Assembly (NCBI RefSeq): GCF_023347535.1
Contig: NZ_CP094473.1
Location: forward strand, 1,488,001-1,552,000
Direction: 5' to 3'
DNA from: Faecalibacterium sp. HTF-F
GTDB taxonomy: Bacteria > Bacillota > Clostridia > Oscillospirales > Ruminococcaceae
DNA length: 64,000 nucleotides
The translations under genes were made by a program, and so were the position numbers. The notes under the pieces were generated by a model, which saw only the letters and a program-made list of their open reading frames with translations, was not told where the DNA came from and ran no database searches. Below are positions 1 through 64,000 of the stretch, one piece after another. The first letter of the stretch is position 1. Each line of letters begins with the position of its first letter.

Positions 1-342
1 ACCGCACCCTACAGCCGCTGCCAGTTCCAAAAGCGCATTGTCTGCCGCTTCTCCGACCAGAAAAGAAAGCAGGATCAAAAGCAGCAGGAATAGCAGGACA
101 TCTGCATAGCAATGCGCCATCTGCCGGATCATTTCCAGCGGAGAAGCCGGCAAAAGGGAAAGCAGCGCTCCGACCGGATCGTGGACAAATGAATCCGCAT
201 CCTGCGGCGCAGCATTCAGATAGGGTTGCCAGAGCTCCTGCCCGGGCAGATCCTGCAGCCCGGCCGCCTGCGCACCCGGGACCGCAGACAAAACTCCGCA
301 GACGGCAAGCACAGCAGCGGACGCCTTTTGAAATAATTTCAT
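1..342 (-). CDS. spoIIIAE: Stage III sporulation protein AE, N-terminal part
   Basis: The first 114 codons of SpoIIIAE; the rest lies beyond the left edge. The reading frame is open from the ATG at 342 to base 1. It opens with a signal-type hydrophobic segment (MKLFQKASAAVLAVC...) ending near GAQA-A, and has another strongly hydrophobic helix at about residues 82-100. In the known family this is a polytopic membrane component of the SpoIIIA-SpoIIQ channel between mother cell and forespore. The start overlaps the spoIIIAD stop as ATGA, so translation is probably coupled. Identity rests mostly on its place in the AA-AB-AC-AD-AE order. Confidence 0.8.
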   Translation of the reverse strand, partial: MKLFQKASAAVLAVCGVLSAVPGAQAAGLQDLPGQELWQPYLNAAPQDADSFVHDPVGALLSLLPASPLEMIRQMAHCYADVLLFLLLLILLSFLVGEAADNALLELAAAVGCG

Positions 343-722
343 GCAGCAAGCCCCCAGATCCGTTGACAGATCTCCTCCAGCAAGGGGAATGCCGCTGCCA
401 GAACAAGGAGCCTCCCCGCCAAACCTGTACACCACGCCAGTGAATCTGCGCCTGCTTCTTCACACAGTGTCCGGGCGTAATCCGTAATCAGCAGGATCCC
501 TGCACAGCGCAGCAGACAGGAAAAGGCAGTACCATCCACCCGGCGGCTGAGTGCCCATACTCCCCGCATCAGATCTTGCGCAGCCGCGCCAAGCCTCAGC
601 AGTATAAATACTGCGGCACCGATCGAAAGCAAAAATGCATAAGACGGAGAATCCTTGCGCAGCAAAAGCTGTGCTGCCGCAAAAACGACTGCCGCCCCAA
701 GGATGGAAACGGAGGTACTCAT
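339..722 (-). CDS. spoIIIAD: Stage III sporulation protein AD
   Basis: A 127-residue, mostly hydrophobic protein with about four membrane segments, including one at residues 5-20 and one at 25-45, and a hydrophobic C-terminus. Size and composition match SpoIIIAD, a membrane component of the mother cell to forespore channel. It overlaps spoIIIAC at its start and spoIIIAE at its stop by four bases each (ATGA), typical of this operon. Start at 722 is fixed by the overlap. Confidence 0.85.
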   Translation of the reverse strand: MSTSVSILGAAVVFAAAQLLLRKDSPSYAFLLSIGAAVFILLRLGAAAQDLMRGVWALSRRVDGTAFSCLLRCAGILLITDYARTLCEEAGADSLAWCTGLAGRLLVLAAAFPLLEEICQRIWGLAA

Positions 723-913
723 AGCGCAAACAGCGACTTGATGGTGACAAACAGGACGCTGATCTGCTTGACAAGAATGGACAGCACTACGACAAGGCCT
801 GCAAGAGTGGTCATCATGGCCTGATCCTCCCGTCCGGAACGGATCAGCAGCTGATTCAGCACCGCCACAATGATGCCAATGGCTGCAATTTTAAAAACAA
901 GATCGATCTCCAA
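719..913 (-). CDS. spoIIIAC: Stage III sporulation protein AC
   Basis: A 64-residue protein with two predicted transmembrane helices (about residues 5-24 and 33-55) separated by a short charged loop (RSGREDQ). Length and two-helix layout match SpoIIIAC, a small membrane part of the SpoIIIA complex. It lies between spoIIIAB (18 bases upstream) and spoIIIAD (four-base overlap). The AGGAGG-like site just upstream supports the ATG at 913. Confidence 0.88.
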   Translation of the reverse strand: MEIDLVFKIAAIGIIVAVLNQLLIRSGREDQAMMTTLAGLVVVLSILVKQISVLFVTIKSLFAL

Positions 914-931
914 TTCTGCATCCTCCTGCGC

Positions 932-1390
932 TTACAAAAAAATCAGCGCCAGAACAGCTCCTGCCGCAAACCCCAGCCTGCAGGACAGGCCAGCACAGGC
1001 GGCTGCTTCCTGCTGAGCCTGCTGCAGAAACGCTTCAAAGCGCGCGGTATAGTAGTCCAGCCGTTCACACTCCTGCGCAGCTTCGCACTGGCCGAGGCCG
1101 GAAAAGCATTGTTCAAAGCAAAGCCGCTCCTCGGCGCGGAAGCTTGCAGGCGGCGCGAGAGCCTGCAATTTTTCCGCAGGCGTCAGCAGCCCTTCCTGTA
1201 TCAGACAGCGGCAGAGCAGCTCCATATCCGGCCTGCGGTATGCCACTTCCTGCCGGATGCGCCGCAGCAATTCCACAGTATGCCGCAGCTGCAGGATATG
1301 CTGCTCTTTTCCTGCCTGAAGGGCTGCTCCGGTCAGCCATCCGCACAGCGGAAGCAGCGCTGCTCCCACCCAATGAAACAGTTGGATCAT
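932..1390 (-). CDS. spoIIIAB: Stage III sporulation protein AB
   Basis: A 152-residue protein with an N-terminal membrane segment, a helical middle rich in Gln, Glu and Arg, and a hydrophobic C-terminal segment ending LALIFL. This layout fits SpoIIIAB, a GspF-like component of the SpoIIIA channel. Its start overlaps the spoIIIAA stop by four bases. Sequence conservation in this family is low, so the call leans on gene order. Confidence 0.85.
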   Translation of the reverse strand: MIQLFHWVGAALLPLCGWLTGAALQAGKEQHILQLRHTVELLRRIRQEVAYRRPDMELLCRCLIQEGLLTPAEKLQALAPPASFRAEERLCFEQCFSGLGQCEAAQECERLDYYTARFEAFLQQAQQEAAACAGLSCRLGFAAGAVLALIFL

Positions 1391-2289
1391 AACTCATCGA
1401 TCTGCCGGACCCTGCCCGGCTCGGCGCAGCCCTGCAGCAGCACCAGTACACGCAGCATTCCCTGCTGCTGCAAAGCCTTTATCTGCGGTCGTCTGACTGC
1501 TTCCTCCGCACTTGCGGCATGAACGCTTGCAATAAAATCCACCCCGCTGAAAAAGCCCTGCTCCAGCGCTGCTGTTTCAGCCAGTGAACCCAGCTCGTCC
1601 AGAACGATCACCTGCGGTGAAAGAGTGCGCAGCGCCATCTGCACGGCACGCTCCTTTGGAATGCCGGACAGGGTATCCACTGCGGGTAGCTGCTGATCCG
1701 GACCTGAAAGTTCTTGCGGATAAATTTCACCACGCTCGTCCACCACGCAGACTCTCCGCTGCATTCCGGCAAGGCTTTGAACGATCTGCCGCAGAAATGT
1801 TGTTTTGCCGCTGTCCGGTTCACCGACTACAAGCATCCCGATAAAATGCCTTTGCAGGATCTCGCAAAGCCTGTCCGGCAGCATCAGAGGAACTGCACGC
1901 GCGATCCGCAGATTCAACGACTGCACCTGCTGCAGGATCATCTGCCCGTCGCGGTCCACATAGCGGCCGGCAACTCCGACCCTGCAGCCGGACGGTGTGG
2001 TAAGGAACCCCTGCGTCAGTTCGTTCTGATGTGCATGGACCGCACCACCGCACAGAGTGTGAAAGATTTCTTCGAGCTGCAGTTGATCCAGTATGCATTC
2101 CCGCAGTGACTGCGGACACTCAGAAAGTTCCTTCAGGCAGACCTGCCGACCTGACATCGTAAGAAAAATGCCATGCCCTGTCCGGAATCGCAGCTCATGG
2201 ATCTGTGCCGCTGTTGATGTCGGAAGCTGCCCCAAAGGCTGTGCCAGCCACGAAGGCAGCTGCCGTACTGCACGGTAATACTCGTCCAC
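1387..2289 (-). CDS. spoIIIAA: Stage III sporulation protein AA, secretion-type ATPase
   Basis: A 300-residue ATPase. A P-loop is visible as GEPDSGKTT near residue 157, followed by a Walker B-type stretch VIVLDELG near residue 225. SpoIIIAA is the cytoplasmic ATPase thought to power the SpoIIIA-SpoIIQ channel. It is the first gene of the operon. The start is GTG at 2289, preceded by a strong AAAGGAGGAAG site nine bases upstream. A possible sigma-E type promoter lies at 2328-2357. Confidence 0.92.
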   Translation of the reverse strand: MDEYYRAVRQLPSWLAQPLGQLPTSTAAQIHELRFRTGHGIFLTMSGRQVCLKELSECPQSLRECILDQLQLEEIFHTLCGGAVHAHQNELTQGFLTTPSGCRVGVAGRYVDRDGQMILQQVQSLNLRIARAVPLMLPDRLCEILQRHFIGMLVVGEPDSGKTTFLRQIVQSLAGMQRRVCVVDERGEIYPQELSGPDQQLPAVDTLSGIPKERAVQMALRTLSPQVIVLDELGSLAETAALEQGFFSGVDFIASVHAASAEEAVRRPQIKALQQQGMLRVLVLLQGCAEPGRVRQIDEL

Positions 2290-2327
2290 AATTTCTTCCT
2301 CCTTTTTGGGGTTGCCAGCTTGCTATG

Positions 2328-2357
2328 AGTATATGCCTGTCCCGGGCAGATAGAACT
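2328..2357 (-). promoter_or_regulatory. Possible sigma-E type promoter for spoIIIAA
   Basis: On the minus strand a CATATACT element (2328-2335) sits 14 bases downstream of AGTTCTAT (2350-2357). The -10 resembles the sporulation sigma-E consensus CATACAAT and the spacing fits, but the -35 is a poor match. The site is 39 bases upstream of the GTG start. Confidence 0.3.
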
Positions 2358-2448
2358 GTGGCTTACAAAAAGCACCCCTCGCCCCTTCAGAGCGGAAAGC
2401 GCAGGAAAAGTAAAATGCCCGGCCGAAAAAGCCATACATCGCAACAGC

Positions 2449-2482
2449 CCCGGGGAGCCTGACGGTCCCTCGGGGCTGCTTT
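2449..2482. repeat. Intergenic inverted repeat
   Basis: A GC-rich inverted repeat with arms CAGCCCCGGGGAGCC and GGTCCCTCGGGGCTG around a four-base centre, in the 280-base gap between spoIIIAA and tRNA-Leu. It has no T-run on the minus strand, so it is not a standard terminator for that strand; function unknown. Confidence 0.55.
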
Positions 2483-2530
2483 AGTATTTCATTTCCTGCA
2501 AGTGGGTTATCCGGCGGGTTTTGGGCAAAC

Positions 2531-2569
2531 AAAAAGCACCCGAAATCAAGCGATTTCAGGTGCTTTTTG
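2531..2569 (-). terminator. Terminator after tRNA-Leu(UAA)
   Basis: A near-perfect hairpin (AGCACCTGAAATC / GATTTCGGGTGCT) flanked by A5 and T5, so it could act on both strands. It starts five bases after the 3' end of the tRNA. Confidence 0.85.
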
Positions 2570-2573
2570 TCCA

Positions 2574-2657
2574 TGCCGCCGACGGGGGTCGAACCCGTAC
2601 TCTGTCTCCAGAAAGGGATTTTAAGTCCCTCGTGTCTGCCAATTTCACCACAGCGGC
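2574..2657 (-). tRNA. tRNA-Leu (anticodon UAA)
   Basis: Folds as a class II tRNA: acceptor stem GCCGCTG/CGGCGGC with discriminator A, anticodon stem AGGGA/TCCCT with loop CTTAAAA (anticodon TAA), a variable arm, and T arm ACGGG-TTCGACC-CCCGT. The 3' CCA is not encoded (TGG follows). It stands alone between spoIIIA and pncB. Confidence 0.95.
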
Positions 2658-2732
2658 ATAAGAAGAGCCACCGTCTTTTCAAACGGCAGCTCTTATAATA
2701 CAACAGGCTTGCTTTTTTGTCAAGAAAAGCTT

Positions 2733-4250
2733 TTATACCTTACCGCCGTGCAGCTCTGCATACATCTTGGAACGGCACTCGGCCACAGCCGGCGTCATAT
2801 TCACATAGTGCTTATGCGGGCATTCCAGACGCAGCTCGCTTTCCCAAGTCTCCTCAGTGAGCTGCTTTGCAATGTAGGCCTTCTTCTCCGCAATAGAGGG
2901 CAGCTCAATGGCCAGCTGGCCGTTCAGGATGTGGGGCACCAGCAGCTTTCTGACCTTGGTGGGTGTGATGGTCACGGTGCGCTCGATGGCATCCGAGTCC
3001 AGATTGACCATGGTGATGGGTTTGCCGGCCTCGATGACCTCATCATCCATAGCAATCAGGTCGCACTGCGCCTGACCGTTCTCATCGTAGAGACGCCACG
3101 GCATCTTCTTGCCCGGAATGATGGCCTTGCTGGCAGAATCCGAGCACTTCATTTTGGGGGTATAGCTGCCATCCGGCTTCTTGACTGCCACCAGCTTGTA
3201 CACACCACCGAACACGGGGTCGGAAGCGGAAGTGATCAGGTTTTCGCCCACGCCGTAAGAGTCAAAATGAGCGTGTTCGTACAGCTCCATGTTGGCGATC
3301 TTCTTCTCGTCCAGACCGTTGGACGCCACCAGCTTGATGTAGGGCTTGCCTGCTGCATCCAGCGCCTTGCGCAGGCGCTTGGAGCCGCGGGCAAGGTCAC
3401 CGGAGTCGATGCGGGCGCTCTTGACACGACGGTTCGGGTCGTTGGGATATTTTTCGATGAGGTAATCGTCCAGCTTAATGAGGTTGGGCAGACCACTCTC
3501 CATAATATTGTAGGTATCCAGCAGCAGGCTGACCGAATCCGGATAGGTATCTGCAAATGCTTTGAAAGCATCGAACTCGGTCGGGAAGAACTCAATAAAG
3601 CTGTGCGCCACAGTGCCAACGGCCTTGACATCTGCGCCGAACTTCATCTCCGCCAGACAGTTTGCCGTGCCGACACAGCCGCCCAGAACAGCAGCGTATG
3701 CGCCATCGTTGCCAGCGCTCTTGCCCTGTGCGCGGCGGGTGCCGAACTCCATGACGCTGCGGGGCGTATGGGTGTTCAAGCCGGTGACACGGGTGGCCTT
3801 GGTCGCGATCAGGCTGTGGAAGTTCATGGTCTGCAGCAGGTAGGTCTCGATCAGGATCGCACCCACAAGGTCGCACTCAATGCGTACCATCTGCACATGC
3901 GGGTAGGCCACCGTGCCCTCGGGCAGTGCATACATGTCACCCTTCCACTGATAAGTGCGCAGATACTCACAGAATTCCTCGCTCATGCCCTTGGTGCGCA
4001 GCCACCAGATATCCTGTGCATTGAAATGATAATTCAGCAGAAAACGGGTCAGCTTACGCTGACCGGCACTGATGGAGTAGCCCTGATTGTCCGGGTTCTT
4101 GCGGAAGAACATATCGAACACCAGTGTAGTATCCTTGAATCCGTGCAGGAAAAGGCAGTTGGCCATAGTAAATTCGTAAAAATCCACGACCATTGCGGGG
4201 TTGTCGTAGTCCTCATCCGGGATGTAAGGCACAACCTTGATTTCGTCCAT
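2733..4250 (-). CDS. pncB: Nicotinate phosphoribosyltransferase
   Basis: A 505-residue enzyme of the nicotinate/nicotinamide phosphoribosyltransferase family, which makes nicotinate mononucleotide from nicotinate and PRPP in NAD salvage. Recognisable stretches are DFYEFTMANCLF near the N-terminus, GTRRAQG near residue 180 and IDSGDLA near residue 290, part of the phosphate-binding region. The upstream in-frame extension lacks a ribosome site; the ATG at 4250 has GAGAGG nine bases upstream. It has its own promoter and no partner gene. Confidence 0.93.
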   Translation of the reverse strand: MDEIKVVPYIPDEDYDNPAMVVDFYEFTMANCLFLHGFKDTTLVFDMFFRKNPDNQGYSISAGQRKLTRFLLNYHFNAQDIWWLRTKGMSEEFCEYLRTYQWKGDMYALPEGTVAYPHVQMVRIECDLVGAILIETYLLQTMNFHSLIATKATRVTGLNTHTPRSVMEFGTRRAQGKSAGNDGAYAAVLGGCVGTANCLAEMKFGADVKAVGTVAHSFIEFFPTEFDAFKAFADTYPDSVSLLLDTYNIMESGLPNLIKLDDYLIEKYPNDPNRRVKSARIDSGDLARGSKRLRKALDAAGKPYIKLVASNGLDEKKIANMELYEHAHFDSYGVGENLITSASDPVFGGVYKLVAVKKPDGSYTPKMKCSDSASKAIIPGKKMPWRLYDENGQAQCDLIAMDDEVIEAGKPITMVNLDSDAIERTVTITPTKVRKLLVPHILNGQLAIELPSIAEKKAYIAKQLTEETWESELRLECPHKHYVNMTPAVAECRSKMYAELHGGKV

Positions 4251-4362
4251 GAATAGTATCCTCTCTTCTTTGCACCTGACAAAGGCTTCCTCCGGCCTTT
4301 GCCGTTCCTCTTCCTTGTGGGAAGGTTTGCATGCCTGCCTGTCTTGACAGTGCGTTTCTATC

Positions 4363-4391
4363 ATGATATCACCAAATGCGGGCTTGTTCAA
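4363..4391 (-). promoter_or_regulatory. Promoter for pncB
   Basis: Vegetative-type promoter on the minus strand: TTGAAC (4386-4391), 17-base spacer, TATCAT (4363-4368). The -10 sits within a TATCATGATA palindrome that could also be an operator. Confidence 0.55.
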
Positions 4392-4403
4392 GAGTTTTTA
4401 TGC

Positions 4404-4436
4404 AAAAAACCGCCCATGCCAGACGGCACAGGCGGC
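4404..4436 (-). terminator. Terminator of the IMP dehydrogenase gene
   Basis: Minus-strand hairpin GCCGCC...GGGCGG with an inner GCC/GGC pairing, followed by six Ts. It lies 18 bases after the stop codon. Confidence 0.8.
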
Positions 4437-4453
4437 TTTGCAATCAAAAAAGC

Positions 4454-5968
4454 TTAGCCATTGATGATGTTGGGGGTAGCATTCTTGAGCACGACATCGT
4501 GGCTGCCGCCCTCCACAATGGAGGTGGAAGAAACAACCGTCAGCTTGGCCTTCTGCTGCAGCTCGGGAATGGACAGGGCACCGCAGTTGCACATGGTGCT
4601 CTTGACCTTGTACAGAGTGGTCTGCACGCCATCAGCCAGAGGGCCGGCATAGGGCACGTAGCTGTCCACGCCTTCCTCAAAGCTCAGCTTGGTGGAGCCG
4701 CCCAGATCGTAGCGCTGCCAGTTGCGGGCACGGTTGGAACCTTCGCCCCAGTACTCCTTCATATACTGGCCATTGATGCGAACCTTGTTCGTGGGGCTCT
4801 CGTCAAAGCGGGCGAAGTAGCGGCCCAGCATGACGAAGTCGGCACCCATAGCCAGAGCCAGCGTGATGTGATAATCGTGAACGATACCGCCATCGGAGCA
4901 GATCGGCACATAGATACCGGTCTCCTTGAAGTACTCGTCACGAGCCTTTGCTACCTCGATGACAGCGGTAGCCTGACCGCGGCCAATGCCCTTGGTCTCG
5001 CGGGTGATGCAGATGGAGCCGCCGCCAATGCCGATCTTTACAAAGTCTGCGCCTGCCTCGGCCAGGAAGCGGAAGCCCTCGGCGTCCACAACGTTGCCTG
5101 CACCCACCTTGACGGTATCGCCGTAATGCTCACGGATCCAGCCAATGGTGCGGCTCTGCCACTCGGAATAGCCCTCAGAAGAGTCGATGCACAGCACATC
5201 CACACCGGCTTCCACCAGTGCAGGCACGCGCTCGGCATAGTCGCGGGTGTTGATGCCGGCACCCACCACATAGCTCTTGTTGGCGTCCAGCAGCTCGTTG
5301 GCGTTCTTCTTGTGAGAATCGTAGTCCTTGCGGAACACCATATATTTCAGGTTACCCTCAGCATCCACCAGAGGCAGCGTGTTGATCTTGTTGTCCCAGA
5401 TGATGTTGTTGCAATCGTGCAGAGAGGTATTCTCCGGGGCAGTGACCAGCTTTTCAAGCGGGGTCATGAAGGTGGTGACAGGGGCATCATCCGGGGTGTG
5501 GTTGATGCGGTAGTCACGAGATGCCACAATGCCCAGCAACTTACCGTTGGGCGTGCCATCGGCGGTAATGGCAATGGTGGAGTGGCCGGTGCGTGCCTTC
5601 AGCTCCAGCACATCGTGCAGGGTGGCAGTGGGGGCCAGATTGGAGTCGGACACGACATAACCAGCCTTGAAGCTCTTGACGCGGCGCACCATAGCGGCTT
5701 CGTTTTCGATGCTCTGAGAACCGTAGATGAAGGACACACCGCCCTGACGAGCCAGTGCAATGGCCAGCTTATCGCCGGAGACCGACTGCATGATGGCGCT
5801 AATCATGGGGATATTCATCTGCAGAGGGCACTCTTCCTGACCCTTGCGGTACTTGACCAGAGGGGTCTTGAGGCTGACAGCAGTGGGAACGTTTTCAGCG
5901 GAGGAATAGCCGGGGATCAGCAGGTATTCACCGAAAGTGCGGGAAGGTTCTTCATAGAAATAAGCCAT
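4454..5968 (-). CDS. guaB: IMP dehydrogenase, Tritrichomonas-like type
   Basis: A 504-residue IMP dehydrogenase, which oxidises IMP to XMP with NAD in guanine nucleotide synthesis. The (beta/alpha)8 barrel is interrupted by a CBS-pair region at about residues 105-225. The catalytic loop [10 protein letters not shown] places the catalytic Cys at residue 320, and the mobile-flap Arg-Tyr dyad is seen in NWQRYDLGG. The loop reads [10 protein letters not shown] rather than the usual bacterial GPGSICTTR, a form I associate with the enzyme of the protist Tritrichomonas foetus. The ATG at 5968 is chosen over the TTG six bases upstream because AAGGAG is seven bases from the ATG. Confidence 0.93.
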
Positions 5969-6061
5969 GTTCAAACTCCTTTTCTCTCAACGCATCAAAA
6001 ACGGAAACAGCAAAAGCATAAAACGAATTTCATGTTTGCGGTGTATAAATTGATTGAATAT

Positions 6062-6090
6062 ACTTTACCACAAAGACAGCCAGAATACAA
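6062..6090 (-). promoter_or_regulatory. Candidate promoter for guaB
   Basis: Minus-strand TTGTAT (6085-6090), 17-base spacer, TAAAGT (6062-6067), about 95 bases upstream of the guaB start. Confidence 0.4.
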
Positions 6091-6208
6091 ACCCCTGCCG
6101 CGCCAAACTTTGTAAATGTCCTTTGCGGAAAAACAGACAAATTGACCACCAAAACGAGGTAAGGTCATACTTTCCTGTGCGGAAAATCATTTTGAGGGTG
6201 CAGAGGAT

Positions 6209-6387
6209 GCAAAAAAGCTCGTCCAGAACGGACGAGCTTTTTTGCACACGAAGCGGGATACCGCCTGTGCGGCACATGGCTCACGAACTGTGAAGGAGAA
6301 CAGTCGGAGGAGGAGAACCTGTGCCCGATATCCCTAAAACAAGAAGAAAAAGATTTCACACTCAGCTGGGCTTGTGCCCTTGCTGTA
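6209..6387 (-). ncRNA. Candidate structured RNA, 6S-like in shape
   Basis: About 180 bases bounded by a good promoter (TTGCAA-N17-TACAAT at 6393-6421) and a strong terminator (6211-6243), with no convincing reading frame. Nested minus-strand pairings are visible: GCACA at 6373-6377 with UGUGC at 6244-6248, GGGAUA at 6329-6334 with UAUCCC at 6255-6260, GGCACA at 6320-6325 with UGUGCC at 6271-6276, and an apical ACUGU/ACAGU hairpin at 6287-6304. This gives a rod with internal loops, the overall shape and size of 6S RNA. The 6S identity is a guess from shape; I do not recognise a conserved 6S sequence. Confidence 0.45.
6211..6243 (-). terminator. Terminator of the candidate RNA
   Basis: Hairpin GCTCGTCC/GGACGAGC with loop GTTCT, flanked by A6 and T6; works on either strand. 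Confidence 0.85.
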
Positions 6388-6392
6388 ACCAT

Positions 6393-6421
6393 ATTGTAAC
6401 TCTTTTGAAACCAATTTGCAA
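6393..6421 (-). promoter_or_regulatory. Promoter of the candidate RNA
   Basis: Minus-strand TTGCAA (6416-6421), 17-base spacer, TACAAT (6393-6398). The surrounding 6380-6460 is AT-rich with several TGTAA copies on the plus strand. No start codon with a ribosome site follows. Confidence 0.6.
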
Positions 6422-6541
6422 TAGCTTTTCTGTAATTTCTTTGTAATAATTTTTGAACTTTTTGTGGACAGAAAAAATCCCCTTCTCAGATCTCCCTTTG
6501 GGAGCAGCTGGCGCTGCGCGTTCACCGGCAGTATTTCTTTT

Positions 6542-7270
6542 TTACTTTTCCAGCTCCAGATAGCATTCAAAGCTGGTCTGGCCGTTATGCCTGCCGATAA
6601 CATACCAGCCGTCTGCGGAGGGCGCATAAAGCACTTCTACCGTCTCCCCCAGAGGAATTTCCCGGTGATAATTGATAGAGGCAAAGGTAACAGGGGCCTT
6701 GCGCACTATTTCCAGCGGCAGGGCGTCGCAGACAAGATCCAGATAGAAGGCATTGTTCAGGTGGCCGTTCAGGTCGCACTGGGAATAATGCACTGTCCAC
6801 TCCCCTGCGCTGATCAGACCGTCCTTGCACTTATGCAGCAGCAAAGGAAGTTCGTCCTCTACGGTGTCGTTCCAGAAACCTTCCACCGTCCAGCCCGGCT
6901 CCCGCAGGATGCGGCCCTCCGTAAGGCTGGCCACGATCCAGCGGCAATCCACCATTGCCACCTCTTTGCCCTCGGCATCGGTAAGGGTGGTGATGCGTTT
7001 GACGGAACCGTGTTTGCTGACCTGCGCCCGGGAGGTAAGGGTCAGCGTTTCGGCACGCTGCGGCACACGGCTGAACTTCAGAGCCTGTTTGCCCACCAGA
7101 AAGGCCACGCCGCGATCTTTGAAGAACCGGTCATCCATCCCAAAGGCGCGGGCGTGGTCTGACGAAACCTGCTCCACATAGCGCAGCAGAGCGCTGGGCT
7201 TGAGCAGGCTGCGGAAGTCTGCATCCGCATTCATAACGGTCATCGTTTCCGTGTAAAAATATTGTTCCAT
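6542..7270 (-). CDS. Acyl-ACP thioesterase
   Basis: A 242-residue double hot-dog thioesterase of the FatA/FatB-like bacterial family, which releases fatty acids from acyl carrier protein. The first hot-dog starts at FYTETMTVMNADADF; the second holds CDLNGHLNNAFYLDL near residue 170, with the Asn-x-His and following Asn residues of the catalytic helix. The ATG at 7270 has GAGGG nine bases upstream; an upstream in-frame extension runs through the pot terminator and is not used. It stands alone between the candidate RNA and the pot operon. Confidence 0.9.
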   Translation of the reverse strand: MEQYFYTETMTVMNADADFRSLLKPSALLRYVEQVSSDHARAFGMDDRFFKDRGVAFLVGKQALKFSRVPQRAETLTLTSRAQVSKHGSVKRITTLTDAEGKEVAMVDCRWIVASLTEGRILREPGWTVEGFWNDTVEDELPLLLHKCKDGLISAGEWTVHYSQCDLNGHLNNAFYLDLVCDALPLEIVRKAPVTFASINYHREIPLGETVEVLYAPSADGWYVIGRHNGQTSFECYLELEK

Positions 7271-7288
7271 GGTTTTCCCTCTTTCTAT

Positions 7289-7325
7289 AAAAAAGGCTGC
7301 CGCACCTTGTTCTGTGCAGCAGCCT
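7289..7325 (-). terminator. Terminator of the pot operon
   Basis: Minus-strand hairpin AGGCTGCTGCAC/GTGCGGCAGCCT followed by six Ts, about 85 bases after the potD stop. Confidence 0.8.
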
Positions 7326-7410
7326 CCTTTGCGTTCAGAACCTGTTTTCGTAAGCAGTATTGGCTCAAAAGGCCCTTCATGCAGTGGGCAATACTTATGA
7401 AAACGATTCC

Positions 7411-8643
7411 TCAATACTGATTGCGGGCACGCCTGCGCACCTTGCGCCAGATGTTAAAGCAGGCCAGCGCCACCATCGCTGCCAGCAGCGCAAGGAACAG
7501 CAGACTGCTGCCACCTTCGTCGTAGCTCTTCATTTCGCTCCACTTTACATCCAGTTCGCTGTTCACATCGTCGCTCAGGGCGGTGAACACCTTTTCCTTA
7601 GCGGCAGCTTCCTCCGGCGGATAAGCGATCTCGCTCTCCTTCAGATCCTCGTCCAGCACCTCCCACACATCATGCATGGGGGTGGTGTAGCCAATGTACT
7701 CGGCGTTTGCCTTGCCGATATCTGTCTCGCACATGAAGTTGATGAACATTTCTGCAGCTTCCTGATGCTCACTGGCAGCAGGAATGGCCATGCAGTCCAC
7801 AGACAGCACGCTGCCCTCCTCCGGGAACACCCATGCAAGGTCGGGGTTGTCATCGATCATGGTGATGGCATCGCCGGAGTAGTACACGCCGATGGCTGCC
7901 TCGCCGCCGATCATCTTATCGAAGATCTCGTCCATGACGTATGCCTGCACCAGCGGCTTCTGCGCCTTGAGTTCCTCCACCACCTCGTCCACTTCTTCGG
8001 TGGACTGCGGGTTGATGTTGTGGCCGCTCTTAAACGCAGCAATGGCGTAGGCATCGCGGCTGTTGTTGAACATCAGGATATTGCCTGCGTACTGCTCGTC
8101 CCACAGATCAGCCCAGCTGGTGGGTGCTTCGTCCACCATGGTGGTGTTATAAATGATGCCGGTGGTACAGAGCATGTAGGGCACGGTGTAGGCATTCTGC
8201 GGATCGTAATCCGGATCTATATATTCCTGATCGATCTTTTTGAAGTTCGGGATATTGTCGTAGTTCAGAGGCTTGAGCATCCCCTCAGCGATCATTTTCG
8301 CCACCATGTAATCCGACGGAATGACCACATCGTAGTCGGCTGCGCCGGACTTGAGCTTGGCGTACATGGATTCGTTGGAGTCAAAGGTGGTATAGTTCAC
8401 CTTGATGCCGGTGAGCTGCTCAAACGCAGACACCACATCCACGCTGTCGTCCGAACCGTTGGAGATATACTCGCCCCAGTTGTAAACGTTGATGGCGACA
8501 TTCTGGCCCTTGAAGCGGGTCCAATCGTAATCATCCGATACCGAGACATCCTCCGTGACTTCGATGGTGCCGGCAGCAAAGGCAGGCAGTGCACAGCAGA
8601 CCGTCATTGCCAGCGCCAGCAGCAAAACAGCAAAACGTTTCAT
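7411..8643 (-). CDS. potD: Spermidine/putrescine-binding protein
   Basis: A 410-residue extracellular polyamine-binding protein of the PotABCD importer. It has a cleavable signal peptide ending LPAFA-A and the family's early motif NVYNWGEYI near residue 55. Two things are odd. There is no lipobox Cys, although Gram-positive binding proteins are usually lipoproteins. Instead the C-terminus carries a hydrophobic helix (about residues 377-395) followed by a basic tail (RKVRRRARNQY), so it is probably held in the membrane at its C-terminus. The ATG at 8643 overlaps the potC stop, with GGAGGG six bases upstream. Confidence 0.92.
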   Translation of the reverse strand: MKRFAVLLLALAMTVCCALPAFAAGTIEVTEDVSVSDDYDWTRFKGQNVAINVYNWGEYISNGSDDSVDVVSAFEQLTGIKVNYTTFDSNESMYAKLKSGAADYDVVIPSDYMVAKMIAEGMLKPLNYDNIPNFKKIDQEYIDPDYDPQNAYTVPYMLCTTGIIYNTTMVDEAPTSWADLWDEQYAGNILMFNNSRDAYAIAAFKSGHNINPQSTEEVDEVVEELKAQKPLVQAYVMDEIFDKMIGGEAAIGVYYSGDAITMIDDNPDLAWVFPEEGSVLSVDCMAIPAASEHQEAAEMFINFMCETDIGKANAEYIGYTTPMHDVWEVLDEDLKESEIAYPPEEAAAKEKVFTALSDDVNSELDVKWSEMKSYDEGGSSLLFLALLAAMVALACFNIWRKVRRRARNQY

Positions 8644-9488
8644 CACACGCCCTCCCCTCTCAGCGCCTTCTGATCGCGGCGGTAATTGCGGCTTTCCATT
8701 GCATTGGAGAACAGGATGATGCACAGAATGACCACAAACATAATGGTGGACAGTGCATAGATCTCCGGGCTGACCTTTTTACGGGTCATGGAATAGATGG
8801 CAATGGGCAGGGTCTCCACCGTGCCGCAGTTGAAGTAGGAGATCATAAAATCGTCGATGGAGTAGGTCAGGCAGATCAGGAAAGCGGACAGGATGGCCGG
8901 GCTGATCTCCGGCAGAATGACCTTGAAGAAGGCCTGTCTGGGGTCACAGCCAAGATCCAGCGCAGCCTCATACAGCTTGATGTCCAGCTGCTTGAGCTTG
9001 GGCGTCACGTTGAAGATAACATATGGCACATTGAACGCGATATGTGCAATGAGCAATGTCGGGAAGCCCATGATGGTATCCGGCAGCCATGAGACGCCGC
9101 CGGCGAAGCGCTGGTAGGCTACGAACAGCAGCATGAGCGAAATGCCGGTGATGATCTCCGGGTTGACCACCGGGATATAGGTGATGTTGGTGACGACAAG
9201 GCGGCTCTTGCGGCCCATGGACGCAATGCCCAGACTTGCCGCTGTACCCAGCACAGTGGCAATGACCGCGGAGATCAGAGCCACTTCCAGCGAGACCAGC
9301 AGCGCATGCAGGATAGCGGAGTTGTGCAGCAGGCTGGAGTACCACTTGAGGGTAAAACCGGTAAAGAGCGAATAGCCCTTGGACTGGTTGAAGCTGAATA
9401 CGATCATGTATGCGATGGGCAGATACATGAAGCAGAAAAACAGAATGATATAGACACGCTGCATCAGGCGCAGATGTTTCGTTTTCAT
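8643..9488 (-). CDS. potC: Polyamine ABC transporter permease PotC
   Basis: A 281-residue inner permease with six predicted membrane helices. The permease-ATPase coupling region is seen as EAALDLGCDPRQAFFKVILPEISPAI near residue 175 (EAA loop). It forms the channel with PotB. Start overlaps the potB stop and stop overlaps the potD start, both ATGA. Confidence 0.94.
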   Translation of the reverse strand: MKTKHLRLMQRVYIILFFCFMYLPIAYMIVFSFNQSKGYSLFTGFTLKWYSSLLHNSAILHALLVSLEVALISAVIATVLGTAASLGIASMGRKSRLVVTNITYIPVVNPEIITGISLMLLFVAYQRFAGGVSWLPDTIMGFPTLLIAHIAFNVPYVIFNVTPKLKQLDIKLYEAALDLGCDPRQAFFKVILPEISPAILSAFLICLTYSIDDFMISYFNCGTVETLPIAIYSMTRKKVSPEIYALSTIMFVVILCIILFSNAMESRNYRRDQKALRGEGV

Positions 9489-10306
9489 CAGGACACGCCC
9501 TCCATTTCATCTTCATCAAAGCTGGAGGTAAAGCTCATGCACAGCAGCACAATGATCATCAGTACAAGGCTCATAGCAGAGCCTACGTTCAAGTTGTAGC
9601 TGTTGCCCAGAAACTGCATTTCGATCAGATCACCAATCAGCAGATTGGAACCGCCGCCCAGCATACGACTGATGACAAAGGTGGACACCGCCGGGACAAA
9701 CACCATGGTGATGCCGGTGCTGATGCCGGGCACGCTCATGGGGATGAGTACCCGCACAAGGGTCTTGGTGGTAGAAGCGCCCAGATCCTGCGCAGCTTCC
9801 ACAAGGCTCTGGTCGATCTTGGTCATGCTGGTGTACAGCGGCAGGATCATATAGGGCACATAGTTATACACCATGCCAAGCACCACCGCGCCGGAGGTGT
9901 TGAGCATATTGAAGGGGCCAAGGCCGAACACGCCCAGCACGGCATTCACGGGGCCGTTGACACTGAGCAGGCCCATCCATGCATAGGTCCGCAGCAGGAA
10001 GTTCATCCACATGGGCAGCATGACCAGCATGAGCATGATGTGCTGTTTGTTCACCCGCAGGCGGGAAAGAAAATAGCCCACCGGGAACGCAATGACCAGA
10101 CAGATGACCGTGGCAATGAGGGCCAGCAGCAGGCTGCGGGCAAACACCGAGCCGTAGCCGCTGATGGAGGTGAGGTTATCCAGCGTAAAGGCGCCGTTTG
10201 CATCGGTGAACGCATAGTACACAACGATAATCAGCGGCACCACCGTGAACAGCACCATCCATACAAAGTAGGGATAGGCCAGTTTTTTATCGTAAATCTT
10301 CATCAT
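9488..10306 (-). CDS. potB: Polyamine ABC transporter permease PotB
   Basis: A 272-residue permease with six predicted helices and an EAA loop EAAQDLGASTTKTLVRVLIP near residue 165. Partner of PotC in the polyamine importer. Two ATG codons are adjacent (10306 and 10303); the first has the better distance to GGAGGGG, which overlaps the potA stop. The product ends in an acidic cytoplasmic tail (FDEDEMEG). Confidence 0.94.
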   Translation of the reverse strand: MMKIYDKKLAYPYFVWMVLFTVVPLIIVVYYAFTDANGAFTLDNLTSISGYGSVFARSLLLALIATVICLVIAFPVGYFLSRLRVNKQHIMLMLVMLPMWMNFLLRTYAWMGLLSVNGPVNAVLGVFGLGPFNMLNTSGAVVLGMVYNYVPYMILPLYTSMTKIDQSLVEAAQDLGASTTKTLVRVLIPMSVPGISTGITMVFVPAVSTFVISRMLGGGSNLLIGDLIEMQFLGNSYNLNVGSAMSLVLMIIVLLCMSFTSSFDEDEMEGVS

Positions 10307-10312
10307 CGCGGC

Positions 10313-11359
10313 TCACCCCTCCGAACGCGCCATGATATGGATCTCGTTGGGGCCGATGCGCATACCAATGGTCTCACCGGGTGTGCAGGCGCGGGTGGAG
10401 TGGATGAGCCATTCACGGCCCTCGCATTCCACATGCATTTCAAAGTGGACACCCTTGAAAATGACGTCGTTCACAACGCCTACCAGCTGGCCTTCCACAG
10501 GCGATACCACCTCGATATCCTCGGGGCGCACTACCACCTGCACGCTCTGCTCGCGGGCAAAGCCGCGGTCCACACAGGGGAAGTCCACGCCGGAGAATGA
10601 CACCAGAAAATCCCGGTGCATCACACCGTCCACAATGTTGGAATCACCGATAAAGTCTGCCACAAAGGCGTTCTTCGGTTCATTATAAATATCCTCGGGT
10701 GTGCCGATCTGCTGCACCTTGCCGCCGTTCATGACCACAACGGTGTCGGACATGGTCAGGGCTTCTTCCTGATCGTGGGTGACATAAACAAAGGTAATGT
10801 TCATTTCACGCTGCAGGCGCTTGAGCTCCAGCTGCATTTCCTTGCGCAGCTTGAGATCCAGCGCACCGAGGGGTTCGTCCAGCAGCAGGATCTCCGGCTC
10901 GTTCACCAGACTGCGGGCAATGGCAACGCGCTGCTGCTGACCACCGGACATCTGGCTGATGCTGCGGCGCTCGAAGCCTTTCAGGCCCACGACTTCCAGC
11001 ATATTGCGCACCTTGCGGCGGATGGTCTCTTCGTCCAGCTTTTTCAGACGCAGGCCAAAGGCCACGTTCTCGAACACATTCAGGTGCGGGAACAGTGCAT
11101 ACTTCTGGAAAACGGTATTCACCGGGCGCTTATAGGGCGGCACGCCGGTGATGTCCTCGCCTTTCAGCAGTACTTTGCCGGCATTCGGCTCCAGAAAACC
11201 CGCGATCAGGCGCAGAGTGGTGGTTTTGCCGCAGCCGGAGGGACCCAGCAGAGTCACGAACTCTTTGTCATGGATGTCCAGATTCAGCCCATCCAGAATG
11301 CGCTGACCATCAAATTCCACTACGATATCACGCAGTGAAACGATCACCGAGTTGTCCAT
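10313..11359 (-). CDS. potA: Polyamine ABC transporter ATPase PotA
   Basis: A 348-residue ABC ATPase. Walker A is GPSGCGKTT near residue 38, the signature is [12 protein letters not shown] near residue 137, and Walker B is ILLLDEP near residue 157, followed by a C-terminal TOBE-like regulatory domain from about residue 240. It drives uptake through PotB and PotC. First gene of the operon; AAGGAGG lies 10 bases upstream of the ATG. Its leader carries an attenuator-like structure. Confidence 0.95.
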
Positions 11360-11530
11360 ATTTTACTACATCCTCCTTGTAACTCAGATACGAAAAAAGA
11401 CAGGGCTCTGCCCCATCTCTCGTACCAGGGCGACTGGGAGTCTGCTTGCCCAACCATCGCACTTTGGCGGTAAAAGCAGACTCGACCCCGCACAACCTCC
11501 ATGACGAACCTTAAAAATATAAAAACATTG
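11360..11530 (-). promoter_or_regulatory. Candidate attenuator or riboswitch leader of potABCD
   Basis: The leader between promoter and potA holds a perfect 10-bp stem (11474-11483 with 11438-11447) enclosing a 26-base loop, then an intrinsic terminator (11393-11417) ahead of the ribosome site. A UUCGU segment at 11504-11508 can pair with ACGAG at 11419-11423, next to the terminator, which suggests competing structures. The layout is that of a transcriptional riboswitch or protein-controlled attenuator. I do not recognise the aptamer; a polyamine ligand is only a guess from the genes controlled. Confidence 0.55.
11393..11417 (-). terminator. Terminator inside the potA leader
   Basis: Minus-strand stem GATGGGGC/GCCCTGTC with loop AGA, followed by T6 at 11393-11398, upstream of the potA ribosome site. 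It would stop transcription before potA if formed. Confidence 0.7.
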
Positions 11531-11537
11531 CGCAGTT

Positions 11538-11567
11538 ATTCTACCCTGTCCCGTCTATCTTAATCAA
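11538..11567 (-). promoter_or_regulatory. Promoter of potABCD
   Basis: Minus-strand TTGATT (11562-11567), 18-base spacer, TAGAAT (11538-11543), giving a leader of about 170 bases. Confidence 0.5.
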
Positions 11568-11625
11568 TCTTTGCTGAAAAGTCAATCACTCTGCCGCTGT
11601 TTGCCGAAACTTTACACGCTGCAAC

Positions 11626-11665
11626 AAAAAAACATACGCCGCAGCGGAGTTTCCGCATACGGCGT
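11626..11665 (-). terminator. Terminator of the Gld-type ABC operon
   Basis: Minus-strand two-part stem TACGCCG...CGGCGTA with inner TGCGGA/TCCGCT, followed by TGT7, just after the DUF4340 gene. Confidence 0.8.
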
Positions 11666-11676
11666 ACATGGATTTT

Positions 11677-12672
11677 TCATTCTGTTTTCAGCTCGGCAGC
11701 TGTTATCAGAAGGGCCTGCACAGTGTCAAGGTCAACCGCATAGACGGAGCTGTCCCCATCCACCATCATCCAGCAGCCGTCTGCATTTTCGGCGTAGTGG
11801 AGGGTCACGCTCCCATCGGCAGAGGCGGCCCGCACCGTTGCAAGGGATGCATCAAAGCCGTAAGCGGCAGGATCAGCATTCGTCACCTGCGCCGAGACGT
11901 ATCCGCCAAGGGCTGACAGGATGCTCTGCAGCTTGGCTTCGTCCAATTCAGCCGCCGGGTCCTCGGTCAGCCGCCAGACCGTCTGGTAGGCAGTGAAAGC
12001 AGCGGCGCTTTCGGAAGAAGTATCTGCTGAATTGCTGTCCGTTTCCGCCGTTTCCGATACGGCTGTCAGAGAGAGTGTTCCTGCATCTGTTGCGATGGAG
12101 ACGCTCTCCAGCGCAGAAGCTGTGAATCCTGCCGGGTTGAACACGCCAAAGAGATCCGCTTTAGTCTGTTCAAAGCAGGCTGCCTTGTTGCCGGAGACGG
12201 TGTAAATGGCATCATCTCCGGTTTTTTGCACGTACAGATCCCCTGTGACAGGTTTCTGGCTGCCAAAGGCAAAGGTATTCGTCTCGCCTGCCGCTGTTAC
12301 CGTGACCGTAACGGCCGGGTCTGCAAGGCCGTAGTCCTCACCGGGCTGAGAGGCGAGCTGACGCTTGGCATTCAGAGATGCCAGCGCTGTGACCATGGTG
12401 TTGCAGGCAGATGCATCCAGGTGATAGCCCGGGTCACCCGCCAGCGTCCAGCTTCCGGAATCACAATTCAGGGTAATCGTCTCATTCTGATAAGTGTACC
12501 GGATCTGCTCTGCATCACCCGCCGCAAAAGAAGAAAGCACAATGCTGCCTTCTGCGGCAGCGCTGGACGCTGCTTCTTCTGCAGCATTGCTGCGGGTGAT
12601 GAGCCACAGCAGCCCGCCCAGCACAAGCACCATTGCCAGAAGGACGGTCAAAGTACGCTGTTTCGTTTTCAT
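11677..12672 (-). CDS. DUF4340 domain protein
   Basis: A 331-residue membrane-anchored extracellular protein: one N-terminal helix (residues 8-25) and a Ser/Ala-rich linker, then repeated beta-rich modules with the DUF4340 pattern (YTYQNETITLNCDSGSW... DYGLADPAVTVTV). DUF4340 proteins accompany Gld-type ABC transporters; their molecular role is not known. Fourth gene of the operon, 12 bases after the GldG-like gene, with AAGGAGG eight bases before the ATG. Confidence 0.85.
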   Translation of the reverse strand: MKTKQRTLTVLLAMVLVLGGLLWLITRSNAAEEAASSAAAEGSIVLSSFAAGDAEQIRYTYQNETITLNCDSGSWTLAGDPGYHLDASACNTMVTALASLNAKRQLASQPGEDYGLADPAVTVTVTAAGETNTFAFGSQKPVTGDLYVQKTGDDAIYTVSGNKAACFEQTKADLFGVFNPAGFTASALESVSIATDAGTLSLTAVSETAETDSNSADTSSESAAAFTAYQTVWRLTEDPAAELDEAKLQSILSALGGYVSAQVTNADPAAYGFDASLATVRAASADGSVTLHYAENADGCWMMVDGDSSVYAVDLDTVQALLITAAELKTE

Positions 12673-12684
12673 GCTGCGGCCTCC

Positions 12685-14118
12685 TTATCTGCGGCGGCGC
12701 AGCAGCACGAACACGGCACCCGCAATGAGCACCGCTGCAGGCAGCACGAACACGAACACCATGGCCAGCGCCATGGAAGTGGAAGCTGCCACTGTGATGG
12801 GGGCTGCTTCCAGTGCTTTTGTATCGATGAGCATGCTCTGTCCCACCAGCGCAGCGGCGCAGCTCTGCAGGAAGGTCAGGTTGCCCGGGATGGACTGGTA
12901 TACCTGCTCACTGTCCACATTGGGGCAGCCCACCCAGATCACCTCCGAACCGGCAGACTCATTGCGTGCCCACGCGGCCAGCGCAAAGGGGCCGTCCGTA
13001 TCGCCGGATTCTTTGGCAGTGGTGGCCGCCTCATTATAGTTCAGCTTGCTGTAGGCGTTCCCGGTGGTGTTCAGCAGGGGTTCTGCCGTAACGCCGTCCG
13101 TTTCGGCAATGGTGATGCCCTGTGCCACCGAAAGCATTACATGGGTATTCTGGCTCACGCCGTCCAGAACGGTGCTTTCGTCATCGTTGGAGGCGTGATC
13201 CGGAAACAGCGAATACGGGTAGCCGTACAGTGCATGGCCTGCATCGCCCTCCACCACGATGCCCGGCTCACGGGCAAGGCCGAACTGCGCCATTACGGCG
13301 TCCAGATTCGGCGTATCGACAAAGGCACTGGTCATCAGCAGCACTTTGCCGCCGTTTTCCAGATAGGCCTGCAGCTGCGCGATCTCGTCCACAAGACCCT
13401 CGGAGGCAAAATCCGAAGCGGGCGCATTGATGATCAGCAGCCCGCAGTCCTCCGGGATGGTGCCTGTGAGCAGATCCAGCGGCTGCAGGTCGATATTCTG
13501 GGCTTCCAGCGCTTCGGTCAGCGAGGAAGTAGGGGCCTGCTCACCGTGGTTGGTGGTGTAGAAGGCATGGCTTTCTGCCCCAGAGGTCAGCTTGTAGATG
13601 GCCGAACTGATCTGCTTTTCGCCTGCAAACGTCACATTTGCAGAGCCGGTGGTGTAGTAATCGGAGTAGTCGTATTCGTAGAGCTCAGCGGCGTCCAGCA
13701 CCACGCTGTTCTCGCCGCTGACCACGATCAGGCTGCCGGTGGATACATTCTCTGCACCGTACTGGGACGCAAAGGCCGGATAGAGGGTGGGGTCTTTCTG
13801 TTCCCAGTGGAAACGGCTGCTCTCATCGGCATAATGATCCAGCAGCTTGCTCACAATGGCGTCTTCGCTGCCGGTCTCGCAGAGGTAGTAGACCGTCACA
13901 TCCTGATCAAGGCTCTGCATCAGCTGTCTGGAGCTGTCGCCCAAAGTGTACATCTTGGCGGCAGAGAGATCGAACTCGGTGTACTTAGACGGGATCGCAC
14001 CTACCAGCAGGTTGACCAGCACCGCCAGTACGATCGCTGCCGCCAGAATGGCCGTGGAATACAACCCGCTGCGGAATACTTTGCCGTTTGCGGAGGAAGT
14101 GAGCTTGAATTTTTTCAT
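12685..14118 (-). CDS. GldG-like ABC transporter auxiliary protein
   Basis: A 477-residue protein with an N-terminal helix (about residues 20-42) and a C-terminal helix (about 448-470) before a basic tail. The large extracellular part begins FDLSAAKMYTLGDSSRQLMQSLDQDVTVYYL, the pattern of the GldG/IFT52-like family found with GldA and GldF. In Bacteroidetes these proteins are linked with gliding; in Firmicutes the cargo is unknown. Third gene of the operon, 15 bases after the permease gene. Confidence 0.87.
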   Translation of the reverse strand: MKKFKLTSSANGKVFRSGLYSTAILAAAIVLAVLVNLLVGAIPSKYTEFDLSAAKMYTLGDSSRQLMQSLDQDVTVYYLCETGSEDAIVSKLLDHYADESSRFHWEQKDPTLYPAFASQYGAENVSTGSLIVVSGENSVVLDAAELYEYDYSDYYTTGSANVTFAGEKQISSAIYKLTSGAESHAFYTTNHGEQAPTSSLTEALEAQNIDLQPLDLLTGTIPEDCGLLIINAPASDFASEGLVDEIAQLQAYLENGGKVLLMTSAFVDTPNLDAVMAQFGLAREPGIVVEGDAGHALYGYPYSLFPDHASNDDESTVLDGVSQNTHVMLSVAQGITIAETDGVTAEPLLNTTGNAYSKLNYNEAATTAKESGDTDGPFALAAWARNESAGSEVIWVGCPNVDSEQVYQSIPGNLTFLQSCAAALVGQSMLIDTKALEAAPITVAASTSMALAMVFVFVLPAAVLIAGAVFVLLRRRR

Positions 14119-14133
14119 ATCATTGTCCTCCTC

Positions 14134-15006
14134 TCAGTTCCAGCGGCGTTTTTCCAGCCCCTGCGCCGTAAAAAACAGAAACAGTACGATCACGGTGAGG
14201 TAATACACCAGCGTCGGAATGGAAAAGCTGTTGTTGACGAACTCTTCAAAGGGAGTGAACAGACACAGCGCGCTGAGCACTGCGCTGAAGGCTTCGGTCA
14301 GCCAGCTGCTTTGCAGCAGGAACAGTGCCGTCAGCACCACACAGCAGCCTGCAAAGGTCAGACAGCCCAGCGTGAAGCTGCGGGTGCGCAGACCAGCCAC
14401 CACACTGAGCACTGCCGCGATCGCGGTAAACAAGGCCAACGCCACCGCGCTGCCGGCAGTAAACAGGTTGCGCAGGCTGGGCATCATATAGGCCAGCAGC
14501 AGTGCAGCCACACCTGCCACGGCGGCAATGATCTGGTTCTCGGTCAGACTGGAAAGAAACACGCCGATGGCAATGGCCGCACAGCCCATAAGAAAATAAC
14601 AAAGCAGTGCAGCAAAATTTGCCGCTGTAGCAATGCCGGATGCACCCAGTGCAGCCAGTACCAGGATCATGACTGTATCCACAAGGCACGGCAGCGCAAA
14701 AATGACACACAGTGCCAGAAACTTGCCCAGCACGATGCCCCACACGGATACTGGACTTGTGAGCAGCAATTGGTCGGTGCGGGTGCGGCGTTCCTCCGCA
14801 AAGCAGCGCATGGTCAGCACCGGGATATACAAAAGCAGCACAAAAACCGTGCGGTACAGCGTATAGTAACCAAAATCCGTCAGGCCATAGCCCAGATTCA
14901 GGGCTATAAAATAGATGGCCGTTGCCGCCAGCATAAAGGCTGTGAGCACATAGCCGATCATGCCATGAAAGCTGCTGCGGACCTCGCGTTTGAAAATGGC
15001 GATCAT
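14134..15006 (-). CDS. GldF-like ABC-2 transporter permease
   Basis: A 290-residue polytopic permease with six predicted helices, starting MIAIFKREVRSSFHGMIGYV. The motif ERRTRTDQLLLTSPVSVWGIVLGKFLA near residue 70 is typical of ABC-2 permeases with an ATPase-contact region. Works with the ATPase encoded upstream, whose stop overlaps this start (ATGA). Cargo unknown. Confidence 0.9.
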   Translation of the reverse strand: MIAIFKREVRSSFHGMIGYVLTAFMLAATAIYFIALNLGYGLTDFGYYTLYRTVFVLLLYIPVLTMRCFAEERRTRTDQLLLTSPVSVWGIVLGKFLALCVIFALPCLVDTVMILVLAALGASGIATAANFAALLCYFLMGCAAIAIGVFLSSLTENQIIAAVAGVAALLLAYMMPSLRNLFTAGSAVALALFTAIAAVLSVVAGLRTRSFTLGCLTFAGCCVVLTALFLLQSSWLTEAFSAVLSALCLFTPFEEFVNNSFSIPTLVYYLTVIVLFLFFTAQGLEKRRWN

Positions 15007-15977
15007 TCAGCCTTTCCCTCCTCTTCTTCATCGTTTTGATCGGACTCGCCCTCGGTCAGGGCAAGGAAGATCTCTTCCAGCGTCCTGCTCTCGGCGGCAA
15101 GGGCCAGCACCGTGCATCCGGCCCGCGAAAGAGCCCGGGATACCTCAGCACGGCGATCGGCAGCATCCACGCTTTCTGCGGTAAAAGTCACCTGACCGTC
15201 AGCTTCACTTTCCAGCGCCACCCTGCGGATGCCCGGAATCTCACCCACTGCTTTGAGCACGGCCTTGCCTTCGCCCAGCACGGTAGCGTGCAGCCGGCTG
15301 CCGGAATCCAGCATACCGGCCAGCTGTTCCGGTGCGCCCACCGCCACCAGATGCCCCTTGGACAGGATCAGTACCTGACTGCACACCGCCTGCACCTCGC
15401 TGAGGATGTGGCTGGACAAAATGACCGTATGGGTCTTGCCCAGTTCCTGAATGAGTCTGCGGATCTCAATGACCTGCGCAGGGTCAAGGCCTACGGTGGG
15501 CTCATCCAGAATGATGAGCTGCGGCGCACCCAGCAGTGCCTGCGCAATGCCCACACGCTGGCGGTAGCCCTTGGACAGGCTGCGGATGAGCCGGGGCAGA
15601 ACATCCTCCAGCCCGGTGCGGCGGGCGGCGCGCAGCACCTGTTCTTTGCGCTCTGCTTTCTTTTTGATGCCCTTGAGCTCTGCCGCAAAGTCCAGATACT
15701 CCTGCACGGTCATTTCCGGATAGAGCGGCGGCTGCTCGGGCAGGTAGCCCACACAGGCCTTGGCCTGCTGCGTCTGTTCCGGCAAACTAAAGCCCGCCAC
15801 CTTTACTTCGCCGCTGGTGGGTGCAAGGTAGCCGGTGAGGATATTCATAATCGTAGATTTTCCGGCGCCATTGGGCCCCAGCAAGCCGAAGATCTGACCG
15901 TCCCCCACTGTAAAGGACAGATCCTCAATGGCAGGGTGTGTGCCGTATTTTTTGCTCAGATGAGATACTTCGATCAC
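15003..15977 (-). CDS. GldA-like ABC transporter ATPase
   Basis: A 324-residue ABC ATPase with Walker A GPNGAGKST near residue 36, signature LSKGYRQRVGIAQ near residue 133 and Walker B LIILDEP near residue 155. The C-terminal 100 residues are an extra regulatory region ending in a very acidic tail (ESDQNDEEEEGKAE). First gene of the four-gene operon. The start is GTG at 15977, with AAGGAG nine bases upstream. Confidence 0.92.
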   Translation of the reverse strand: MIEVSHLSKKYGTHPAIEDLSFTVGDGQIFGLLGPNGAGKSTIMNILTGYLAPTSGEVKVAGFSLPEQTQQAKACVGYLPEQPPLYPEMTVQEYLDFAAELKGIKKKAERKEQVLRAARRTGLEDVLPRLIRSLSKGYRQRVGIAQALLGAPQLIILDEPTVGLDPAQVIEIRRLIQELGKTHTVILSSHILSEVQAVCSQVLILSKGHLVAVGAPEQLAGMLDSGSRLHATVLGEGKAVLKAVGEIPGIRRVALESEADGQVTFTAESVDAADRRAEVSRALSRAGCTVLALAAESRTLEEIFLALTEGESDQNDEEEEGKAE

Positions 15978-16120
15978 AGCAAACGCTCCTTTATTCGTCT
16001 AATTCAATGCTGGTATATTTTAGACGGAAAATGTGTAAAAATTGAGACAATCCTGTGGTGAGAGGCCAAAAGAATTCTTAAGAATCATTAAATCTGCATT
16101 TTTGTATACAAAATAAAACA

Positions 16121-16153
16121 AAAAAGCACCGTCTCCCGAAGGAAACGGTGCTC
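16121..16153 (-). terminator. Terminator of rpmE
   Basis: Minus-strand hairpin AGCACCGT/ACGGTGCT around TTCCTTCGGGAG, followed by six Ts, 12 bases after the rpmE stop. Confidence 0.88.
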
Positions 16154-16165
16154 AGAAAACCATAA

Positions 16166-16366
16166 TTACTTACGGCCGAAACGCTTGTTGAAGCGCTCAA
16201 CACGTCCGCCGCTGTCAACCAGCTTCTGCTTGCCAGTGTAGAAAGGATGGCACTTGGAGCAAACTTCGACGTGGATCTCAGGCTTGGTGGAACGAGTCTT
16301 AATGACGTTGCCGCATGCGCAGGTGATGGTGCAGTCAACGTAGTTCGGATGGATACCCTGTTTCAT
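16166..16366 (-). CDS. rpmE: 50S ribosomal protein L31
   Basis: A 66-residue zinc-binding type L31: CACG near residue 16 and [10 protein letters not shown] near residue 36 supply the zinc ligands. Starts [16 protein letters not shown] nine bases upstream is in frame, but the ATG at 16366 has GAGGTG six bases upstream and matches the family start. Single gene with its own promoter, leader and terminator. Confidence 0.96.
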
Positions 16367-16476
16367 TCTTTTCACCTCATTTCTGGTTCTGACTTATCGG
16401 GGCCATATTGTAAATGTATGTGCCCATCACAACCTTCAATATCGGCTACCCCGTCGAGCGGCCTTGGAAACGATTG
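16367..16476 (-). promoter_or_regulatory. rpmE leader, possible L31 autoregulatory site
   Basis: About 110 bases between the promoter and the rpmE start, containing GC-rich stretches such as GGCCGCTCGACGGGGTAGCC. Structured L31 leaders have been described in Firmicutes; I infer one here from position and length and cannot confirm its fold. Confidence 0.3.
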
Positions 16477-16483
16477 CCTTACT

Positions 16484-16511
16484 ATTATAGCACGATTCCG
16501 ACAGAATGCAA
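16484..16511 (-). promoter_or_regulatory. Promoter of rpmE
   Basis: Minus-strand TTGCAT (16506-16511), 16-base spacer, perfect TATAAT (16484-16489). Confidence 0.65.
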
Positions 16512-16534
16512 GAGGGAAAATAAAGTTTTTTTGC

Positions 16535-16575
16535 ATACAAAAAAGCCCCCTGCACTTTCATGCAGAGGACTTTTG
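16535..16575 (-). terminator. Terminator of the TRAP operon
   Basis: Minus-strand hairpin CCTCTGCA/TGCAGGGG around a TGAAAG loop region, followed by CT6, about 30 bases after the dctM stop. Confidence 0.75.
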
Positions 16576-16601
16576 CAGTTTTGCCTTACACCGTCAGGCC
16601 A

Positions 16602-17942
16602 TCAGTGGATGAACACCGGGCCCAGCGGGTTGGTGATGGGGCTGACGTAGCCGCCCAGCAGCTTGGGGATCGCCAGGCTGATATCGGGCACGAAGGTCAG
16701 CAGCAGCAGTGCAACGAACATGCACAGGTAGAACGGCAGGGTCGCCTTGACGACCTTTTCCATCGGGCGCTTTGCAACGGCAGAGCCGATGAACAGCACA
16801 GCGCCGACAGGAGGAGTCAGCAGGCCGATGCCGCAGTTCAGGACCACGATGATACCGAACTGAATGGGATCGATGCCGATGGAGGTTGCGATGGGCAGCA
16901 GGATGGGGGTAGCGATCAGGATAATGGGAGCCATATCCATGATGCAGCCCAGAACCAGAATGATCAGGTCAATCAGCAGAGCAATGATGTAGGGGTTATT
17001 AGTGACGCTGGTGATGGCATTTGCAGCCAGATCCGGCACATGCAGCATGGTCAGGCAGTTGCCGAAGACCGCAGAGGTAGCAATCAGGATCAGCACGATG
17101 GACAAAGTGTTCACGCACTCATCCAGTGCATACCAGACGCCCTTCCAGTCCAGACCCTTGTAGATGAACACCGACACGAACAGAGAATAGATAACTGCAA
17201 TAGCTGCAGATTCGGTAGCGGTGAACACACCGCCAACAACGCCGAACACAACGATGACAACAGCGGCCAGTGCCCAGATGGAAGTGCCCAGCTGCTTAAC
17301 GAAGCCCTTGATGCTGAACGGAGAGCCCTTGGGATAATTCTCCTTGACCGAGATGATGTAGGAACCGATCATCAGGACGATGGCCAGCAGAGCGCCGGGC
17401 AGATAACCTGCCAGGAACAGGCTGCCGACCGAGATGCCGCCGGCAGTGGTGGCATAAATGACCATATTGTGGCTCGGAGGAACCAGCAGGCCCTCGCAGG
17501 AGGAGGTGATGGTAACAGCGGTGGAGAAGTCGGCGTCGTAGCCCTGATCGACCATCATGGGGATCATGATGGAACCGATGGAAGCGGTATCTGCAGATGC
17601 AGAACCGGAAATGCCGCCGAAGAAGTAGGAGGCAACGATGTTGACCATTGCCATGCCGCCGCGCATCCAGCCCACGCAGGCGTCAGCCAGAGCAATCAGC
17701 TTTTCAGAAATACCGCCGGAGCCCATGAGCACACCCATGGTGATGAAGAACGGCACGGCCATCAGGCTGAAGGACGAGATGCCCTTGACCATCAGACGGC
17801 AGACATCGGTCAGTGCCTGTCCCTGCACCATCAGGCACAGCACGCTGGAAAGACCAACGGCGTATGCAATGGGGAAACGCAGGAAGATCATTACAAAGAA
17901 GCTGACAAGAAGGACAATGATTGCCAGTGTCTGAACTGTCAT
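16602..17942 (-). CDS. dctM: TRAP transporter large permease
   Basis: A 446-residue polytopic membrane protein of the DctM family with about 12 helices, starting MTVQTLAIIVLLVSFF. Family-typical stretches are GGISGSASADTASIG near residue 110 and LLTPPVGAVLF near residue 375. It transports an organic acid with sodium, receiving it from the binding protein. It follows dctQ with one base between stop and start. The substrate cannot be read from the sequence. Confidence 0.94.
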   Translation of the reverse strand: MTVQTLAIIVLLVSFFVMIFLRFPIAYAVGLSSVLCLMVQGQALTDVCRLMVKGISSFSLMAVPFFITMGVLMGSGGISEKLIALADACVGWMRGGMAMVNIVASYFFGGISGSASADTASIGSIMIPMMVDQGYDADFSTAVTITSSCEGLLVPPSHNMVIYATTAGGISVGSLFLAGYLPGALLAIVLMIGSYIISVKENYPKGSPFSIKGFVKQLGTSIWALAAVVIVVFGVVGGVFTATESAAIAVIYSLFVSVFIYKGLDWKGVWYALDECVNTLSIVLILIATSAVFGNCLTMLHVPDLAANAITSVTNNPYIIALLIDLIILVLGCIMDMAPIILIATPILLPIATSIGIDPIQFGIIVVLNCGIGLLTPPVGAVLFIGSAVAKRPMEKVVKATLPFYLCMFVALLLLTFVPDISLAIPKLLGGYVSPITNPLGPVFIH

Positions 17943-17943
17943 A

Positions 17944-18465
17944 TTACACTTCCTCCTTTACAAAAATGCTCTTGATGTGGTTGTACAGTGCCTCGATCTC
18001 GAAGATGATCATGGCAACACCGGCCAGAGGCACCGGGAAGTACATCCAGAAGCGGCTCAGCCAGGGCATGGACACGTAGAAGCCACGGCCGCCCAGAGTA
18101 GTGGCATAGTTCCAGCCGACCACCATCATGATGACGCCCAGAATGCACACGGCGAGGTCGGCCAGAATATCCAGCACCTTGACGGCGATCTTGGGCAGAT
18201 ACACGTCAAACGCAGTCATGCGGATATGGGCGCCGCGGCGGATGGCCAGAGCAGCACTCAGCACAGCCATGTAGCTCATGCAGGTCAGCACAACTTCTTC
18301 CGACCATGCCGGGTCCGGGATGAACGAGACGTAACGACCGATGACCGACATGGTAGTGATGAGGATATCTGCGATCAGCAGCAGCTTGCAGATAAACAGA
18401 ACCACTTTGTAGGTGATGTCGTACGCCGGCTTGATCTTATCCAGAGTGGTAAAGATTTTCGGCAT
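17944..18465 (-). CDS. dctQ: TRAP transporter small permease
   Basis: A 173-residue protein with four predicted helices and the DctQ-type stretch WSEEVVLTCMSYMAVLSAALAIRRGAHI (residues 54-81). It is the small membrane partner of DctM. GGAGG lies six bases before the ATG. An intercistronic hairpin separates it from the upstream dctP gene. Confidence 0.92.
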   Translation of the reverse strand: MPKIFTTLDKIKPAYDITYKVVLFICKLLLIADILITTMSVIGRYVSFIPDPAWSEEVVLTCMSYMAVLSAALAIRRGAHIRMTAFDVYLPKIAVKVLDILADLAVCILGVIMMVVGWNYATTLGGRGFYVSMPWLSRFWMYFPVPLAGVAMIIFEIEALYNHIKSIFVKEEV

Positions 18466-18481
18466 ATGAATTCCTCCATAT

Positions 18482-18530
18482 AAAAAACCCGGCAGGTCTG
18501 CGGGCGTATCCCGTAGTCCCCCGCCGGGCT
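18482..18530 (-). terminator. Hairpin between dctP and dctQ
   Basis: Minus-strand hairpin AGCCCGGCGGG/CCTGCCGGGTT with an internal CTACGGGATACGCC section and T6. Its place inside the operon suggests partial termination or 3' end protection, giving more binding protein than permease. Confidence 0.6.
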
Positions 18531-18564
18531 ATGTACTATCTCAGAACAGGAAAGGCTTTTTCAA

Positions 18565-19647
18565 TTATGCCTTCATGTCCAGCAGCTGCTGATACAGCTC
18601 AGCCTGATCGGAGGTGTTCTCGCTGATGACCTTAGCGCAGGCCTCCTGCCAGGGTGCCTTGTCGTCAACATCCACAACATTGCAGCCGGAGCTCTTCAGC
18701 TCCTCCAGAACCTTGTTCTCAGCGGTCTCGGACAGGTCTGCATTGAAGGCCTGCGTATCAGCACCAGCCTCCATGATGGCAGCCTGCTGGTTCTCGGTCA
18801 GCTTGCCCCATGCGTTATCGGTGATAACAGCCTGAACAGCACCCAGAGTGTGGCCGTCCAGGATCAGGTTGTTGGCAACCTCGGGGAATGCATTGGACTT
18901 GTAGTTTGCGATGGGCTGCTCAGCACCATCCACAACACCGGTCTGCAGTGCGCTGTACAGCTCACCGAAGGAAACGACGGTGGGGTTAGCGCCCAGACCC
19001 TCGACCAGGCCGTTCATGACGGGGTCGTTGGACACGCGCAGCTTCAGGCCCTTGAAATCATCAATGCCGGAAACAGGGTTGACCGTGAAGAAGTGACGGA
19101 AGCCCTCTTCGCCGTAGAAGACACCACGAACGGGCAGGCCCAGCTCCTGAGGCTCGTTCAGGAACTCAGGTGCCAGATCGCTGTTGGCAAAGTTCCAGAA
19201 GTGTGCGCGGTTCTCGAAGGTGAAGGGAATGGACAGCAGCTTGGACTTGTTGCAGCCGTAGCTGGTCAGTGCAAAAGCGGAGATACGGCTCATATCGATG
19301 GAGGTAGAACCGCCCAGGATTGCGTCCAGAACGTCGTTCTCAGAGCCCAGAACACCGGAAGCCTGCACATCGATGACGACGGAACCGCCGGTCAGCTCTT
19401 CCACCTTCTCCTTGAAGTGGGTAGCGGTCTGGCCAACGATGGTGTCCAGCGGGTTGACCTCGGCGTAAACCAGAGTCACCTTGGGATCGTTTGCAGCAGC
19501 AGTAGCATCACCGGCAGCGGAAGCAGCTGCAGAAGAAGCGGTGGATGCAGCAGTAGAGCTGCTGGAACCGCCGCATGCGGTCAGAGCAGCAGCAGCGGCA
19601 GCGGCACCTGCGACTGCCAGAAAGCTACGACGAGAAATCTTTTTCAT
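18565..19647 (-). CDS. dctP: TRAP transporter substrate-binding protein
   Basis: A 360-residue lipoprotein with a signal peptide containing SRRSFLA (twin-arginine type) and lipobox LTAC, followed by a Ser/Ala linker. The DctP fold has the substrate-binding Arg region GLKLRVSNDPVMNGLVEGLG near residue 185 and GVVDGAEQPIANYKS near residue 223. It feeds DctQM. The ATG at 19647 has AAGGAGG ten bases upstream; the longer in-frame extension overlaps the promoter and is rejected. Confidence 0.93.
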   Translation of the reverse strand: MKKISRRSFLAVAGAAAAAAALTACGGSSSSTAASTASSAAASAAGDATAAANDPKVTLVYAEVNPLDTIVGQTATHFKEKVEELTGGSVVIDVQASGVLGSENDVLDAILGGSTSIDMSRISAFALTSYGCNKSKLLSIPFTFENRAHFWNFANSDLAPEFLNEPQELGLPVRGVFYGEEGFRHFFTVNPVSGIDDFKGLKLRVSNDPVMNGLVEGLGANPTVVSFGELYSALQTGVVDGAEQPIANYKSNAFPEVANNLILDGHTLGAVQAVITDNAWGKLTENQQAAIMEAGADTQAFNADLSETAENKVLEELKSSGCNVVDVDDKAPWQEACAKVISENTSDQAELYQQLLDMKA

Positions 19648-19720
19648 AAGTAAGTCCTCCTTAAATCTCCCGAACAGCACGGCCTGCACAGGGCCCGGAT
19701 GCTGTTCATTTACTGTACAC

Positions 19721-19749
19721 ACTTTAGCAAATTTTTTTAACTGAAACAA
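19721..19749 (-). promoter_or_regulatory. Promoter of the dctPQM operon
   Basis: Minus-strand TTGTTT (19744-19749), 17-base spacer, TAAAGT (19721-19726). Weak -35, fitting a promoter that needs an activator. Confidence 0.5.
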
Positions 19750-19757
19750 GGGCTTTC

Positions 19758-19787
19758 AAAAAATGTCCTGTTTTTTGAAAAAATGTC
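19758..19787 (-). promoter_or_regulatory. Paired direct repeats, likely activator site
   Basis: Two exact copies of GACATTTTTT on the minus strand (19778-19787 and 19758-19767), 20 bases apart centre to centre, the nearer one ending eight bases from the -35 of dctP. Direct repeats two helical turns apart beside the -35 are the usual layout for AraC-type activators, and an AraC-type response regulator is encoded at 21000-21803. Confidence 0.55.
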
Positions 19788-19880
19788 AGAATTTCTTTTG
19801 TGAAAAACGCCAAACGCTTTACTTTTTGTTTGTGCACCTTCTCCTAATATATGGATACATTCATGTATTCAATAGAAAAA

Positions 19881-19930
19881 CAAAGTGCTGGATGCCCTCC
19901 CCTTTTGGGTCCAGAGCACACAGCACTTTG
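19881..19930 (-). terminator. Terminator between the TRAP sensor operon and dctP
   Basis: Stem CAAAGTGCTG/CAGCACTTTG enclosing a GC-rich arm, 63 bases after the sensor operon. The T-run on the minus strand is short (TTTGTTTTTC), so efficiency is uncertain. The remaining bases between 19648 and 19992 hold the dctP promoter and repeats. Confidence 0.55.
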
Positions 19931-19992
19931 CCGGTTCTTTATTCTGTTTTTCTGATTTCTTTGCCCATCTTTTCCGGGCTTTGCTGTAAGGC

Positions 19993-21003
19993 TTATGCCT
20001 GCTGAATGCGGGCGATAAGCCCGCTCTGCTCTGCAAACAGGTCGTACATGGGCTGAACCGCCGCACAGAACTTTTCTTTTTCCGCCTCATCCAGCTCGGT
20101 CACTTCAATACCGACCGCACGCATGTTCTCTTCGGATTCCGCTTCCTGCTGCGCCCAGAGCTTCCGCTCCACCTTGGCGCTCTCCCGGGCGCACATGCGG
20201 ATGATCTCCGGATAGCTCTCACCCAGTTCGGCCAGCTTTTCCATCACCATGGGGCTTGCCAGCTGCACTTCCGGCACGCGGGTGTGCTCGTCCTTCAGGA
20301 AATACGGTGCCACCTCGTAGTGACCCATGGCCTCGTAGCTGGGCCAGTTGTTCTCCGCACCATCGATCTCACCGTTGTGCAGAGCGGCATACACCTTGCT
20401 GTACACCACCTTTACCGGCTTTGCGCCGAGGTCGGTGATCATTTCGCTCATCATATCCGATTCCTGCACGCGGATGGTCAGGCCCTGCAGATCCGCAAGG
20501 CCTGTCACCTTCTGCCGGGTGTAGATGCTGCGCACACCGGCATCAAACCACGACAGTCCCGTCAGCTCCAGCGACTCCAGCATGGAGAGAAATTCGTCGC
20601 CGATGGTCCCATCCAGCACGCGCCACATCTGGTCAGCGTCGGTGTAAAGGTACGGCAGCTGCAATACGCTCAGCGCCGGCTCGTACTCTGCCAGCTGGCT
20701 GAGGGACACGCGGGAGAAGTCAATGCCGCCAAACTGCATCTGCTGGATCACGCTCTGCTCCGCGCCCAGCTCTCCCCCGCTGTACACCAGCACTTTGACC
20801 CGCCCATTGGTGCGCTGGGCTACAAGGTCTGCAAAGGCCAGCGCTGCCTGCGTAGTAGGATAATCCTCCGGCTGGTTCTCCGCATAGCGCAGGATCAGCT
20901 CTGCCCCCGGCTCGTCCTGTACCGGCTGGTGGCCGCAGCCGGCCATCGGCAGGGTCAGCACCGCCGCGCCGAACAGGGCGGTGAGCATCTGACGGCGGGT
21001 CAC
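19993..21003 (-). CDS. DctP-family lipoprotein, probable sensor subunit
   Basis: A 336-residue DctP-family binding protein with a lipobox (LTLPMAGC). The conserved region LTIRVQESDMMSEMITDLGAKP near residue 172 includes the substrate-contacting Arg. It is encoded in one overlapping unit with a histidine kinase and response regulator, not with the permeases, so it probably presents the ligand to the kinase rather than to a transporter. The start is GTG at 21003, overlapping the regulator stop, with GGGAGG upstream. Confidence 0.87.
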   Translation of the reverse strand: MTRRQMLTALFGAAVLTLPMAGCGHQPVQDEPGAELILRYAENQPEDYPTTQAALAFADLVAQRTNGRVKVLVYSGGELGAEQSVIQQMQFGGIDFSRVSLSQLAEYEPALSVLQLPYLYTDADQMWRVLDGTIGDEFLSMLESLELTGLSWFDAGVRSIYTRQKVTGLADLQGLTIRVQESDMMSEMITDLGAKPVKVVYSKVYAALHNGEIDGAENNWPSYEAMGHYEVAPYFLKDEHTRVPEVQLASPMVMEKLAELGESYPEIIRMCARESAKVERKLWAQQEAESEENMRAVGIEVTELDEAEKEKFCAAVQPMYDLFAEQSGLIARIQQA

Positions 21004-21803
21004 AGGCGGGCCTCCCGAATCGTCTTTGCCGCCTCTTTGCGGTACTGGGTAGGCGTCATGCCGGTGCGCTTCTTAAAAGTACGGGCAAAATAACTGGAAT
21101 CCTCGTAGCCCACCATGGAAGCTACCTCCGCTGCCGAACGGAACGGGTCGGTGAGCAACTCCTTGGCGGCGTTGATGCGCAGTTCGGTCAGGCAGTCCAG
21201 AAAGTTGGTCTTCTGGTATTTTTTGAACTGCGCGGAAAGATACGCCGGGCTGATATGCAGGATCTCGCTCACGCTGTCCAGTGAGAGGTCAAACATATAG
21301 TTATCCTCCATGTACTTGCGTACGTGGGCCATGACCAGTGCGTTGCGGTCATTTTCCCCTGCTTCGGCGGCATCACCCTCCGGATCAGCTTCCGGCTCCA
21401 CCGGAGCCAGCTCTGCAAGGCGGCGGCCCGCTTCGATCTGGCGCATGGCTTTGCGGATGGAAGCTTCCACTTCGTCCGGGTTCACCGGCTTGAGCAGATA
21501 ATCGCAGGCACCCAGATGCATGGCCTCGTGGGCGTACTGGAACAGACTGTAGGCCGTAACAAAGATCACCTTGCACTCCGGGCGCTGTTCCAGCACGGCG
21601 CGGGCTGCATCCAGACCGTTCATACCGGGCATCTCAATGTCCATCAGGATCAGGTCTGCGCCCCACAGCACCGCCGTATCCGCCGCCTTGCGGCCGTTTT
21701 CAGCTGTCTCAATGGTGATCTCGTGCTCAAAGCGGCGGGCAACGATATCCGCCAGAGCTTCTCTTTCCAGTACTTCGTCATCCGCGATCAACAGGCGAAT
21801 CAT
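21000..21803 (-). CDS. AraC-type response regulator
   Basis: A 267-residue YesN-like regulator. The receiver domain has the acidic pair in ADDE, the phosphorylated Asp in LILMDIEMPG near residue 55 and Lys in YLLKPVNPDE near residue 105. The C-terminal AraC domain spans about residues 160-262, with VASMVGYEDSSYFARTFKKRTGMTPTQYR. It should be phosphorylated by the kinase encoded just upstream and probably activates dctPQM through the repeats at 19758-19787. Both ends overlap neighbours by ATGA or similar. Confidence 0.93.
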   Translation of the reverse strand: MIRLLIADDEVLEREALADIVARRFEHEITIETAENGRKAADTAVLWGADLILMDIEMPGMNGLDAARAVLEQRPECKVIFVTAYSLFQYAHEAMHLGACDYLLKPVNPDEVEASIRKAMRQIEAGRRLAELAPVEPEADPEGDAAEAGENDRNALVMAHVRKYMEDNYMFDLSLDSVSEILHISPAYLSAQFKKYQKTNFLDCLTELRINAAKELLTDPFRSAAEVASMVGYEDSSYFARTFKKRTGMTPTQYRKEAAKTIREARL

Positions 21804-23323
21804 TCCTCAAACTCCTCCTCATTTTCCACCAATGGCAGGTACAGCACCACCGCCGTACCGCGTCCCGGATGGGACCGTATCACAAGGCGGCTGTTCCGGT
21901 CCAGCAGACGCAGACGGGCTGCCACATTATAGATGCCAATATGTTCCCAGCGCTCACCGGGCTGACTGAGCGCCCCGCGCAGCTGCTGTAATCGTTCCGG
22001 CTGGATGCCCACGCCGTTATCCACTACACGGATGCACAACAGGTGTTTCTCCCGCAGCGGGTTGACCCGGATGCGCACCACACCGCCCTCCTCTTTGGGG
22101 CAGATGCCGTGCTTGAAGGCATTTTCCACGACAGGCTGCAAAATAAAGGACGGCACCATGGTCTCGGTTAGATCCAGCAAATCGGAAAAGCGCCACTCCA
22201 TGCGCACACGCTCGCCAAAGCGGACATGGTAGATGGAATAGTATTCATCCACAATGCGCACCTCGCGGGAAAGCGGCACCTGTTCATCGTTGCTCATCAG
22301 ACTGTAGCGCAGCAGATGCGAAAGCGCCATGATGAGCGCCTGGGTACGGTAGGCCGTCTCGGTGCCGGCAGTCTGCTGGATTACGTTCAGGGTGTTGAAC
22401 AGAAAGTGCGGGTCGATCTGGCTGCGCAGCTGCTGCAGCCTGCTGCGCTCCATGCGGTTCTGCAGTTCCAGTGCTTCGGTCTTCTGGCGGTGCAGCTCCC
22501 GCTCGATCTCGTTTTTCTCCTGCAGGGTCGTCATCTGCTGGGCCATGGAGTGCTTCATAATGTTGAAGGACTCCGCCAGCTGGGCGATCTCCGGCTGCTT
22601 GGGCAGTGGAATATCCGGGATGTCGAATTTGCTCCGGCCAATGGCGCGGGATGCTGCGATCATCTGCTGCACCGGCGTGAGCAGCCGCATAACCATCAGG
22701 CCAGTAACGCAGCCCAGAGCCACGCACAGGGCCACCACGACCGTCTGCAGCAAAACAATGCGCTCGTTCAGAGCCGAGATGACGGTGTAGGAACCCTGTG
22801 CGTCCAGAATGGCCGTTTCCAGCAATTGCAGGGTGTACTGGCTCAGATAATCCCCGCAGGGCAGGATCTTTGCATAGTAAAGCTGCGAGGCTGCAGCGTC
22901 ATTCCCGCTGCGCAGGTCGCTCTGCAGCTCTTCCAGCAGGCCAGTATAGGTCTGGTAGACGGTATCCACCGCGCCGTACAGAACCCGCTGCTCATCACTG
23001 ACATTCTCCAGCTCTTCCAGACTGGTGCCGATGCGCCACAACCACGCATTGCAGGTCGAGGACGCAGACTGAAGCCGTTCCATGAGCTCATCCGTTTCGC
23101 TGTTCTCCCAGCGGTAGTTTTCCAGCACGGAAATAGAGCTTTCTACACCGCCCTGAAAGCGGCTGATGGCATTGAAGCTGCCCATCTGCGCGTCCTGTAC
23201 CGCCTGCACTGCTCTGGACTGGTAGCCATTGAGCGCGAGCTGCATGGCAAAGGCCGCAAAAAATGCTGCCAGACACAGGCCCATGCGCTGCTTGAGGGTA
23301 AAACGCCATTTGCGGTGCTGCAA
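21800..23323 (-). CDS. YesM-type sensor histidine kinase
   Basis: A 507-residue kinase with one helix at about residues 12-30 and another at about 190-212, leaving an extracellular sensor of about 160 residues, then a HAMP region, a coiled coil and the His_kinase motif QIDPHFLFN near residue 315. The ATP-binding part has VVENAFKHGI and VVDNGVGIQ. Partner of the AraC-type regulator. The start is TTG at 23323, with GGGAGG nine bases upstream. Confidence 0.92.
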   Translation of the reverse strand: MQHRKWRFTLKQRMGLCLAAFFAAFAMQLALNGYQSRAVQAVQDAQMGSFNAISRFQGGVESSISVLENYRWENSETDELMERLQSASSTCNAWLWRIGTSLEELENVSDEQRVLYGAVDTVYQTYTGLLEELQSDLRSGNDAAASQLYYAKILPCGDYLSQYTLQLLETAILDAQGSYTVISALNERIVLLQTVVVALCVALGCVTGLMVMRLLTPVQQMIAASRAIGRSKFDIPDIPLPKQPEIAQLAESFNIMKHSMAQQMTTLQEKNEIERELHRQKTEALELQNRMERSRLQQLRSQIDPHFLFNTLNVIQQTAGTETAYRTQALIMALSHLLRYSLMSNDEQVPLSREVRIVDEYYSIYHVRFGERVRMEWRFSDLLDLTETMVPSFILQPVVENAFKHGICPKEEGGVVRIRVNPLREKHLLCIRVVDNGVGIQPERLQQLRGALSQPGERWEHIGIYNVAARLRLLDRNSRLVIRSHPGRGTAVVLYLPLVENEEEFEE

Positions 23324-23356
23324 TACCTGCCGCCTCCCTTTGTTTTATAATAGCTT

Positions 23357-23386
23357 ATTCTACCACGCATTGGGCCGGATTGGCAA
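23357..23386 (-). promoter_or_regulatory. Promoter of the TRAP sensor operon
   Basis: Minus-strand TTGCCA (23381-23386), 18-base spacer, TAGAAT (23357-23362), 34 bases upstream of the kinase start. Confidence 0.55.
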
Positions 23387-23404
23387 GGTTTGTGCGGGTT
23401 TCTC

Positions 23405-23433
23405 TTGCCTAAACCTCGCAATTGTGGTACGAT
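23405..23433 (+). promoter_or_regulatory. Promoter of the YcxB-like gene
   Basis: Plus-strand TTGCCT (23405-23410), 17-base spacer, TACGAT (23428-23433), 29 bases before the start and back to back with the kinase promoter. Confidence 0.5.
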
Positions 23434-23462
23434 GCCTATAAATACAAATAGGAGGCGACTCT

Positions 23463-23996
23463 ATGTCCCATACCATTTCCGTTTCCACCACCATGGATGG
23501 ACCCGGCTTCCATGATTTTGCCGTGTTTGACGCATTCCATCACCGCAAAGCATGGCTGCGTCCCGCCATTTTTGCCGCCATCATGCTGGCTTTTGCCGCC
23601 GTCTGCCTTTCGCAGCTGGGCAAGCGCCCGGGTGCCGGGCTGCTGGCTGCTGTGCTGGCCATTGTGGGCATCGGCCTGCCGGCAAGCTACTTTTACTCCT
23701 TTTTTCACAGCGTATCCAAGCAGATCCGGCAGATGCACCTGCCGCGAGCCTTCTACCGCGTGGAACTGGCCGACACCGGCATCGCCGTGTGGATGTACGG
23801 TCAGCAGGACAAACCCGAACCTACCAACCGCCACGCATGGGACAATTTTTACTGTGCCTACCGCACAGACAACGCTGTGTACCTCTACGTGGAAAAAGAA
23901 AAGGCCTACTTACTGAATGACCGCATGGAAGCGGTATGGCAGTTTTTGACCGGCATCCTGCCAAAGGAAAAGCTGCATGACTGCCGAAAAGCATAA
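23463..23996 (+). CDS. YcxB-like membrane protein
   Basis: A 177-residue protein with two close transmembrane helices (about residues 33-50 and 57-77) and a C-terminal cytoplasmic domain. The stretch RHAWDNFYCAYRTDNAVYLYVEKEKAYLLNDR matches the YcxB-like family pattern, whose role is unknown. AGGAGG lies eight bases before the ATG. It is the only plus-strand gene in the left half of the window and is divergent from the TRAP kinase operon. Confidence 0.75.
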   Translation: MSHTISVSTTMDGPGFHDFAVFDAFHHRKAWLRPAIFAAIMLAFAAVCLSQLGKRPGAGLLAAVLAIVGIGLPASYFYSFFHSVSKQIRQMHLPRAFYRVELADTGIAVWMYGQQDKPEPTNRHAWDNFYCAYRTDNAVYLYVEKEKAYLLNDRMEAVWQFLTGILPKEKLHDCRKA

Positions 23997-24016
23997 GATC
24001 CAGCATACATACAGAC

Positions 24017-24054
24017 AAAAAGAACTGCTGATGAGATGTCAGCAGTTCTTTTTT
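24017..24054 (+). terminator. Terminator of the YcxB-like gene
   Basis: Hairpin AAGAACTGCTGA/TCAGCAGTTCTT followed by T6, flanked by A5 on the other side; works on both strands. Confidence 0.88.
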
Positions 24055-24060
24055 GTATAT

Positions 24061-24100
24061 AAAAAACCCACGCTGCGGCAAAGCAAAGCGCAGCGCGGGT
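24061..24100 (-). terminator. Terminator of uxuAB
   Basis: Minus-strand hairpin CCCGCGCTGCG/CCGCAGCGTGGG followed by T6, about 30 bases after the uxuB stop. Confidence 0.85.
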
Positions 24101-24132
24101 GCGAAGATATCTTAAATTATCGTGTCAGCAGA

Positions 24133-25725
24133 TCAACGGGCCAGCGTATACTTGTGCAGGGTCTTGCGCACAGCGCCGGGGCCTGCAAACAGCTCCTTGG
24201 CCATGGACTCGATTTTCTCGCCCAGACCAACGGCATACAGATCCACACCGAACACGTCAACACGGCTGTACAGCTTCTTCAGGCAGCTGAAGTCCTGCTC
24301 GCCTTCCTTGACCTCCAGCGGAGCAACGATGGCCTGCAGTTCAGCCAGCAGCGGATCGGTGGAAGGCTCAAAGGCCTGACCATTGTCGTCGATGCCCTTC
24401 AGGTAGCGGGCATAGCCTGCCAGCACCAGCGGGATCAGGATCAGGTTGCTCTTGTCCAGACCACGTGCCTCGTATGCCTTGATCGTCTCACCAAAGCGGA
24501 TGGCCAGCTTCTGAGAGGTATCGGTTACAATACGCTGGGGAGCATCGGGCATGAAGGGGTTGGGCAGACGGCGGTTGATGACAGCGCCGATGAACTCATA
24601 GGGGTTCAGCACGCCGGGATCAACGACCACAGGCATAGCCTCGATATAGCCGATCTTCTGGATGAAAGCACGCAGATCCTCGTCTGCCATCTCGGCAGAG
24701 ATGAGGGTGTAGCCCAGCATGCAGCCATAGATGGACATGGCAGTGTGCAGGGGGTTCAGGCAGGTGCAGACCTTCATCTTCTCGATCTTGTCAACGGTCT
24801 CGCGGTCGCAGTACAGCACACCGCCCAGCTCCAGCGGAGGACGGCCATTGGTGTAGTGATCCTCGATGCACAGGTACTGGGTCTCCTCGGCGTTGACGAA
24901 GGGTGCAGTGAAGGTGTGCTTCTCGGTGACGATGGTGTAGTTGTCCTCAAAGCCGTCGTCAGCCAGCATCTTCTGCACCTTGGCGTCCGGGCGCGGGGTG
25001 ATCTTGTCGATCATGCTCCAGGGGAAGGTGATCTTGGTCTCGTCCTGCACATAGGCCAGGAACTCGGCGGGTACCAGACCCTGCTCCACCCACTTTGCGG
25101 CGTAGGCGTGGACAGCATTCTTGACCTTATCGCCATTGTGAGAGCAGTTGTCCATGCTCTGAACGGTCAGGGGCAGCTTGCCGGCCTTGAAGCGCTCGTA
25201 CAGCAGAGCAGTGACCTTGCCCATAGCCAGCACGGGGGTCAGGCCGCGCTCCAGATCAGCAGGAGCAACGCCGTAGCCCTTCTCGGTAATGGTGAAGGAG
25301 ATCATCTGCAGGCTGGGGTTCTGGAAGATCTCCACCAGACGTGCCCAGTCCTCGCCGAAGGAGTAGTCAGCCTTCAGGCTCTCGGTGACGGAAGCCACGA
25401 CCTTCTTTTCGATCTCGCCGGTGGACTTCAGGCAGACCAGCAGGCTCATATTGTCGTAGGGACGATAAGCCTTGTCGACAATCTCGTAGTCGAAGCTCTC
25501 GGCCACGATGACACCGCGGTCATACTTGCCGGTGTTCAGCGCATCGTTCAGGATGGCAGCCGGGAAAGCGCGGAAGATGTTGCCTGCACCGAAGTGCACC
25601 CAGGTGGGCTCGGCGTGGGTCTTGGCCTTGACAGCCTCGATATCGAATTTGGGCAGCTCATAGCCCTTTTCTGCCCATTCGGCAGACAGATTGCCATTTT
25701 TGATCTCAGACAGCTTCATATTCAT
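24133..25725 (-). CDS. uxuB: Fructuronate reductase (mannitol dehydrogenase family)
   Basis: A 530-residue long-chain polyol dehydrogenase. The Rossmann entry is WVHFGAGNIFRAFPAAI (residues 41-57), and a catalytic-region Lys-Asn-His type segment is seen around DNCSHNGDKVKNAV near residue 192. With UxuA beside it, the likely reaction is NADH-dependent reduction of fructuronate to mannonate; tagaturonate or mannitol are alternatives from the family alone. It overlaps uxuA by four bases. ATG codons at 25725 and 25719 are both possible; the second has the better ribosome-site distance. Confidence 0.87.
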   Translation of the reverse strand: MNMKLSEIKNGNLSAEWAEKGYELPKFDIEAVKAKTHAEPTWVHFGAGNIFRAFPAAILNDALNTGKYDRGVIVAESFDYEIVDKAYRPYDNMSLLVCLKSTGEIEKKVVASVTESLKADYSFGEDWARLVEIFQNPSLQMISFTITEKGYGVAPADLERGLTPVLAMGKVTALLYERFKAGKLPLTVQSMDNCSHNGDKVKNAVHAYAAKWVEQGLVPAEFLAYVQDETKITFPWSMIDKITPRPDAKVQKMLADDGFEDNYTIVTEKHTFTAPFVNAEETQYLCIEDHYTNGRPPLELGGVLYCDRETVDKIEKMKVCTCLNPLHTAMSIYGCMLGYTLISAEMADEDLRAFIQKIGYIEAMPVVVDPGVLNPYEFIGAVINRRLPNPFMPDAPQRIVTDTSQKLAIRFGETIKAYEARGLDKSNLILIPLVLAGYARYLKGIDDNGQAFEPSTDPLLAELQAIVAPLEVKEGEQDFSCLKKLYSRVDVFGVDLYAVGLGEKIESMAKELFAGPGAVRKTLHKYTLAR

Positions 25726-26825
25726 CAGCCCTTCTTTTTCTCTTCATCCAGACGATCCAGCAGATCCCAGACACCCAGCATGTACTGGACGCCCAGAGCA
25801 CGGTCATACTTGCCGTAACCGGGACGGCAGTTGCCGGGGCCTTCCTCCCACAGCTGACGGCCGTGGTCGGGACGGATGTAGCCCTCAAAGCCGCAGTCAT
25901 GGTAAGCACGCAGCACCTCGATGATGCCGGTCTCGCCGCAGCAGTCGCGGTGAGCAGCCTCGGAGAAGTCGCCATTGGGGAAGTGGTGGATGTTGCGGAT
26001 GTGACCAAAGGCAATGCGGTCGCAGTGCTTGCGCACGATCTCGGCACAGTTGTTGTTGGGGTTTGCGTTCAGGCTGCCGGTGCACAGGGTCAGGCAGTTG
26101 TACGGATCATCCACCATGCTCAGGAAGCGGTCGATGCTCTCAGCATCCACCAGCAGACGGGGCAGGCCGAAGATATCCCAAGGGGGATCGTCCTGATGGA
26201 TGGCCATTTTGATGTCGCACTCATGGCAGGTGGGCATCAGTGCTTCCAGGAAGTACTTCAGGTTTTCCCAGAGCTTTTCCTTGGTGACAGGAGCATAGGC
26301 CTTGAACAGCTCGTCCAGCTTTGCCATGCGCTCCGGCTCCCAGCCGGGGAAGGTCATGTTATACTTCTCAGTGAAGGACATGATGTACTCGGCCATAGCC
26401 TTGTAATCGTCCTTGATCTTATCCTTCTCGTAGAACAGTGCAGTGGAACCGTCGCCCACGGGGTGGAACAGGTCGGTACGGGTCCAGTCGAACACCGGCA
26501 TGAAGTTGTAGCAGATGACCTTGACGCCGAACTTGGACAGATTGCGGATGCACTGCTTATAGTTCTCGATGTACTTGTCGCGGGTGGGCAGGCCGATCTT
26601 GATGTCATCGTGAACGTTGACCGACTCAACAACATCCATATCAAAGCCGTAGGCGTGGATCTGATCGGCTACCTTCTGGATCTCGTCCACTTCCCAGATC
26701 TCACCGGGCATTTTGTCGTGCAGCGCCCAGACGATGCTGGTCACACCGGGGATCTGCTTGATGTCGCTCAGGCTGACGGGATCGTTGCCCTCGCCATACC
26801 AGCGCCAACCCATTTTCATAGGCAT
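25725..26825 (-). CDS. uxuA: Mannonate dehydratase
   Basis: A 366-residue enzyme that dehydrates mannonate to 2-keto-3-deoxygluconate in glucuronate breakdown. Starts MPMKMGWRWYGEGNDPVSLSDIKQIPG, the family N-terminus; metal-ligand stretches include AIHQDDPP near residue 205 and FGHIRNIHHFPNGDFSEAAHRDC near residue 270. AGGAGG lies eight bases before the ATG. The later pathway enzymes (KDG kinase and aldolase) are not in the window. Confidence 0.95.
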   Translation of the reverse strand: MPMKMGWRWYGEGNDPVSLSDIKQIPGVTSIVWALHDKMPGEIWEVDEIQKVADQIHAYGFDMDVVESVNVHDDIKIGLPTRDKYIENYKQCIRNLSKFGVKVICYNFMPVFDWTRTDLFHPVGDGSTALFYEKDKIKDDYKAMAEYIMSFTEKYNMTFPGWEPERMAKLDELFKAYAPVTKEKLWENLKYFLEALMPTCHECDIKMAIHQDDPPWDIFGLPRLLVDAESIDRFLSMVDDPYNCLTLCTGSLNANPNNNCAEIVRKHCDRIAFGHIRNIHHFPNGDFSEAAHRDCCGETGIIEVLRAYHDCGFEGYIRPDHGRQLWEEGPGNCRPGYGKYDRALGVQYMLGVWDLLDRLDEEKKKG

Positions 26826-26898
26826 AGGAAAATCCTCCTGTTTTATATTTTTTGCTTTGCATTTTCCGCGCAGCCGTGTGCCGCGCTCTTGTACTTAT

Positions 26899-26927
26899 AT
26901 TCTAGTATATCAGTTCATTTTTTTCAA
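26899..26927 (-). promoter_or_regulatory. Promoter of uxuAB
   Basis: Minus-strand TTGAAA (26922-26927), 17-base spacer, TAGAAT (26899-26904). A GTATAC centre at 26961-26966, about 35 bases upstream, resembles the core of GntR-family operators. The gap 26826-27152 otherwise holds only this and the next terminator. Confidence 0.55.
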
Positions 26928-27100
26928 TGGACGCTTTGCCGGATTTTAGTGTTTATTCTTGTATACTTTGGACAAAAAGAACAAAAACGTCCTCTCATGC
27001 AGGCAAAAATCCGAAAGTTCGTTTAGAAAATCACGATCTTTACGCCCTCGCGGCGGGACAAACAGCTCCCCTTCTGCGAAGTATTTCTCCCCTGCCCCAC

Positions 27101-27133
27101 AAAAAATCCGCCGGGCACAGACACCCGGCGGAC
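27101..27133 (-). terminator. Terminator of the glycan operon
   Basis: Minus-strand hairpin TCCGCCGGGTG/CCCGGCGGA followed by six Ts, 20 bases after the aminotransferase stop. Confidence 0.88.
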
Positions 27134-27152
27134 AGTTTTTCCTATATTGATA

Positions 27153-28262
27153 TTACAGTTTCTGCTCTAAGACGATCTTGCAGATGCGGTCCGCATCCTC
27201 CATGGAAAGGTCGGCATACAGCGGCAGGGTCAGCACCCGTTTTGCCACATGCAGAGCCACCGGCGTTGCGTCCACATCGTATTTACCGTGGAAGCACTCG
27301 AAGGTGTTGGTGAGCGGATAAAAATACTTGCGCGCGCCTACTCCGTTTTGGGCCAGTGCATCCATTACCTCATTGCGGCTGGCACCAAAGAGATTTTCGT
27401 CAAACACCACCGGGAAGTAGGCATAGTTGGACCTGACCTCTGGCTGCTGCACATTCAGGCGCAGACCGTCCACGCCTTCCAGATGCTCACGGTAGCGCTC
27501 CACCACAGCCCTGCGCTTGGCGATCTCCTCATCCACATGGCGCAGGTTGCACAGACCCATAGCGGCACAGAACTCGTTCATCTTGGCGTTGGCGCCCACG
27601 GCATCCACCGCTTCCGGGCCGTGGATACCAAAGTTTTTCAGCTCGTACAGCCTGCGGCCCATATCCGGGTCCCGATAGCAGACCGCACCGCCCTCAATGG
27701 TGTTGAACACCTTGGTGGCATGGAAGCTGAAGCAGGAGGCATCGCCAAAATTACCGATGCCCTGCCCCTTATAGGTCTCGCCAAAGGTATGGGCGGCATC
27801 ATACAGCACCTTCAGACCATACTTGTGGGCGATGCGCTCGATCTCTTCGATGTTGCAGACATTGCCGTAGACATGTACCGGCAGGATGGCACAGGTTCGG
27901 TCGGTGATGAGCCGCTCGATCTGGGTCACATCCATGGTGTAGGTCTCGGGGTCGATATCACAGAACACCGGTTCCAGCCCATTGCGCACGATGGCGTGGG
28001 TGGTGGACGCAAAAGTGAACGGCGTGGTGATGACCTCGCCCTGCAGATTCATGGCCTGCAGAGAAAGCTCCAGTGCCATGTGGCCGTTGGTGAGCAGCTC
28101 CACAGCAGGCACGCCCATGTACTTTTGCAGTTCAGCCTGCAGGGCTTTGTGTTTTTCGCCCATGTTGGTCAGCCAGTGGCTGTCCCAGATGGAGCGGATC
28201 TCTTCAATGTATTCTTCCATGCTGGGCATGGAGGAACGGGTAACAAGGATTTTGTTGTCCAT
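27153..28262 (-). CDS. DegT/DnrJ/EryC1/StrS sugar aminotransferase
   Basis: A 369-residue PLP-dependent sugar aminotransferase. The PLP Lys is in SFHATKVFNTIEGGA near residue 178, and the substrate and cofactor stretches TTPFTFASTTHAI and DAAHTFGETY are present. It probably adds an amino group to a keto-sugar nucleotide for a surface glycan. The ATG at 28262 has GAGG about nine bases upstream; an ATG at 28289 in frame has no ribosome site. Last gene of the glycan operon. Confidence 0.9.
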   Translation of the reverse strand: MDNKILVTRSSMPSMEEYIEEIRSIWDSHWLTNMGEKHKALQAELQKYMGVPAVELLTNGHMALELSLQAMNLQGEVITTPFTFASTTHAIVRNGLEPVFCDIDPETYTMDVTQIERLITDRTCAILPVHVYGNVCNIEEIERIAHKYGLKVLYDAAHTFGETYKGQGIGNFGDASCFSFHATKVFNTIEGGAVCYRDPDMGRRLYELKNFGIHGPEAVDAVGANAKMNEFCAAMGLCNLRHVDEEIAKRRAVVERYREHLEGVDGLRLNVQQPEVRSNYAYFPVVFDENLFGASRNEVMDALAQNGVGARKYFYPLTNTFECFHGKYDVDATPVALHVAKRVLTLPLYADLSMEDADRICKIVLEQKL

Positions 28263-28302
28263 TCTCAGTGCCTCATTTTCCGATTCCATTTTTCACAAAG
28301 GA

Positions 28303-29298
28303 TTATTCATCTCGTAGCTCTTTGAATCGGTCGATCTGCATTTCTTCTTTGTAATTTTCAAACAATTTCAGGCAGGTATATTGTGGCTCGTAACCCAGCT
28401 CTCTTTTCGCGTTTTCCACATCCATCAGGAACCCTCCGCCTGCGATTTTATCCGGGCGGTAAACAATCTGTGACGGATGATCTTTGGGGGAAAACACCTT
28501 GATAATCGTTTCAATCTGCTCTTGCAGTGTGACTGGGATACCGGTTCCGACATTGTAGAAGCCGCCATCCCGATCTGCTTCAACGGCTTTACAAAGCATC
28601 TGTGCGCAGTCGTAAACATGAACCATGTCTTTCGAGTAGTTTGGGTCGCCCCACAACTCGATAGGCTCGCCCTTCTGTGCAAGATCAATCATCCGGTAAA
28701 CCGGGCGAAGTGTTTTGACTCCATTCGGATGGTAATAATGATATGGGCTATAGCTGTAAATCGTCGGGAAGCGGAAGATGAACTTCTTGAGACCATATTG
28801 TTGGTAGTAATGCTCCATCAGTTCAATCGCTGTGTTTTTGCTGATAACATAAACCGCATGATCCCCCCGATAACTAAAATTATACGGAAGATCCGGTTTG
28901 AGTACGACACCCGGCTTTGCATACAGCGAGATGTCAAACACTGTCGTCGAGAACAGAATGCGGTCTGTATGGGTACGGCGGCAGTATTCTAGCACATTAA
29001 AGGCACCAATAATATTAGACTGCAAATACTGTTCCGGATGATAACCCTCCATATAGGAAGGAATCTGTGCCGCCAAATAGATTACTGCATACACATCTTC
29101 CTGCGGCAGAACAGAAAAATCCTCAGCCCGGGAAATATCCACGGAATAGTATGGAATGCCCCGTTTAGCAAAGAAATCCGTTTTTCTCCTACCGGAAGCG
29201 ATTACCTCATATTCAGCCGGGTCAAAATACTCTCGTGCATATTTCAACACATAAGAACCCACATTTCCTGTCGCACCAAAAATCACGATCTTTTTCAT
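28303..29298 (-). CDS. NAD-dependent sugar epimerase/dehydratase
   Basis: A 331-residue extended SDR enzyme. The NAD-binding motif GATGNVG is at residues 7-13 and the catalytic YVISK at about residue 150, after FSTTVF. The substrate is likely a nucleotide sugar for the surface glycan. GGAGG precedes the ATG at 29298; the upstream TTG at 29319 is in frame but unlikely. It overlaps the next gene upstream by four bases. Confidence 0.9.
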   Translation of the reverse strand: MKKIVIFGATGNVGSYVLKYAREYFDPAEYEVIASGRRKTDFFAKRGIPYYSVDISRAEDFSVLPQEDVYAVIYLAAQIPSYMEGYHPEQYLQSNIIGAFNVLEYCRRTHTDRILFSTTVFDISLYAKPGVVLKPDLPYNFSYRGDHAVYVISKNTAIELMEHYYQQYGLKKFIFRFPTIYSYSPYHYYHPNGVKTLRPVYRMIDLAQKGEPIELWGDPNYSKDMVHVYDCAQMLCKAVEADRDGGFYNVGTGIPVTLQEQIETIIKVFSPKDHPSQIVYRPDKIAGGGFLMDVENAKRELGYEPQYTCLKLFENYKEEMQIDRFKELRDE

Positions 29299-30257
29299 TT
29301 TCTGGTTTCCTCCATACAATTAAAAACGGCTTGCAAAACGCGTTTCATATCGTTTTCAGTATACCGTTGGTCTATCGGAAGCGGCAGGATATTCTCTGCC
29401 AGCTGATGCTCTGCCTCTGTCTCTGGCAGGCTCTTTAGTACATTGGGCCAAAGAATCGGAATATAGATTTTCTCTGTCTGCAGTCTCTTGCGAATTTCCG
29501 CGCCATTTTGAAGCCACAGCGGATACATATATGGCCCTTCCGGAAGCCGGACATTCAGGCGGTTCACCGCACCAAAACCTTTGTGGAGATATGCAAAATT
29601 ATTTTCCCTTGCATGTTTCGCCCGCTCATAGTCGATTGTGCGCAACAAATTGTGTGTTCCCTTTGACATCCACCGAATTGGCAGCGTTCCAAGCTGTTCC
29701 TCGTGCTGCTGATATGCACCATAGAATGCATTTGCAGAGTGTTCAAAGCGCCCCATCAGATATTCCAGCCGGGTGCAGGAACTATCCTGCTCCAGTTCTT
29801 CCGGCAAAACGCTCTCCGTATACAGGTAGGCACCATCCGGAACCCCAAAGAACTTGCGACAGGTATACACCGTATCCAGTCCATCCAGCGGCTTTGTGTA
29901 GAACGCCTGCACATTATCCAAAATCAAATGAAACTGCTCTGCCCATTCACAAATTTCGCTTTTCTGGTATTGTCCGTAATAGTTGATCAGATAAACCCAC
30001 TCTGTTCTCGCAATCTCTGGCAGAAAAACCGGCCGCAACGATGCATCTACTGGGTAATACCGAATTTCTACATTTTCTGCCCGGCAGGCTTCCTCTATCA
30101 CCTCACACAGCAGGCGTGGCAACCAGATTGAGCGAATCTTCCGGGCACGAAGCAAAAACCTCAGAGCATTGCGCGCACTATTCAGAGCAAGCGCTTCCTG
30201 ATGATATTCCGCGCCGGAGTAAGTTTCCCACTCCAGGAAACCTCCAATCTCTTTCAC
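29295..30257 (-). CDS. PLP-dependent aminotransferase-fold protein of a glycan locus
   Basis: A 320-residue protein with the layout of a shortened fold-I PLP enzyme: NSARNALRFLLRARKI near residue 26, the Asp region LILDNVQAF near residue 113, and CRKFFGVPDGAYLY near residue 132, whose Lys is the candidate PLP-binding residue. It is about 60-80 residues shorter than DegT enzymes. It may transfer an amino group or act on a lipid- or nucleotide-linked sugar. The start is GTG at 30257, with AGGAG seven bases upstream. Function beyond the fold is not certain. Confidence 0.65.
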   Translation of the reverse strand: MKEIGGFLEWETYSGAEYHQEALALNSARNALRFLLRARKIRSIWLPRLLCEVIEEACRAENVEIRYYPVDASLRPVFLPEIARTEWVYLINYYGQYQKSEICEWAEQFHLILDNVQAFYTKPLDGLDTVYTCRKFFGVPDGAYLYTESVLPEELEQDSSCTRLEYLMGRFEHSANAFYGAYQQHEEQLGTLPIRWMSKGTHNLLRTIDYERAKHARENNFAYLHKGFGAVNRLNVRLPEGPYMYPLWLQNGAEIRKRLQTEKIYIPILWPNVLKSLPETEAEHQLAENILPLPIDQRYTENDMKRVLQAVFNCMEETRK

Positions 30258-30270
30258 GATTCGATCTCCT

Positions 30271-30975
30271 TCACTTGCAGACCAACTGATACCGGCCCAG
30301 CATTTCTCGGACAGTGTCTACTGAATTGAACATCATCACATCGACGATGGATAGATTCGGCTGAAATTCTCCGCCGAACTGATCGTAAGTGATAGGTTCT
30401 GTTTTCAGAAAGCTAAGCTTGACTCCTTGCTGACGGAAATCCGCAAACGAGTAAAGTTCCTGTCCTCCGATGGCATTGTAGTATTCTGTCGCGCCCAAAA
30501 GCTTGCAGATTTCCAGAACCTTGTCCTGTCCTTTCAGAGTGCAGTCTTTTTCCAGCGTCGAAGAAACAATCAGTTTTGTCGTGATTCCCAGATATTTGTT
30601 GATAAGCCGGAAAGATTCGGCATTGTACTGTGCAAGATTTTCCTTTTCACTGGTAAGAATTTTCTCCATAAGTGGGAATACTTTATCATAATATGGGGCC
30701 TTGCTGTATGCCCGCATCAGCTGATCCAGATTTTTCCGGATCAGTTTTGGGTCATTGTTAACACCTACTTCGTTGATATGTTTCATAGAGCTTGCACCAA
30801 GCATTGGTACATTAAAGTATTTTGGCTGGTCATTGACCAAAATACGGTTCCGGTTAATCCAACCGCCCTTGATAAAATTCACATCATCGTAAATCACATA
30901 TTCATCGACCGCATTCATCAGCTGCCAATAACCAATGTACGGCACAAAATACGGTTGCATAATACCAAGTTTCAC
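30271..30975 (-). CDS. WbqC-like family protein
   Basis: A 234-residue protein starting MKLGIMQPYFVPYIGYWQLMNAVD, the clear signature of the WbqC family. These proteins occur in O-antigen and capsule loci, often beside sugar aminotransferases, and are thought to attach an amino-acid or acyl group to an aminosugar. A GTG start at 30975 has AAGGAG upstream. It lies between the flippase and the PLP-fold gene, which fits a role in modifying the aminosugar. Confidence 0.88.
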   Translation of the reverse strand: MKLGIMQPYFVPYIGYWQLMNAVDEYVIYDDVNFIKGGWINRNRILVNDQPKYFNVPMLGASSMKHINEVGVNNDPKLIRKNLDQLMRAYSKAPYYDKVFPLMEKILTSEKENLAQYNAESFRLINKYLGITTKLIVSSTLEKDCTLKGQDKVLEICKLLGATEYYNAIGGQELYSFADFRQQGVKLSFLKTEPITYDQFGGEFQPNLSIVDVMMFNSVDTVREMLGRYQLVCK

Positions 30976-31059
30976 AGAAACGATCCGCTCCTTTGCAGAA
31001 AAGTATCAATGATATGCATTGCATGCTAAAACTCTTCCCGTTTTAAGCCCCTGCGCTGT

Positions 31060-32523
31060 TCACTCTTCATTATCAGCCCACGGCTTTTTCTGAATTTTGG
31101 GCTTCACGACATTCCAGAGATACTCAAACGTATCCAGCTTCAGCAGTGCAGAACCGCCCAGATACACCGCTGCGCCGATCAGGATCTGAATGACCAGCGT
31201 TACGATGTCTGGCAGATGTGCAAGATTGACCAGCCACATGCAGCAGCCCATGAAAACAGCCAGCAGAATGCTGGGCAGGATGTCTTTCAGCTGTTCCAGA
31301 TAGCGGTAATCCAGTAATTTTCTGTTCGGCCATGTATTGATGAGCTGGCTCAGCAGGCTGCTCAGGATCAGGCTGTAGGCCATTGCCATCACGCTGATGC
31401 GGTAGGTCAGCAGGAGCAGGGTCAGGCCCATGATCTTCTTGATGATCTCCAACTTCAGATACACTCCGCTGCGGCCCATTGCCTTGATCGCATTCAGGTT
31501 TGCCGTGTGGATCGGATAGAACATGTAGGTGATGCAGAAAATCCGCAGATACGGCACGCAGGGCAGCCACTTCTCCGTCAGCACCAGCCGGACGAGCGGC
31601 TTTGCGCAGAAGAACATCGCCATCATCAGCGGCGCAATGACGTAAACGCAGGTCTTGATGGCACGGCGGGTCATGTTTTTCACCCGCGCAGGCTCGTCCT
31701 GCACGGCAGACATTGCCGGGAGCAGAACGCTGTCAATGGAAGAATCCACGTTGACCGCGATCGTATCCGGTGCAAGCATACCCTCATTATAAAAGGCAAG
31801 ATCAGCCGATGTGTAAACGCGGCCGATCACAAGGCTGCGCAGATTATTGTATACGGTATCCAACAGGGAGGAAGCCAGCAGTCTCCAGCCATAGGACAGC
31901 AGCCCTTTCAGCCGCTGCCAAGAAAAGACCGCTTTCGGTCTCCAATGCACCGTGAGCCAAAGAATCAGCGTATCAATGGCCGTGTTGGAAAGCTGCTGTG
32001 CCACCAGCGCCCAGACGCCAAAGCCGGCATAAGCCATACCCAGCCCCAGAAATGCGGAGAACAGCGTACCGCCCAGCGTTGCAAAGAAAAAGCGTTTAAA
32101 CAGCATATTGCGGGACACATAGGCCTGCTGGATGCCTTTGACACCGGAAAACACCAGCGTCAGGCTGGCAACGCGAACCACGGGCGTCAATGTAAGGTCT
32201 TTATAGAATGCCGCAATATAAGGTGCCGCAATAAACATTCCGGCGTACAACACCAAACATACCGCAAAGTTGAAATAGAATACCGACGAAAAATCCAGAT
32301 CGTCTGCATCTTTTTTCTGGATCAGTGCTGTACCAAGACCGCTGTCGATGAACACCTGCAAAATGTTGATGAACACCGCCACCAGCGCCGTCTTACCGTA
32401 ATCTTCCGGCATTAGAATACGGGCCAGCAGCAGCGTTACAACGGCTGTCACAAGCTGGGCACCGCAGCGCTCTGCAAAGCGCCAGATAAAGTTGTCAAGA
32501 ATAATGTTCTTATCTTTTTTCAT
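31060..32523 (-). CDS. Polysaccharide flippase (MOP superfamily)
   Basis: A 487-residue membrane protein with about 12-14 helices, starting MKKDKNIILDNFIWRFAERCGAQLV, typical of Wzx-like lipopolysaccharide or teichuronic-type exporters of the MOP superfamily. It should flip the lipid-linked repeat unit made by this locus. The ATG at 32523 overlaps the glycosyltransferase by 14 bases; a longer frame reaching 32682 is only overlap. The final residues are Lys-rich with an acidic end. Confidence 0.9.
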   Translation of the reverse strand: MKKDKNIILDNFIWRFAERCGAQLVTAVVTLLLARILMPEDYGKTALVAVFINILQVFIDSGLGTALIQKKDADDLDFSSVFYFNFAVCLVLYAGMFIAAPYIAAFYKDLTLTPVVRVASLTLVFSGVKGIQQAYVSRNMLFKRFFFATLGGTLFSAFLGLGMAYAGFGVWALVAQQLSNTAIDTLILWLTVHWRPKAVFSWQRLKGLLSYGWRLLASSLLDTVYNNLRSLVIGRVYTSADLAFYNEGMLAPDTIAVNVDSSIDSVLLPAMSAVQDEPARVKNMTRRAIKTCVYVIAPLMMAMFFCAKPLVRLVLTEKWLPCVPYLRIFCITYMFYPIHTANLNAIKAMGRSGVYLKLEIIKKIMGLTLLLLTYRISVMAMAYSLILSSLLSQLINTWPNRKLLDYRYLEQLKDILPSILLAVFMGCCMWLVNLAHLPDIVTLVIQILIGAAVYLGGSALLKLDTFEYLWNVVKPKIQKKPWADNEE

Positions 32524-33475
32524 TTCGTTCTGTCTTAAACTCCGTCCGTACCGTATCCAGCACATGTATTTTCTTTTCCAGCGACAGTCCCATAAAAATG
32601 CCCAACTGCGGACCATGCAAAAGGCATCTGCCGCCTTTCTGGAGAACTGCCAGCTGCAGCTGGTCACGGTTCGCCACATCATTTACCGCCTTCTGGTATT
32701 CGGGCGCAACCCCCTGTTCACGGCAGTACCGGCGGAGCTTTTCTGTAAAGTCCGTTCTCGCTTTCTGGCTGCAAATGCGCTGCTGCTTAGACGCGTTGTT
32801 CTGGTTCCGGGCAGTCCACGAACCGGCGGTAAACATCCGGTAGACAGACATGATATCCTTTAAATAGTGGATCTTCCCGTTCAGCCGCATATAAACTGCA
32901 CGCGGATAATCGCCGAATCCATTTGCTCTGAGTTCATCCGGTATGCAGAACCACTCTCTCCTGCATAAAATCGAGGACGTATGGAAACAGGCTGCACTGT
33001 AATTGACGACCTCCTTGAATGTGAGATCACGATCCTGTTCTCCTTTATACATCGGCCACGAACCGCCCGTGCGGCAGTCCAACAGCCGGGTATTGTGCAC
33101 ACAGGCCGCATACCCCTCATGCGATTCCAGAAAATCCACCTGCTTTTGCAGTTTGTTTTCATCGCACCAATAGTCGTCGCCTTCACAAATCGCCGTATAC
33201 TTTCCCTTCGACCGAGGGAAAAGAATGCTTTTCGTGATGAATACTCCCTTAGAATACTGATTTTCAGTCTGGTAGACCGGTTTAATGATGTCCGGATACT
33301 TTGCCTCATATTCTGCGATGATCGCAGCAGTGTGATCTGTGGACGCATCATCATTTATAAGAACTTCATACCGGAAGTTCGTCTTTTGATTCACGAATCC
33401 GTCCAATGCGCTACGGATGTATTTTTCATGGTTATATGCGATACAAAGAACGGACACCACTACATCATCGTTCAT
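32510..33475 (-). CDS. Family 2 glycosyltransferase
   Basis: A 321-residue GT-A glycosyltransferase. The N-terminus VVSVLCIAYNHEKYIRSALDG and INDDASTDHT near residue 41 are family-2 hallmarks, and AICEGDDYW near residue 92 is the DxD-type metal site. It likely starts or extends the glycan later exported by the neighbouring flippase. Only one glycosyltransferase is present, so the unit must be short or use enzymes from elsewhere. GGGGGAG precedes the ATG. Confidence 0.93.
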   Translation of the reverse strand: MNDDVVVSVLCIAYNHEKYIRSALDGFVNQKTNFRYEVLINDDASTDHTAAIIAEYEAKYPDIIKPVYQTENQYSKGVFITKSILFPRSKGKYTAICEGDDYWCDENKLQKQVDFLESHEGYAACVHNTRLLDCRTGGSWPMYKGEQDRDLTFKEVVNYSAACFHTSSILCRREWFCIPDELRANGFGDYPRAVYMRLNGKIHYLKDIMSVYRMFTAGSWTARNQNNASKQQRICSQKARTDFTEKLRRYCREQGVAPEYQKAVNDVANRDQLQLAVLQKGGRCLLHGPQLGIFMGLSLEKKIHVLDTVRTEFKTERNEKR

Positions 33476-33528
33476 TTTTATCTCCCCCGATGCTTCAACC
33501 GCACCGTTGCTTTTCCATAGTTGTACTT

Positions 33529-33557
33529 ATAATATCACATGTCCCGATGCATTTCAA
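33529..33557 (-). promoter_or_regulatory. Promoter of the glycan operon
   Basis: Minus-strand TTGAAA (33552-33557), 17-base spacer, TATTAT (33529-33534), about 55 bases before the glycosyltransferase start. Confidence 0.6.
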
Positions 33558-33659
33558 CTTGTGCGTTTTTTCTGGGCATGAGTTTTCCGGCGATCTCCCC
33601 TCATACAACCGCTGTATCTATGCTTACACCGGATTTTTTTCAAAAAAGGGAAAAAGAGC

Positions 33660-33688
33660 TTGACTATCCGACAGGAACGTGGTAATAT
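33660..33688 (+). promoter_or_regulatory. Promoter of tRNA-Leu(GAG)
   Basis: Plus-strand TTGACT (33660-33665), 17-base spacer, TAATAT (33683-33688), about 65 bases before the tRNA. Confidence 0.6.
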
Positions 33689-33753
33689 ATTCAAGCAGTC
33701 CGCAAGCACAGCTTCAAACCTCAGAAGTTGGATGGACAGCACCAACAGAATAT

Positions 33754-33837
33754 GCGAGGGTGGCGGAACTGGCAGACGCGCACGTTTGAGGTGCGTGTGG
33801 TTTATCCTTGGGGGTTCGAGTCCCCTCCCTCGCACCA
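33754..33837 (+). tRNA. tRNA-Leu (anticodon GAG)
   Basis: Class II tRNA: acceptor GCGAGGG/CCCTCGC with discriminator A and encoded CCA, anticodon stem CACGT/GCGTG with loop TTGAGGT (anticodon GAG), a long variable arm and T arm GGGG-TTCGAGT-CCCC. It borders the glycan locus. Confidence 0.95.
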
Positions 33838-33841
33838 AAAG

Positions 33842-33892
33842 ATACCCGCGAAGTTACGTTAAAAATTCGTAGCTTCGCGGGTTTTTCGTTTT
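33842..33892 (+). terminator. Terminator after tRNA-Leu(GAG)
   Basis: Hairpin ACCCGCGAAG/CTTCGCGGGT with an AT-rich upper part, followed by TTTTCGTTTTT. Confidence 0.8.
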
Positions 33893-33904
33893 TGGCGGTG
33901 GTCA

Positions 33905-33934
33905 AATACTGCCAGATACTGCCCAATACTGCCT
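33905..33934. repeat. Three tandem 10-base repeats
   Basis: Three consecutive units of the form (A/G)ATACTGCC plus one base (AATACTGCCA, GATACTGCCC, AATACTGCCT), between the tRNA terminator and the next hairpin. One turn of DNA per unit, so a protein could bind the same face three times. Confidence 0.7.
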
Positions 33935-33969
33935 GATTTTGCGGGAGCAGAAAAAACACCAACAACAAG

Positions 33970-34011
33970 ATCCCCTCTCTGACGGTACGTCCAGAACAGA
34001 GAGGGGATCTT
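33970..34011 (-). terminator. Hairpin at the end of the yicC-spoVM gene run
   Basis: A 13-bp stem GATCCCCTCTCTG/CAGAGAGGGGATC right after the spoVM stop. T-rich on the plus-strand side, weaker on the minus strand, but placed as the operon end. Confidence 0.6.
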
Positions 34012-34092
34012 TCAGTTTTCCTTTTTGATACCGAACAGCCTGCGCAGAATCCCGCGCAAGGCCTTGGGGCTCTGGATCACAATTACCTGCAT
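34012..34092 (-). CDS. spoVM: Stage V sporulation protein M, 26 residues
   Basis: A short gene of 26 codons encoding a peptide beginning MQVIVIQSPKALRGILRR and ending FGIKKEN. It has the length of Bacillus SpoVM, an amphipathic basic helix and the conserved Pro at residue 9 needed for sensing membrane curvature. In sporulating Firmicutes it lies directly after thiN, exactly as here (78 bases downstream). SpoVM anchors the coat protein SpoIVA on the forespore surface. AGGGAGA lies five bases before the ATG at 34092; an in-frame ATG at 34125 would add 11 residues but has a poor ribosome site. Confidence 0.85.
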   Translation of the reverse strand: MQVIVIQSPKALRGILRRLFGIKKEN

Positions 34093-34170
34093 ATGCTCTC
34101 CCTGCCTTTCCGTTTTCTGCTCCATCCTATGCGGGCAGCAGACAAAACGTTCCGGCAGAAGCAGCAGGCA

Positions 34171-34806
34171 TCAGTCCGGGATGGTCTCCACTGCCACCAG
34201 CGCACCGCTGCGGGTGCTGATGGTGATGCAGTCCGAACCTTCGGCGTACTCGTTGCTGACACCCAGCGGATACGCGGCGGTCAGCTCTGCGTTATCCAAC
34301 TCATAATAAGAGCCGTGTTCGCACACGCCCTCTGCCCTGCCCTCCATCGGAAAGGCCGAGAAAAAGAAATAATTCTCCTTCGGGTAGCGGCGGGTCTCGC
34401 CGGGCATCACGTAGGTGATGCGGCTGCGCTCGTCCAGCAGAGTGGTGCGCACGCCGCGCCGCTCCAGCCCAAGGCCGGTGCACAGGTTTGCAAGCGTATG
34501 CTCTACCCGTCTGCCACCAAGGCCGCCCAGCAGCAGCACCTCGTCAAAACCTTTTTCTGAGGCCAGCTTTGCGGCATACTCAGTGTCGGTATCATCCTTG
34601 ACGTGGGGCAGAACGATGATGTCGTCATCCTGCTTTTCCGGGCAGGGGGCGGTGTCAAAATCGCCCAGGATGATATCGGGCTTACAGCCCAGCGGGACAC
34701 AGTTGCGATAGCCTGCATCACAGGCAATGATAAAATCGTCCGGCCGCAGGGCCTTTGCCAGCTCCGGCGTGACCGGGCAGGCCGAAATGATCACACAGCG
34801 TGACAT
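34171..34806 (-). CDS. thiN: Thiamine diphosphokinase
   Basis: A 211-residue enzyme that makes thiamine diphosphate from thiamine and ATP. Family features: IIACDAGYRNC near residue 27, ILGDFDTAP near residue 46, DDTDTEYAAKLASEKGF near residue 71 and LLGGLGGRRVEHTLAN near residue 91. It follows rsgA by 18 bases. In most Firmicutes rpe lies between rsgA and thiN; here it does not. Confidence 0.93.
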   Translation of the reverse strand: MSRCVIISACPVTPELAKALRPDDFIIACDAGYRNCVPLGCKPDIILGDFDTAPCPEKQDDDIIVLPHVKDDTDTEYAAKLASEKGFDEVLLLGGLGGRRVEHTLANLCTGLGLERRGVRTTLLDERSRITYVMPGETRRYPKENYFFFSAFPMEGRAEGVCEHGSYYELDNAELTAAYPLGVSNEYAEGSDCITISTRSGALVAVETIPD

Positions 34807-34824
34807 GAATCTCTTCCTTATCCT

Positions 34825-35703
34825 TTATACTTTCGGGCGCTGCCAATCCTTCACGTCCTTGACTTCCTCGTACATGGCGCAGTAGCTGTCGTACCGGGTC
34901 TGAGAGAGCCTGCCATCTGCCAGTGCCGCGCGCACGGCGCAGCCTTTTTCGCTGCGGTGGGAGCAGCCGGTGAACTGGCACTGTCCCAGATAAGGCCCGA
35001 ACTCCGGGAACGCATGCTCCAAATTTTCCTTGGAGATGAACCCGGCGCGGTTCGCTTCCAGACTGGCAAAGCCCGGCGTATCCGCAATGCGCCCGCCAAA
35101 GGCTTCAAAGATGGTCACCTCACGGGTGGTGTGGCGGCCGCGGCCCAGCTTCTGGCTGATGGCGCTGGTCTCCCGCTCGGCTTCCGGAAGCAGATGGTTC
35201 AGCAGGGTGGACTTTCCCACGCCGGAGTTGCCGCAGAAGGCGCACAGCCGGCCATTGATCCACTGCTTCACCTCGTCCAGTCCTGCACCGGTCTCATAGT
35301 CGATGCGGATGAACGGCAGGGTGGATCTTTCGTAGGCAGAGCGCAGGAACTCTGCCTCGGCCAGATCGCCCTTGGTGCACACGATCACCGGCTGCACGCC
35401 CTTGTCCACCGCAATGGCAGAAAGCTTATCCAGCACCAGCGTGCTGGGGGTGGGCTGGGTGGTGCTTGCCACCAGAAACAGCAGATCGAGGTTTGCCATC
35501 GGGGGGCGCACAAAAACGTTCTTTCGCGGTGCGATCTCCGCAATGACCGAAACACCGTTCTCGGTTTCCAGCGTCACTTCGTCGCCTGCAACCGGCGTGA
35601 TCTTCTGTTTGCGGAAGATGCCGCGGGGCTTGCACTCCACAATGCCTTCCGGCGTTTTTACGTAGTAAAAGCCGCCGATGCCCTTTGTGATATATCCTTT
35701 CAT
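34825..35703 (-). CDS. rsgA: Ribosome small subunit GTPase RsgA
   Basis: A 292-residue circularly permuted GTPase that assists 30S maturation. An N-terminal OB-fold is followed by the G-motifs in permuted order: TKGD near residue 110, GNSGVGKST near residue 168 and DTPGF near residue 215. The C-terminal zinc site is CQFTGCSH with a later Cys. Start ATG at 35703 with GGAGG six bases upstream; 11 bases separate it from prkC. Confidence 0.95.
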   Translation of the reverse strand: MKGYITKGIGGFYYVKTPEGIVECKPRGIFRKQKITPVAGDEVTLETENGVSVIAEIAPRKNVFVRPPMANLDLLFLVASTTQPTPSTLVLDKLSAIAVDKGVQPVIVCTKGDLAEAEFLRSAYERSTLPFIRIDYETGAGLDEVKQWINGRLCAFCGNSGVGKSTLLNHLLPEAERETSAISQKLGRGRHTTREVTIFEAFGGRIADTPGFASLEANRAGFISKENLEHAFPEFGPYLGQCQFTGCSHRSEKGCAVRAALADGRLSQTRYDSYCAMYEEVKDVKDWQRPKV

Positions 35704-35714
35704 GTGCGCCTCCG

Positions 35715-37622
35715 TCAGCTCAGCAGCGAGGACCACCAGTCGGTCAGAGGAGTCTGGGAAGGCTCCCCGCTGCCCGCTGTGCCCTGCTCACCACTCGCTG
35801 TTGTGCTGGAGGAAGAGGAGGACGAACCACCGCCGAACAGGCCGCTCCACCAGTCGCCGCCTGTCGTGCTGTCGCTGGGTGCTTCCGGTTCCGGTGCAGG
35901 CTCCGGCCCGGCACTGACCACGATGTTCACTCGGCCATTCAGCTTTGCGGTAGCGCCTGCCGCCGGGTTCTGACTGATGACGGTGCCCACCGGCTGGTCG
36001 CTGTACTGCTCAGACTGGCTGCCCAGACCCAGATGATTCTGCACCAGCAGGGTGCGGGCATCCTCGGCGCTCATGCCAATGAGCGAGGGCACCTTGGTGG
36101 TGGTCGCCACCTGCGGGCGGCTGATATAGACCACTATCGTGCTGCCTGCTGCCACCTGACTGCCTGCTGCCGGGTCGGTGCGGATGACCGCACCGGATGC
36201 CACTGTAGTATCCACAGCCTGCGTCACCAGCACCGAGACTCCCAGATCTTTAAGCTGCTGCTCTGCATCTGCCTGCACATAGTTGGTCAGATCGGGCACC
36301 GTGACATACTGGGTGCCCAGACTGACAGTAAGGGTCACATTCTGGCCCTCACGCACCGTGCGGCCGGAGACCGGCGACTGCTTGTAGATATAGCCCGCCG
36401 CATAGTCGCTGTTGTATTCCTGCTCCCAGGTAACACTGATCTGACCGGAGACAACCTGCTCGGTGGCGGCAGCCTCGTCCTGCGTCATTCCGATATAATC
36501 GCCCAGCGTGATATCTGCTTTGTTGTTCATCAGGTTGGAGGAGTCGTTCAGGATCATCCAGCACAGTGCAAGACAGGCAAGGGCAAATGCAATGGTGATG
36601 CCCAGCAGCGCCGGAAGATAAATGGTACGGCGCTTCTTTTTGCGGGATGCAGTCTTTTTGCTGCGGGGCGCAGGTTTTTCGGCAGGTCGATTTGTGCGGT
36701 TCTGGCTCATGGTACGTTTCACCACCTTTTCGGGTGCATCTTCTGTAATATATTTGTACTCGAACATCACGGAGGGATTCTGCACGTAGGCGTCCAGTGC
36801 ATCCAGCATCTCGCGGGCAGAAGCATAGCGGTTCTGCGGCAGCTTTGCCATGGCTTTTTCGGTGATCTCCACCAGTGCGTTCGGTACCTCCGGCGCGATC
36901 TCGTGCAGAGACTTCGGCTTATCCGAGATCTGCTTGATGGCAACCTCCACCATGTCGTCTGCATCAAAGGGCAGATGACCGCTGAGCATCTCGTACATCA
37001 TCACGCCCACCGAGTAGATATCGCTGGTGCAGTCGGTCTCATCACCTTTGGCCTGCTCCGGGCTGATATAATGCACGCTGCCCATGGCCTTGCCGCTGAG
37101 CAGCTGATTCTCGGCCCGGGAGATGCGCGCGATGCCAAAATCCATCATGCGCAGCTGACCATTGTCCAGAAGCATGATGTTCTGGGGCTTGATGTCCCGG
37201 TGCACCACACCGTTGGCATGGGCATGTTCCAGCGCCTTTAAGATCTGAGAGATAAAATGCACGGTCTCCCGGTTGGTCAGCTTGCCGCCGCGCTGGTTGA
37301 GGTACTCGCGCAGGGTCATGCCGTCCACATATTCCATCACGATATACTGCAGATCATCGTTCACCGAAACATCATATACCTTGACGATGTTCGGGTGGTT
37401 CAGCAGCGAGATGGCCTTGGATTCATTTTTAAAACGGCGCACAAGATCCGGGTCATGCATATACTCCTGCCGCAGCACCTTGACCGCCACCACTGTCCCG
37501 GCGGGAACAGGGCCGTTCTGGCCAAGCATGACCGCCTTGTAGACGTTCGCCATGCCGCCGGAGCCGATCAGCTCCTTCACCTCATACAGGCCATCCAGCT
37601 TTTTGCCGATCAGGTTGTCCAT
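35715..37622 (-). CDS. prkC: PASTA-domain serine/threonine protein kinase
   Basis: A 635-residue membrane kinase. The cytoplasmic kinase domain has GSGGMANVYKA, HRDIKPQNIM near residue 130 and DFGIAR; a transmembrane helix follows at about residues 345-367, then three PASTA repeats (about 378-445, 446-513 and 514-582) that bind muropeptides. An unusual Ser- and Trp-rich tail of about 55 residues holds GDWWSGLFGGG and TDWWSSLLS. It phosphorylates targets in response to cell-wall signals, opposed by the PrpC phosphatase. Start at 37622 overlaps the prpC stop. Confidence 0.95.
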   Translation of the reverse strand: MDNLIGKKLDGLYEVKELIGSGGMANVYKAVMLGQNGPVPAGTVVAVKVLRQEYMHDPDLVRRFKNESKAISLLNHPNIVKVYDVSVNDDLQYIVMEYVDGMTLREYLNQRGGKLTNRETVHFISQILKALEHAHANGVVHRDIKPQNIMLLDNGQLRMMDFGIARISRAENQLLSGKAMGSVHYISPEQAKGDETDCTSDIYSVGVMMYEMLSGHLPFDADDMVEVAIKQISDKPKSLHEIAPEVPNALVEITEKAMAKLPQNRYASAREMLDALDAYVQNPSVMFEYKYITEDAPEKVVKRTMSQNRTNRPAEKPAPRSKKTASRKKKRRTIYLPALLGITIAFALACLALCWMILNDSSNLMNNKADITLGDYIGMTQDEAAATEQVVSGQISVTWEQEYNSDYAAGYIYKQSPVSGRTVREGQNVTLTVSLGTQYVTVPDLTNYVQADAEQQLKDLGVSVLVTQAVDTTVASGAVIRTDPAAGSQVAAGSTIVVYISRPQVATTTKVPSLIGMSAEDARTLLVQNHLGLGSQSEQYSDQPVGTVISQNPAAGATAKLNGRVNIVVSAGPEPAPEPEAPSDSTTGGDWWSGLFGGGSSSSSSSTTASGEQGTAGSGEPSQTPLTDWWSSLLS

Positions 37623-38362
37623 CAGCGCACCTCCTCCACACACAGAAGCAGCGCGGTGATGTTATCCGGGCCGCCGTTTTCGTTGGCAGTGCGGATCAGC
37701 AGATCCGGCAGATCATAGAACTTTCCCGTGCGCAGCAGCTGTTCCAGCTGTTCTTTGGGCACCGCATTGGTCAGGCCGTCCGAGCACAGCAGCAGGATAT
37801 CTCCGCTGTGCAGCTGTGCGGTGGCAAACTCCGGTTCCAGCCGGTAGTCCACACCCAGAGCACGGGTGATGATGTTCTTCTGGGGGTGATGCTCGGCCTC
37901 CTCCACGGTAATGGTGCCGCAGTCCACCAGCTCCTGCACGTAGGAGTGGTCGTGGGTGAGCTGGGCAAGCTGTCCATCCCGGTACAGGTACGCCCGCGAG
38001 TCACCTGCATGGCACAGATACACCCTGCCAGAGCGCACCAGTGCGCACACCGCCGTAGTGCCCATGCCTGCCAGTGCTTCCTCCCGCAGGGCCTTCTGGA
38101 ACACAAAGCGGTTGGCGCTGAGCAGTGCTTTTTTCAGGAAGGTCTCTTCCTCGCCGGGCAGGCACTTGGAAGCATACTGCTCCTGAAAGCAGCGCTCAAT
38201 GACATCACATGCGCTCTCACTGGCTTCCCTGCCGCCGCGTGCACCGCCCATGCCGTCACACACCAGCAGCCATGCGGCATCGCCGGGCAGCTCTCCTGCG
38301 CGATAATCGTCCTGATTATCCTGCCGGACCCGGCCGACATCCGTTTTTCCTGCAAGTTTCAT
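37622..38362 (-). CDS. prpC: PP2C-type protein phosphatase
   Basis: A 246-residue metal-dependent Ser/Thr phosphatase. Metal-ligand motifs are RQDNQDDY near residue 13, VCDGMGGARGG near residue 35, HAGDSRAYL near residue 115 and CSDGLTNAV near residue 192. It reverses PrkC phosphorylation. Its stop overlaps the prkC start, so the two are translationally coupled. Confidence 0.95.
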   Translation of the reverse strand: MKLAGKTDVGRVRQDNQDDYRAGELPGDAAWLLVCDGMGGARGGREASESACDVIERCFQEQYASKCLPGEEETFLKKALLSANRFVFQKALREEALAGMGTTAVCALVRSGRVYLCHAGDSRAYLYRDGQLAQLTHDHSYVQELVDCGTITVEEAEHHPQKNIITRALGVDYRLEPEFATAQLHSGDILLLCSDGLTNAVPKEQLEQLLRTGKFYDLPDLLIRTANENGGPDNITALLLCVEEVR

Positions 38363-38379
38363 AGGATACTCCCTCTATT

Positions 38380-39420
38380 TTACGCTTTCCCGTTCATTTC
38401 GTCCCGGCGCAGCTGGCCGCAGGCGGCGCTGATCTCGCTGCCAAGACGTCGGCGCACCGTAGCATTGACGCCAAGGCTTTCCAGCTTCTGCTGGAAGCGG
38501 CGCACATTGGCGGCATCGGTAGCCGAATACGGGCTGCCGTCCACAGGGTTGATGGGGATCAGGTTCACATGAGCCCCCATGCCCCGGATGAGGTTTGCCA
38601 GCTGCTTTGCACAGGCATCCGAATCGTTGACGCCGCGCACCATGGAATACTCAAAGCTCACCCGGCGTCCGGTGGTATCCTGATAGCGGCGCACGGCCTG
38701 CATCAGCACTTCCACGGGGTAGGCGTCGTTCACCGGCATCATGCCGCTGCGGATCTCGTTGTTGGGCGCGTGCAGCGATACCGAAAGGGTGAGCTGCAGC
38801 TTTTTCTCGGCCAGCAGATCGATCTTTGGCACAAGGCCGCAGGTGGAAAGACTGATGTTGCGCATCCCGATGTTGACGCCCTCGGGCGAGGTGATATTTT
38901 CCAGAAACTTCATCACTTCGTCAAAGTTGTCCAGCGGTTCCCCGATGCCCATGAGCACGATGTGGGAAATGCGCTCGCCAATATCCTTCTGTGCGGTGTA
39001 AATTTCGGAGCAGATCTCGCCGGCTTCCAGATTGCGCACCCGGCCTGCCTGCGTAGAGGCACAGAAGCGGCAGCCCATGCGGCAGCCCACCTGAGTGGAC
39101 ACACACACGGTATTGCCGTAGTGGTAGCGCATGACAACGGTCTCGATGCAATTGCCGTCTGCCATGCGCAGCAGATATTTTACGGTGCCGTCCTTTGCTT
39201 CCTGCCGGCGCTCGATCTGGGGTGCTGCGATATAGAAGCTTTCTTCCAGCTTTGCCAGCAGGGTCTTGGGCTGGTCGGTCATAGCAGAAAACTCGGTGAC
39301 CAGCTTCTGGTGCACCCAGTGGAAGATCTGCTTTGCCCGGAAACCCGGCTGGCCCATCACTTTCAGTTCAGCGGTCAGCTCTGCCAGCGTCAGGGAAGAG
39401 ATACAGCGTTTTTGTTCCAT
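38380..39420 (-). CDS. rlmN: Dual-specificity rRNA/tRNA methyltransferase RlmN
   Basis: A 346-residue radical SAM enzyme that methylates C2 of adenine in 23S rRNA (A2503) and some tRNAs. The iron-sulfur motif CRMGCRFCAST is near residue 110, and the substrate Cys is in the C-terminal part (KESLGVNATVRRRLGSEISAACGQL). It lies 17 bases upstream of prpC within the housekeeping run. Confidence 0.95.
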   Translation of the reverse strand: MEQKRCISSLTLAELTAELKVMGQPGFRAKQIFHWVHQKLVTEFSAMTDQPKTLLAKLEESFYIAAPQIERRQEAKDGTVKYLLRMADGNCIETVVMRYHYGNTVCVSTQVGCRMGCRFCASTQAGRVRNLEAGEICSEIYTAQKDIGERISHIVLMGIGEPLDNFDEVMKFLENITSPEGVNIGMRNISLSTCGLVPKIDLLAEKKLQLTLSVSLHAPNNEIRSGMMPVNDAYPVEVLMQAVRRYQDTTGRRVSFEYSMVRGVNDSDACAKQLANLIRGMGAHVNLIPINPVDGSPYSATDAANVRRFQQKLESLGVNATVRRRLGSEISAACGQLRRDEMNGKA

Positions 39421-39471
39421 TGTGTTCTCCTATTGGTTTTTACGAATAAGCTGCCTGTTTCATTGCAGCTC

Positions 39472-40794
39472 TCACCCGTTTTTCTGCATGGCGCACAGGA
39501 AAAATCCATCCATGCCGGTACGGGTGGGCACCGAAAGCGCACCATGCTCCCCTGCCGTCATCCCGGCGGGCAGCGCCACGGCGGGCTTTACCACCGTAAA
39601 CTCCGGGTGACGGACCAGAAATGCCGCGATCTGCTGCTGGTTCTCTGCCGGGTCGATGGTGCAGGTGGAGTACACCAGCCTGCCGCCCGGTTTGAGCAGC
39701 TGTGCCGCCGTATCGAGGATGGCCGACTGCGTGGCCAATAATTCAGCTTCGCGGGCCGGTTCCAGCTTTTTGTAGCGCAGATCCGGCTTTTTAGCCAGAA
39801 TGCCCAGACCACTGCAGGGCACATCTGCAAGGATGCGGTCGGCCTGCGGCAGAGCCGGGTTTCCCTTGGTGGCATCACTGCACAGGACCTCCACATTGGT
39901 CAGTCCCATGCGCTGCACCGTCGTGCGGATCAGACCCACGCGGTTCTCGGCGGCATCGCAGCTGTAGAGCCTGCCGGTATTCTGCATCTGCTCGGCCAGC
40001 AGGACGGTCTTGCCGCCGGGGGCCGCGCACAGGTCGATGACCGTTTCACCGGGCTTTGCTTCCACGCAGAGCGCTGCCAGCTGGCTGGCCTGCCCTTCCA
40101 CATGGAAATATCCCTGCCGGAACAGCTCGTTTTCCGCCGGGCTTCCCTCGAACCGGGCCAGCACACTGCCGGGCATAACGCCGGGCTTCGCTTCCTTTGC
40201 TCCGGAAGCCAGCAGCTTTGTGCAGAGTTCTTCTGCGCTTGTCTTCAGCGGGTTTGCCCGCAGGCTGGTCATGCCGCCATCGGCTTTGTAGGTGAGGATA
40301 TCCAGTGCTTCATCCGGGTAGTTTTTGTGCAGAAATTCCGCCACATCCTGCCCGGCAGAGCCCAGCACCATGAGCCGCTCCACTTCGTTTTTGAAGCTTG
40401 CGGTGCTCAGGTCGTAGCTGCACGCCTTGCGCAGCACAGCGTTGACCAGACCGGATGCGCTGGATTTTTTGAAGGTGCGGGTCAGCTTGACCGCTTCGTT
40501 CACCGCTGCGGATACCGGCACCTGCATATAGCGGGCCTGCGCCAGCGCAGCACGCAGGATCTCGCGCACCGGTGCATCCAGCTTTGCAAGGCCCTTGGGC
40601 AGGAACTGGCACAGGATGTGATCCAGCGTGCCCTGATGTTCCAGCACGGTATAAAAAATGGCACTGGCAAAAGCTTTATCGCGGTCTTCCAGCCGCTGGC
40701 GCTTGAGTTCAGCATCCAGAACAAGGTTGGAAAAACCGGCCTGCTCCTGCCGCACCAGCGCCGCCACAGCTGCCGCGCGCGGATTTGCCGCCAT
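39472..40794 (-). CDS. rsmB: 16S rRNA m5C967 methyltransferase RsmB
   Basis: A 440-residue enzyme with an N-terminal NusB-like RNA-binding domain (residues 1-140) and a SAM-dependent methyltransferase domain. The catalytic cysteines sit in LADVPCSGLGI near residue 320 and VYSTCTID near residue 378; SAM motif DLCAAPGGKT is near residue 255. Start overlaps the fmt stop by four bases. Confidence 0.94.
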   Translation of the reverse strand: MAANPRAAAVAALVRQEQAGFSNLVLDAELKRQRLEDRDKAFASAIFYTVLEHQGTLDHILCQFLPKGLAKLDAPVREILRAALAQARYMQVPVSAAVNEAVKLTRTFKKSSASGLVNAVLRKACSYDLSTASFKNEVERLMVLGSAGQDVAEFLHKNYPDEALDILTYKADGGMTSLRANPLKTSAEELCTKLLASGAKEAKPGVMPGSVLARFEGSPAENELFRQGYFHVEGQASQLAALCVEAKPGETVIDLCAAPGGKTVLLAEQMQNTGRLYSCDAAENRVGLIRTTVQRMGLTNVEVLCSDATKGNPALPQADRILADVPCSGLGILAKKPDLRYKKLEPAREAELLATQSAILDTAAQLLKPGGRLVYSTCTIDPAENQQQIAAFLVRHPEFTVVKPAVALPAGMTAGEHGALSVPTRTGMDGFFLCAMQKNG

Positions 40795-41714
40795 CAGAGG
40801 ATATCCCCCGTTTTGAGGCGCTGACCGGCGGCAAATGCGGTGCCGTCCATGGGCTTTTTGCCTTCAGGCACCACATTCAAAAGCTGGACAGCACCTTCTC
40901 CGCAGGCCACGGTCAGCGGCTTTGTCGCCAGCACCGTGCCGGGCGCTTTGCCGGAAGCTTCCACCGCACGGCACTCCATCACCTTGAGCTTCTTGCCGCC
41001 GGAGGTGACAAACCATGCACCGGGCCACGGGTTCATGCCGCGCACCCAGTTGTGGATGTGGGCGGCAGATTCGGTAAGGCGGAACTCCGCCATCTCTTTA
41101 TTGAGCATGGGAGCAAGGCAGGCGTTTGCATGGTCCTGCGGCTGGGGTTTCAGCGTTCCGGCGGCGATGGCGGGCACTACCTCACACAGTACCCGTGCAC
41201 CCACGGCGGTCACGCGGTCAAACAGCTCGCCGCTGGTCTCCTCCGGGTCAATGGTGATCTTCTCACAGCAGAGCACATCGCCGGTATCCAGTCCCTCGTC
41301 CATCTGCATGATGGAAACGCCGGTCTCAGCGTCGCCGTTCAGCACGGCCCACTGCACCGGAGCGCTGCCGCGATACTTGGGCAACAGGGAGACATGCAGG
41401 TTGATGCAGCCATATTTCGGCGTTTCCAGCACCGACTTCGGCAGGATGCAGCCATAAGCCACCACCACGATCAGCTCCGGGGCCAGTGCGCGGATATTTT
41501 CATCTTCGCTGCCGTCCCGCAGGGTACGGGGCTGGAACACCGGCGTGCCGTGGGCAAGCGCCACTTCCTTGACCGGGGGTGCGGTAAGCACCTGCTTGCG
41601 GCCAACCGGCTTATCCCGACGGGTATACACTGCACAGATGTCATGCCCGGCAGCATACAGGGCTTTCAGGCACTCGGCGGCAATATCCGGCGTGCCCATG
41701 AACAGAATGCGCAT
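40794..41714 (-). CDS. fmt: Methionyl-tRNA formyltransferase
   Basis: A 306-residue enzyme that formylates initiator Met-tRNA. The catalytic region reads INLHVSLLPKYRGSAPVQWA near residue 107 with the conserved His and later GLDTGDVL Asp. A C-terminal OB-like domain follows. Start overlaps the def stop by four bases, pairing formyl addition with removal. Confidence 0.96.
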   Translation of the reverse strand: MRILFMGTPDIAAECLKALYAAGHDICAVYTRRDKPVGRKQVLTAPPVKEVALAHGTPVFQPRTLRDGSEDENIRALAPELIVVVAYGCILPKSVLETPKYGCINLHVSLLPKYRGSAPVQWAVLNGDAETGVSIMQMDEGLDTGDVLCCEKITIDPEETSGELFDRVTAVGARVLCEVVPAIAAGTLKPQPQDHANACLAPMLNKEMAEFRLTESAAHIHNWVRGMNPWPGAWFVTSGGKKLKVMECRAVEASGKAPGTVLATKPLTVACGEGAVQLLNVVPEGKKPMDGTAFAAGQRLKTGDIL

Positions 41715-42250
41715 CAGTTGTTTCCTTTCGCTTCGCGGGCAGCTTTTTTGCCCTCTTCGGTATCCTCATAGAAATACTCACTGGACTGCATGATGGTGAT
41801 GCCGTCCAGATGGTCGTTCTCATGCTGGATGCAGCGGCCCAGCAGATCCTCGGCTTCCAGCTCAAACCACTCACCGTGGCGGTCCTGTGCGCGCACCTTG
41901 ACAGCGACGGGGCGGGTCACGGCGCCGTTATGGCCCGGGAAGGACAGACAGCCCTCATAGGCGGTCTCCTCTTCCTCGGATACGGCCAGGATCTCCGGGT
42001 TCACAAAGTCGATAAACTTGTACTCGTAATCCTCCGGGATCTCCTCCGGGGCATCGGTGGTGTCCCACACCACGAACAGGCGGCGCAGCATGCCCACCTG
42101 CGGGCCGGCCAGACCCACACCGTCGGCGGCGATCATGGTCTCGTGCATGTCATCCAGCAGGGTAGCCAGACGGTCATCAAAGGTAGTCACGGGGCGGCAG
42201 ACCTTATTCAGGATGGGGTCGCCCTCTTTTACAATATTACGGATTGCCAT
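41714..42250 (-). CDS. def: Peptide deformylase
   Basis: A 178-residue metalloenzyme that removes the formyl group from new proteins. All three motifs are present: GVGLAGPQVG near residue 45, EGCLSFPG near residue 102 and QHENDHLDG near residue 144. AGGAGG lies upstream of the ATG at 42250. Confidence 0.96.
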   Translation of the reverse strand: MAIRNIVKEGDPILNKVCRPVTTFDDRLATLLDDMHETMIAADGVGLAGPQVGMLRRLFVVWDTTDAPEEIPEDYEYKFIDFVNPEILAVSEEEETAYEGCLSFPGHNGAVTRPVAVKVRAQDRHGEWFELEAEDLLGRCIQHENDHLDGITIMQSSEYFYEDTEEGKKAAREAKGNN

Positions 42251-42266
42251 TTATGGTACCTCCTAA

Positions 42267-44525
42267 TCAGATATCTCCGTCCGAATGCAGATCCACCGCA
42301 ACGGTGGCCTTGGACGGAAGTTTTTCCTGTTCATACAATTCCAGTGCGCTGCGCACGAGGTCGCGGAAGCGGCGGTCGTTGCGGCACTTGATGGTAAGCT
42401 TATAGCGATAGGTGTCGTTGATCTTCTCGATACTGCCGGGGGTCGGTCCCAGCACCCGCAGGGGCAGGTCCGGCTGTTTTGCTGCCTGCTGGCCCAGAAG
42501 GGCCGCAAAGCGTGCTGCGGCCCTTGCCACCTCAACTTCTTTTGCACCCGCAAAGCCGATGACGCACAGCCCGCAGAAGGGCGGGTAGAGGCCCAGCTTG
42601 CGATATGCAATTTCCTGCTCGAAGAAGGCGTCGTAGTCCTGCGCGGCGGCGAGGTTGAGGACGGGGTTGTCGGGGTCGGTGGTCTGGATGATGGCAAAGC
42701 CCGGGTCTTTGGCCCGGCCGCTGCGGCCTACCACCTGCGTGATGAGGCTGAACACGTTTTCGTAGGCACGGAAGCCCTGCGCAAACAGCAGTGAATCGAT
42801 TCCCAGCACGCCCACAAGGGTCACGTCCTCAAAATCCAGTCCCTTGGCCACCATCTGGGTGCCCACCATGATGTCGTATTCGTGATCTGCAAATTTTGCC
42901 AGCAGCTTTTCGTGAGCGTCCTTGGCCGCGGTAGAATCCTGATCCATCCGCAGCACCCGTGCATCCGGGAAGAGCTTTGCCAGCTCTTCCTCCGCTTTCT
43001 GGGTGCCGAACCCCCGGTACTGCAGCTTGCCGCCGCAGGTGGGGCAGACGGTGGGCGGTTCCATCTGGCTGCCGCAGTAGTGGCACAATACCTTATGCGC
43101 CGATTTATGGTACACCATGGGCACGCTGCATTTTTGGCACTTGAGCACCTCGCGGCAGTCCTCGCACTGGGCCATGGTCTGGTAGCCCCGGCGGTTCAGC
43201 AGCAAAATGGTCTGCTTGCCTGCGTCCAGATTGCGGCGGATGGCGTCCTCCATGGCAAGGCTGATCTCCCGCGGGTTGCCCGATGTCAGCTCGGCGCGCA
43301 TGTCCACGATCTGCACCTTCGGCAGCGGGTTGCCGCCGTAGCGCTGAGTGAGCCGCACCAGCTGGGTGCGGCCGTGCTGGGCCGCGTAAAAGCTCTCGGT
43401 GCTGGGGGTGGCGCTGGCCAGCAGCAGCAATGCACCGTTCTCTGCCGCACGCTGCCGGGCCACCTCGTGGGCAGAATAGCGGGGCGCGGATTCCGAGCGG
43501 TAGGTGTGCTCCTGCTCTTCATCGATGATGATGAGCCCGATGTTTTCCAGCGGCGAAAAAATGGCACTGCGGGTGCCCACCACAATATCGGCTCCGCCGT
43601 CCTGGATCATCTGCCATTGCAGCAGACGTTCCGTGTGGTTGAGGGCAGAGTGCTGCACCGCCACCCGGCGGCCAAACTGGCTCTTGAGCCGCAGGATCAT
43701 CTGCGGCGTCAGGCTGATCTCCGGCACCAGCACCAGCGCTTTCCGGCCCTGTTCCAAACAGTGTGCGATCAGCTTTAAAAACACAAGCGTTTTGCCGCTG
43801 CCGGTTACACCGTACAGCAATGCCGAGTGGGGCGCATCATCCTCCAGCTTTGGCAGCAGCGCATCATAAGCCGCCTGCTGTTCTGCCGTCAGGCAGATGG
43901 GCTCGTTTTTGAGCGGAATGGACGAATACAGGTCGATGGACTTGTTCACCTTGCTGCATTCCAGCACGCCTTTGGCGCACAGATTATCCAGCACAGCACG
44001 GCTGATGCCCTTGTCCTCCAGCTCGTTCAGGGTGCGGGGCCCGCCGCCCAGCAATGCCACTGCCGCCAGCTGCTTGGCAGTCGGTTTGGGCTTTTGCGGC
44101 AGCCCGCCCACAAGGCGGTAAGAGTTTTCTGTGTGGCGGGTGAGCTGCTTTTGCAGCACCGGCGTCACACCGTCTGCCGCCACAGCGGGCTTGTACTGCG
44201 CACCATAGGGAATGACCGCCTTGACCGCTTCATAATAGGTGCAGAAGGTGCGTTCCTTCAGAAAATGCACCAGCCGCAGCAGTTCCGGGGTCAGGCAGGC
44301 GGATGCCGGGGCCACGTCGAAAAGATATTTCAGCTTCGCGCTTTCCGGCTCGGCATCGCAGGCCAGCACCACGCCCATGCGGGCGCGGCTGCCGCGGCCA
44401 AAGGGCACCAGCACCATGCTGCCCAGCTTTACGGTGTCCTGCTGGTCCGGCATGACCGCGTAGGTATACAGCTTATCAAAGTGGAAGGTCGCATTGCTGA
44501 CGGCAACACCTACCGTTTTGGGCAT
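42267..44525 (-). CDS. priA: Primosomal protein N' (replication restart helicase)
   Basis: A 752-residue helicase that reloads the replisome at stalled forks. It has the N-terminal DNA-binding domain, Walker A GVTGSGKT near residue 238, DEEQEH near residue 332, and four CxxC pairs of the zinc region (CEDC, CQKC, CHYC, CPTC) at about residues 455-500. Located 16 bases before def. In most Firmicutes coaBC lies just upstream; here gmk does. Confidence 0.96.
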   Translation of the reverse strand: MPKTVGVAVSNATFHFDKLYTYAVMPDQQDTVKLGSMVLVPFGRGSRARMGVVLACDAEPESAKLKYLFDVAPASACLTPELLRLVHFLKERTFCTYYEAVKAVIPYGAQYKPAVAADGVTPVLQKQLTRHTENSYRLVGGLPQKPKPTAKQLAAVALLGGGPRTLNELEDKGISRAVLDNLCAKGVLECSKVNKSIDLYSSIPLKNEPICLTAEQQAAYDALLPKLEDDAPHSALLYGVTGSGKTLVFLKLIAHCLEQGRKALVLVPEISLTPQMILRLKSQFGRRVAVQHSALNHTERLLQWQMIQDGGADIVVGTRSAIFSPLENIGLIIIDEEQEHTYRSESAPRYSAHEVARQRAAENGALLLLASATPSTESFYAAQHGRTQLVRLTQRYGGNPLPKVQIVDMRAELTSGNPREISLAMEDAIRRNLDAGKQTILLLNRRGYQTMAQCEDCREVLKCQKCSVPMVYHKSAHKVLCHYCGSQMEPPTVCPTCGGKLQYRGFGTQKAEEELAKLFPDARVLRMDQDSTAAKDAHEKLLAKFADHEYDIMVGTQMVAKGLDFEDVTLVGVLGIDSLLFAQGFRAYENVFSLITQVVGRSGRAKDPGFAIIQTTDPDNPVLNLAAAQDYDAFFEQEIAYRKLGLYPPFCGLCVIGFAGAKEVEVARAAARFAALLGQQAAKQPDLPLRVLGPTPGSIEKINDTYRYKLTIKCRNDRRFRDLVRSALELYEQEKLPSKATVAVDLHSDGDI

Positions 44526-44545
44526 TCGTCCAGCTCCTTCAAATA

Positions 44546-45118
44546 TTATTCTGCGCTTCCGATGCGGCGGCAGATCGCCTCATACAGTGCATCGGCGCAG
44601 GTATCGACCCGGTCATTGACCAGCTTCAGGGTGAATTTATCCTGCTGGGCCAGCTCCTGCCGAGCCGTAGCAAGACGTTCCTGAATGCTGTCCTCGGTCT
44701 CGGTGCCGCGGCCGCGCAGACGGCGTTCCAGCTCCTCCACCGAGGGCGGCAGCAGGAACACGGTGGTCGCGCCGGGGAACATGCGGCGGATATTCGCTGC
44801 GCCGTGCACATCAATGACCAGAACGACCACCTTCCGGGCTGCCAGACGCTTGTCCACCTCTTCGCGCAGGGTGCCGTAGTAGTTGCCGTTGTAGAAGTTG
44901 TGCTCCACCACCTGATCGTTCTCGATCAGCTGCTGGAACTGCTCCCGGGTGCGGTAATAATAGTCCACGCCCTCCTGCTCACCGGGACGCGGTGAGCGGG
45001 TGGTGGCGGAGACGGTCTTTTCGATCTCCGGGTGTGCTTCGCGCAGTGCCTTCACCACGCTGTCCTTGCCGGTGCCTGCCGCACCGGAAACTACAAACAG
45101 ATATTTATCATTCGCCAT
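44546..45118 (-). CDS. gmk: Guanylate kinase
   Basis: A 190-residue enzyme that phosphorylates GMP. The P-loop is [12 protein letters not shown] (residues 11-22), with Asp where Ser or Gly is usual after Lys; GMP-binding stretches are [19 protein letters not shown] near residue 38 and [10 protein letters not shown] near residue 74. It overlaps remA by 11 bases. rpoZ, often next in this run, is absent. Confidence 0.95.
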
Positions 45119-45386
45119 GGGACGGTTCCTCCTCTGCTGTCACTCTGCTCTCCTGCCCTGCCGCGCGGTTGGCCACCGTTTCCGGCTGGAGCGCCGAGAG
45201 CACCACGTGATCGGAATCCATGATCAGCACCGCACGGGTGCTGCGGCCATAGGATGCATCGATCAGCATCCCGCGCTCCCGCGCTTCCTTGATCAGACGC
45301 TTGACCGGGGCCGAGTCCGGGCTGACGACAGCCACCACGCGGCCCGCACTGACCATATTGCCAAACCCGATGTTGATCAGCTTCAT
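45108..45386 (-). CDS. remA: RemA-like regulator (DUF370)
   Basis: A 92-residue protein starting [31 protein letters not shown], the RemA/DUF370 signature. In Bacillus it is a DNA-binding activator of biofilm matrix genes. The core ends at about residue 75 and is followed by a polar tail. It lies between yicC and gmk as in many Firmicutes. Confidence 0.92.
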
Positions 45387-45409
45387 AAATTCCTCCGGAT
45401 CTTACTTCA

Positions 45410-46288
45410 TCATTCCAGATTCTGGATCTGTTCACGGATCTTTTCGATCTCGGCCTTCATGTCCACCACGATGCGGGTGATGTCCAGATCCTGACACTTG
45501 GAACCAATGGTATTGGTCTCACGGTTCAGTTCCTGCGTCAGGAAGTCCAGCTTGCGGCCCACCGGCTCGTTCAGGGCCAGAATGTCCCGGTACTGTGCGA
45601 TATGACTGCGCAGGCGGACGGTCTCCTCGTCCACAGCAGTCTTGTCGCCAAAGATGGCGGCTTCGGTCAGCACGCGGGCATCATCGATATCGCGGTCTTC
45701 CAGAATGACCTTGAGCTTTTCATACAGGCGGGTGGTGTAAGCCTCCACACGGCCCGCGCTCAGGGTCTCCACTTTGCCGACGCATTCCTCCAGAAAATTC
45801 AGGCGGTTCTCCACATCGGCCTTCATCTTGGCACCCTCGGCGGCGCGCATTTCCACAAAGCGATCCAGCGCCTGTGCCGTAACGGCAGACACATCCTCCC
45901 ACAGCTGTTCCTCGTCCACATCCGCATGGCGGGTGGTGAGCACATCCGGGAAACGGGTGATCACCCCGGCAGAGATATCATTTTTGACGCCCAGCTGCTC
46001 GGAGATATCCCGCATGGCCTGCTGATAGCTGCGGGCCAGTTCCATGTTGACCGCAACCACGGTATCTGCGGCATCTACATTCTGTACCGTCATGCTCAGC
46101 TCCACCTTGCCGCGGGTGATGCGTTCGTTGAGCTGCTTTTTCAGTCGACTGTCCAGATAGCTGCAGGTGCGCGGGATGCGCGAAGAATACTCAAAGTAGC
46201 GAGAATTGACGCTGCGCAGTTCCACCGTGATCTCACGGCCATTGCGCACAGCAGTCCCACGGCCAAAGCCGGTCATGCTTAAGATCAT
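45410..46288 (-). CDS. yicC: YicC family endoribonuclease-type protein
   Basis: A 292-residue YicC protein with the typical start ILSMTGFGRGTAVRNGREITVELRSVNSRYFE and C-terminus GRKLDFLTQELNRETNTIGSKCQDLDI. E. coli YicC is linked to RNA turnover; the role here is inferred from the family. First gene of the long housekeeping run, with AGGAG eight bases before the ATG. Confidence 0.94.
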   Translation of the reverse strand: MILSMTGFGRGTAVRNGREITVELRSVNSRYFEYSSRIPRTCSYLDSRLKKQLNERITRGKVELSMTVQNVDAADTVVAVNMELARSYQQAMRDISEQLGVKNDISAGVITRFPDVLTTRHADVDEEQLWEDVSAVTAQALDRFVEMRAAEGAKMKADVENRLNFLEECVGKVETLSAGRVEAYTTRLYEKLKVILEDRDIDDARVLTEAAIFGDKTAVDEETVRLRSHIAQYRDILALNEPVGRKLDFLTQELNRETNTIGSKCQDLDITRIVVDMKAEIEKIREQIQNLE

Positions 46289-46390
46289 AACGTTCTCCTA
46301 TTTTCTGTTTTTCAATGTTTTTGCATACAGATTCCGGTATATGTATCCGCCTTTGGGTGCACAAGCCCATGTTACGATACATATAGCTTC

Positions 46391-46419
46391 ATTTTACTAT
46401 TCTTCGGCCCAAAATTCAA
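46391..46419 (-). promoter_or_regulatory. Promoter of the yicC run
   Basis: Minus-strand TTGAAT (46414-46419), 17-base spacer, TAAAAT (46391-46396), about 100 bases before yicC. Confidence 0.5.
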
Positions 46420-46471
46420 GGTGCACTGTTGTGCATTCCGGCCAAAATGCTCGCAATGAACGCCAATAAGT

Positions 46472-46513
46472 AAAAAAGCTCCGGCACAGAATCCAAAGAT
46501 TTTGTGCCGGAGC
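46472..46513 (-). terminator. Terminator of the helix-turn-helix gene
   Basis: Minus-strand hairpin GCTCCGGCACA/TGTGCCGGAGC followed by six Ts, right after the stop at 46519. Confidence 0.88.
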
Positions 46514-46518
46514 CTGTT

Positions 46519-46860
46519 TCAGTTGGTTTTGTACACACAGGTAACGCTTTTCTGGATCAGATCTGCGTTCAGCAGGGTCTGCTCCACCCAATGAACATTC
46601 ACTTCAATGGTATCGCGGGAGACCTCGTATTCTGCAGCAATGCTGTCCATGCTGCGGTATTCATGACGGTAGATCAGGGTCAGCACCAGCTTATCCAGCA
46701 TGGTGATCTTGGTAAAGCGCGGCTTACGCTTATGCTCCCTACGATAAGCGTCTTCCAGTGCTGCCAGCATCCGGTCAAATTCCCTTTTTCCAACGCCAAA
46801 GGTCAGCACATAGTCCCGCTCCGTAAATTCCGCAAGGCGCTGGGCAGTAACTTTTCTCAT
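46519..46860 (-). CDS. Transposase-type helix-turn-helix protein, no catalytic domain
   Basis: A 113-residue protein matching the N-terminal helix-turn-helix half of IS5-family transposases: FGVGKREFDRMLAALEDAYRR, then KITMLDKLVLTLIYRHEYRSMDSIAAEYEVSRDTIEVNVHWVEQTLL. The DDE domain is missing and no inverted repeats or second frame are seen. Yet it has its own promoter (46920-46948), a strong AAGGAGG site and a terminator. Either a remnant or a DNA-binding protein taken over by the host. Start ATG at 46860. Confidence 0.75.
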   Translation of the reverse strand: MRKVTAQRLAEFTERDYVLTFGVGKREFDRMLAALEDAYRREHKRKPRFTKITMLDKLVLTLIYRHEYRSMDSIAAEYEVSRDTIEVNVHWVEQTLLNADLIQKSVTCVYKTN

Positions 46861-46919
46861 AGGGGTCCCCTCCTTCTTTTGTGGCAATATCCGAATGCCG
46901 CGCGCATCCATTTTTATCC

Positions 46920-46948
46920 ATTATAGAGTGGGGATGTTTTCAAGTCAA
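46920..46948 (-). promoter_or_regulatory. Promoter of the helix-turn-helix gene
   Basis: Minus-strand TTGACT (46943-46948), 17-base spacer, perfect TATAAT (46920-46925); one of the best promoters in the window. Confidence 0.65.
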
Positions 46949-47041
46949 TGCATTTCATTGCCTTTTGGGGCAGATTTTTGCAAAAACATTTTCTGCCGGT
47001 TTATACGACCCATGTCATCTCCTGCCCACCGCCCTGCTATG

Positions 47042-47078
47042 CAAAAAGGGCCTCCCGCTCACAGCGGGAAGCCCTTAA
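47042..47078 (-). terminator. Terminator of the carboxyltransferase operon
   Basis: Minus-strand hairpin GGGCTTCCCGCT/AGCGGGAGGCCC followed by five Ts, about 12 bases after the stop. Confidence 0.85.
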
Positions 47079-47089
47079 AATACCGTTAC

Positions 47090-48493
47090 TTAGACGGGGT
47101 GAGACTGATTGGCGTAGTCCACATGATCGCCATCAACGCCCTGCTTCTTGGCATTGCGCTTGTCGAAGAACTTGGGTGCCACCTGCGGGAACATTGCGTA
47201 GGTCAGCACATCCTCTTCCTGCGTTGCCCACTTGGCAGCTTCCGCCTTCAGCTTGTCCATTTCGGGAGCAAGCGTATCGGCAAAGCGGCAGGTGATGGGC
47301 TGCTCGTCGCCCAGGATCTTCTTGGTGAACTCCGGCTTGATGGGAGCGGGAGTCTTGCCGTAGTCGCCATGGACCAGACCCTTGAACTCCTTGGTGACCA
47401 TCTTGTAGCGCTCACCAAGGATGACATTGAACACAGCCTGCGTACCAACGATCTGGCTGGTGGGAGTGACCAGCGGCGGATAGCCTGCATCCTCGCGGAC
47501 ACGGGGGATCTCAGCCAGCACTTCATCCAGCTTGTCTTCCTTGCCGGCATCCTTCAGCTGCTTGAGCATGTTGGAGAACATGCCGCCCGGCACCTGATAC
47601 AGCAGGGTGTTGGCATCAACGCCCAGACTCTTGGGGCTGATCTGGCCGTTGGCGATGTACTTTTCGCGCAGCTTTGCAAAGTATGCGCGGACAACGTTCA
47701 ACTGCTTCAGATCCAGACCGGTGTCATAATCGGTACCCTGCAGGGCAGCGACCAGACTCTCGGTGGGCATGTGGCTGGTGCCCAGGCTCAAGGGGCTCAT
47801 GGCGGTATCGATGATGTCGGCACCTGCCTCGATGCCCTTCAGGATGGACATGGAAGCCAGACCTGCGGTGTAGTGGCTGTGGATGTCAACAGGGATGCTG
47901 ACGGTCTCCTTCAGCTTCTTGACCAGATCGTAGCAGGTATAGGGAGTCAGCAGACCGGCCATATCCTTGATGCAGATGGAGTTTGCACCCATCTCCTCCA
48001 GAGTCTTGGCGTAGGCTGCAAAGTACTCGTTGTTGTGCACGGGGCTCAGGGTGTAGCTGATGCAGCCCTGCACATGAGCGCCTTCCTTGTTGGCTGCCTT
48101 GATAGCAGTCTGCAGGTTGCGCGGATCGTTCAGTGCATCAAAGATGCGGATGACATCGATGCCGTTTGCAACAGACTTCTGCACAAAGTACTCAACGGCG
48201 TCATCTGCGTAGGGACGATAGCCCAGCATGTTCTGGCCGCGGAACAGCATCTGCAGCTTCTGGTGAGGCAGTTCCTTGCGCAGGATGCGCAGGCGGTCCC
48301 AGGGATCTTCGTCCAGGAAGCGGATGCAGCTGTCGAACGTAGCGCCGCCCCAGCACTCCACGGAGAAGTAGTTGATCTTATCCATTTCCGGCAGGATGGG
48401 ACGCATCTCATCCATGGTCATGCGGGTTGCCAGCAGAGACTGGTGGGCATCGCGCAGGACGACCTCGGTAACCTTGATCGGCTTTTTGGCCAT
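47090..48493 (-). CDS. Pyruvate/oxaloacetate carboxyltransferase (5S-type subunit)
   Basis: A 467-residue carboxyltransferase of the oxaloacetate decarboxylase alpha/transcarboxylase 5S family. Metal and substrate residues appear in VVLRDAHQSLLATRM near residue 11, the carboxylated Lys region CIKDMAG near residue 180, and HSHYTAGLAS near residue 208 with two metal-ligand His. The usual fused biotin domain of decarboxylase alpha is missing; biotin is carried by the separate gene upstream. The ATG at 48493 has GGGAGAGG upstream; the GTG at 48502 is too close to that site. Confidence 0.88.
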   Translation of the reverse strand: MAKKPIKVTEVVLRDAHQSLLATRMTMDEMRPILPEMDKINYFSVECWGGATFDSCIRFLDEDPWDRLRILRKELPHQKLQMLFRGQNMLGYRPYADDAVEYFVQKSVANGIDVIRIFDALNDPRNLQTAIKAANKEGAHVQGCISYTLSPVHNNEYFAAYAKTLEEMGANSICIKDMAGLLTPYTCYDLVKKLKETVSIPVDIHSHYTAGLASMSILKGIEAGADIIDTAMSPLSLGTSHMPTESLVAALQGTDYDTGLDLKQLNVVRAYFAKLREKYIANGQISPKSLGVDANTLLYQVPGGMFSNMLKQLKDAGKEDKLDEVLAEIPRVREDAGYPPLVTPTSQIVGTQAVFNVILGERYKMVTKEFKGLVHGDYGKTPAPIKPEFTKKILGDEQPITCRFADTLAPEMDKLKAEAAKWATQEEDVLTYAMFPQVAPKFFDKRNAKKQGVDGDHVDYANQSHPV

Positions 48494-48509
48494 GATTGTC
48501 ACCTCTCCC

Positions 48510-48890
48510 TTAGTTCATGGAAACCAGAACGTCACCGGAGTTGACGGTGTCGCCCTTGTTGACGTTGATGGAAGCCACAGTGCCGTCCTGCGGAGCAACG
48601 ATCTCGTTCTCCATCTTCATAGCCTCCAGGATCACCAGCACATCGCCGGCCTTGACGGATGCACCGGCCTTGACCTTGACATCCAGAATGTTGCCGGGCA
48701 TGGGAGCCTTGACGGCAACAGCACCGGCAGCGCCTGCGGCAGCCTTGGGTGCAGCGGCGGGAGCCGGAGCAGCCTTAGGAGCAGCGGGTGCGGCAGGAGC
48801 TGCAGCAGCAACGGGAGCAGCACCAGCGGCAGTCTCCTCCACGGAGACGCTGTAAGCAACGCCATTGACGGTAATATTGTAGTACTTCAT
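48510..48890 (-). CDS. Biotin carboxyl carrier protein
   Basis: A 126-residue biotin carrier. The biotinylated Lys is in VILEAMKMENEI near residue 92. An N-terminal MKYYNITVNGVAYSVSVEE lead is followed by a 35-residue Ala/Pro linker before the biotinyl domain. It ferries CO2 between the two carboxyltransferase subunits on either side, like the 1.3S subunit of transcarboxylase. The ATG at 48890 has GGAGG eight bases upstream. Confidence 0.93.
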   Translation of the reverse strand: MKYYNITVNGVAYSVSVEETAAGAAPVAAAAPAAPAAPKAAPAPAAAPKAAAGAAGAVAVKAPMPGNILDVKVKAGASVKAGDVLVILEAMKMENEIVAPQDGTVASINVNKGDTVNSGDVLVSMN

Positions 48891-48938
48891 GGAAGGATCC
48901 TCCAAATCAAAATCGTATCTAAAGATTTATACAGACGA

Positions 48939-50258
48939 TTACAGGGCCATGTTGCCGTGCTTCTTGGGCAGGCGGGCAGCACGCTTGGTGCTCAGCAGCT
49001 CCAGTGCAGCAACCACGCTTGCACGGACATTCGCTGCATCGCAGGTCAGGTCAGCAGCACCGCAGGCAACCGCATTTGCTGCGCTGCACACCTCAGCGGT
49101 GTAGGCAGCAGCCTTTGCGTTGGTGGCTGCAATGATGTTGTCGGAAGCATCGATCTCTTCCTTGTACAGTACGCTGACAGCAGCACTGGGTTCCAGCGCG
49201 CTGACAGTGCAGCCGGTCACAGCAATGCGCAGATCAGCAGCGGCCAGTGCGGTGTAGACAGGGCCCACAGCCTTGCCTGCCAGCACAGCCACCTTTGCAG
49301 TGGTAGCGTCGGCATAGGTGGCAGCCAGACGGGCAGCCTCGCGGATGCCGCCTGCAATGTCATCGGTAGCGCTGGGCACGAAGCCCTCGGTATCCACAAT
49401 GGTGATCACCGGCACGCTGAAAGCATCGCACAGGCGCACAAAACGGGAAGCCTTGGCTACGCAGTTGTGGCACAGGTTCTTGCCGGTGGCCACAACACCC
49501 ACAGCGTTGCCGCCCACGGTTGCAAATGCGGTATAGACAGACTTGCCAAAGCCTGCATACAGCTCCACGGCGCTGTCCTTATCGACCACAGCGGCAGCAG
49601 CCTTTGCAGGCTCTGCACCAGCAGCCAGAACAGCAGTGGGCTGCTCGAACTCAAAGATCGCAGGGCCGGTCAGGTTGTTGGCCGGCAGCAGGCCCACGAT
49701 GTGAGCAGCCTTCTCGGCAGCTTCCGCAGCAGTGGACTCCACGATAGCAGCCACGCCAGCCTTTGCAGCGGCGGCGGCGGTACCGGCATCGGCCACCTTG
49801 TCGCCCTTGGCGGCAGAGGTGAACGGAGCGGTGAAGAACAGCTCTGCGCCCTCAGCCATGATGCAGACATCTGCATTGGCTGCGCTCAGTGCGCTGGTGC
49901 CGCCGCAGACACCCAGAACAACAGCCACCTGCGGGATCACGCCGGAAACCTTTGCGATCTGCGCATTCAGCTTTGCACTGGCGGTCAGCACGTCCAGACC
50001 CTCAGCCAGCTTTGCGCCAACGGAGTTGTAGAAGGTGACGACCGGGCAGCCAGTCTGTGCTGCCATTTCCAGAACCTTGATGTTCTTTTCAACATCCTTT
50101 ACGGTAACAGCTTCGCCATTCTGATAAACAGCGTAAGCCTGCTGACCTGCAGCATAGCCGCAGGCAGCGCTCACTGCACCATCAGCAAACAGCGCAGTGT
50201 ATTCCCCGTCATCGAAAAACTTGGCGAGGATTTCTCCCTTATTGATCTTTGAAGCCAT
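48939..50258 (-). CDS. Divergent acyl-CoA carboxyltransferase (12S-type subunit)
   Basis: A 439-residue member of the acyl-CoA carboxyltransferase family, about 70-80 residues shorter than MmdA or PccB. The N-terminal crotonase-like half is seen in ALFADGAVSAACGYAAGQQAYAV and SGVIPQVAVVLGVCGGTSAL near residue 105; the second half in VDTEGFVPSATDDIAGGIREAARLA near residue 283 and AVLAGKAVGPVYTALAAADLRIA. The usual GGAYxxM of the active loop reads GPVYTAL. Ala-rich overall. Substrate acyl-CoA unknown; acetyl-CoA or propionyl-CoA are candidates. Confidence 0.82.
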   Translation of the reverse strand: MASKINKGEILAKFFDDGEYTALFADGAVSAACGYAAGQQAYAVYQNGEAVTVKDVEKNIKVLEMAAQTGCPVVTFYNSVGAKLAEGLDVLTASAKLNAQIAKVSGVIPQVAVVLGVCGGTSALSAANADVCIMAEGAELFFTAPFTSAAKGDKVADAGTAAAAAKAGVAAIVESTAAEAAEKAAHIVGLLPANNLTGPAIFEFEQPTAVLAAGAEPAKAAAAVVDKDSAVELYAGFGKSVYTAFATVGGNAVGVVATGKNLCHNCVAKASRFVRLCDAFSVPVITIVDTEGFVPSATDDIAGGIREAARLAATYADATTAKVAVLAGKAVGPVYTALAAADLRIAVTGCTVSALEPSAAVSVLYKEEIDASDNIIAATNAKAAAYTAEVCSAANAVACGAADLTCDAANVRASVVAALELLSTKRAARLPKKHGNMAL

Positions 50259-50303
50259 GGTAAGACCTCCTGGTTGTCTGTGTGAGCTTTCAAAATTGGT
50301 TTT

Positions 50304-50332
50304 ATTATACTGAATTTTCCATAAAAATGCAA
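50304..50332 (-). promoter_or_regulatory. Promoter of the carboxyltransferase operon
   Basis: Minus-strand TTGCAT (50327-50332), 17-base spacer, perfect TATAAT (50304-50309), 46 bases before the start. Confidence 0.65.
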
Positions 50333-50339
50333 GAGCTTC

Positions 50340-50740
50340 TATAAAAGTCCATGCAAATCAACATCCGTCACACCCCGTTATATAATTTTTTAACGATTCT
50401 GCGTTCCTCTGCCAGAGTCTCCTTCTTCTACAGTTCCGGGCCATGTACGGTGCCTGCCAAATTTTTTCCTGCATTTTTGTTGATTTCGTTTGTCTCTGCC
50501 ACATTTTATTTTAAAGAAAGATATGTTACACTATATTTATATTATATTTGCAGAGTTTTTCCGGCTGGCTCAGCCGGATGCTTTGTTTTCTCAGGCGGCA
50601 GCCCCCGGCTGCACGGCGCAGGATGTCTGCTGTTTTCCGGTCTGCTTCTGCCGATCATGTAAAAAATTTTCACAGGATAGCCCGTTCCAACGCTCTGCGA
50701 CCGGCTGTCCCGCAAATTATAAGAAGAAGGTTCTGCTAAA
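50340..50740 (+). other. Intergenic region before the phosphodiesterase gene
   Basis: About 400 bases with no convincing gene. It holds an AT-rich stretch (50480-50550) with a possible plus-strand promoter (TTTAAA at 50510-50515, 16 bases, TATATT at 50532-50537) and a 7-bp hairpin CCGGCTG/CAGCCGG at 50561-50577, which would lie in a leader of about 200 bases. Confidence 0.4.
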
Positions 50741-52699
50741 TTGAAAGATCTGTTCATTTCGTTCCGCACTGCAAATCAGACCTATTCTGTCCTGCGGCGC
50801 TCCGTCTTTTCCCTGATGCACCGCGCCGAAGCTGCACTTTTCTCCATTCTCATCCTCTGCAAGCTTGCCACAAACCTGTTGTTCGTTTCCCTGATGCAGC
50901 AGGTCTGGTCCCTGACGCTGCGGTTCGCTCCCATGCACTATTTGAGCAACAGCAATGCTTCGGATATTTTTACCTCCCCTGCCATTATCGGCTGTATCGT
51001 TCTCATCGCCGTTCTGACGGCCTTCTGGTCGCTGTTTGAATGTTCCGTCCTGCTGCATGGACTGGACCTTGCCCGCAAGGGCGAGAGCATCCGCCTGCCT
51101 GCACTGCTGTGCACCTCCCTGCTGGACGCCTGTCATGCCTTTCTACCGCAGAACTGGCTCATTCTGGTCTACAGCGCCACGCTGATCCCTTTCACCAATT
51201 TTTTCCTTGCCGTGAATTATATCACTCAGCTTGCAGTGCCGGAATATATCATGGGCGTCATTCGTGCCAACAGCCGGTATCACCTGCTTTATCTGGCCCT
51301 CTGCGCCGCACTTCTGGTTCTCCTGATCAGCTGGGTCCTGGTGCTGCCGCTGTTCCTTCTGGAGCACAAAAGCCTGTGGCAATCGGTTCGTGAAAGCGTC
51401 GGCTATGTCCGCACGCGCATTCTTCGCACATTTCTTCTGCTGCTGCGGTGGAATGTTTCGGCCCTGCTGCGTTCTCTGCTGCTGACTGCAGCCGTCGCGC
51501 TGCCGCTGTACGGCATTATCATCGGCATCGGGATGCAGAGCACGCAGGCCATGTTTGCACTGTCCCGTGCCGCGCTGACCATTGAGCTTCCCTTCTTCCA
51601 GTTTCTCATCGACTGCACCATCACCCTTGCACAGTGCACGGTTATTACCGCGCTCTATGACCGCCTGCGGGATAACTTACCGTTTGAAGCGGAGGCAGAC
51701 CCGGACCGCAGACCCTGCCGCTCCAATGGCAGGTTGCTTCTGACCGCCGCCATTGCCGGTGCCACTTTGCTCACCTTCGTGCTTGCCGCCTGCTACTTTG
51801 TTCTGCCGGAGGACGATGCGCTGCGCTCCATGCTGGGCGGCACTGTGCCGATCGTTACGGCACACCGCGGCTATTCCGCCGCCGCACCGGAAAACACCCT
51901 GCCCGCCTTCCAGCTTGCCATTGACCACGGCTGTGAGCGCGCTGAGCTGGACGTCCAGATGACAAAGGACGGTATTGTGATGGTGACGCACGACGCCAAC
52001 CTGCGCCGCTGTGCCGGCCGGAACGAAAACATTTATGACCTGACTTATGATGAAGTGCGGAGACTGGACGCCGGGCGCTGGTTCGGCCAGAAATACACCG
52101 GCACCCGGATCCCCACGCTGGAAGAAGTTCTGGAGCAATGCAGGGGCAGGATCCAGCTGAACATTGAGATAAAGCCCAATGCGGCCACACCTGAGCTGGA
52201 GGCAGAGACCGTCCGGATCATCTATGAAAAGGGCTTTGAGCATGACTGCGTGATCACCTCGCAAAGCTACGATACCCTTTGCAAGGTCAAGGAGCTTGCC
52301 CCGGAGATCCAGACCGGCTATATCCTTGCTTTGGGCGTGGGCAGCTATTACGACCTGCCCGCCGCAGACTTTTTCAGCGTGGAGTCCACCTTCATCACCC
52401 CCGGCATGGTCCAGCAGATCCACCTGCGCGGCAAAACCATCTCTGCATGGACGGTCAACCGTCAGGAAGACGCCAGCGATCTGCTGAGCCTTGGCGTAGA
52501 CGACATTATCACGGACAAACCCGAAATGGTCCAGCAGCTGATGAATGCCGATGCCGATCTGGACAACGATCTGCTCTTTATCCGTGACACGATCCGCAGC
52601 CTGATCGGACGGTTCGACGCTGGGGACGAGCCCACACCGGAGGAAGAGGTGATCGAGGAAGCGATCGAAGACCCCGAAGAGCTGCTGGATGCGGCATGA
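50741..52699 (+). CDS. Membrane glycerophosphodiester phosphodiesterase
   Basis: A 652-residue protein. The first 350 residues form a polytopic membrane domain of about eight helices; the C-terminal GDPD barrel has VTAHRGYSAAAPENT near residue 370, ERAELDVQMTKDGIVMVTHD near residue 400 and NIEIKPN near residue 473, covering the catalytic His pair and metal-ligand Glu and Asp. It probably cleaves lipid or teichoic acid glycerophosphodiesters outside the cell. The last 45 residues are very acidic (EEEVIEEAIEDPEE). The start is TTG at 50741, with AGAAGG ten bases upstream. Confidence 0.9.
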   Translation: MKDLFISFRTANQTYSVLRRSVFSLMHRAEAALFSILILCKLATNLLFVSLMQQVWSLTLRFAPMHYLSNSNASDIFTSPAIIGCIVLIAVLTAFWSLFECSVLLHGLDLARKGESIRLPALLCTSLLDACHAFLPQNWLILVYSATLIPFTNFFLAVNYITQLAVPEYIMGVIRANSRYHLLYLALCAALLVLLISWVLVLPLFLLEHKSLWQSVRESVGYVRTRILRTFLLLLRWNVSALLRSLLLTAAVALPLYGIIIGIGMQSTQAMFALSRAALTIELPFFQFLIDCTITLAQCTVITALYDRLRDNLPFEAEADPDRRPCRSNGRLLLTAAIAGATLLTFVLAACYFVLPEDDALRSMLGGTVPIVTAHRGYSAAAPENTLPAFQLAIDHGCERAELDVQMTKDGIVMVTHDANLRRCAGRNENIYDLTYDEVRRLDAGRWFGQKYTGTRIPTLEEVLEQCRGRIQLNIEIKPNAATPELEAETVRIIYEKGFEHDCVITSQSYDTLCKVKELAPEIQTGYILALGVGSYYDLPAADFFSVESTFITPGMVQQIHLRGKTISAWTVNRQEDASDLLSLGVDDIITDKPEMVQQLMNADADLDNDLLFIRDTIRSLIGRFDAGDEPTPEEEVIEEAIEDPEELLDAA

Positions 52700-52796
52700 T
52701 CCGTCAAAGAAAAACAGGATGCAGCTTTTCTGCAGTTATGTTATACTTGATGCAGTGAATCACAGAGCCTCCGGATGGTGAGAAGGAGCAAAAACG

Positions 52797-55292
52797 ATGC
52801 GGAAAACAGACTTGAACGCGATCTATATTTCGGAGCGGGTGCAGGAGACCCTGCGCCCTGTTTCGGTCAGCGCACTGACGGCGGTGGTAGCTCCCATGGG
52901 CTACGGCAAGACCACGGCGGTCAACTGGTTTTTGAACCAGCGCAGGCAGACGGAAGCGGCCGTCATCCTGCGGGTGAATATCTATTCCGACAATCGCTTC
53001 ATCTTCTGGAAAAGTGTTCAGAACGCCTTTGCGGCAGCAGGGCTGACAGCACTGGCGGGCTGCGAATACCCCGAAGATGCCAGCAGCGCCGCCCAGTTGA
53101 TGGATGACCTGTGCGCCGTGCTGGCAGGAGACACGCCCTGCTACCTGTTTCTGGATGATTTCCACCTGTTAAAGGACGAAAAAGCGGCAAAGTTCCTGTG
53201 CGGGCTGGCAAACCGCCTGCCGGCGAACATTCACCTGATCGTGGCAAGCCGGAACAACTTCCTGCCCAAGGAAGAGATCCTCCGGCTGGGGCACCGTCTG
53301 CACCGCATTGGCAGGGAGCAGCTGCGGCTCAACCATACCGAGCTTGCCCACTACGCCCACCGCTGCGGCATGGACCTGACCGAGGCACAGGTGGAAAGCC
53401 TTCTGCGCTCCTGTGAGGGGTGGTTTTCTGCCATATACCTGAATCTGCACTCCTTAGCCGAGCGGGGCATCCTGCTGAGCGAGGATGTCGATATCTATTC
53501 CATGTTCACGGCGGCGATGCTGGAAAACCTGCCGCCCCAAAAGCGGGAGTTCCTTGCCATAATGGGGCTTGCGGATGAGTTCACGGTGGAAATGGCACGG
53601 GTCGTGACCGAAATGCCGGACGCAGAGGAGATCCTGCTGACCCTGACCGAGCAGAATGCCTTTGTGACCCGCCTGCCGGACGGAAAGGCCTTCCGGTTCC
53701 ATCACATGCTCAAGGAGTGCGCCATGCGGCTGTTTGCCCGGCTGACGCCGGAAAAACAGGATGCCTGCCGGGAACGGTACGGGGCGTGGTATGAGGCAAA
53801 GCAGCAGTATCTCCATGCCCTGACCGCCTACGAAGCGTGCAAGGACTACGATGCAGCGCTGCAGGTCATCGAACGGGATGCCGGGATCCTGCTGTCCACC
53901 CTTGACCCGGCAGAGCTGCTGGAACGGCTGGGACGCTGCCCGGTGGAAACGCTCAAGCGGCACCCCTTTGCCATTCTGGTGCTGATGCGCTGTATGTTCA
54001 ACTGGCGGCAGATCCCGAAAATGATGGAGCTGAAGCAGCTCCTGCTGACCACGGTGGCAGAACATCCGGAGTGGTCTCAGGAAGAAAAAGGCAGCCTTCT
54101 GGGAGAGTGCGACCTGATCCTGAGCTTTCTCATGTACAACGATATCTCTGCCATGAGCCGCCTGCACCGCAGCGCCAGTGCGCAGATGTCCCACCCGGCT
54201 ATCAGCATCCAGAACAGCGGTGGGTGGACCTTCGGTTCTCCCTCGGTGCTGATGATGTTCCACCGTCAGCCCGGTCAGCTGGACCGGGAGCTGGCGGAGA
54301 TGGATGAATGTATGCCCCACTATTATAAGATCACCAATGGGCACGGCATGGGGGCGGAGACCATCATGCGGGCAGAGGCAGATCTGCAGCAGGGGCGGTT
54401 CGACGACGCGCAGATCCTGTTGGAGCGTGCCTATGCACAGATCGAGGGCAACGGTCAGACCAACATGACCCTCTGCTGTGATTTTCTGGCGTGGCGGCTG
54501 TCCCTCTGCGGGCCCTACACGCCCCGGGTCCCGCTGGAAGTACGGCGGGAAGAGATGCTCCGGCAGCACAATATGTCATGGCGCAATCTGTTCAACGCCA
54601 TCTGCGCCTATTACTACGCCCTGCGGGGGCAGACAGGCAGCATCCCGGAGGTGTACGCCGCCCACCGCATGAATACCGTAAACACCCTCGCTCCCGGCAA
54701 ACCCATGATCGGGCTGATCGAAAATCAGGTCTATCTGGCACAGGGAGAATGGGCCCGGGTGCTGGGCCGCAGCCCGGGGCTGCTGACCCTGTGCGAAGCC
54801 CTTCACTATGACCTTGTGGCCCTGCATCTGCGGATCCAGATGGCGGCAGCCTATGCCCGGCTGGGCCGACAGGACGAAGGCCTCGGCCTGCTCCAGCAGG
54901 CTCTGGCGCAGGCCGCCCCGGACGGCTTTATCATGCCCTTTGCAGAAAATTTCCGGGATCTGAAACCTCTGCTGGAAGCAGCGCAGGAAGGGCCCCATTC
55001 CGATGCTGTCCGGCGCATCCTTGCTCTGGGTGCAGCGCAGGAGGAACGCTGCCGGGCATTGAACCACAGCGAGGCCCTGCCCGAAGCTGCCGCCCGGCTG
55101 ACAGAGCGGGAGCTTACACTGGCAAGGCTTATTGCAGACCGCTGCACCAACAAAGAGATCGCTGCCAAGATGTTCCTTTCGGAAGGAACGGTGAAGCAGT
55201 ACACCAACCAGCTTTATTCCAAGCTGGGCATTGGCGGCGGGGTGCGCACGAAGCGTGCCCAGCTGGCAGAATTGTTCGCCAAAAAATACTAA
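52797..55292 (+). CDS. MalT/LuxR-type ATP-dependent regulator
   Basis: An 831-residue STAND-type regulator. The N-terminal ATPase has P-loop APMGYGKTTAV near residue 32 and Walker B CYLFLDDFHLL near residue 115; a long helical repeat region follows, and the LuxR helix-turn-helix is at about 765-825 (LTERELTLARLIADRCTNKEIAAKMFLSEGTVKQ). Such proteins activate genes when a ligand binds the repeat region. It is followed by the secreted-protein genes and probably controls them. GAAGGAG precedes the ATG. Confidence 0.92.
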   Translation: MRKTDLNAIYISERVQETLRPVSVSALTAVVAPMGYGKTTAVNWFLNQRRQTEAAVILRVNIYSDNRFIFWKSVQNAFAAAGLTALAGCEYPEDASSAAQLMDDLCAVLAGDTPCYLFLDDFHLLKDEKAAKFLCGLANRLPANIHLIVASRNNFLPKEEILRLGHRLHRIGREQLRLNHTELAHYAHRCGMDLTEAQVESLLRSCEGWFSAIYLNLHSLAERGILLSEDVDIYSMFTAAMLENLPPQKREFLAIMGLADEFTVEMARVVTEMPDAEEILLTLTEQNAFVTRLPDGKAFRFHHMLKECAMRLFARLTPEKQDACRERYGAWYEAKQQYLHALTAYEACKDYDAALQVIERDAGILLSTLDPAELLERLGRCPVETLKRHPFAILVLMRCMFNWRQIPKMMELKQLLLTTVAEHPEWSQEEKGSLLGECDLILSFLMYNDISAMSRLHRSASAQMSHPAISIQNSGGWTFGSPSVLMMFHRQPGQLDRELAEMDECMPHYYKITNGHGMGAETIMRAEADLQQGRFDDAQILLERAYAQIEGNGQTNMTLCCDFLAWRLSLCGPYTPRVPLEVRREEMLRQHNMSWRNLFNAICAYYYALRGQTGSIPEVYAAHRMNTVNTLAPGKPMIGLIENQVYLAQGEWARVLGRSPGLLTLCEALHYDLVALHLRIQMAAAYARLGRQDEGLGLLQQALAQAAPDGFIMPFAENFRDLKPLLEAAQEGPHSDAVRRILALGAAQEERCRALNHSEALPEAAARLTERELTLARLIADRCTNKEIAAKMFLSEGTVKQYTNQLYSKLGIGGGVRTKRAQLAELFAKKY

Positions 55293-55302
55293 CCTCAGGT
55301 TA
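55290..55302. promoter_or_regulatory. 13-base palindrome over the regulator stop codon
   Basis: Perfect palindrome TAACCTCAGGTTA, overlapping the TAA of the LuxR-type gene and 128 bases upstream of the first secreted-protein gene. Could be an operator; too short to be a terminator. Confidence 0.35.
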
Positions 55303-55313
55303 ATAGCTTTTTT

Positions 55314-55361
55314 CACCGGCCCGTTGTACTCTTTTATTAGAGGAATAACAGGCCGGTTTTT
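55314..55361 (+). terminator. Terminator of the LuxR-type regulator gene
   Basis: Hairpin ACCGGCC.../...GGCCGGT with GTTGT/ATAAC extending it, followed by TTTTTC. Confidence 0.65.
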
Positions 55362-55429
55362 CTGCGCCCGGATGCAGACTGAAAAAAGCAGTGCACAGGG
55401 CAGCGGAACGGCGGAAGGAGGATGTTTTT

Positions 55430-57082
55430 ATGACAAATGAACTCCGGCACACCCCAAAGCTGCGGCTGCTCAGTGCTTTTCTGGCAGCGGCCATGACTCT
55501 GACCACGCTGCCTGCGGCTGCATTCGCGGCGGACGTGACAGATTATGAACTTGCTGTGAATGGAAAGAGGGTAACCTCGGCCAACGCAACGAATATTCTG
55601 GACGATGGCAAGGCAAGTTATGATGCTGTCACCCGGACGCTGACCCTGAGTGGAGACATCTCAGCCACAGACAATGCAGTCAACCCATTCGGGGAGCAGA
55701 TAACTGTTGACGGAAACAGTACACTTACACTGACCGATGGGCAGAAAGAATTGTACGCCGGGCTTTGTGGTACAAAGACGATCAATGTAGCGGCAGGTGC
55801 TGATATCACATTGGACGCATTTGGATATGGCATTTCCTATGCGGGCGCAGATATTTCCGGAAATGTAACGATCCGCAATGTGGATTTCGGTATCACAAGT
55901 GGTGGTGCCACGATTCAAAGCACTGGTAAATTGGTCATTGAGAAAGCTGACAAAGCAGTTTCCGGCGGCGGTGCAAAAGTTTATGGCACGCTGGAAATTG
56001 ACGAGACCGGCACAGCCGTCAGCGACAGCGGTGTCACGGTCTATGAGGGCGGCGTGGTGACCATCACCGGAGCAACCAGCGGCCTGAACGGCAGGTCGGA
56101 AGTGGACGGCGGCAGCCTTTCGGTGAGCGCCACAACCTGCATTGACAACGGCGAAGTGATATTTAAAAGCGGCACCCTAAAGCTGGATTCCGCCAATAAC
56201 GAGACGATTGCCCTGAACAAACTGACTGTGAACGCGCCCAACTTCTGGTACCGCACGGCAACGGACGGCGCATGGACGCAAGTGACGGGCGGCAGCTGGA
56301 CGCGGCCTGACGATGCGGTTTATTTTGAGATCACCACCGATGATCCTGCTGCCACGCACTACACCGTTACCTTCGACCTCAACGGCGGCACAAACTGGGA
56401 CTGGATCAGCGGCGGCGAATGGAATAACGCCCACGATCGGGTGAGTTTTCCCACTCAAACTGGAGGCCGCGGCGAAGGTCTGTCGATCTCTGTGGACCCC
56501 GGCATGGGCCCGAAACGGGAAGGCTATGAGTTCGTTGGCTGGTACACTGCAGCTGTCGGCGGTGAGCCGGTGGAGAATCAGTCCTATTACTATCAAGATC
56601 AGCGTCTGGAGCCGATCACAGAAAATATCACCCTCTATGCCCACTGGCAGTGGATCGGCGAGGGTCCTGAGCCTGGCCCCGCCCCTGTCCCGGACGAAAC
56701 GGTGGTCGACGGCGGAGACGGCTCCGGGTTCGGCGCAGTGCTGGCCGTGGCAGGCGGCGCTGCTGTGGTGGGTGCTGCAGGCTTCGGCGTCTACGAACTG
56801 GCCACCCGCGCCATCCTGAAAGACCTGCTGCCTGAGGGCACGGCGATCCCCGCGACCCGCGGCGAGCTGGCCCTGCTGCTGTGGCAGAACGCCGGAAGGC
56901 CGGAACCCGCTGCACTGCCCGCCTTTGCGGACACGGCAGATACGGAGACTGCAAAGGCCGCCCAGTGGTGCACCGAACAGGGCCTGCTGACGGCTGAGAA
57001 CGGCGCGTTCCACCCGGAACAGAAGGTCACGAAGTACCGCGTGATCCGGGTCTGGAAACAGGCTGCGGCACCGCAGCAGTGA
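55430..57082 (+). CDS. Secreted repeat protein with InlB-type and SLH-like regions
   Basis: A 550-residue surface protein. Signal peptide ends PAAAFA-A near residue 35. Residues 40-290 form beta-helix-like repeats (for example GKLVIEKADKAV, GTLEIDETGTAV). Residues 330-420 match the Listeria-Bacteroides repeat (TVTFDLNGG ... GYEFVGWYT ... NITLYAHW). A hydrophobic helix at about 445-470 precedes a C-terminal SLH-like segment (ATRGELALLLWQNAG ... AAQWCTEQGLLT). Probably wall-associated, with a possible binding role. GGAGG lies seven bases before the ATG at 55430; the longer frame from 55391 lacks a ribosome site. Confidence 0.8.
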   Translation: MTNELRHTPKLRLLSAFLAAAMTLTTLPAAAFAADVTDYELAVNGKRVTSANATNILDDGKASYDAVTRTLTLSGDISATDNAVNPFGEQITVDGNSTLTLTDGQKELYAGLCGTKTINVAAGADITLDAFGYGISYAGADISGNVTIRNVDFGITSGGATIQSTGKLVIEKADKAVSGGGAKVYGTLEIDETGTAVSDSGVTVYEGGVVTITGATSGLNGRSEVDGGSLSVSATTCIDNGEVIFKSGTLKLDSANNETIALNKLTVNAPNFWYRTATDGAWTQVTGGSWTRPDDAVYFEITTDDPAATHYTVTFDLNGGTNWDWISGGEWNNAHDRVSFPTQTGGRGEGLSISVDPGMGPKREGYEFVGWYTAAVGGEPVENQSYYYQDQRLEPITENITLYAHWQWIGEGPEPGPAPVPDETVVDGGDGSGFGAVLAVAGGAAVVGAAGFGVYELATRAILKDLLPEGTAIPATRGELALLLWQNAGRPEPAALPAFADTADTETAKAAQWCTEQGLLTAENGAFHPEQKVTKYRVIRVWKQAAAPQQ

Positions 57083-57247
57083 TGGGGCAGCTGCAGATCT
57101 GCACCGGAAAACTCAGGACGGATGTGAAGAGAACCTGCTGATAGATCCCGGCAAAGAGGACCCGCTCCCCGCAGAGCAAAAGGAAGGTTCTCTTTGCCGC
57201 AGCGGAAACGGCTTGGGTCAAATGCTTTTCCGTTTTTTAAAACAGCG
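57083..57247. other. Intergenic stretch with a long inverted repeat
   Basis: No gene seen. AGAGAACCT at 57125-57133 is complementary to AGGTTCTCT at 57185-57193, forming a long hairpin with a 51-base loop ahead of the terminator at 57248-57292. Confidence 0.5.
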
Positions 57248-57292
57248 AGGCCCATGTCCGGCACCCCTGCGATGCGGACATGGGCCTTTTTT
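57248..57292 (+). terminator. Terminator after the surface-protein gene
   Basis: Perfect 13-bp stem AGGCCCATGTCCG/CGGACATGGGCCT followed by six Ts. Confidence 0.9.
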
Positions 57293-57354
57293 CTCGGCTG
57301 CTCCACTGCCGGGAAAACACTTTGCAGATCAAAACAGGAAAGGAGAAAAACAAG

Positions 57355-58173
57355 ATGAAATGGAGAAAAACAGCGGCTGTTCTGAGCCTTCTGCTGGCGC
57401 TGAGCATCAGCCTTTCTGCCTGTGGAGGAGGCGCGGCAGAGCCCTCCCCCAGCTCAGAATCGGAGGAAGCCCCGTATTCTGAGGAGACCTCGGACGCGAC
57501 CTCTGCGGCTGAGCTGAGCGATGAGCAGCGGGAAGCGCTGGACGACTGGATCTGGTACGAGCGGGGGGACTACACCTCGGAAAACTGGTACCACATTGCG
57601 TCCGACGGCACGGTGGAGATGCACACCGAGTACGGCTCCACCGAGGACACCTACACCGCCTACCCCATGCTGGGATGCTCCTACAACTTTGAGGGCTTTG
57701 ACGTCGGCCCGGACGATGTGCCTTTCCTGAGCCTTCATATGGATGAGAATGTCTTCAACAGCGTGGAGATCATCGAGGACGGCAGAGCGTTCCTTATCGG
57801 AAATGCAAGCTCCTTTGAAAGCTACTACATCCGCTCCGACTACACCGATGACGAGGACCTGCACAACGCCTGCGTGCTGATGTACCGGCAGTGGCGGATG
57901 GACGAAGAGCACCTGTACCTCAACTTCTACCCCAACCATGGCTTCATCCTGCATGGCCAGAAGGATCTGGGGGACGGCGTTTACGGCTTTGATGCCGACA
58001 GCGTGTATACCGGTCAGTGGATGGTGGACGGCGATACCGTAAGCCTTTTCTGGGACGACGGAACCGAGGACACTGCTGTGCTGATCCCGAATGAGCATCC
58101 GGGCGATGTGGGAGAAGACGTAAGCACCCTGAGCCTGAACGGCACCGACCTGCTCTTCAACAACAGGTGGTGA
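57355..58173 (+). CDS. Lipoprotein of unknown function
   Basis: A 272-residue lipoprotein with signal MKWRKTAAVLSLLLALSISLS and lipobox LSAC, then a Ser/Glu linker and an acidic, Trp- and Tyr-rich extracellular domain. I do not recognise a family. The fold looks like a beta-rich lipocalin-type domain. AAAGGAG lies nine bases upstream of the ATG at 57355; the in-frame ATG at 57280 lies inside the terminator. First gene of a run of seven closely spaced genes. Confidence 0.8.
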   Translation: MKWRKTAAVLSLLLALSISLSACGGGAAEPSPSSESEEAPYSEETSDATSAAELSDEQREALDDWIWYERGDYTSENWYHIASDGTVEMHTEYGSTEDTYTAYPMLGCSYNFEGFDVGPDDVPFLSLHMDENVFNSVEIIEDGRAFLIGNASSFESYYIRSDYTDDEDLHNACVLMYRQWRMDEEHLYLNFYPNHGFILHGQKDLGDGVYGFDADSVYTGQWMVDGDTVSLFWDDGTEDTAVLIPNEHPGDVGEDVSTLSLNGTDLLFNNRW

Positions 58174-58176
58174 ACG

Positions 58177-58614
58177 ATGAAAAAACAAATCGGCGTTCTG
58201 CTGGCGGCATTTCTGATCCTGCTGCTGGGGTGGGCCATCCTCCCGGCTCCGGCAGTGCCGTCGGATGATCCACCGGAGGAAGACATTGCCGGAAGCGACT
58301 GGCGCACATGGGGCATCATCAACGACTCCGGCACGTTGGTGCAGGACGGAGAGACCATCCCCTTCTGCGCCTGCGTCCACACCGGGGACACGACCCTCTA
58401 CCATGACACCGAAAGTCAGGTGCTGCTGGCAGAGCTAGTCTACCCTGCCCCTGTGGAGAATGCAGAACAGCGCTACCTCGGCATGGAGACCGCAGACCGG
58501 AACGGCGACGGCAGCAGCGATGTCCTGCTCCGCTTTTCACAGGAAGATGGAACGCTGGAACTGTTGTTCTGTTGGGACCCGGAGACTGGGGCCTTTCGAT
58601 CCGTTCCGGCATGA
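58177..58614 (+). CDS. Small exported protein of unknown function
   Basis: A 145-residue protein with one N-terminal helix (residues 4-24) and an extracellular domain ending with MSCSAF-free text DRNGDGSSDVLLRFSQEDGTLELLFCWD, a pattern seen in Clostridial secreted proteins with a calcium-loop-like DRNGDGSSD. No lipobox, so probably anchored by its helix. It starts three bases after the previous stop. Confidence 0.7.
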   Translation: MKKQIGVLLAAFLILLLGWAILPAPAVPSDDPPEEDIAGSDWRTWGIINDSGTLVQDGETIPFCACVHTGDTTLYHDTESQVLLAELVYPAPVENAEQRYLGMETADRNGDGSSDVLLRFSQEDGTLELLFCWDPETGAFRSVPA

Positions 58615-58653
58615 CCGGAGCAAAAACCATTTATTAAAAAAGGAGGCAATTCT

Positions 58654-59244
58654 ATGAAAAACACGATGAAACGCACGCTGGGGCTGTTTGCAGCTGCACT
58701 GCTGACCATGTCGCTGGCACTCAGCGTCTATGCATCCGGTCACGACCTGACCTTTACCGACAAAGGCAACCGGATGCATGTCAAGGACAAGACCGTTCAT
58801 GTGCAGACCTACTACCCCTATGAGTATTATGTGCTGGATGTTCTGGAGGATGCCCTTGTGGTGGCAAACCCCGAATGGGACGACTGCGGTTTTGCGGTCT
58901 GCCGCAGGATCACCAATGAATATCTGGACTATACCGGCTCTGATGACGACTTTGTTCTGGACTATGCAGAGGAATATCTGGAGTATGATTTCCAGCAGCT
59001 GTACGGTGGTCAGTGGCCCGATACCTCGTGGGAGGTAGTGGACGAGAGCAACGCTTCCAACCGTATCGCCACCATGCGGGGCTACATCTGGAACGATGAG
59101 ATGGATGCCTACATGTGGACCGTGATCTACTGGGACACCAGTTACAACAACGCCATGGCAAAGACCTTCTTTGTCCCGGAGTACAACGGCTACGATAAGG
59201 CCGACAAGATGGGCAAGAAGGTGAGCAGCACCGTCGGGTGCTGA
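58654..59244 (+). CDS. Secreted protein of unknown function
   Basis: A 196-residue protein with a cleavable signal peptide ending SVYA-S near residue 27. The mature part is rich in Tyr, Asp and Trp (YYPYEYYVLDVLEDALVVANPEWDDCGFAV) with three Cys residues. No family recognised. AAAAAGGAGG lies seven bases before the ATG at 58654. Confidence 0.72.
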   Translation: MKNTMKRTLGLFAAALLTMSLALSVYASGHDLTFTDKGNRMHVKDKTVHVQTYYPYEYYVLDVLEDALVVANPEWDDCGFAVCRRITNEYLDYTGSDDDFVLDYAEEYLEYDFQQLYGGQWPDTSWEVVDESNASNRIATMRGYIWNDEMDAYMWTVIYWDTSYNNAMAKTFFVPEYNGYDKADKMGKKVSSTVGC

Positions 59245-59259
59245 TGGGAGTGATACAGT

Positions 59260-60090
59260 ATGAGGACACGGAACCGTGCCCCGCAGGAAAAAATGCCGGA
59301 TGAAGAGCTTTCCCGCCGCATCCTGTTTTACGGGCATCTGGCAAACCTCTGCGCCTACGGCTGCATTGCAGGTGCCGTGCTGGGCGTTCTGGCCGGCATC
59401 CTGCTTGAAAGCTTCACGGCGGGCTGCACCATCGTGATGCTTGTGATCGTAGCAGCGGTCTTTTTGATCCAGCTGATCCACGCCATGCAAAGTTCCCTGA
59501 TCCTCGGACAGCTGGGGGATGGTTTTATGGCCGCACTGCACAAGGCCTTTGGCCCGCAGCCGGAGCACAAGCAGTGGCCCATGAGCGATGAACTGGCGCG
59601 GCGTTCCGGGCTTTTCCCGGAGGAATGGGAATTGGCCAGTGCCCACGGCAGCTACGAGGGCAGCTATCAGGGCATTCCCTTTGCCATGCACAACGCTTCC
59701 CTCATCCACGTCTGGGAGGTGCGCGACCCCATGCCCGACGACCCGCACAACACCCGCACCTGCTCCAAAACGATCTTCAAGGGGTTGTTTCTGGTGTGCC
59801 GGATGCGCAGGCCGATGGCTCCGGAGCCCTTTGCCCTGCCCGGCGAGTTTGATCTGGCACCGGAAAGCTGGAAGCAGCAGCTGCAGAGGGCCGTGGGCGC
59901 TCGGGCGCTGCGGATGAGCTTCCGGGGAGATCTGATGTTTGCCGCCTTTGACACCGACCGGAAGATCATGGCAGTTTCCAAGGACATTGACCCGAAGATC
60001 ATTGATGAATACCGCCGCAGTTTTCAGGACTCGGTCGACATGATGAAGGATCTGATGGAAGCCGTGGCGCAGAATACGGAGCTTTTCTGA
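59260..60090 (+). CDS. DUF3137-like membrane protein
   Basis: A 276-residue protein with two helices (about residues 31-52 and 58-75) and a cytoplasmic domain that contains YEGSYQGIPFAMHNASLIHVWE and KTIFKGLFLVCRM, the DUF3137 pattern (a galactose-free beta domain of unknown role). It resembles the protein at 62025-62759 in domain order but has an extra N-terminal helix. It lies 15 bases after the previous gene. Confidence 0.72.
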   Translation: MRTRNRAPQEKMPDEELSRRILFYGHLANLCAYGCIAGAVLGVLAGILLESFTAGCTIVMLVIVAAVFLIQLIHAMQSSLILGQLGDGFMAALHKAFGPQPEHKQWPMSDELARRSGLFPEEWELASAHGSYEGSYQGIPFAMHNASLIHVWEVRDPMPDDPHNTRTCSKTIFKGLFLVCRMRRPMAPEPFALPGEFDLAPESWKQQLQRAVGARALRMSFRGDLMFAAFDTDRKIMAVSKDIDPKIIDEYRRSFQDSVDMMKDLMEAVAQNTELF

Positions 60091-60106
60091 AACAGGAGGA
60101 ACCAAA

Positions 60107-60733
60107 ATGAAACGTATCGCACTTTTACTTGCCGCCTTGCTGATGTTTTCCCTGACCGGATGCGGCAGTTCCGATGCCGCGGGCGAGGCTTCGGACTCCG
60201 ACAAGGCCGGGGCTTACGAGGTCATCCCGCCGGAGGATGGCCGGGGCGACCTGATCCCCGCCTCTTCGGACGTGGTGAGCATCCCGGTGCTGGTGGGCGG
60301 CGGTCTCCCCTTCACCAGCATGGAAAATCTGATGAACGAGAACTATGAGGATGGCACCTACACCTACGAGGACATGACGCAGGACGGCTCTGTGCTGGTG
60401 GTGGATATGGCGTTCCAGTCGCTGCGCACCAACGAGACGGTGGAGGAATACGCAGAATATGCCGCCCGGTTTGCCGCTCTGGATACCGGCGAAGGGGAAC
60501 CCCGCGATGTCACCTGCTTTCAGGATGAGGACTACACCCAGAACCTTTCCTACCCGGTTTACATCGTCTGGTACACCACCGGCTCGGGGGAGGACCAGCG
60601 GGAGTGGATGGTCTACACGGTGGACACCGACGACTACACCTACCTTTATGCCTTCGGCACCATTGCCGATGAAGCGGACGACATGCAGGATGTGTTCTAC
60701 AACATCTGCGATCATCTTGAACTGGTGGATTGA
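60107..60733 (+). CDS. Lipoprotein of unknown function
   Basis: A 208-residue lipoprotein with signal peptide MKRIALLLAALLMFSLTGC (lipobox LTGC) and an acidic domain with repeated Tyr-Glu and Asp-Thr stretches. No family recognised. AGGAGG lies eight bases before the ATG. Located 16 bases after the DUF3137-like gene, so likely co-transcribed. Confidence 0.78.
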   Translation: MKRIALLLAALLMFSLTGCGSSDAAGEASDSDKAGAYEVIPPEDGRGDLIPASSDVVSIPVLVGGGLPFTSMENLMNENYEDGTYTYEDMTQDGSVLVVDMAFQSLRTNETVEEYAEYAARFAALDTGEGEPRDVTCFQDEDYTQNLSYPVYIVWYTTGSGEDQREWMVYTVDTDDYTYLYAFGTIADEADDMQDVFYNICDHLELVD

Positions 60734-60744
60734 GGTTTGAGGAT

Positions 60745-60936
60745 ATGACGCTGGAACAATCGGTTCTGCTGCTTGCACTGGCTCTGGCCGGGGCCTATGC
60801 GCTGCCCCGGCTTTTGCCGCAGAAGCCCCGGCTGCGCCGGGGACTACAGGTCCTGTGCATCGTTGTGGCAGTGCTCAGTGCGGCGTATGCCCTGCTGACG
60901 CTGCTGTTCGTCTGGGCAGCAGGACAGAAACTTTGA
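60745..60936 (+). CDS. Small two-helix membrane protein
   Basis: A 63-residue protein with two predicted helices (about residues 7-24 and 38-58) joined by a basic loop (QKPRLRRG). A TTG 15 bases upstream is in frame, but the ATG at 60745 is more likely, as GAGG lies nine bases upstream. The tight spacing on both sides places it inside the run, so it may be part of a membrane complex. Confidence 0.6.
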   Translation: MTLEQSVLLLALALAGAYALPRLLPQKPRLRRGLQVLCIVVAVLSAAYALLTLLFVWAAGQKL

Positions 60937-60955
60937 AGATCGGGAGAAAACGACC

Positions 60956-61999
60956 ATGAAAAACAAAACTCATCTGCTGCCCCTTGCCAGCCTTCTGCTG
61001 GCAGGCGGCATCCTTTGTACCGGCTGCGGCGGCGATGCCCCCGCCAGCAGCGTTCCGGCTGACGTCAGTACGGCTTCCTCTGTGGAAGAGGTCGATGCCA
61101 TGGACGGCTACGACTACATCAATGATTATGTCGGTCTGTGGGGCTATTACGACATCGAGCTCTGGCTCCGTGTCCACGAGGACAGCACCTTTGAATTCGT
61201 CAACTCCGAGGACGAGACCATTTACACTGGCACCGCAGATGCGGACAAATACGGCATGGACCTCTACTTCGATGACGACACCCCGCAGATGCGGCTGGAT
61301 CTTTCGGTCAGCGGCGACCTGTTGGAGGAAGGCTCTTCGGATGCTTTGCACCCGGTGGATGCCATCGTCTCCCGGGCGACCTGCTTTGAGAAAAACGGGC
61401 TGGAGATCAATGGCATCGTGGATTCTTCCGACCCCATCCAGCTGGACAGCGGCGTTTGCAGCTTTACCGGAAAGGGCAGTGGCTACAACACCGACGAGTG
61501 TTACTGGCAGGTGACAAAGTACAACGACGTGACCCACGACGGCATCCGGGAGATCCAGTTTGATGCCGTGTGCTATATCCCGGATTCCTCTATTCCCTAC
61601 TTTGGGCAGACCTATGATACCTACATCTCCAGCGAACTCTACGATGCCTATACCGGCACATGGCTCACGGCATCCACCGCCAGGGGGGATACGAGCCGGG
61701 GGGACAACCACTATTATCACACGGTGCACTGGAACGACAACGCTTACGACGTCGAGTTCTTCTTCTCTACCGACTGGAACATGAGCAGCACCAGCGATGA
61801 CAAGATCTTTACCAAGAGCTATGTGGTCTACCTGCCGGAGGATTACGACGGACTGGTTTTTGCCGCACAGGCGCAGCCGGACAACTATGCTGATGCCATG
61901 GCGCTGGATAATCTGGAAAATGTAAGCCCCGAAGGCAACATCATGGATCTTGCTCCGCTGGACCCCTACGCCAGCCTGTACTTCAGCATCTGCGGCTGA
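60956..61999 (+). CDS. Large lipoprotein of unknown function
   Basis: A 347-residue lipoprotein with lipobox CTGC near residue 22 and a Ser/Ala linker. The extracellular part has YVGLWGYYDIELWLRVHEDSTFEF near residue 60, a lipocalin-like stretch similar in style to the lipoprotein at 57355-58173. No family recognised. Gap of 19 bases after the small membrane protein gene. Confidence 0.78.
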   Translation: MKNKTHLLPLASLLLAGGILCTGCGGDAPASSVPADVSTASSVEEVDAMDGYDYINDYVGLWGYYDIELWLRVHEDSTFEFVNSEDETIYTGTADADKYGMDLYFDDDTPQMRLDLSVSGDLLEEGSSDALHPVDAIVSRATCFEKNGLEINGIVDSSDPIQLDSGVCSFTGKGSGYNTDECYWQVTKYNDVTHDGIREIQFDAVCYIPDSSIPYFGQTYDTYISSELYDAYTGTWLTASTARGDTSRGDNHYYHTVHWNDNAYDVEFFFSTDWNMSSTSDDKIFTKSYVVYLPEDYDGLVFAAQAQPDNYADAMALDNLENVSPEGNIMDLAPLDPYASLYFSICG

Positions 62000-62024
62000 G
62001 CCGGAAAGAGAAAGGGAGGACGCT

Positions 62025-62759
62025 ATGAGCTATGGAATGATTTTTGCGATTGCCGTGGTGCTTCTTCTGGGATGGCTGCATAGCAGCCGGAAAGAAGCCG
62101 CCCGACAGGACGTAGACCGCCGCATCGTCCCGGCGGTGCTGGATGCTGCACTGCAGCAGGTGCAGTTTGCACCCAATGGCAGGATCACCTGTTTTGGGGA
62201 CTCCGGGCTTCCCCTGCCCCAGTATGACCGCATGACCGGCGGGGAGCACGTCCGCGCAAAATACCGGGGCTATGAGGTGGAACTGTGCAGCATCGAGCTG
62301 GACCGGGATGTCAGCTATACCGACCCGAACGACCCCACTGTGGTCAACGCGCCGTCCTACGACACGGTATACGCCGGGCTGTGGGGCATCTGCCGTTTTG
62401 GTGTGCCGATGCCCGTGAGCCTGACCTTTACCCCGCGGGGCAGGCTGGGACAGCTCGTCCGGGGTGCATCGGTACAGAACTCTGTGGACGGCTTTGAACA
62501 GCAGTTCAAGCTGACAGCAGACGATGACACCGCCCTGAAAGCCTGCCTGACGGAGGAGAAATGCCGGAAGCTGCTGGCTCTTGCCGGGACAGCGGAGGGA
62601 AGCTTCAGCGGGAGCCTGCACCGGGACGGAACCCTGTATTTTGCCGTGGAAAACAACAAAGGACTTTTCAAGGGCAGCGGCAGTGACGATGTGCTGCGGG
62701 AAAAGTTCACCCGGCAGCTGAAGTGGTGCACCGATGTAATGGACGCTTTTGCTCCCTGA
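62025..62759 (+). CDS. DUF3137-like membrane protein, second copy
   Basis: A 244-residue protein with one N-terminal helix (residues 2-18) and a cytoplasmic domain: AKYRGYEVELCSIELDRD, then TVYAGLWGICRF near residue 120 and SFSGSLHRDGTLYFAVE near residue 195. Resembles DUF3137 proteins and the gene at 59260-60090. AAAGGGAGG lies seven bases before the ATG at 62025; the longer frame overlaps the previous gene. Confidence 0.72.
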   Translation: MSYGMIFAIAVVLLLGWLHSSRKEAARQDVDRRIVPAVLDAALQQVQFAPNGRITCFGDSGLPLPQYDRMTGGEHVRAKYRGYEVELCSIELDRDVSYTDPNDPTVVNAPSYDTVYAGLWGICRFGVPMPVSLTFTPRGRLGQLVRGASVQNSVDGFEQQFKLTADDDTALKACLTEEKCRKLLALAGTAEGSFSGSLHRDGTLYFAVENNKGLFKGSGSDDVLREKFTRQLKWCTDVMDAFAP

Positions 62760-62851
62760 AACAGCGGCAGATCGGTCTGTTTTATCCGCATCGATCCCAT
62801 CGTAAGGTGCGAAATCTTTCAAAAAGACAGATTTTTCGGAACTCAAAATAC

Positions 62852-62894
62852 AAAAAGCTGAGCACCTGATTTTTTGCAGATGCCCAGCTTTTTT
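62852..62894. terminator. Convergent terminator between the island and the aminotransferase
   Basis: Hairpin AAAGCTGAGCA/TGCCCAGCTTT with T6 on one side and A5 on the other, in the 187-base gap between the converging genes. Serves both. Confidence 0.8.
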
Positions 62895-62946
62895 GTACTC
62901 ATTTTGGAGATTTGGTTTTAAGCGACCCTTGTATTTTGATTGTGGC

Positions 62947-64000
62947 TTATTTCAGCAGCTCAGACAGCTTTTCCAGACGGCGGATTGCTTCGTCCAGAAC
63001 ATCGGTACCACGGGCAAAGTGCATCCGGATCAGATGGTTCACCGGTTCCCGGAAGAAGCTGGAACCCGGCACAGCTGCCACGCCGATCTCCCGGATCATC
63101 CACTCGCAGAATTCCAGATCTGTCCATCCCTCAAACTGCGGCAGAGCGAGAAATTCCGAAATATCGATCATCACAAAATAGGTCCCCTGCGGCACATTGT
63201 GCTTCAGGCCCACACGGTCCAGCCCGGCAAGAAAGTGGTCGCGCTTTGCGGTGTAAAGGGCCTGCAGGTCTTTGTAGTAGCTTGCCGGCAGTTCCAGACC
63301 GGCCACAGCGGCTTCCTGCAGCGGCGCAGCCGCACCCACAGTAAGGAAATCGTGCACCTTGCGGGCACCCTCGATCACCTCTGCCGGGCCGATGAGATAG
63401 CCCAGACGCCAGCCTGTAATGGAGTAGGTCTTGGAGAGCGAGTTGCAGGTGATGGTATGCTCAAACATGCCGGGCAGGCTTGCCATGCAGATATGCTCTG
63501 CCGGAGCGTAGACGATATGCTCGTACACCTCATCTGTTACCACAAAGGCATCGTACTTGATTGCAAGGGCGGCAATGGCCTCCAGCTCGTCCCGGCGGAA
63601 CACCTTGCCGCAAGGGTTGGAGGGGTTGCACAGGATCAGTGCCTTGGCTCCCTCGGCAAAGCCCTTTTCGATCAGAGAAATATCAAACTCATAGGTGGGC
63701 GGCACCAGAGGGATATAGATCGGCTCCGCGCCGGAAAGGATGGCGTCTGCACCATAGTTCTCGTAGAACGGCGAAAAGATCATCACCTTGTCGCCGGGGT
63801 TGCAAATGGTCATCATGGCCGCCATCATGGCCTCGGTGCCGCCGCAGGTCACGCAGATCTCGGTGTTGGGGTCCACAGTGTGGTGCAGGGCGGGGCTGGT
63901 CTTTTTGGCCAGCGCCTCGCGGAAGTTCTGTGCACCAAAGGTCACAGCGTACTGGTGCGGGCCGGCATAGGCTGTCCTTGCCAGCGCGTCCAGCAGCTGT
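62947..64000 (-). CDS. PLP-dependent aminotransferase, aspartate family, N-terminus missing
   Basis: The C-terminal 351 codons of a class I/II aminotransferase; the start lies beyond the right edge. The PLP Lys is in NSLSKTYSITGWRLGYLIG, with the earlier GTEAMMAAMM and LCNPSNPCGKVF and the Asp of VVTDEVYEHI. This is the set for aspartate or aromatic aminotransferases. Substrate cannot be fixed from the fragment. Confidence 0.9.
   Translation of the reverse strand, partial: QLLDALARTAYAGPHQYAVTFGAQNFREALAKKTSPALHHTVDPNTEICVTCGGTEAMMAAMMTICNPGDKVMIFSPFYENYGADAILSGAEPIYIPLVPPTYEFDISLIEKGFAEGAKALILCNPSNPCGKVFRRDELEAIAALAIKYDAFVVTDEVYEHIVYAPAEHICMASLPGMFEHTITCNSLSKTYSITGWRLGYLIGPAEVIEGARKVHDFLTVGAAAPLQEAAVAGLELPASYYKDLQALYTAKRDHFLAGLDRVGLKHNVPQGTYFVMIDISEFLALPQFEGWTDLEFCEWMIREIGVAAVPGSSFFREPVNHLIRMHFARGTDVLDEAIRRLEKLSELLK

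Follow-up and report, generated by a model that had tools for sequence, protein, structure and literature searches.

A conserved spoVM gene in Faecalibacterium, a genus described as non-spore-forming

The spoVM locus

The window analyzed here is a 64,000-nt stretch of the genome of Faecalibacterium sp. HTF-F (contig NZ_CP094473.1, positions 1,488,001 to 1,552,000). On its minus strand, a complete ATG-to-TGA frame runs from 34092 to 34012 and encodes a product of 26 aa with Pro at position 9 (Table 1), while the plus strand of 34012–34092, in the given register, is an open stretch with neither an ATG start nor a stop. An earlier reading made from the letters of the window (the sequence-only reading) had placed a 26-codon spoVM gene after a prkC-rsgA-thiN run. 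Gene and position were confirmed, with the strand, which it had left unstated, being minus, and Pfam domains identified all three preceding genes on the same strand. A tRNA-Leu gene with the anticodon GAG lies just past spoVM (window 33754–33837, plus strand).

Table 1 Features of the spoVM locus and of related loci in the same genome. Plain numbers are window positions; C1 and L numbers are our own contig and locus handles.
Feature	Position	Strand	Details
inverted repeat	33967..34011	minus	two 15-base arms, 15-base loop; read from sequence
spoVM	34012..34092	minus	26 codons + TGA stop; ATG at 34092-34090
ribosome-binding region GAAAGGCAGGGAG	34098..34110	minus	read from sequence
promoter-like element GGAACGTTTT-...-TAGGAT	34124..34153	minus	pattern match
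thiN, thiamine pyrophosphokinase	34171..34806	minus	Pfam PF04263 and PF04265
rsgA, ribosome small-subunit GTPase	34825..35736	minus	Pfam PF03193 and PF16745
prkC, PASTA-domain Ser/Thr kinase	35715..37643	minus	Pfam PF00069 and PF03793
PP2C-type phosphatase	37622..38362	minus	Pfam PF13672
spoIIIAD	342..722	minus	TIGR02849 below cut-off
spoIIIAC	722..913	minus	TIGR02848 over cut-off
spoIIIAB	935..1390	minus	PF09548 over cut-off; no NCBIfam match
spoIIIAA	1390..2289	minus	TIGR02858 below cut-off; PF19568 over cut-off
gpr	C1:243609-244193 (L218:7487-8332)		
sigK N-terminal half	C1:2013930-2014292 (L044, L135)		
serine recombinase, 641 aa	C1:2042646-2044568		overlaps start of sigK C-terminal part
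sigK C-terminal part	C1:2044411-2044791 (L145, L217)		open frame

Position 34092 is the likely start of spoVM, because the residues 5' of it differ or run into a stop in other genomes. An alternative in-frame ATG at 34125, which would give a 37-aa product, was disfavored: the extension varied between genomes and in several of them was stopped within 6 to 12 codons. A motif near GAAAGGnGGG preceded most of the Faecalibacterium spoVM copies that were read, in agreement with the good ribosome site claimed by the sequence-only reading.

Of 27 upstream regions from Faecalibacterium, 16 contained the promoter-like pattern, and in 13 of these the second box was TATAAT or TATACT. A scan of the spoVM upstream region with the sigma-70 consensus gave no match. 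Reading the element as a SigE promoter was rejected, as it was not found before other sporulation genes of the window genome (spoIVA, sipL, spoIIIAA, spoIIGA, sigG, spoIVB, spo0A, spoIIAA, gpr, spoIIP and spoVAC, the start of the last being approximate) and was likewise missing before thiN. The sole match to the pattern outside spoVM in the tested upstream regions lay before prkC, within coding sequence. Directly 3' of the spoVM stop is an inverted repeat, a possible terminator or RNA end; its loop of 15 is longer than the 3–8 bases allowed in our hairpin scan, which does not list it.

Identity of the 26-residue peptide

The sequence-only reading had proposed a profile search as a check on the identity of the peptide. 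In a search against 18,950 models, the similarity was present: the peptide matched the NCBIfam model SpoVM_broad (NF033436) over positions 1–26 of 26 (E = 5.4e-7), though its score of 29.5 bits was below the curated cut-off of 31, which serves to assign names and does not define a biological trait. When ten orthologs were scanned singly, five passed this cut-off (four of the nine from Faecalibacterium), and all 25 members of our alignment A1 matched the model at E up to 1. The Pfam model PF08183 gave no match to the window peptide. Searched alone against PDB sequences at E up to 10, the peptide had no match either; the A1 profile, searched against 177,635 PDB sequences at the same limit, recovered a single weak match (E = 0.2), the SpoVM of Bacillus subtilis (2mvh).

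SpoVM proteins are described as very short, with fewer than 30 aa and 26 in B. subtilis, and Pro9 is the only residue conserved across all the homologs shown in PMC5607322. The window product has 26 aa and carries Pro9, as does every member of A1; the 80 named loci discussed below were fetched with a pattern that included Pro9 and thus provide no independent test of this residue. The peptide has a net charge of +5, and the hydrophobic moment of residues 10–24 was 0.588 compared with a shuffled mean of 0.297, a value reached by 3.9% of 5000 shuffles (a weak test). These properties bear out the earlier description of a basic amphipathic peptide with Pro at position 9. According to Galperin et al., SpoVM is rarely recognized in annotation, and its role in clostridia was open at the time of that paper (PMC3533761).

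Conservation and selection of spoVM

We searched 61 genomes, comprising 31 of Faecalibacterium (G000–G030) and 30 others of the family and order (G031–G060). At E up to 10, the peptide had matches in 59 of the 61 genomes, including all 31 of Faecalibacterium and 28 of the 30 others. The weakest Faecalibacterium match (E = 0.005) came from a copy truncated at a contig end. Some of the 28 matches in other genera were weak (up to E = 1), and five had a stop inside the aligned stretch; G047 and G053, where a peptide match was absent at E up to 10, had matches to SpoIVA. Among 72,556 plasmid records, tblastn with the peptide at E up to 10 matched two, the better at E = 0.01; among 50,697 phage records it also matched two, with a best E of 0.7.

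Disruption of the frame in relatives was a point on which the sequence-only reading could be checked, and none was found: the 31 Faecalibacterium genomes yielded 30 complete frames, all of which were open and started with ATG, and in the remaining genome (G018) a contig end removes the start of a frame that is otherwise open. The frames were also intact in all of the 80 named loci, which were kept from 432 confirmed loci and selected by similarity and the Pro9-including pattern. For 27 Faecalibacterium sequences (24 of them distinct; G004, G013, G017 and G018 were left out), mean pS was 0.60 and pN was 0.154, a ratio of about 0.26 that is only indicative because pS is near saturation. These values bear on the reading of the gene as a relic, in which a true SpoVM persists after a recent loss of sporulation while the remaining genes decay or serve minor roles. 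A gene in that state is not expected to stay intact at such divergence, and the strong conservation and the pN/pS ratio both oppose simple decay.

Gene order around spoVM

In 69 named loci, 4.5 kb or more of upstream sequence was available; prkC and rsgA were each found upstream on the same strand in 60 of them, and thiN in 44. Downstream sequence of 3.5 kb or more was available in 68, of which 19 had sipL within 400 bases and 13 had spoIVA within 2 kb. The neighbors were sought by tblastn at 1e-6, and because most queries came from Faecalibacterium, the counts leave out distant copies. In the 15 named Faecalibacterium loci, sipL was downstream in 11, with spoIVA also present in seven. One example is G009 (L069, L136), in which the order is prkC-rsgA-thiN-spoVM-sipL-spoIVA and SipL was recognized by its SPOCS and LysM domains. 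In G034 (L137), which belongs to another genus, spoVM, sipL and spoIVA are neighbors, and ~3 kb with three other frames lies between spoVM and thiN.

The order spoVM-sipL-spoIVA was found in Faecalibacterium (L058, L069, L070, L071, L073, L085, L086) and in Gemmiger (L066, L067). These loci share with the window a one-strand prkC-rsgA-thiN-spoVM arrangement in which thiN adjoins spoVM (for L085, the sequence covered does not include prkC). The window genome differs from them in that sipL (C1:1438456) and spoIVA (C1:1323374) are located elsewhere and neither follows spoVM. Since spoVM, sipL and spoIVA adjoin in the other loci, part of the genus has both expected partners beside spoVM.

The frame could in principle be fortuitous, or encode another short basic peptide such as a leader, a toxin-like or a regulatory peptide, given that ORFs of 26 codons are common and many frames of similar size occur in the region. 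The profile E value, the conservation of the frame across the genus, the pN/pS ratio, the position after thiN and the presence of partners together make this vanishingly improbable, and we rejected both a chance ORF and a leader peptide.

Sporulation genes elsewhere in the genome and genus

The genome that contains the window also encodes SpoIVA, the expected partner of SpoVM, with a score of 662 bits and all three Pfam domains, and a SipL in which the SPOCS domain was found. In this SipL (L212:8346-9863), Pfam finds no LysM domain, whereas the SipL proteins of G009 and G034 have one. The LysM domain of Clostridioides difficile SipL is reported to bind SpoIVA (PMC6436350).

Among the regulators, Spo0A and SpoIIAB were over their cut-offs. 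SigG was above the NF006071 cut-off and below that of TIGR02850, SigE was a best hit 1.4 bits short of the nearer cut-off, and SigF was a best hit well under its cut-off; these three sigma factors were classified in the window genome only. SpoIIAA was a best hit under the cut-off, and SpoIIGA was under the NCBIfam cut-off and over the Pfam one. SpoIVB, SpoIIP, SpoVAD and Gpr were all over their cut-offs, and SpoVAC/AEB was matched. From the spoIIIA operon, AA to AE and AH were recognized; the frame between spoIIIAE and spoIIIAH had no match, hence AF and AG were not recognized.

The sequence-only reading had suggested looking for spoIVA, spo0A, sigE and sigF in the full genome. All four are there, sigE and sigF, like sigG, by best hit. 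Its suggestion of retained sporulation machinery is therefore supported by these genes together with sigG and most of spoIIIA. A SpoVM that had lost its partners was also considered and is refuted by the finding of SpoIVA, Spo0A and SipL.

Across the genus, SpoIVA and SipL were each present in 31 of 31 genomes, Spo0A was over the cut-off in 30 of 31, and SpoVAC/AEB was found in 28 of 31, a distribution that also speaks against the gene being a relic. SpoIID-domain matches with E below 1e-13 were found in 28 of 31 Faecalibacterium genomes, and these need not be SpoIID because non-spore-forming control genomes match too. A group including Faecalibacterium has been said to lack SpoIID (PMC7924749). 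The coat-base set is kept in Faecalibacterium, and the window genome combines it with Spo0A, SigE, SigF, SigG, SpoIIIA, SpoIVB, SpoIIP and SpoVA; this points to a coherent developmental programme in the genus, which standard annotation may partly hide.

Small acid-soluble proteins, Gpr and the split sigK

At E up to 1e-3, alpha/beta SASPs (PF00269) were detected in none of the 31 Faecalibacterium genomes, compared with 27 of the 30 genomes of other genera. The protease Gpr, whose substrates in other species are SASPs, was found in 26 of 31 Faecalibacterium genomes and 26 of the 30 others, with scores of 101–119 bits in Faecalibacterium against 165–237 bits in the other genera. In the window genome, two Asp-containing motifs of Gpr align with those of four other genera, and we take them to hold the catalytic Asp residues. 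As Gpr is kept with these aligned motifs, Faecalibacterium may have diverged SASPs.

In the window genome sigK is split, its two pieces lying on one strand at a distance of 30 kb. The ~30 kb between them carries restriction-helicase, Fic, macro-domain and RepA-type genes, and a large serine recombinase gene lies at the far end (Table 1). The element that splits sigK looks like a skin element; we presume that its sigK/recombinase layout is that of the skin element, as in B. subtilis and C. difficile. In sigK, the C-terminal part stops after ISRSYV; the final residues that relatives show beyond this point were not found when sought in 51 kb of the region. Four other Faecalibacterium genomes (G030, G027, G012 and G006; L225-L230, L233, L234) have a complete sigK and a near-identical N-terminal half on the same strand, 31 to 102 kb apart, as if an element entering sigK brought its own 5' half.

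The missing SASP matches and the split sigK count against a completed spore. They also fit the relic reading, as do the early end of the sigK C-terminal part, the low Gpr scores, the SipL of the window genome, in which Pfam finds no LysM domain unlike in two relatives, and the description of the species as non-spore-forming. Weighed against the selection on spoVM and the genus-wide retention of its partners, we regard a relic as possible, if unlikely.

The sequence-only reading had also raised a new use for the peptide, which keeps some probability because alpha/beta SASP matches are absent in the genus. Such a repurposed programme would comprise asymmetric division, engulfment and a SpoVM-SpoIVA-SipL shell around a cell that lacks a SASP-packed dormant core, giving a short-lived resting cell or dispersal form. 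The genus-wide retention of coat-base genes alongside undetected alpha/beta SASPs speaks for it. However, SpoVA and Gpr, which belong to dormancy and germination, are also kept, the Gpr of the window genome retains its aligned Asp motifs, and the SASPs are perhaps diverged rather than absent; we consider repurposing improbable.

Significance and proposed role

Taken together, the 26-codon frame is very probably an intact, selected SpoVM ortholog within a kept coat-base and developmental programme. By analogy with B. subtilis and C. difficile, the peptide would be produced in the mother cell and would lie as an amphipathic helix, kinked at Pro9, in the convex forespore membrane, where it would anchor the ATPase SpoIVA; SpoIVA and SipL would form the base of the spore coat. 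In B. subtilis, SpoVM is described as embedding in the forespore membrane, binding SpoIVA and allowing SpoIVA to encase the forespore (PMC6436350). Expression, localization and function of this kind in Faecalibacterium are likewise proposed by analogy, and the same job is most likely because the SpoVM/SpoIVA/SipL set is kept under selection.

Faecalibacterium has been described as non-spore-forming (PMC6295017), as has F. taiwanense (PMC11261667), although a passing remark in one review counts F. prausnitzii among the spore-formers (PMC8953710). F. prausnitzii accounts for up to 15% of gut bacteria and is extremely oxygen-sensitive (PMC6295017). Because it is both extremely oxygen-sensitive and described as non-spore-forming, we regard its transmission route as an open question. 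The Ruminococcaceae are bimodal for a 66-gene sporulation signature in a study whose main text gives no class for Faecalibacterium (PMC8340488). Another study predicted spore formation for 1 of the 34 Oscillospirales genomes in one host set (PMC12536801); Faecalibacterium is not named in the cited text, and the prediction speaks against widespread hidden sporulation in this order. We found no paper in the open-licence literature that treats SpoVM together with Faecalibacterium.

An intact SpoVM across the sampled members of a genus described as non-spore-forming means that sporulation may be hidden, recently lost or put to another use. We tentatively suggest, as a somewhat doubtful possibility, that Faecalibacterium runs a genuine sporulation-type programme under untried conditions and without classical alpha/beta SASPs, yielding an atypical spore or another enclosed form. 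If so, this form could explain the host-to-host passage of an extremely oxygen-sensitive gut bacterium. With SpoVM intact and SpoIVA, SipL and Spo0A kept, the idea of a hidden or altered programme of sporulation can be tested directly. The same findings show that a selected gene of 26 aa can be narrowly missed by gene naming, and that coat-base genes can stay intact while alpha/beta SASPs go undetected.

Comparison with known systems

C. difficile is one comparison: like Faecalibacterium, it has a clostridial SpoVM and encodes SpoIVA and SipL as well. SigE is reported to control all three in that species, in which SpoVM is largely unnecessary for making spores (PMC5607322).

Compared with B. 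subtilis SpoVM (2mvh), 8 of 20 aligned residues of the window peptide are identical. The two differ at position 2, which is K in B. subtilis and Q in the window peptide. B. subtilis requires K2 to form the cortex, although the residue is not universal (PMC5607322); Q was found in 28 of the 30 complete Faecalibacterium copies, and the 80 named loci had K in 59 and Q in 21. The hosts differ as well, in that Faecalibacterium, unlike B. subtilis, is described as non-spore-forming. Residues I6 and I15, which B. subtilis SpoVM needs (PMC5607322), are both kept in the window peptide, and the two peptides further share the length of 26 residues, Pro9, K10, L12, G14 and the character of a basic amphipathic helix.
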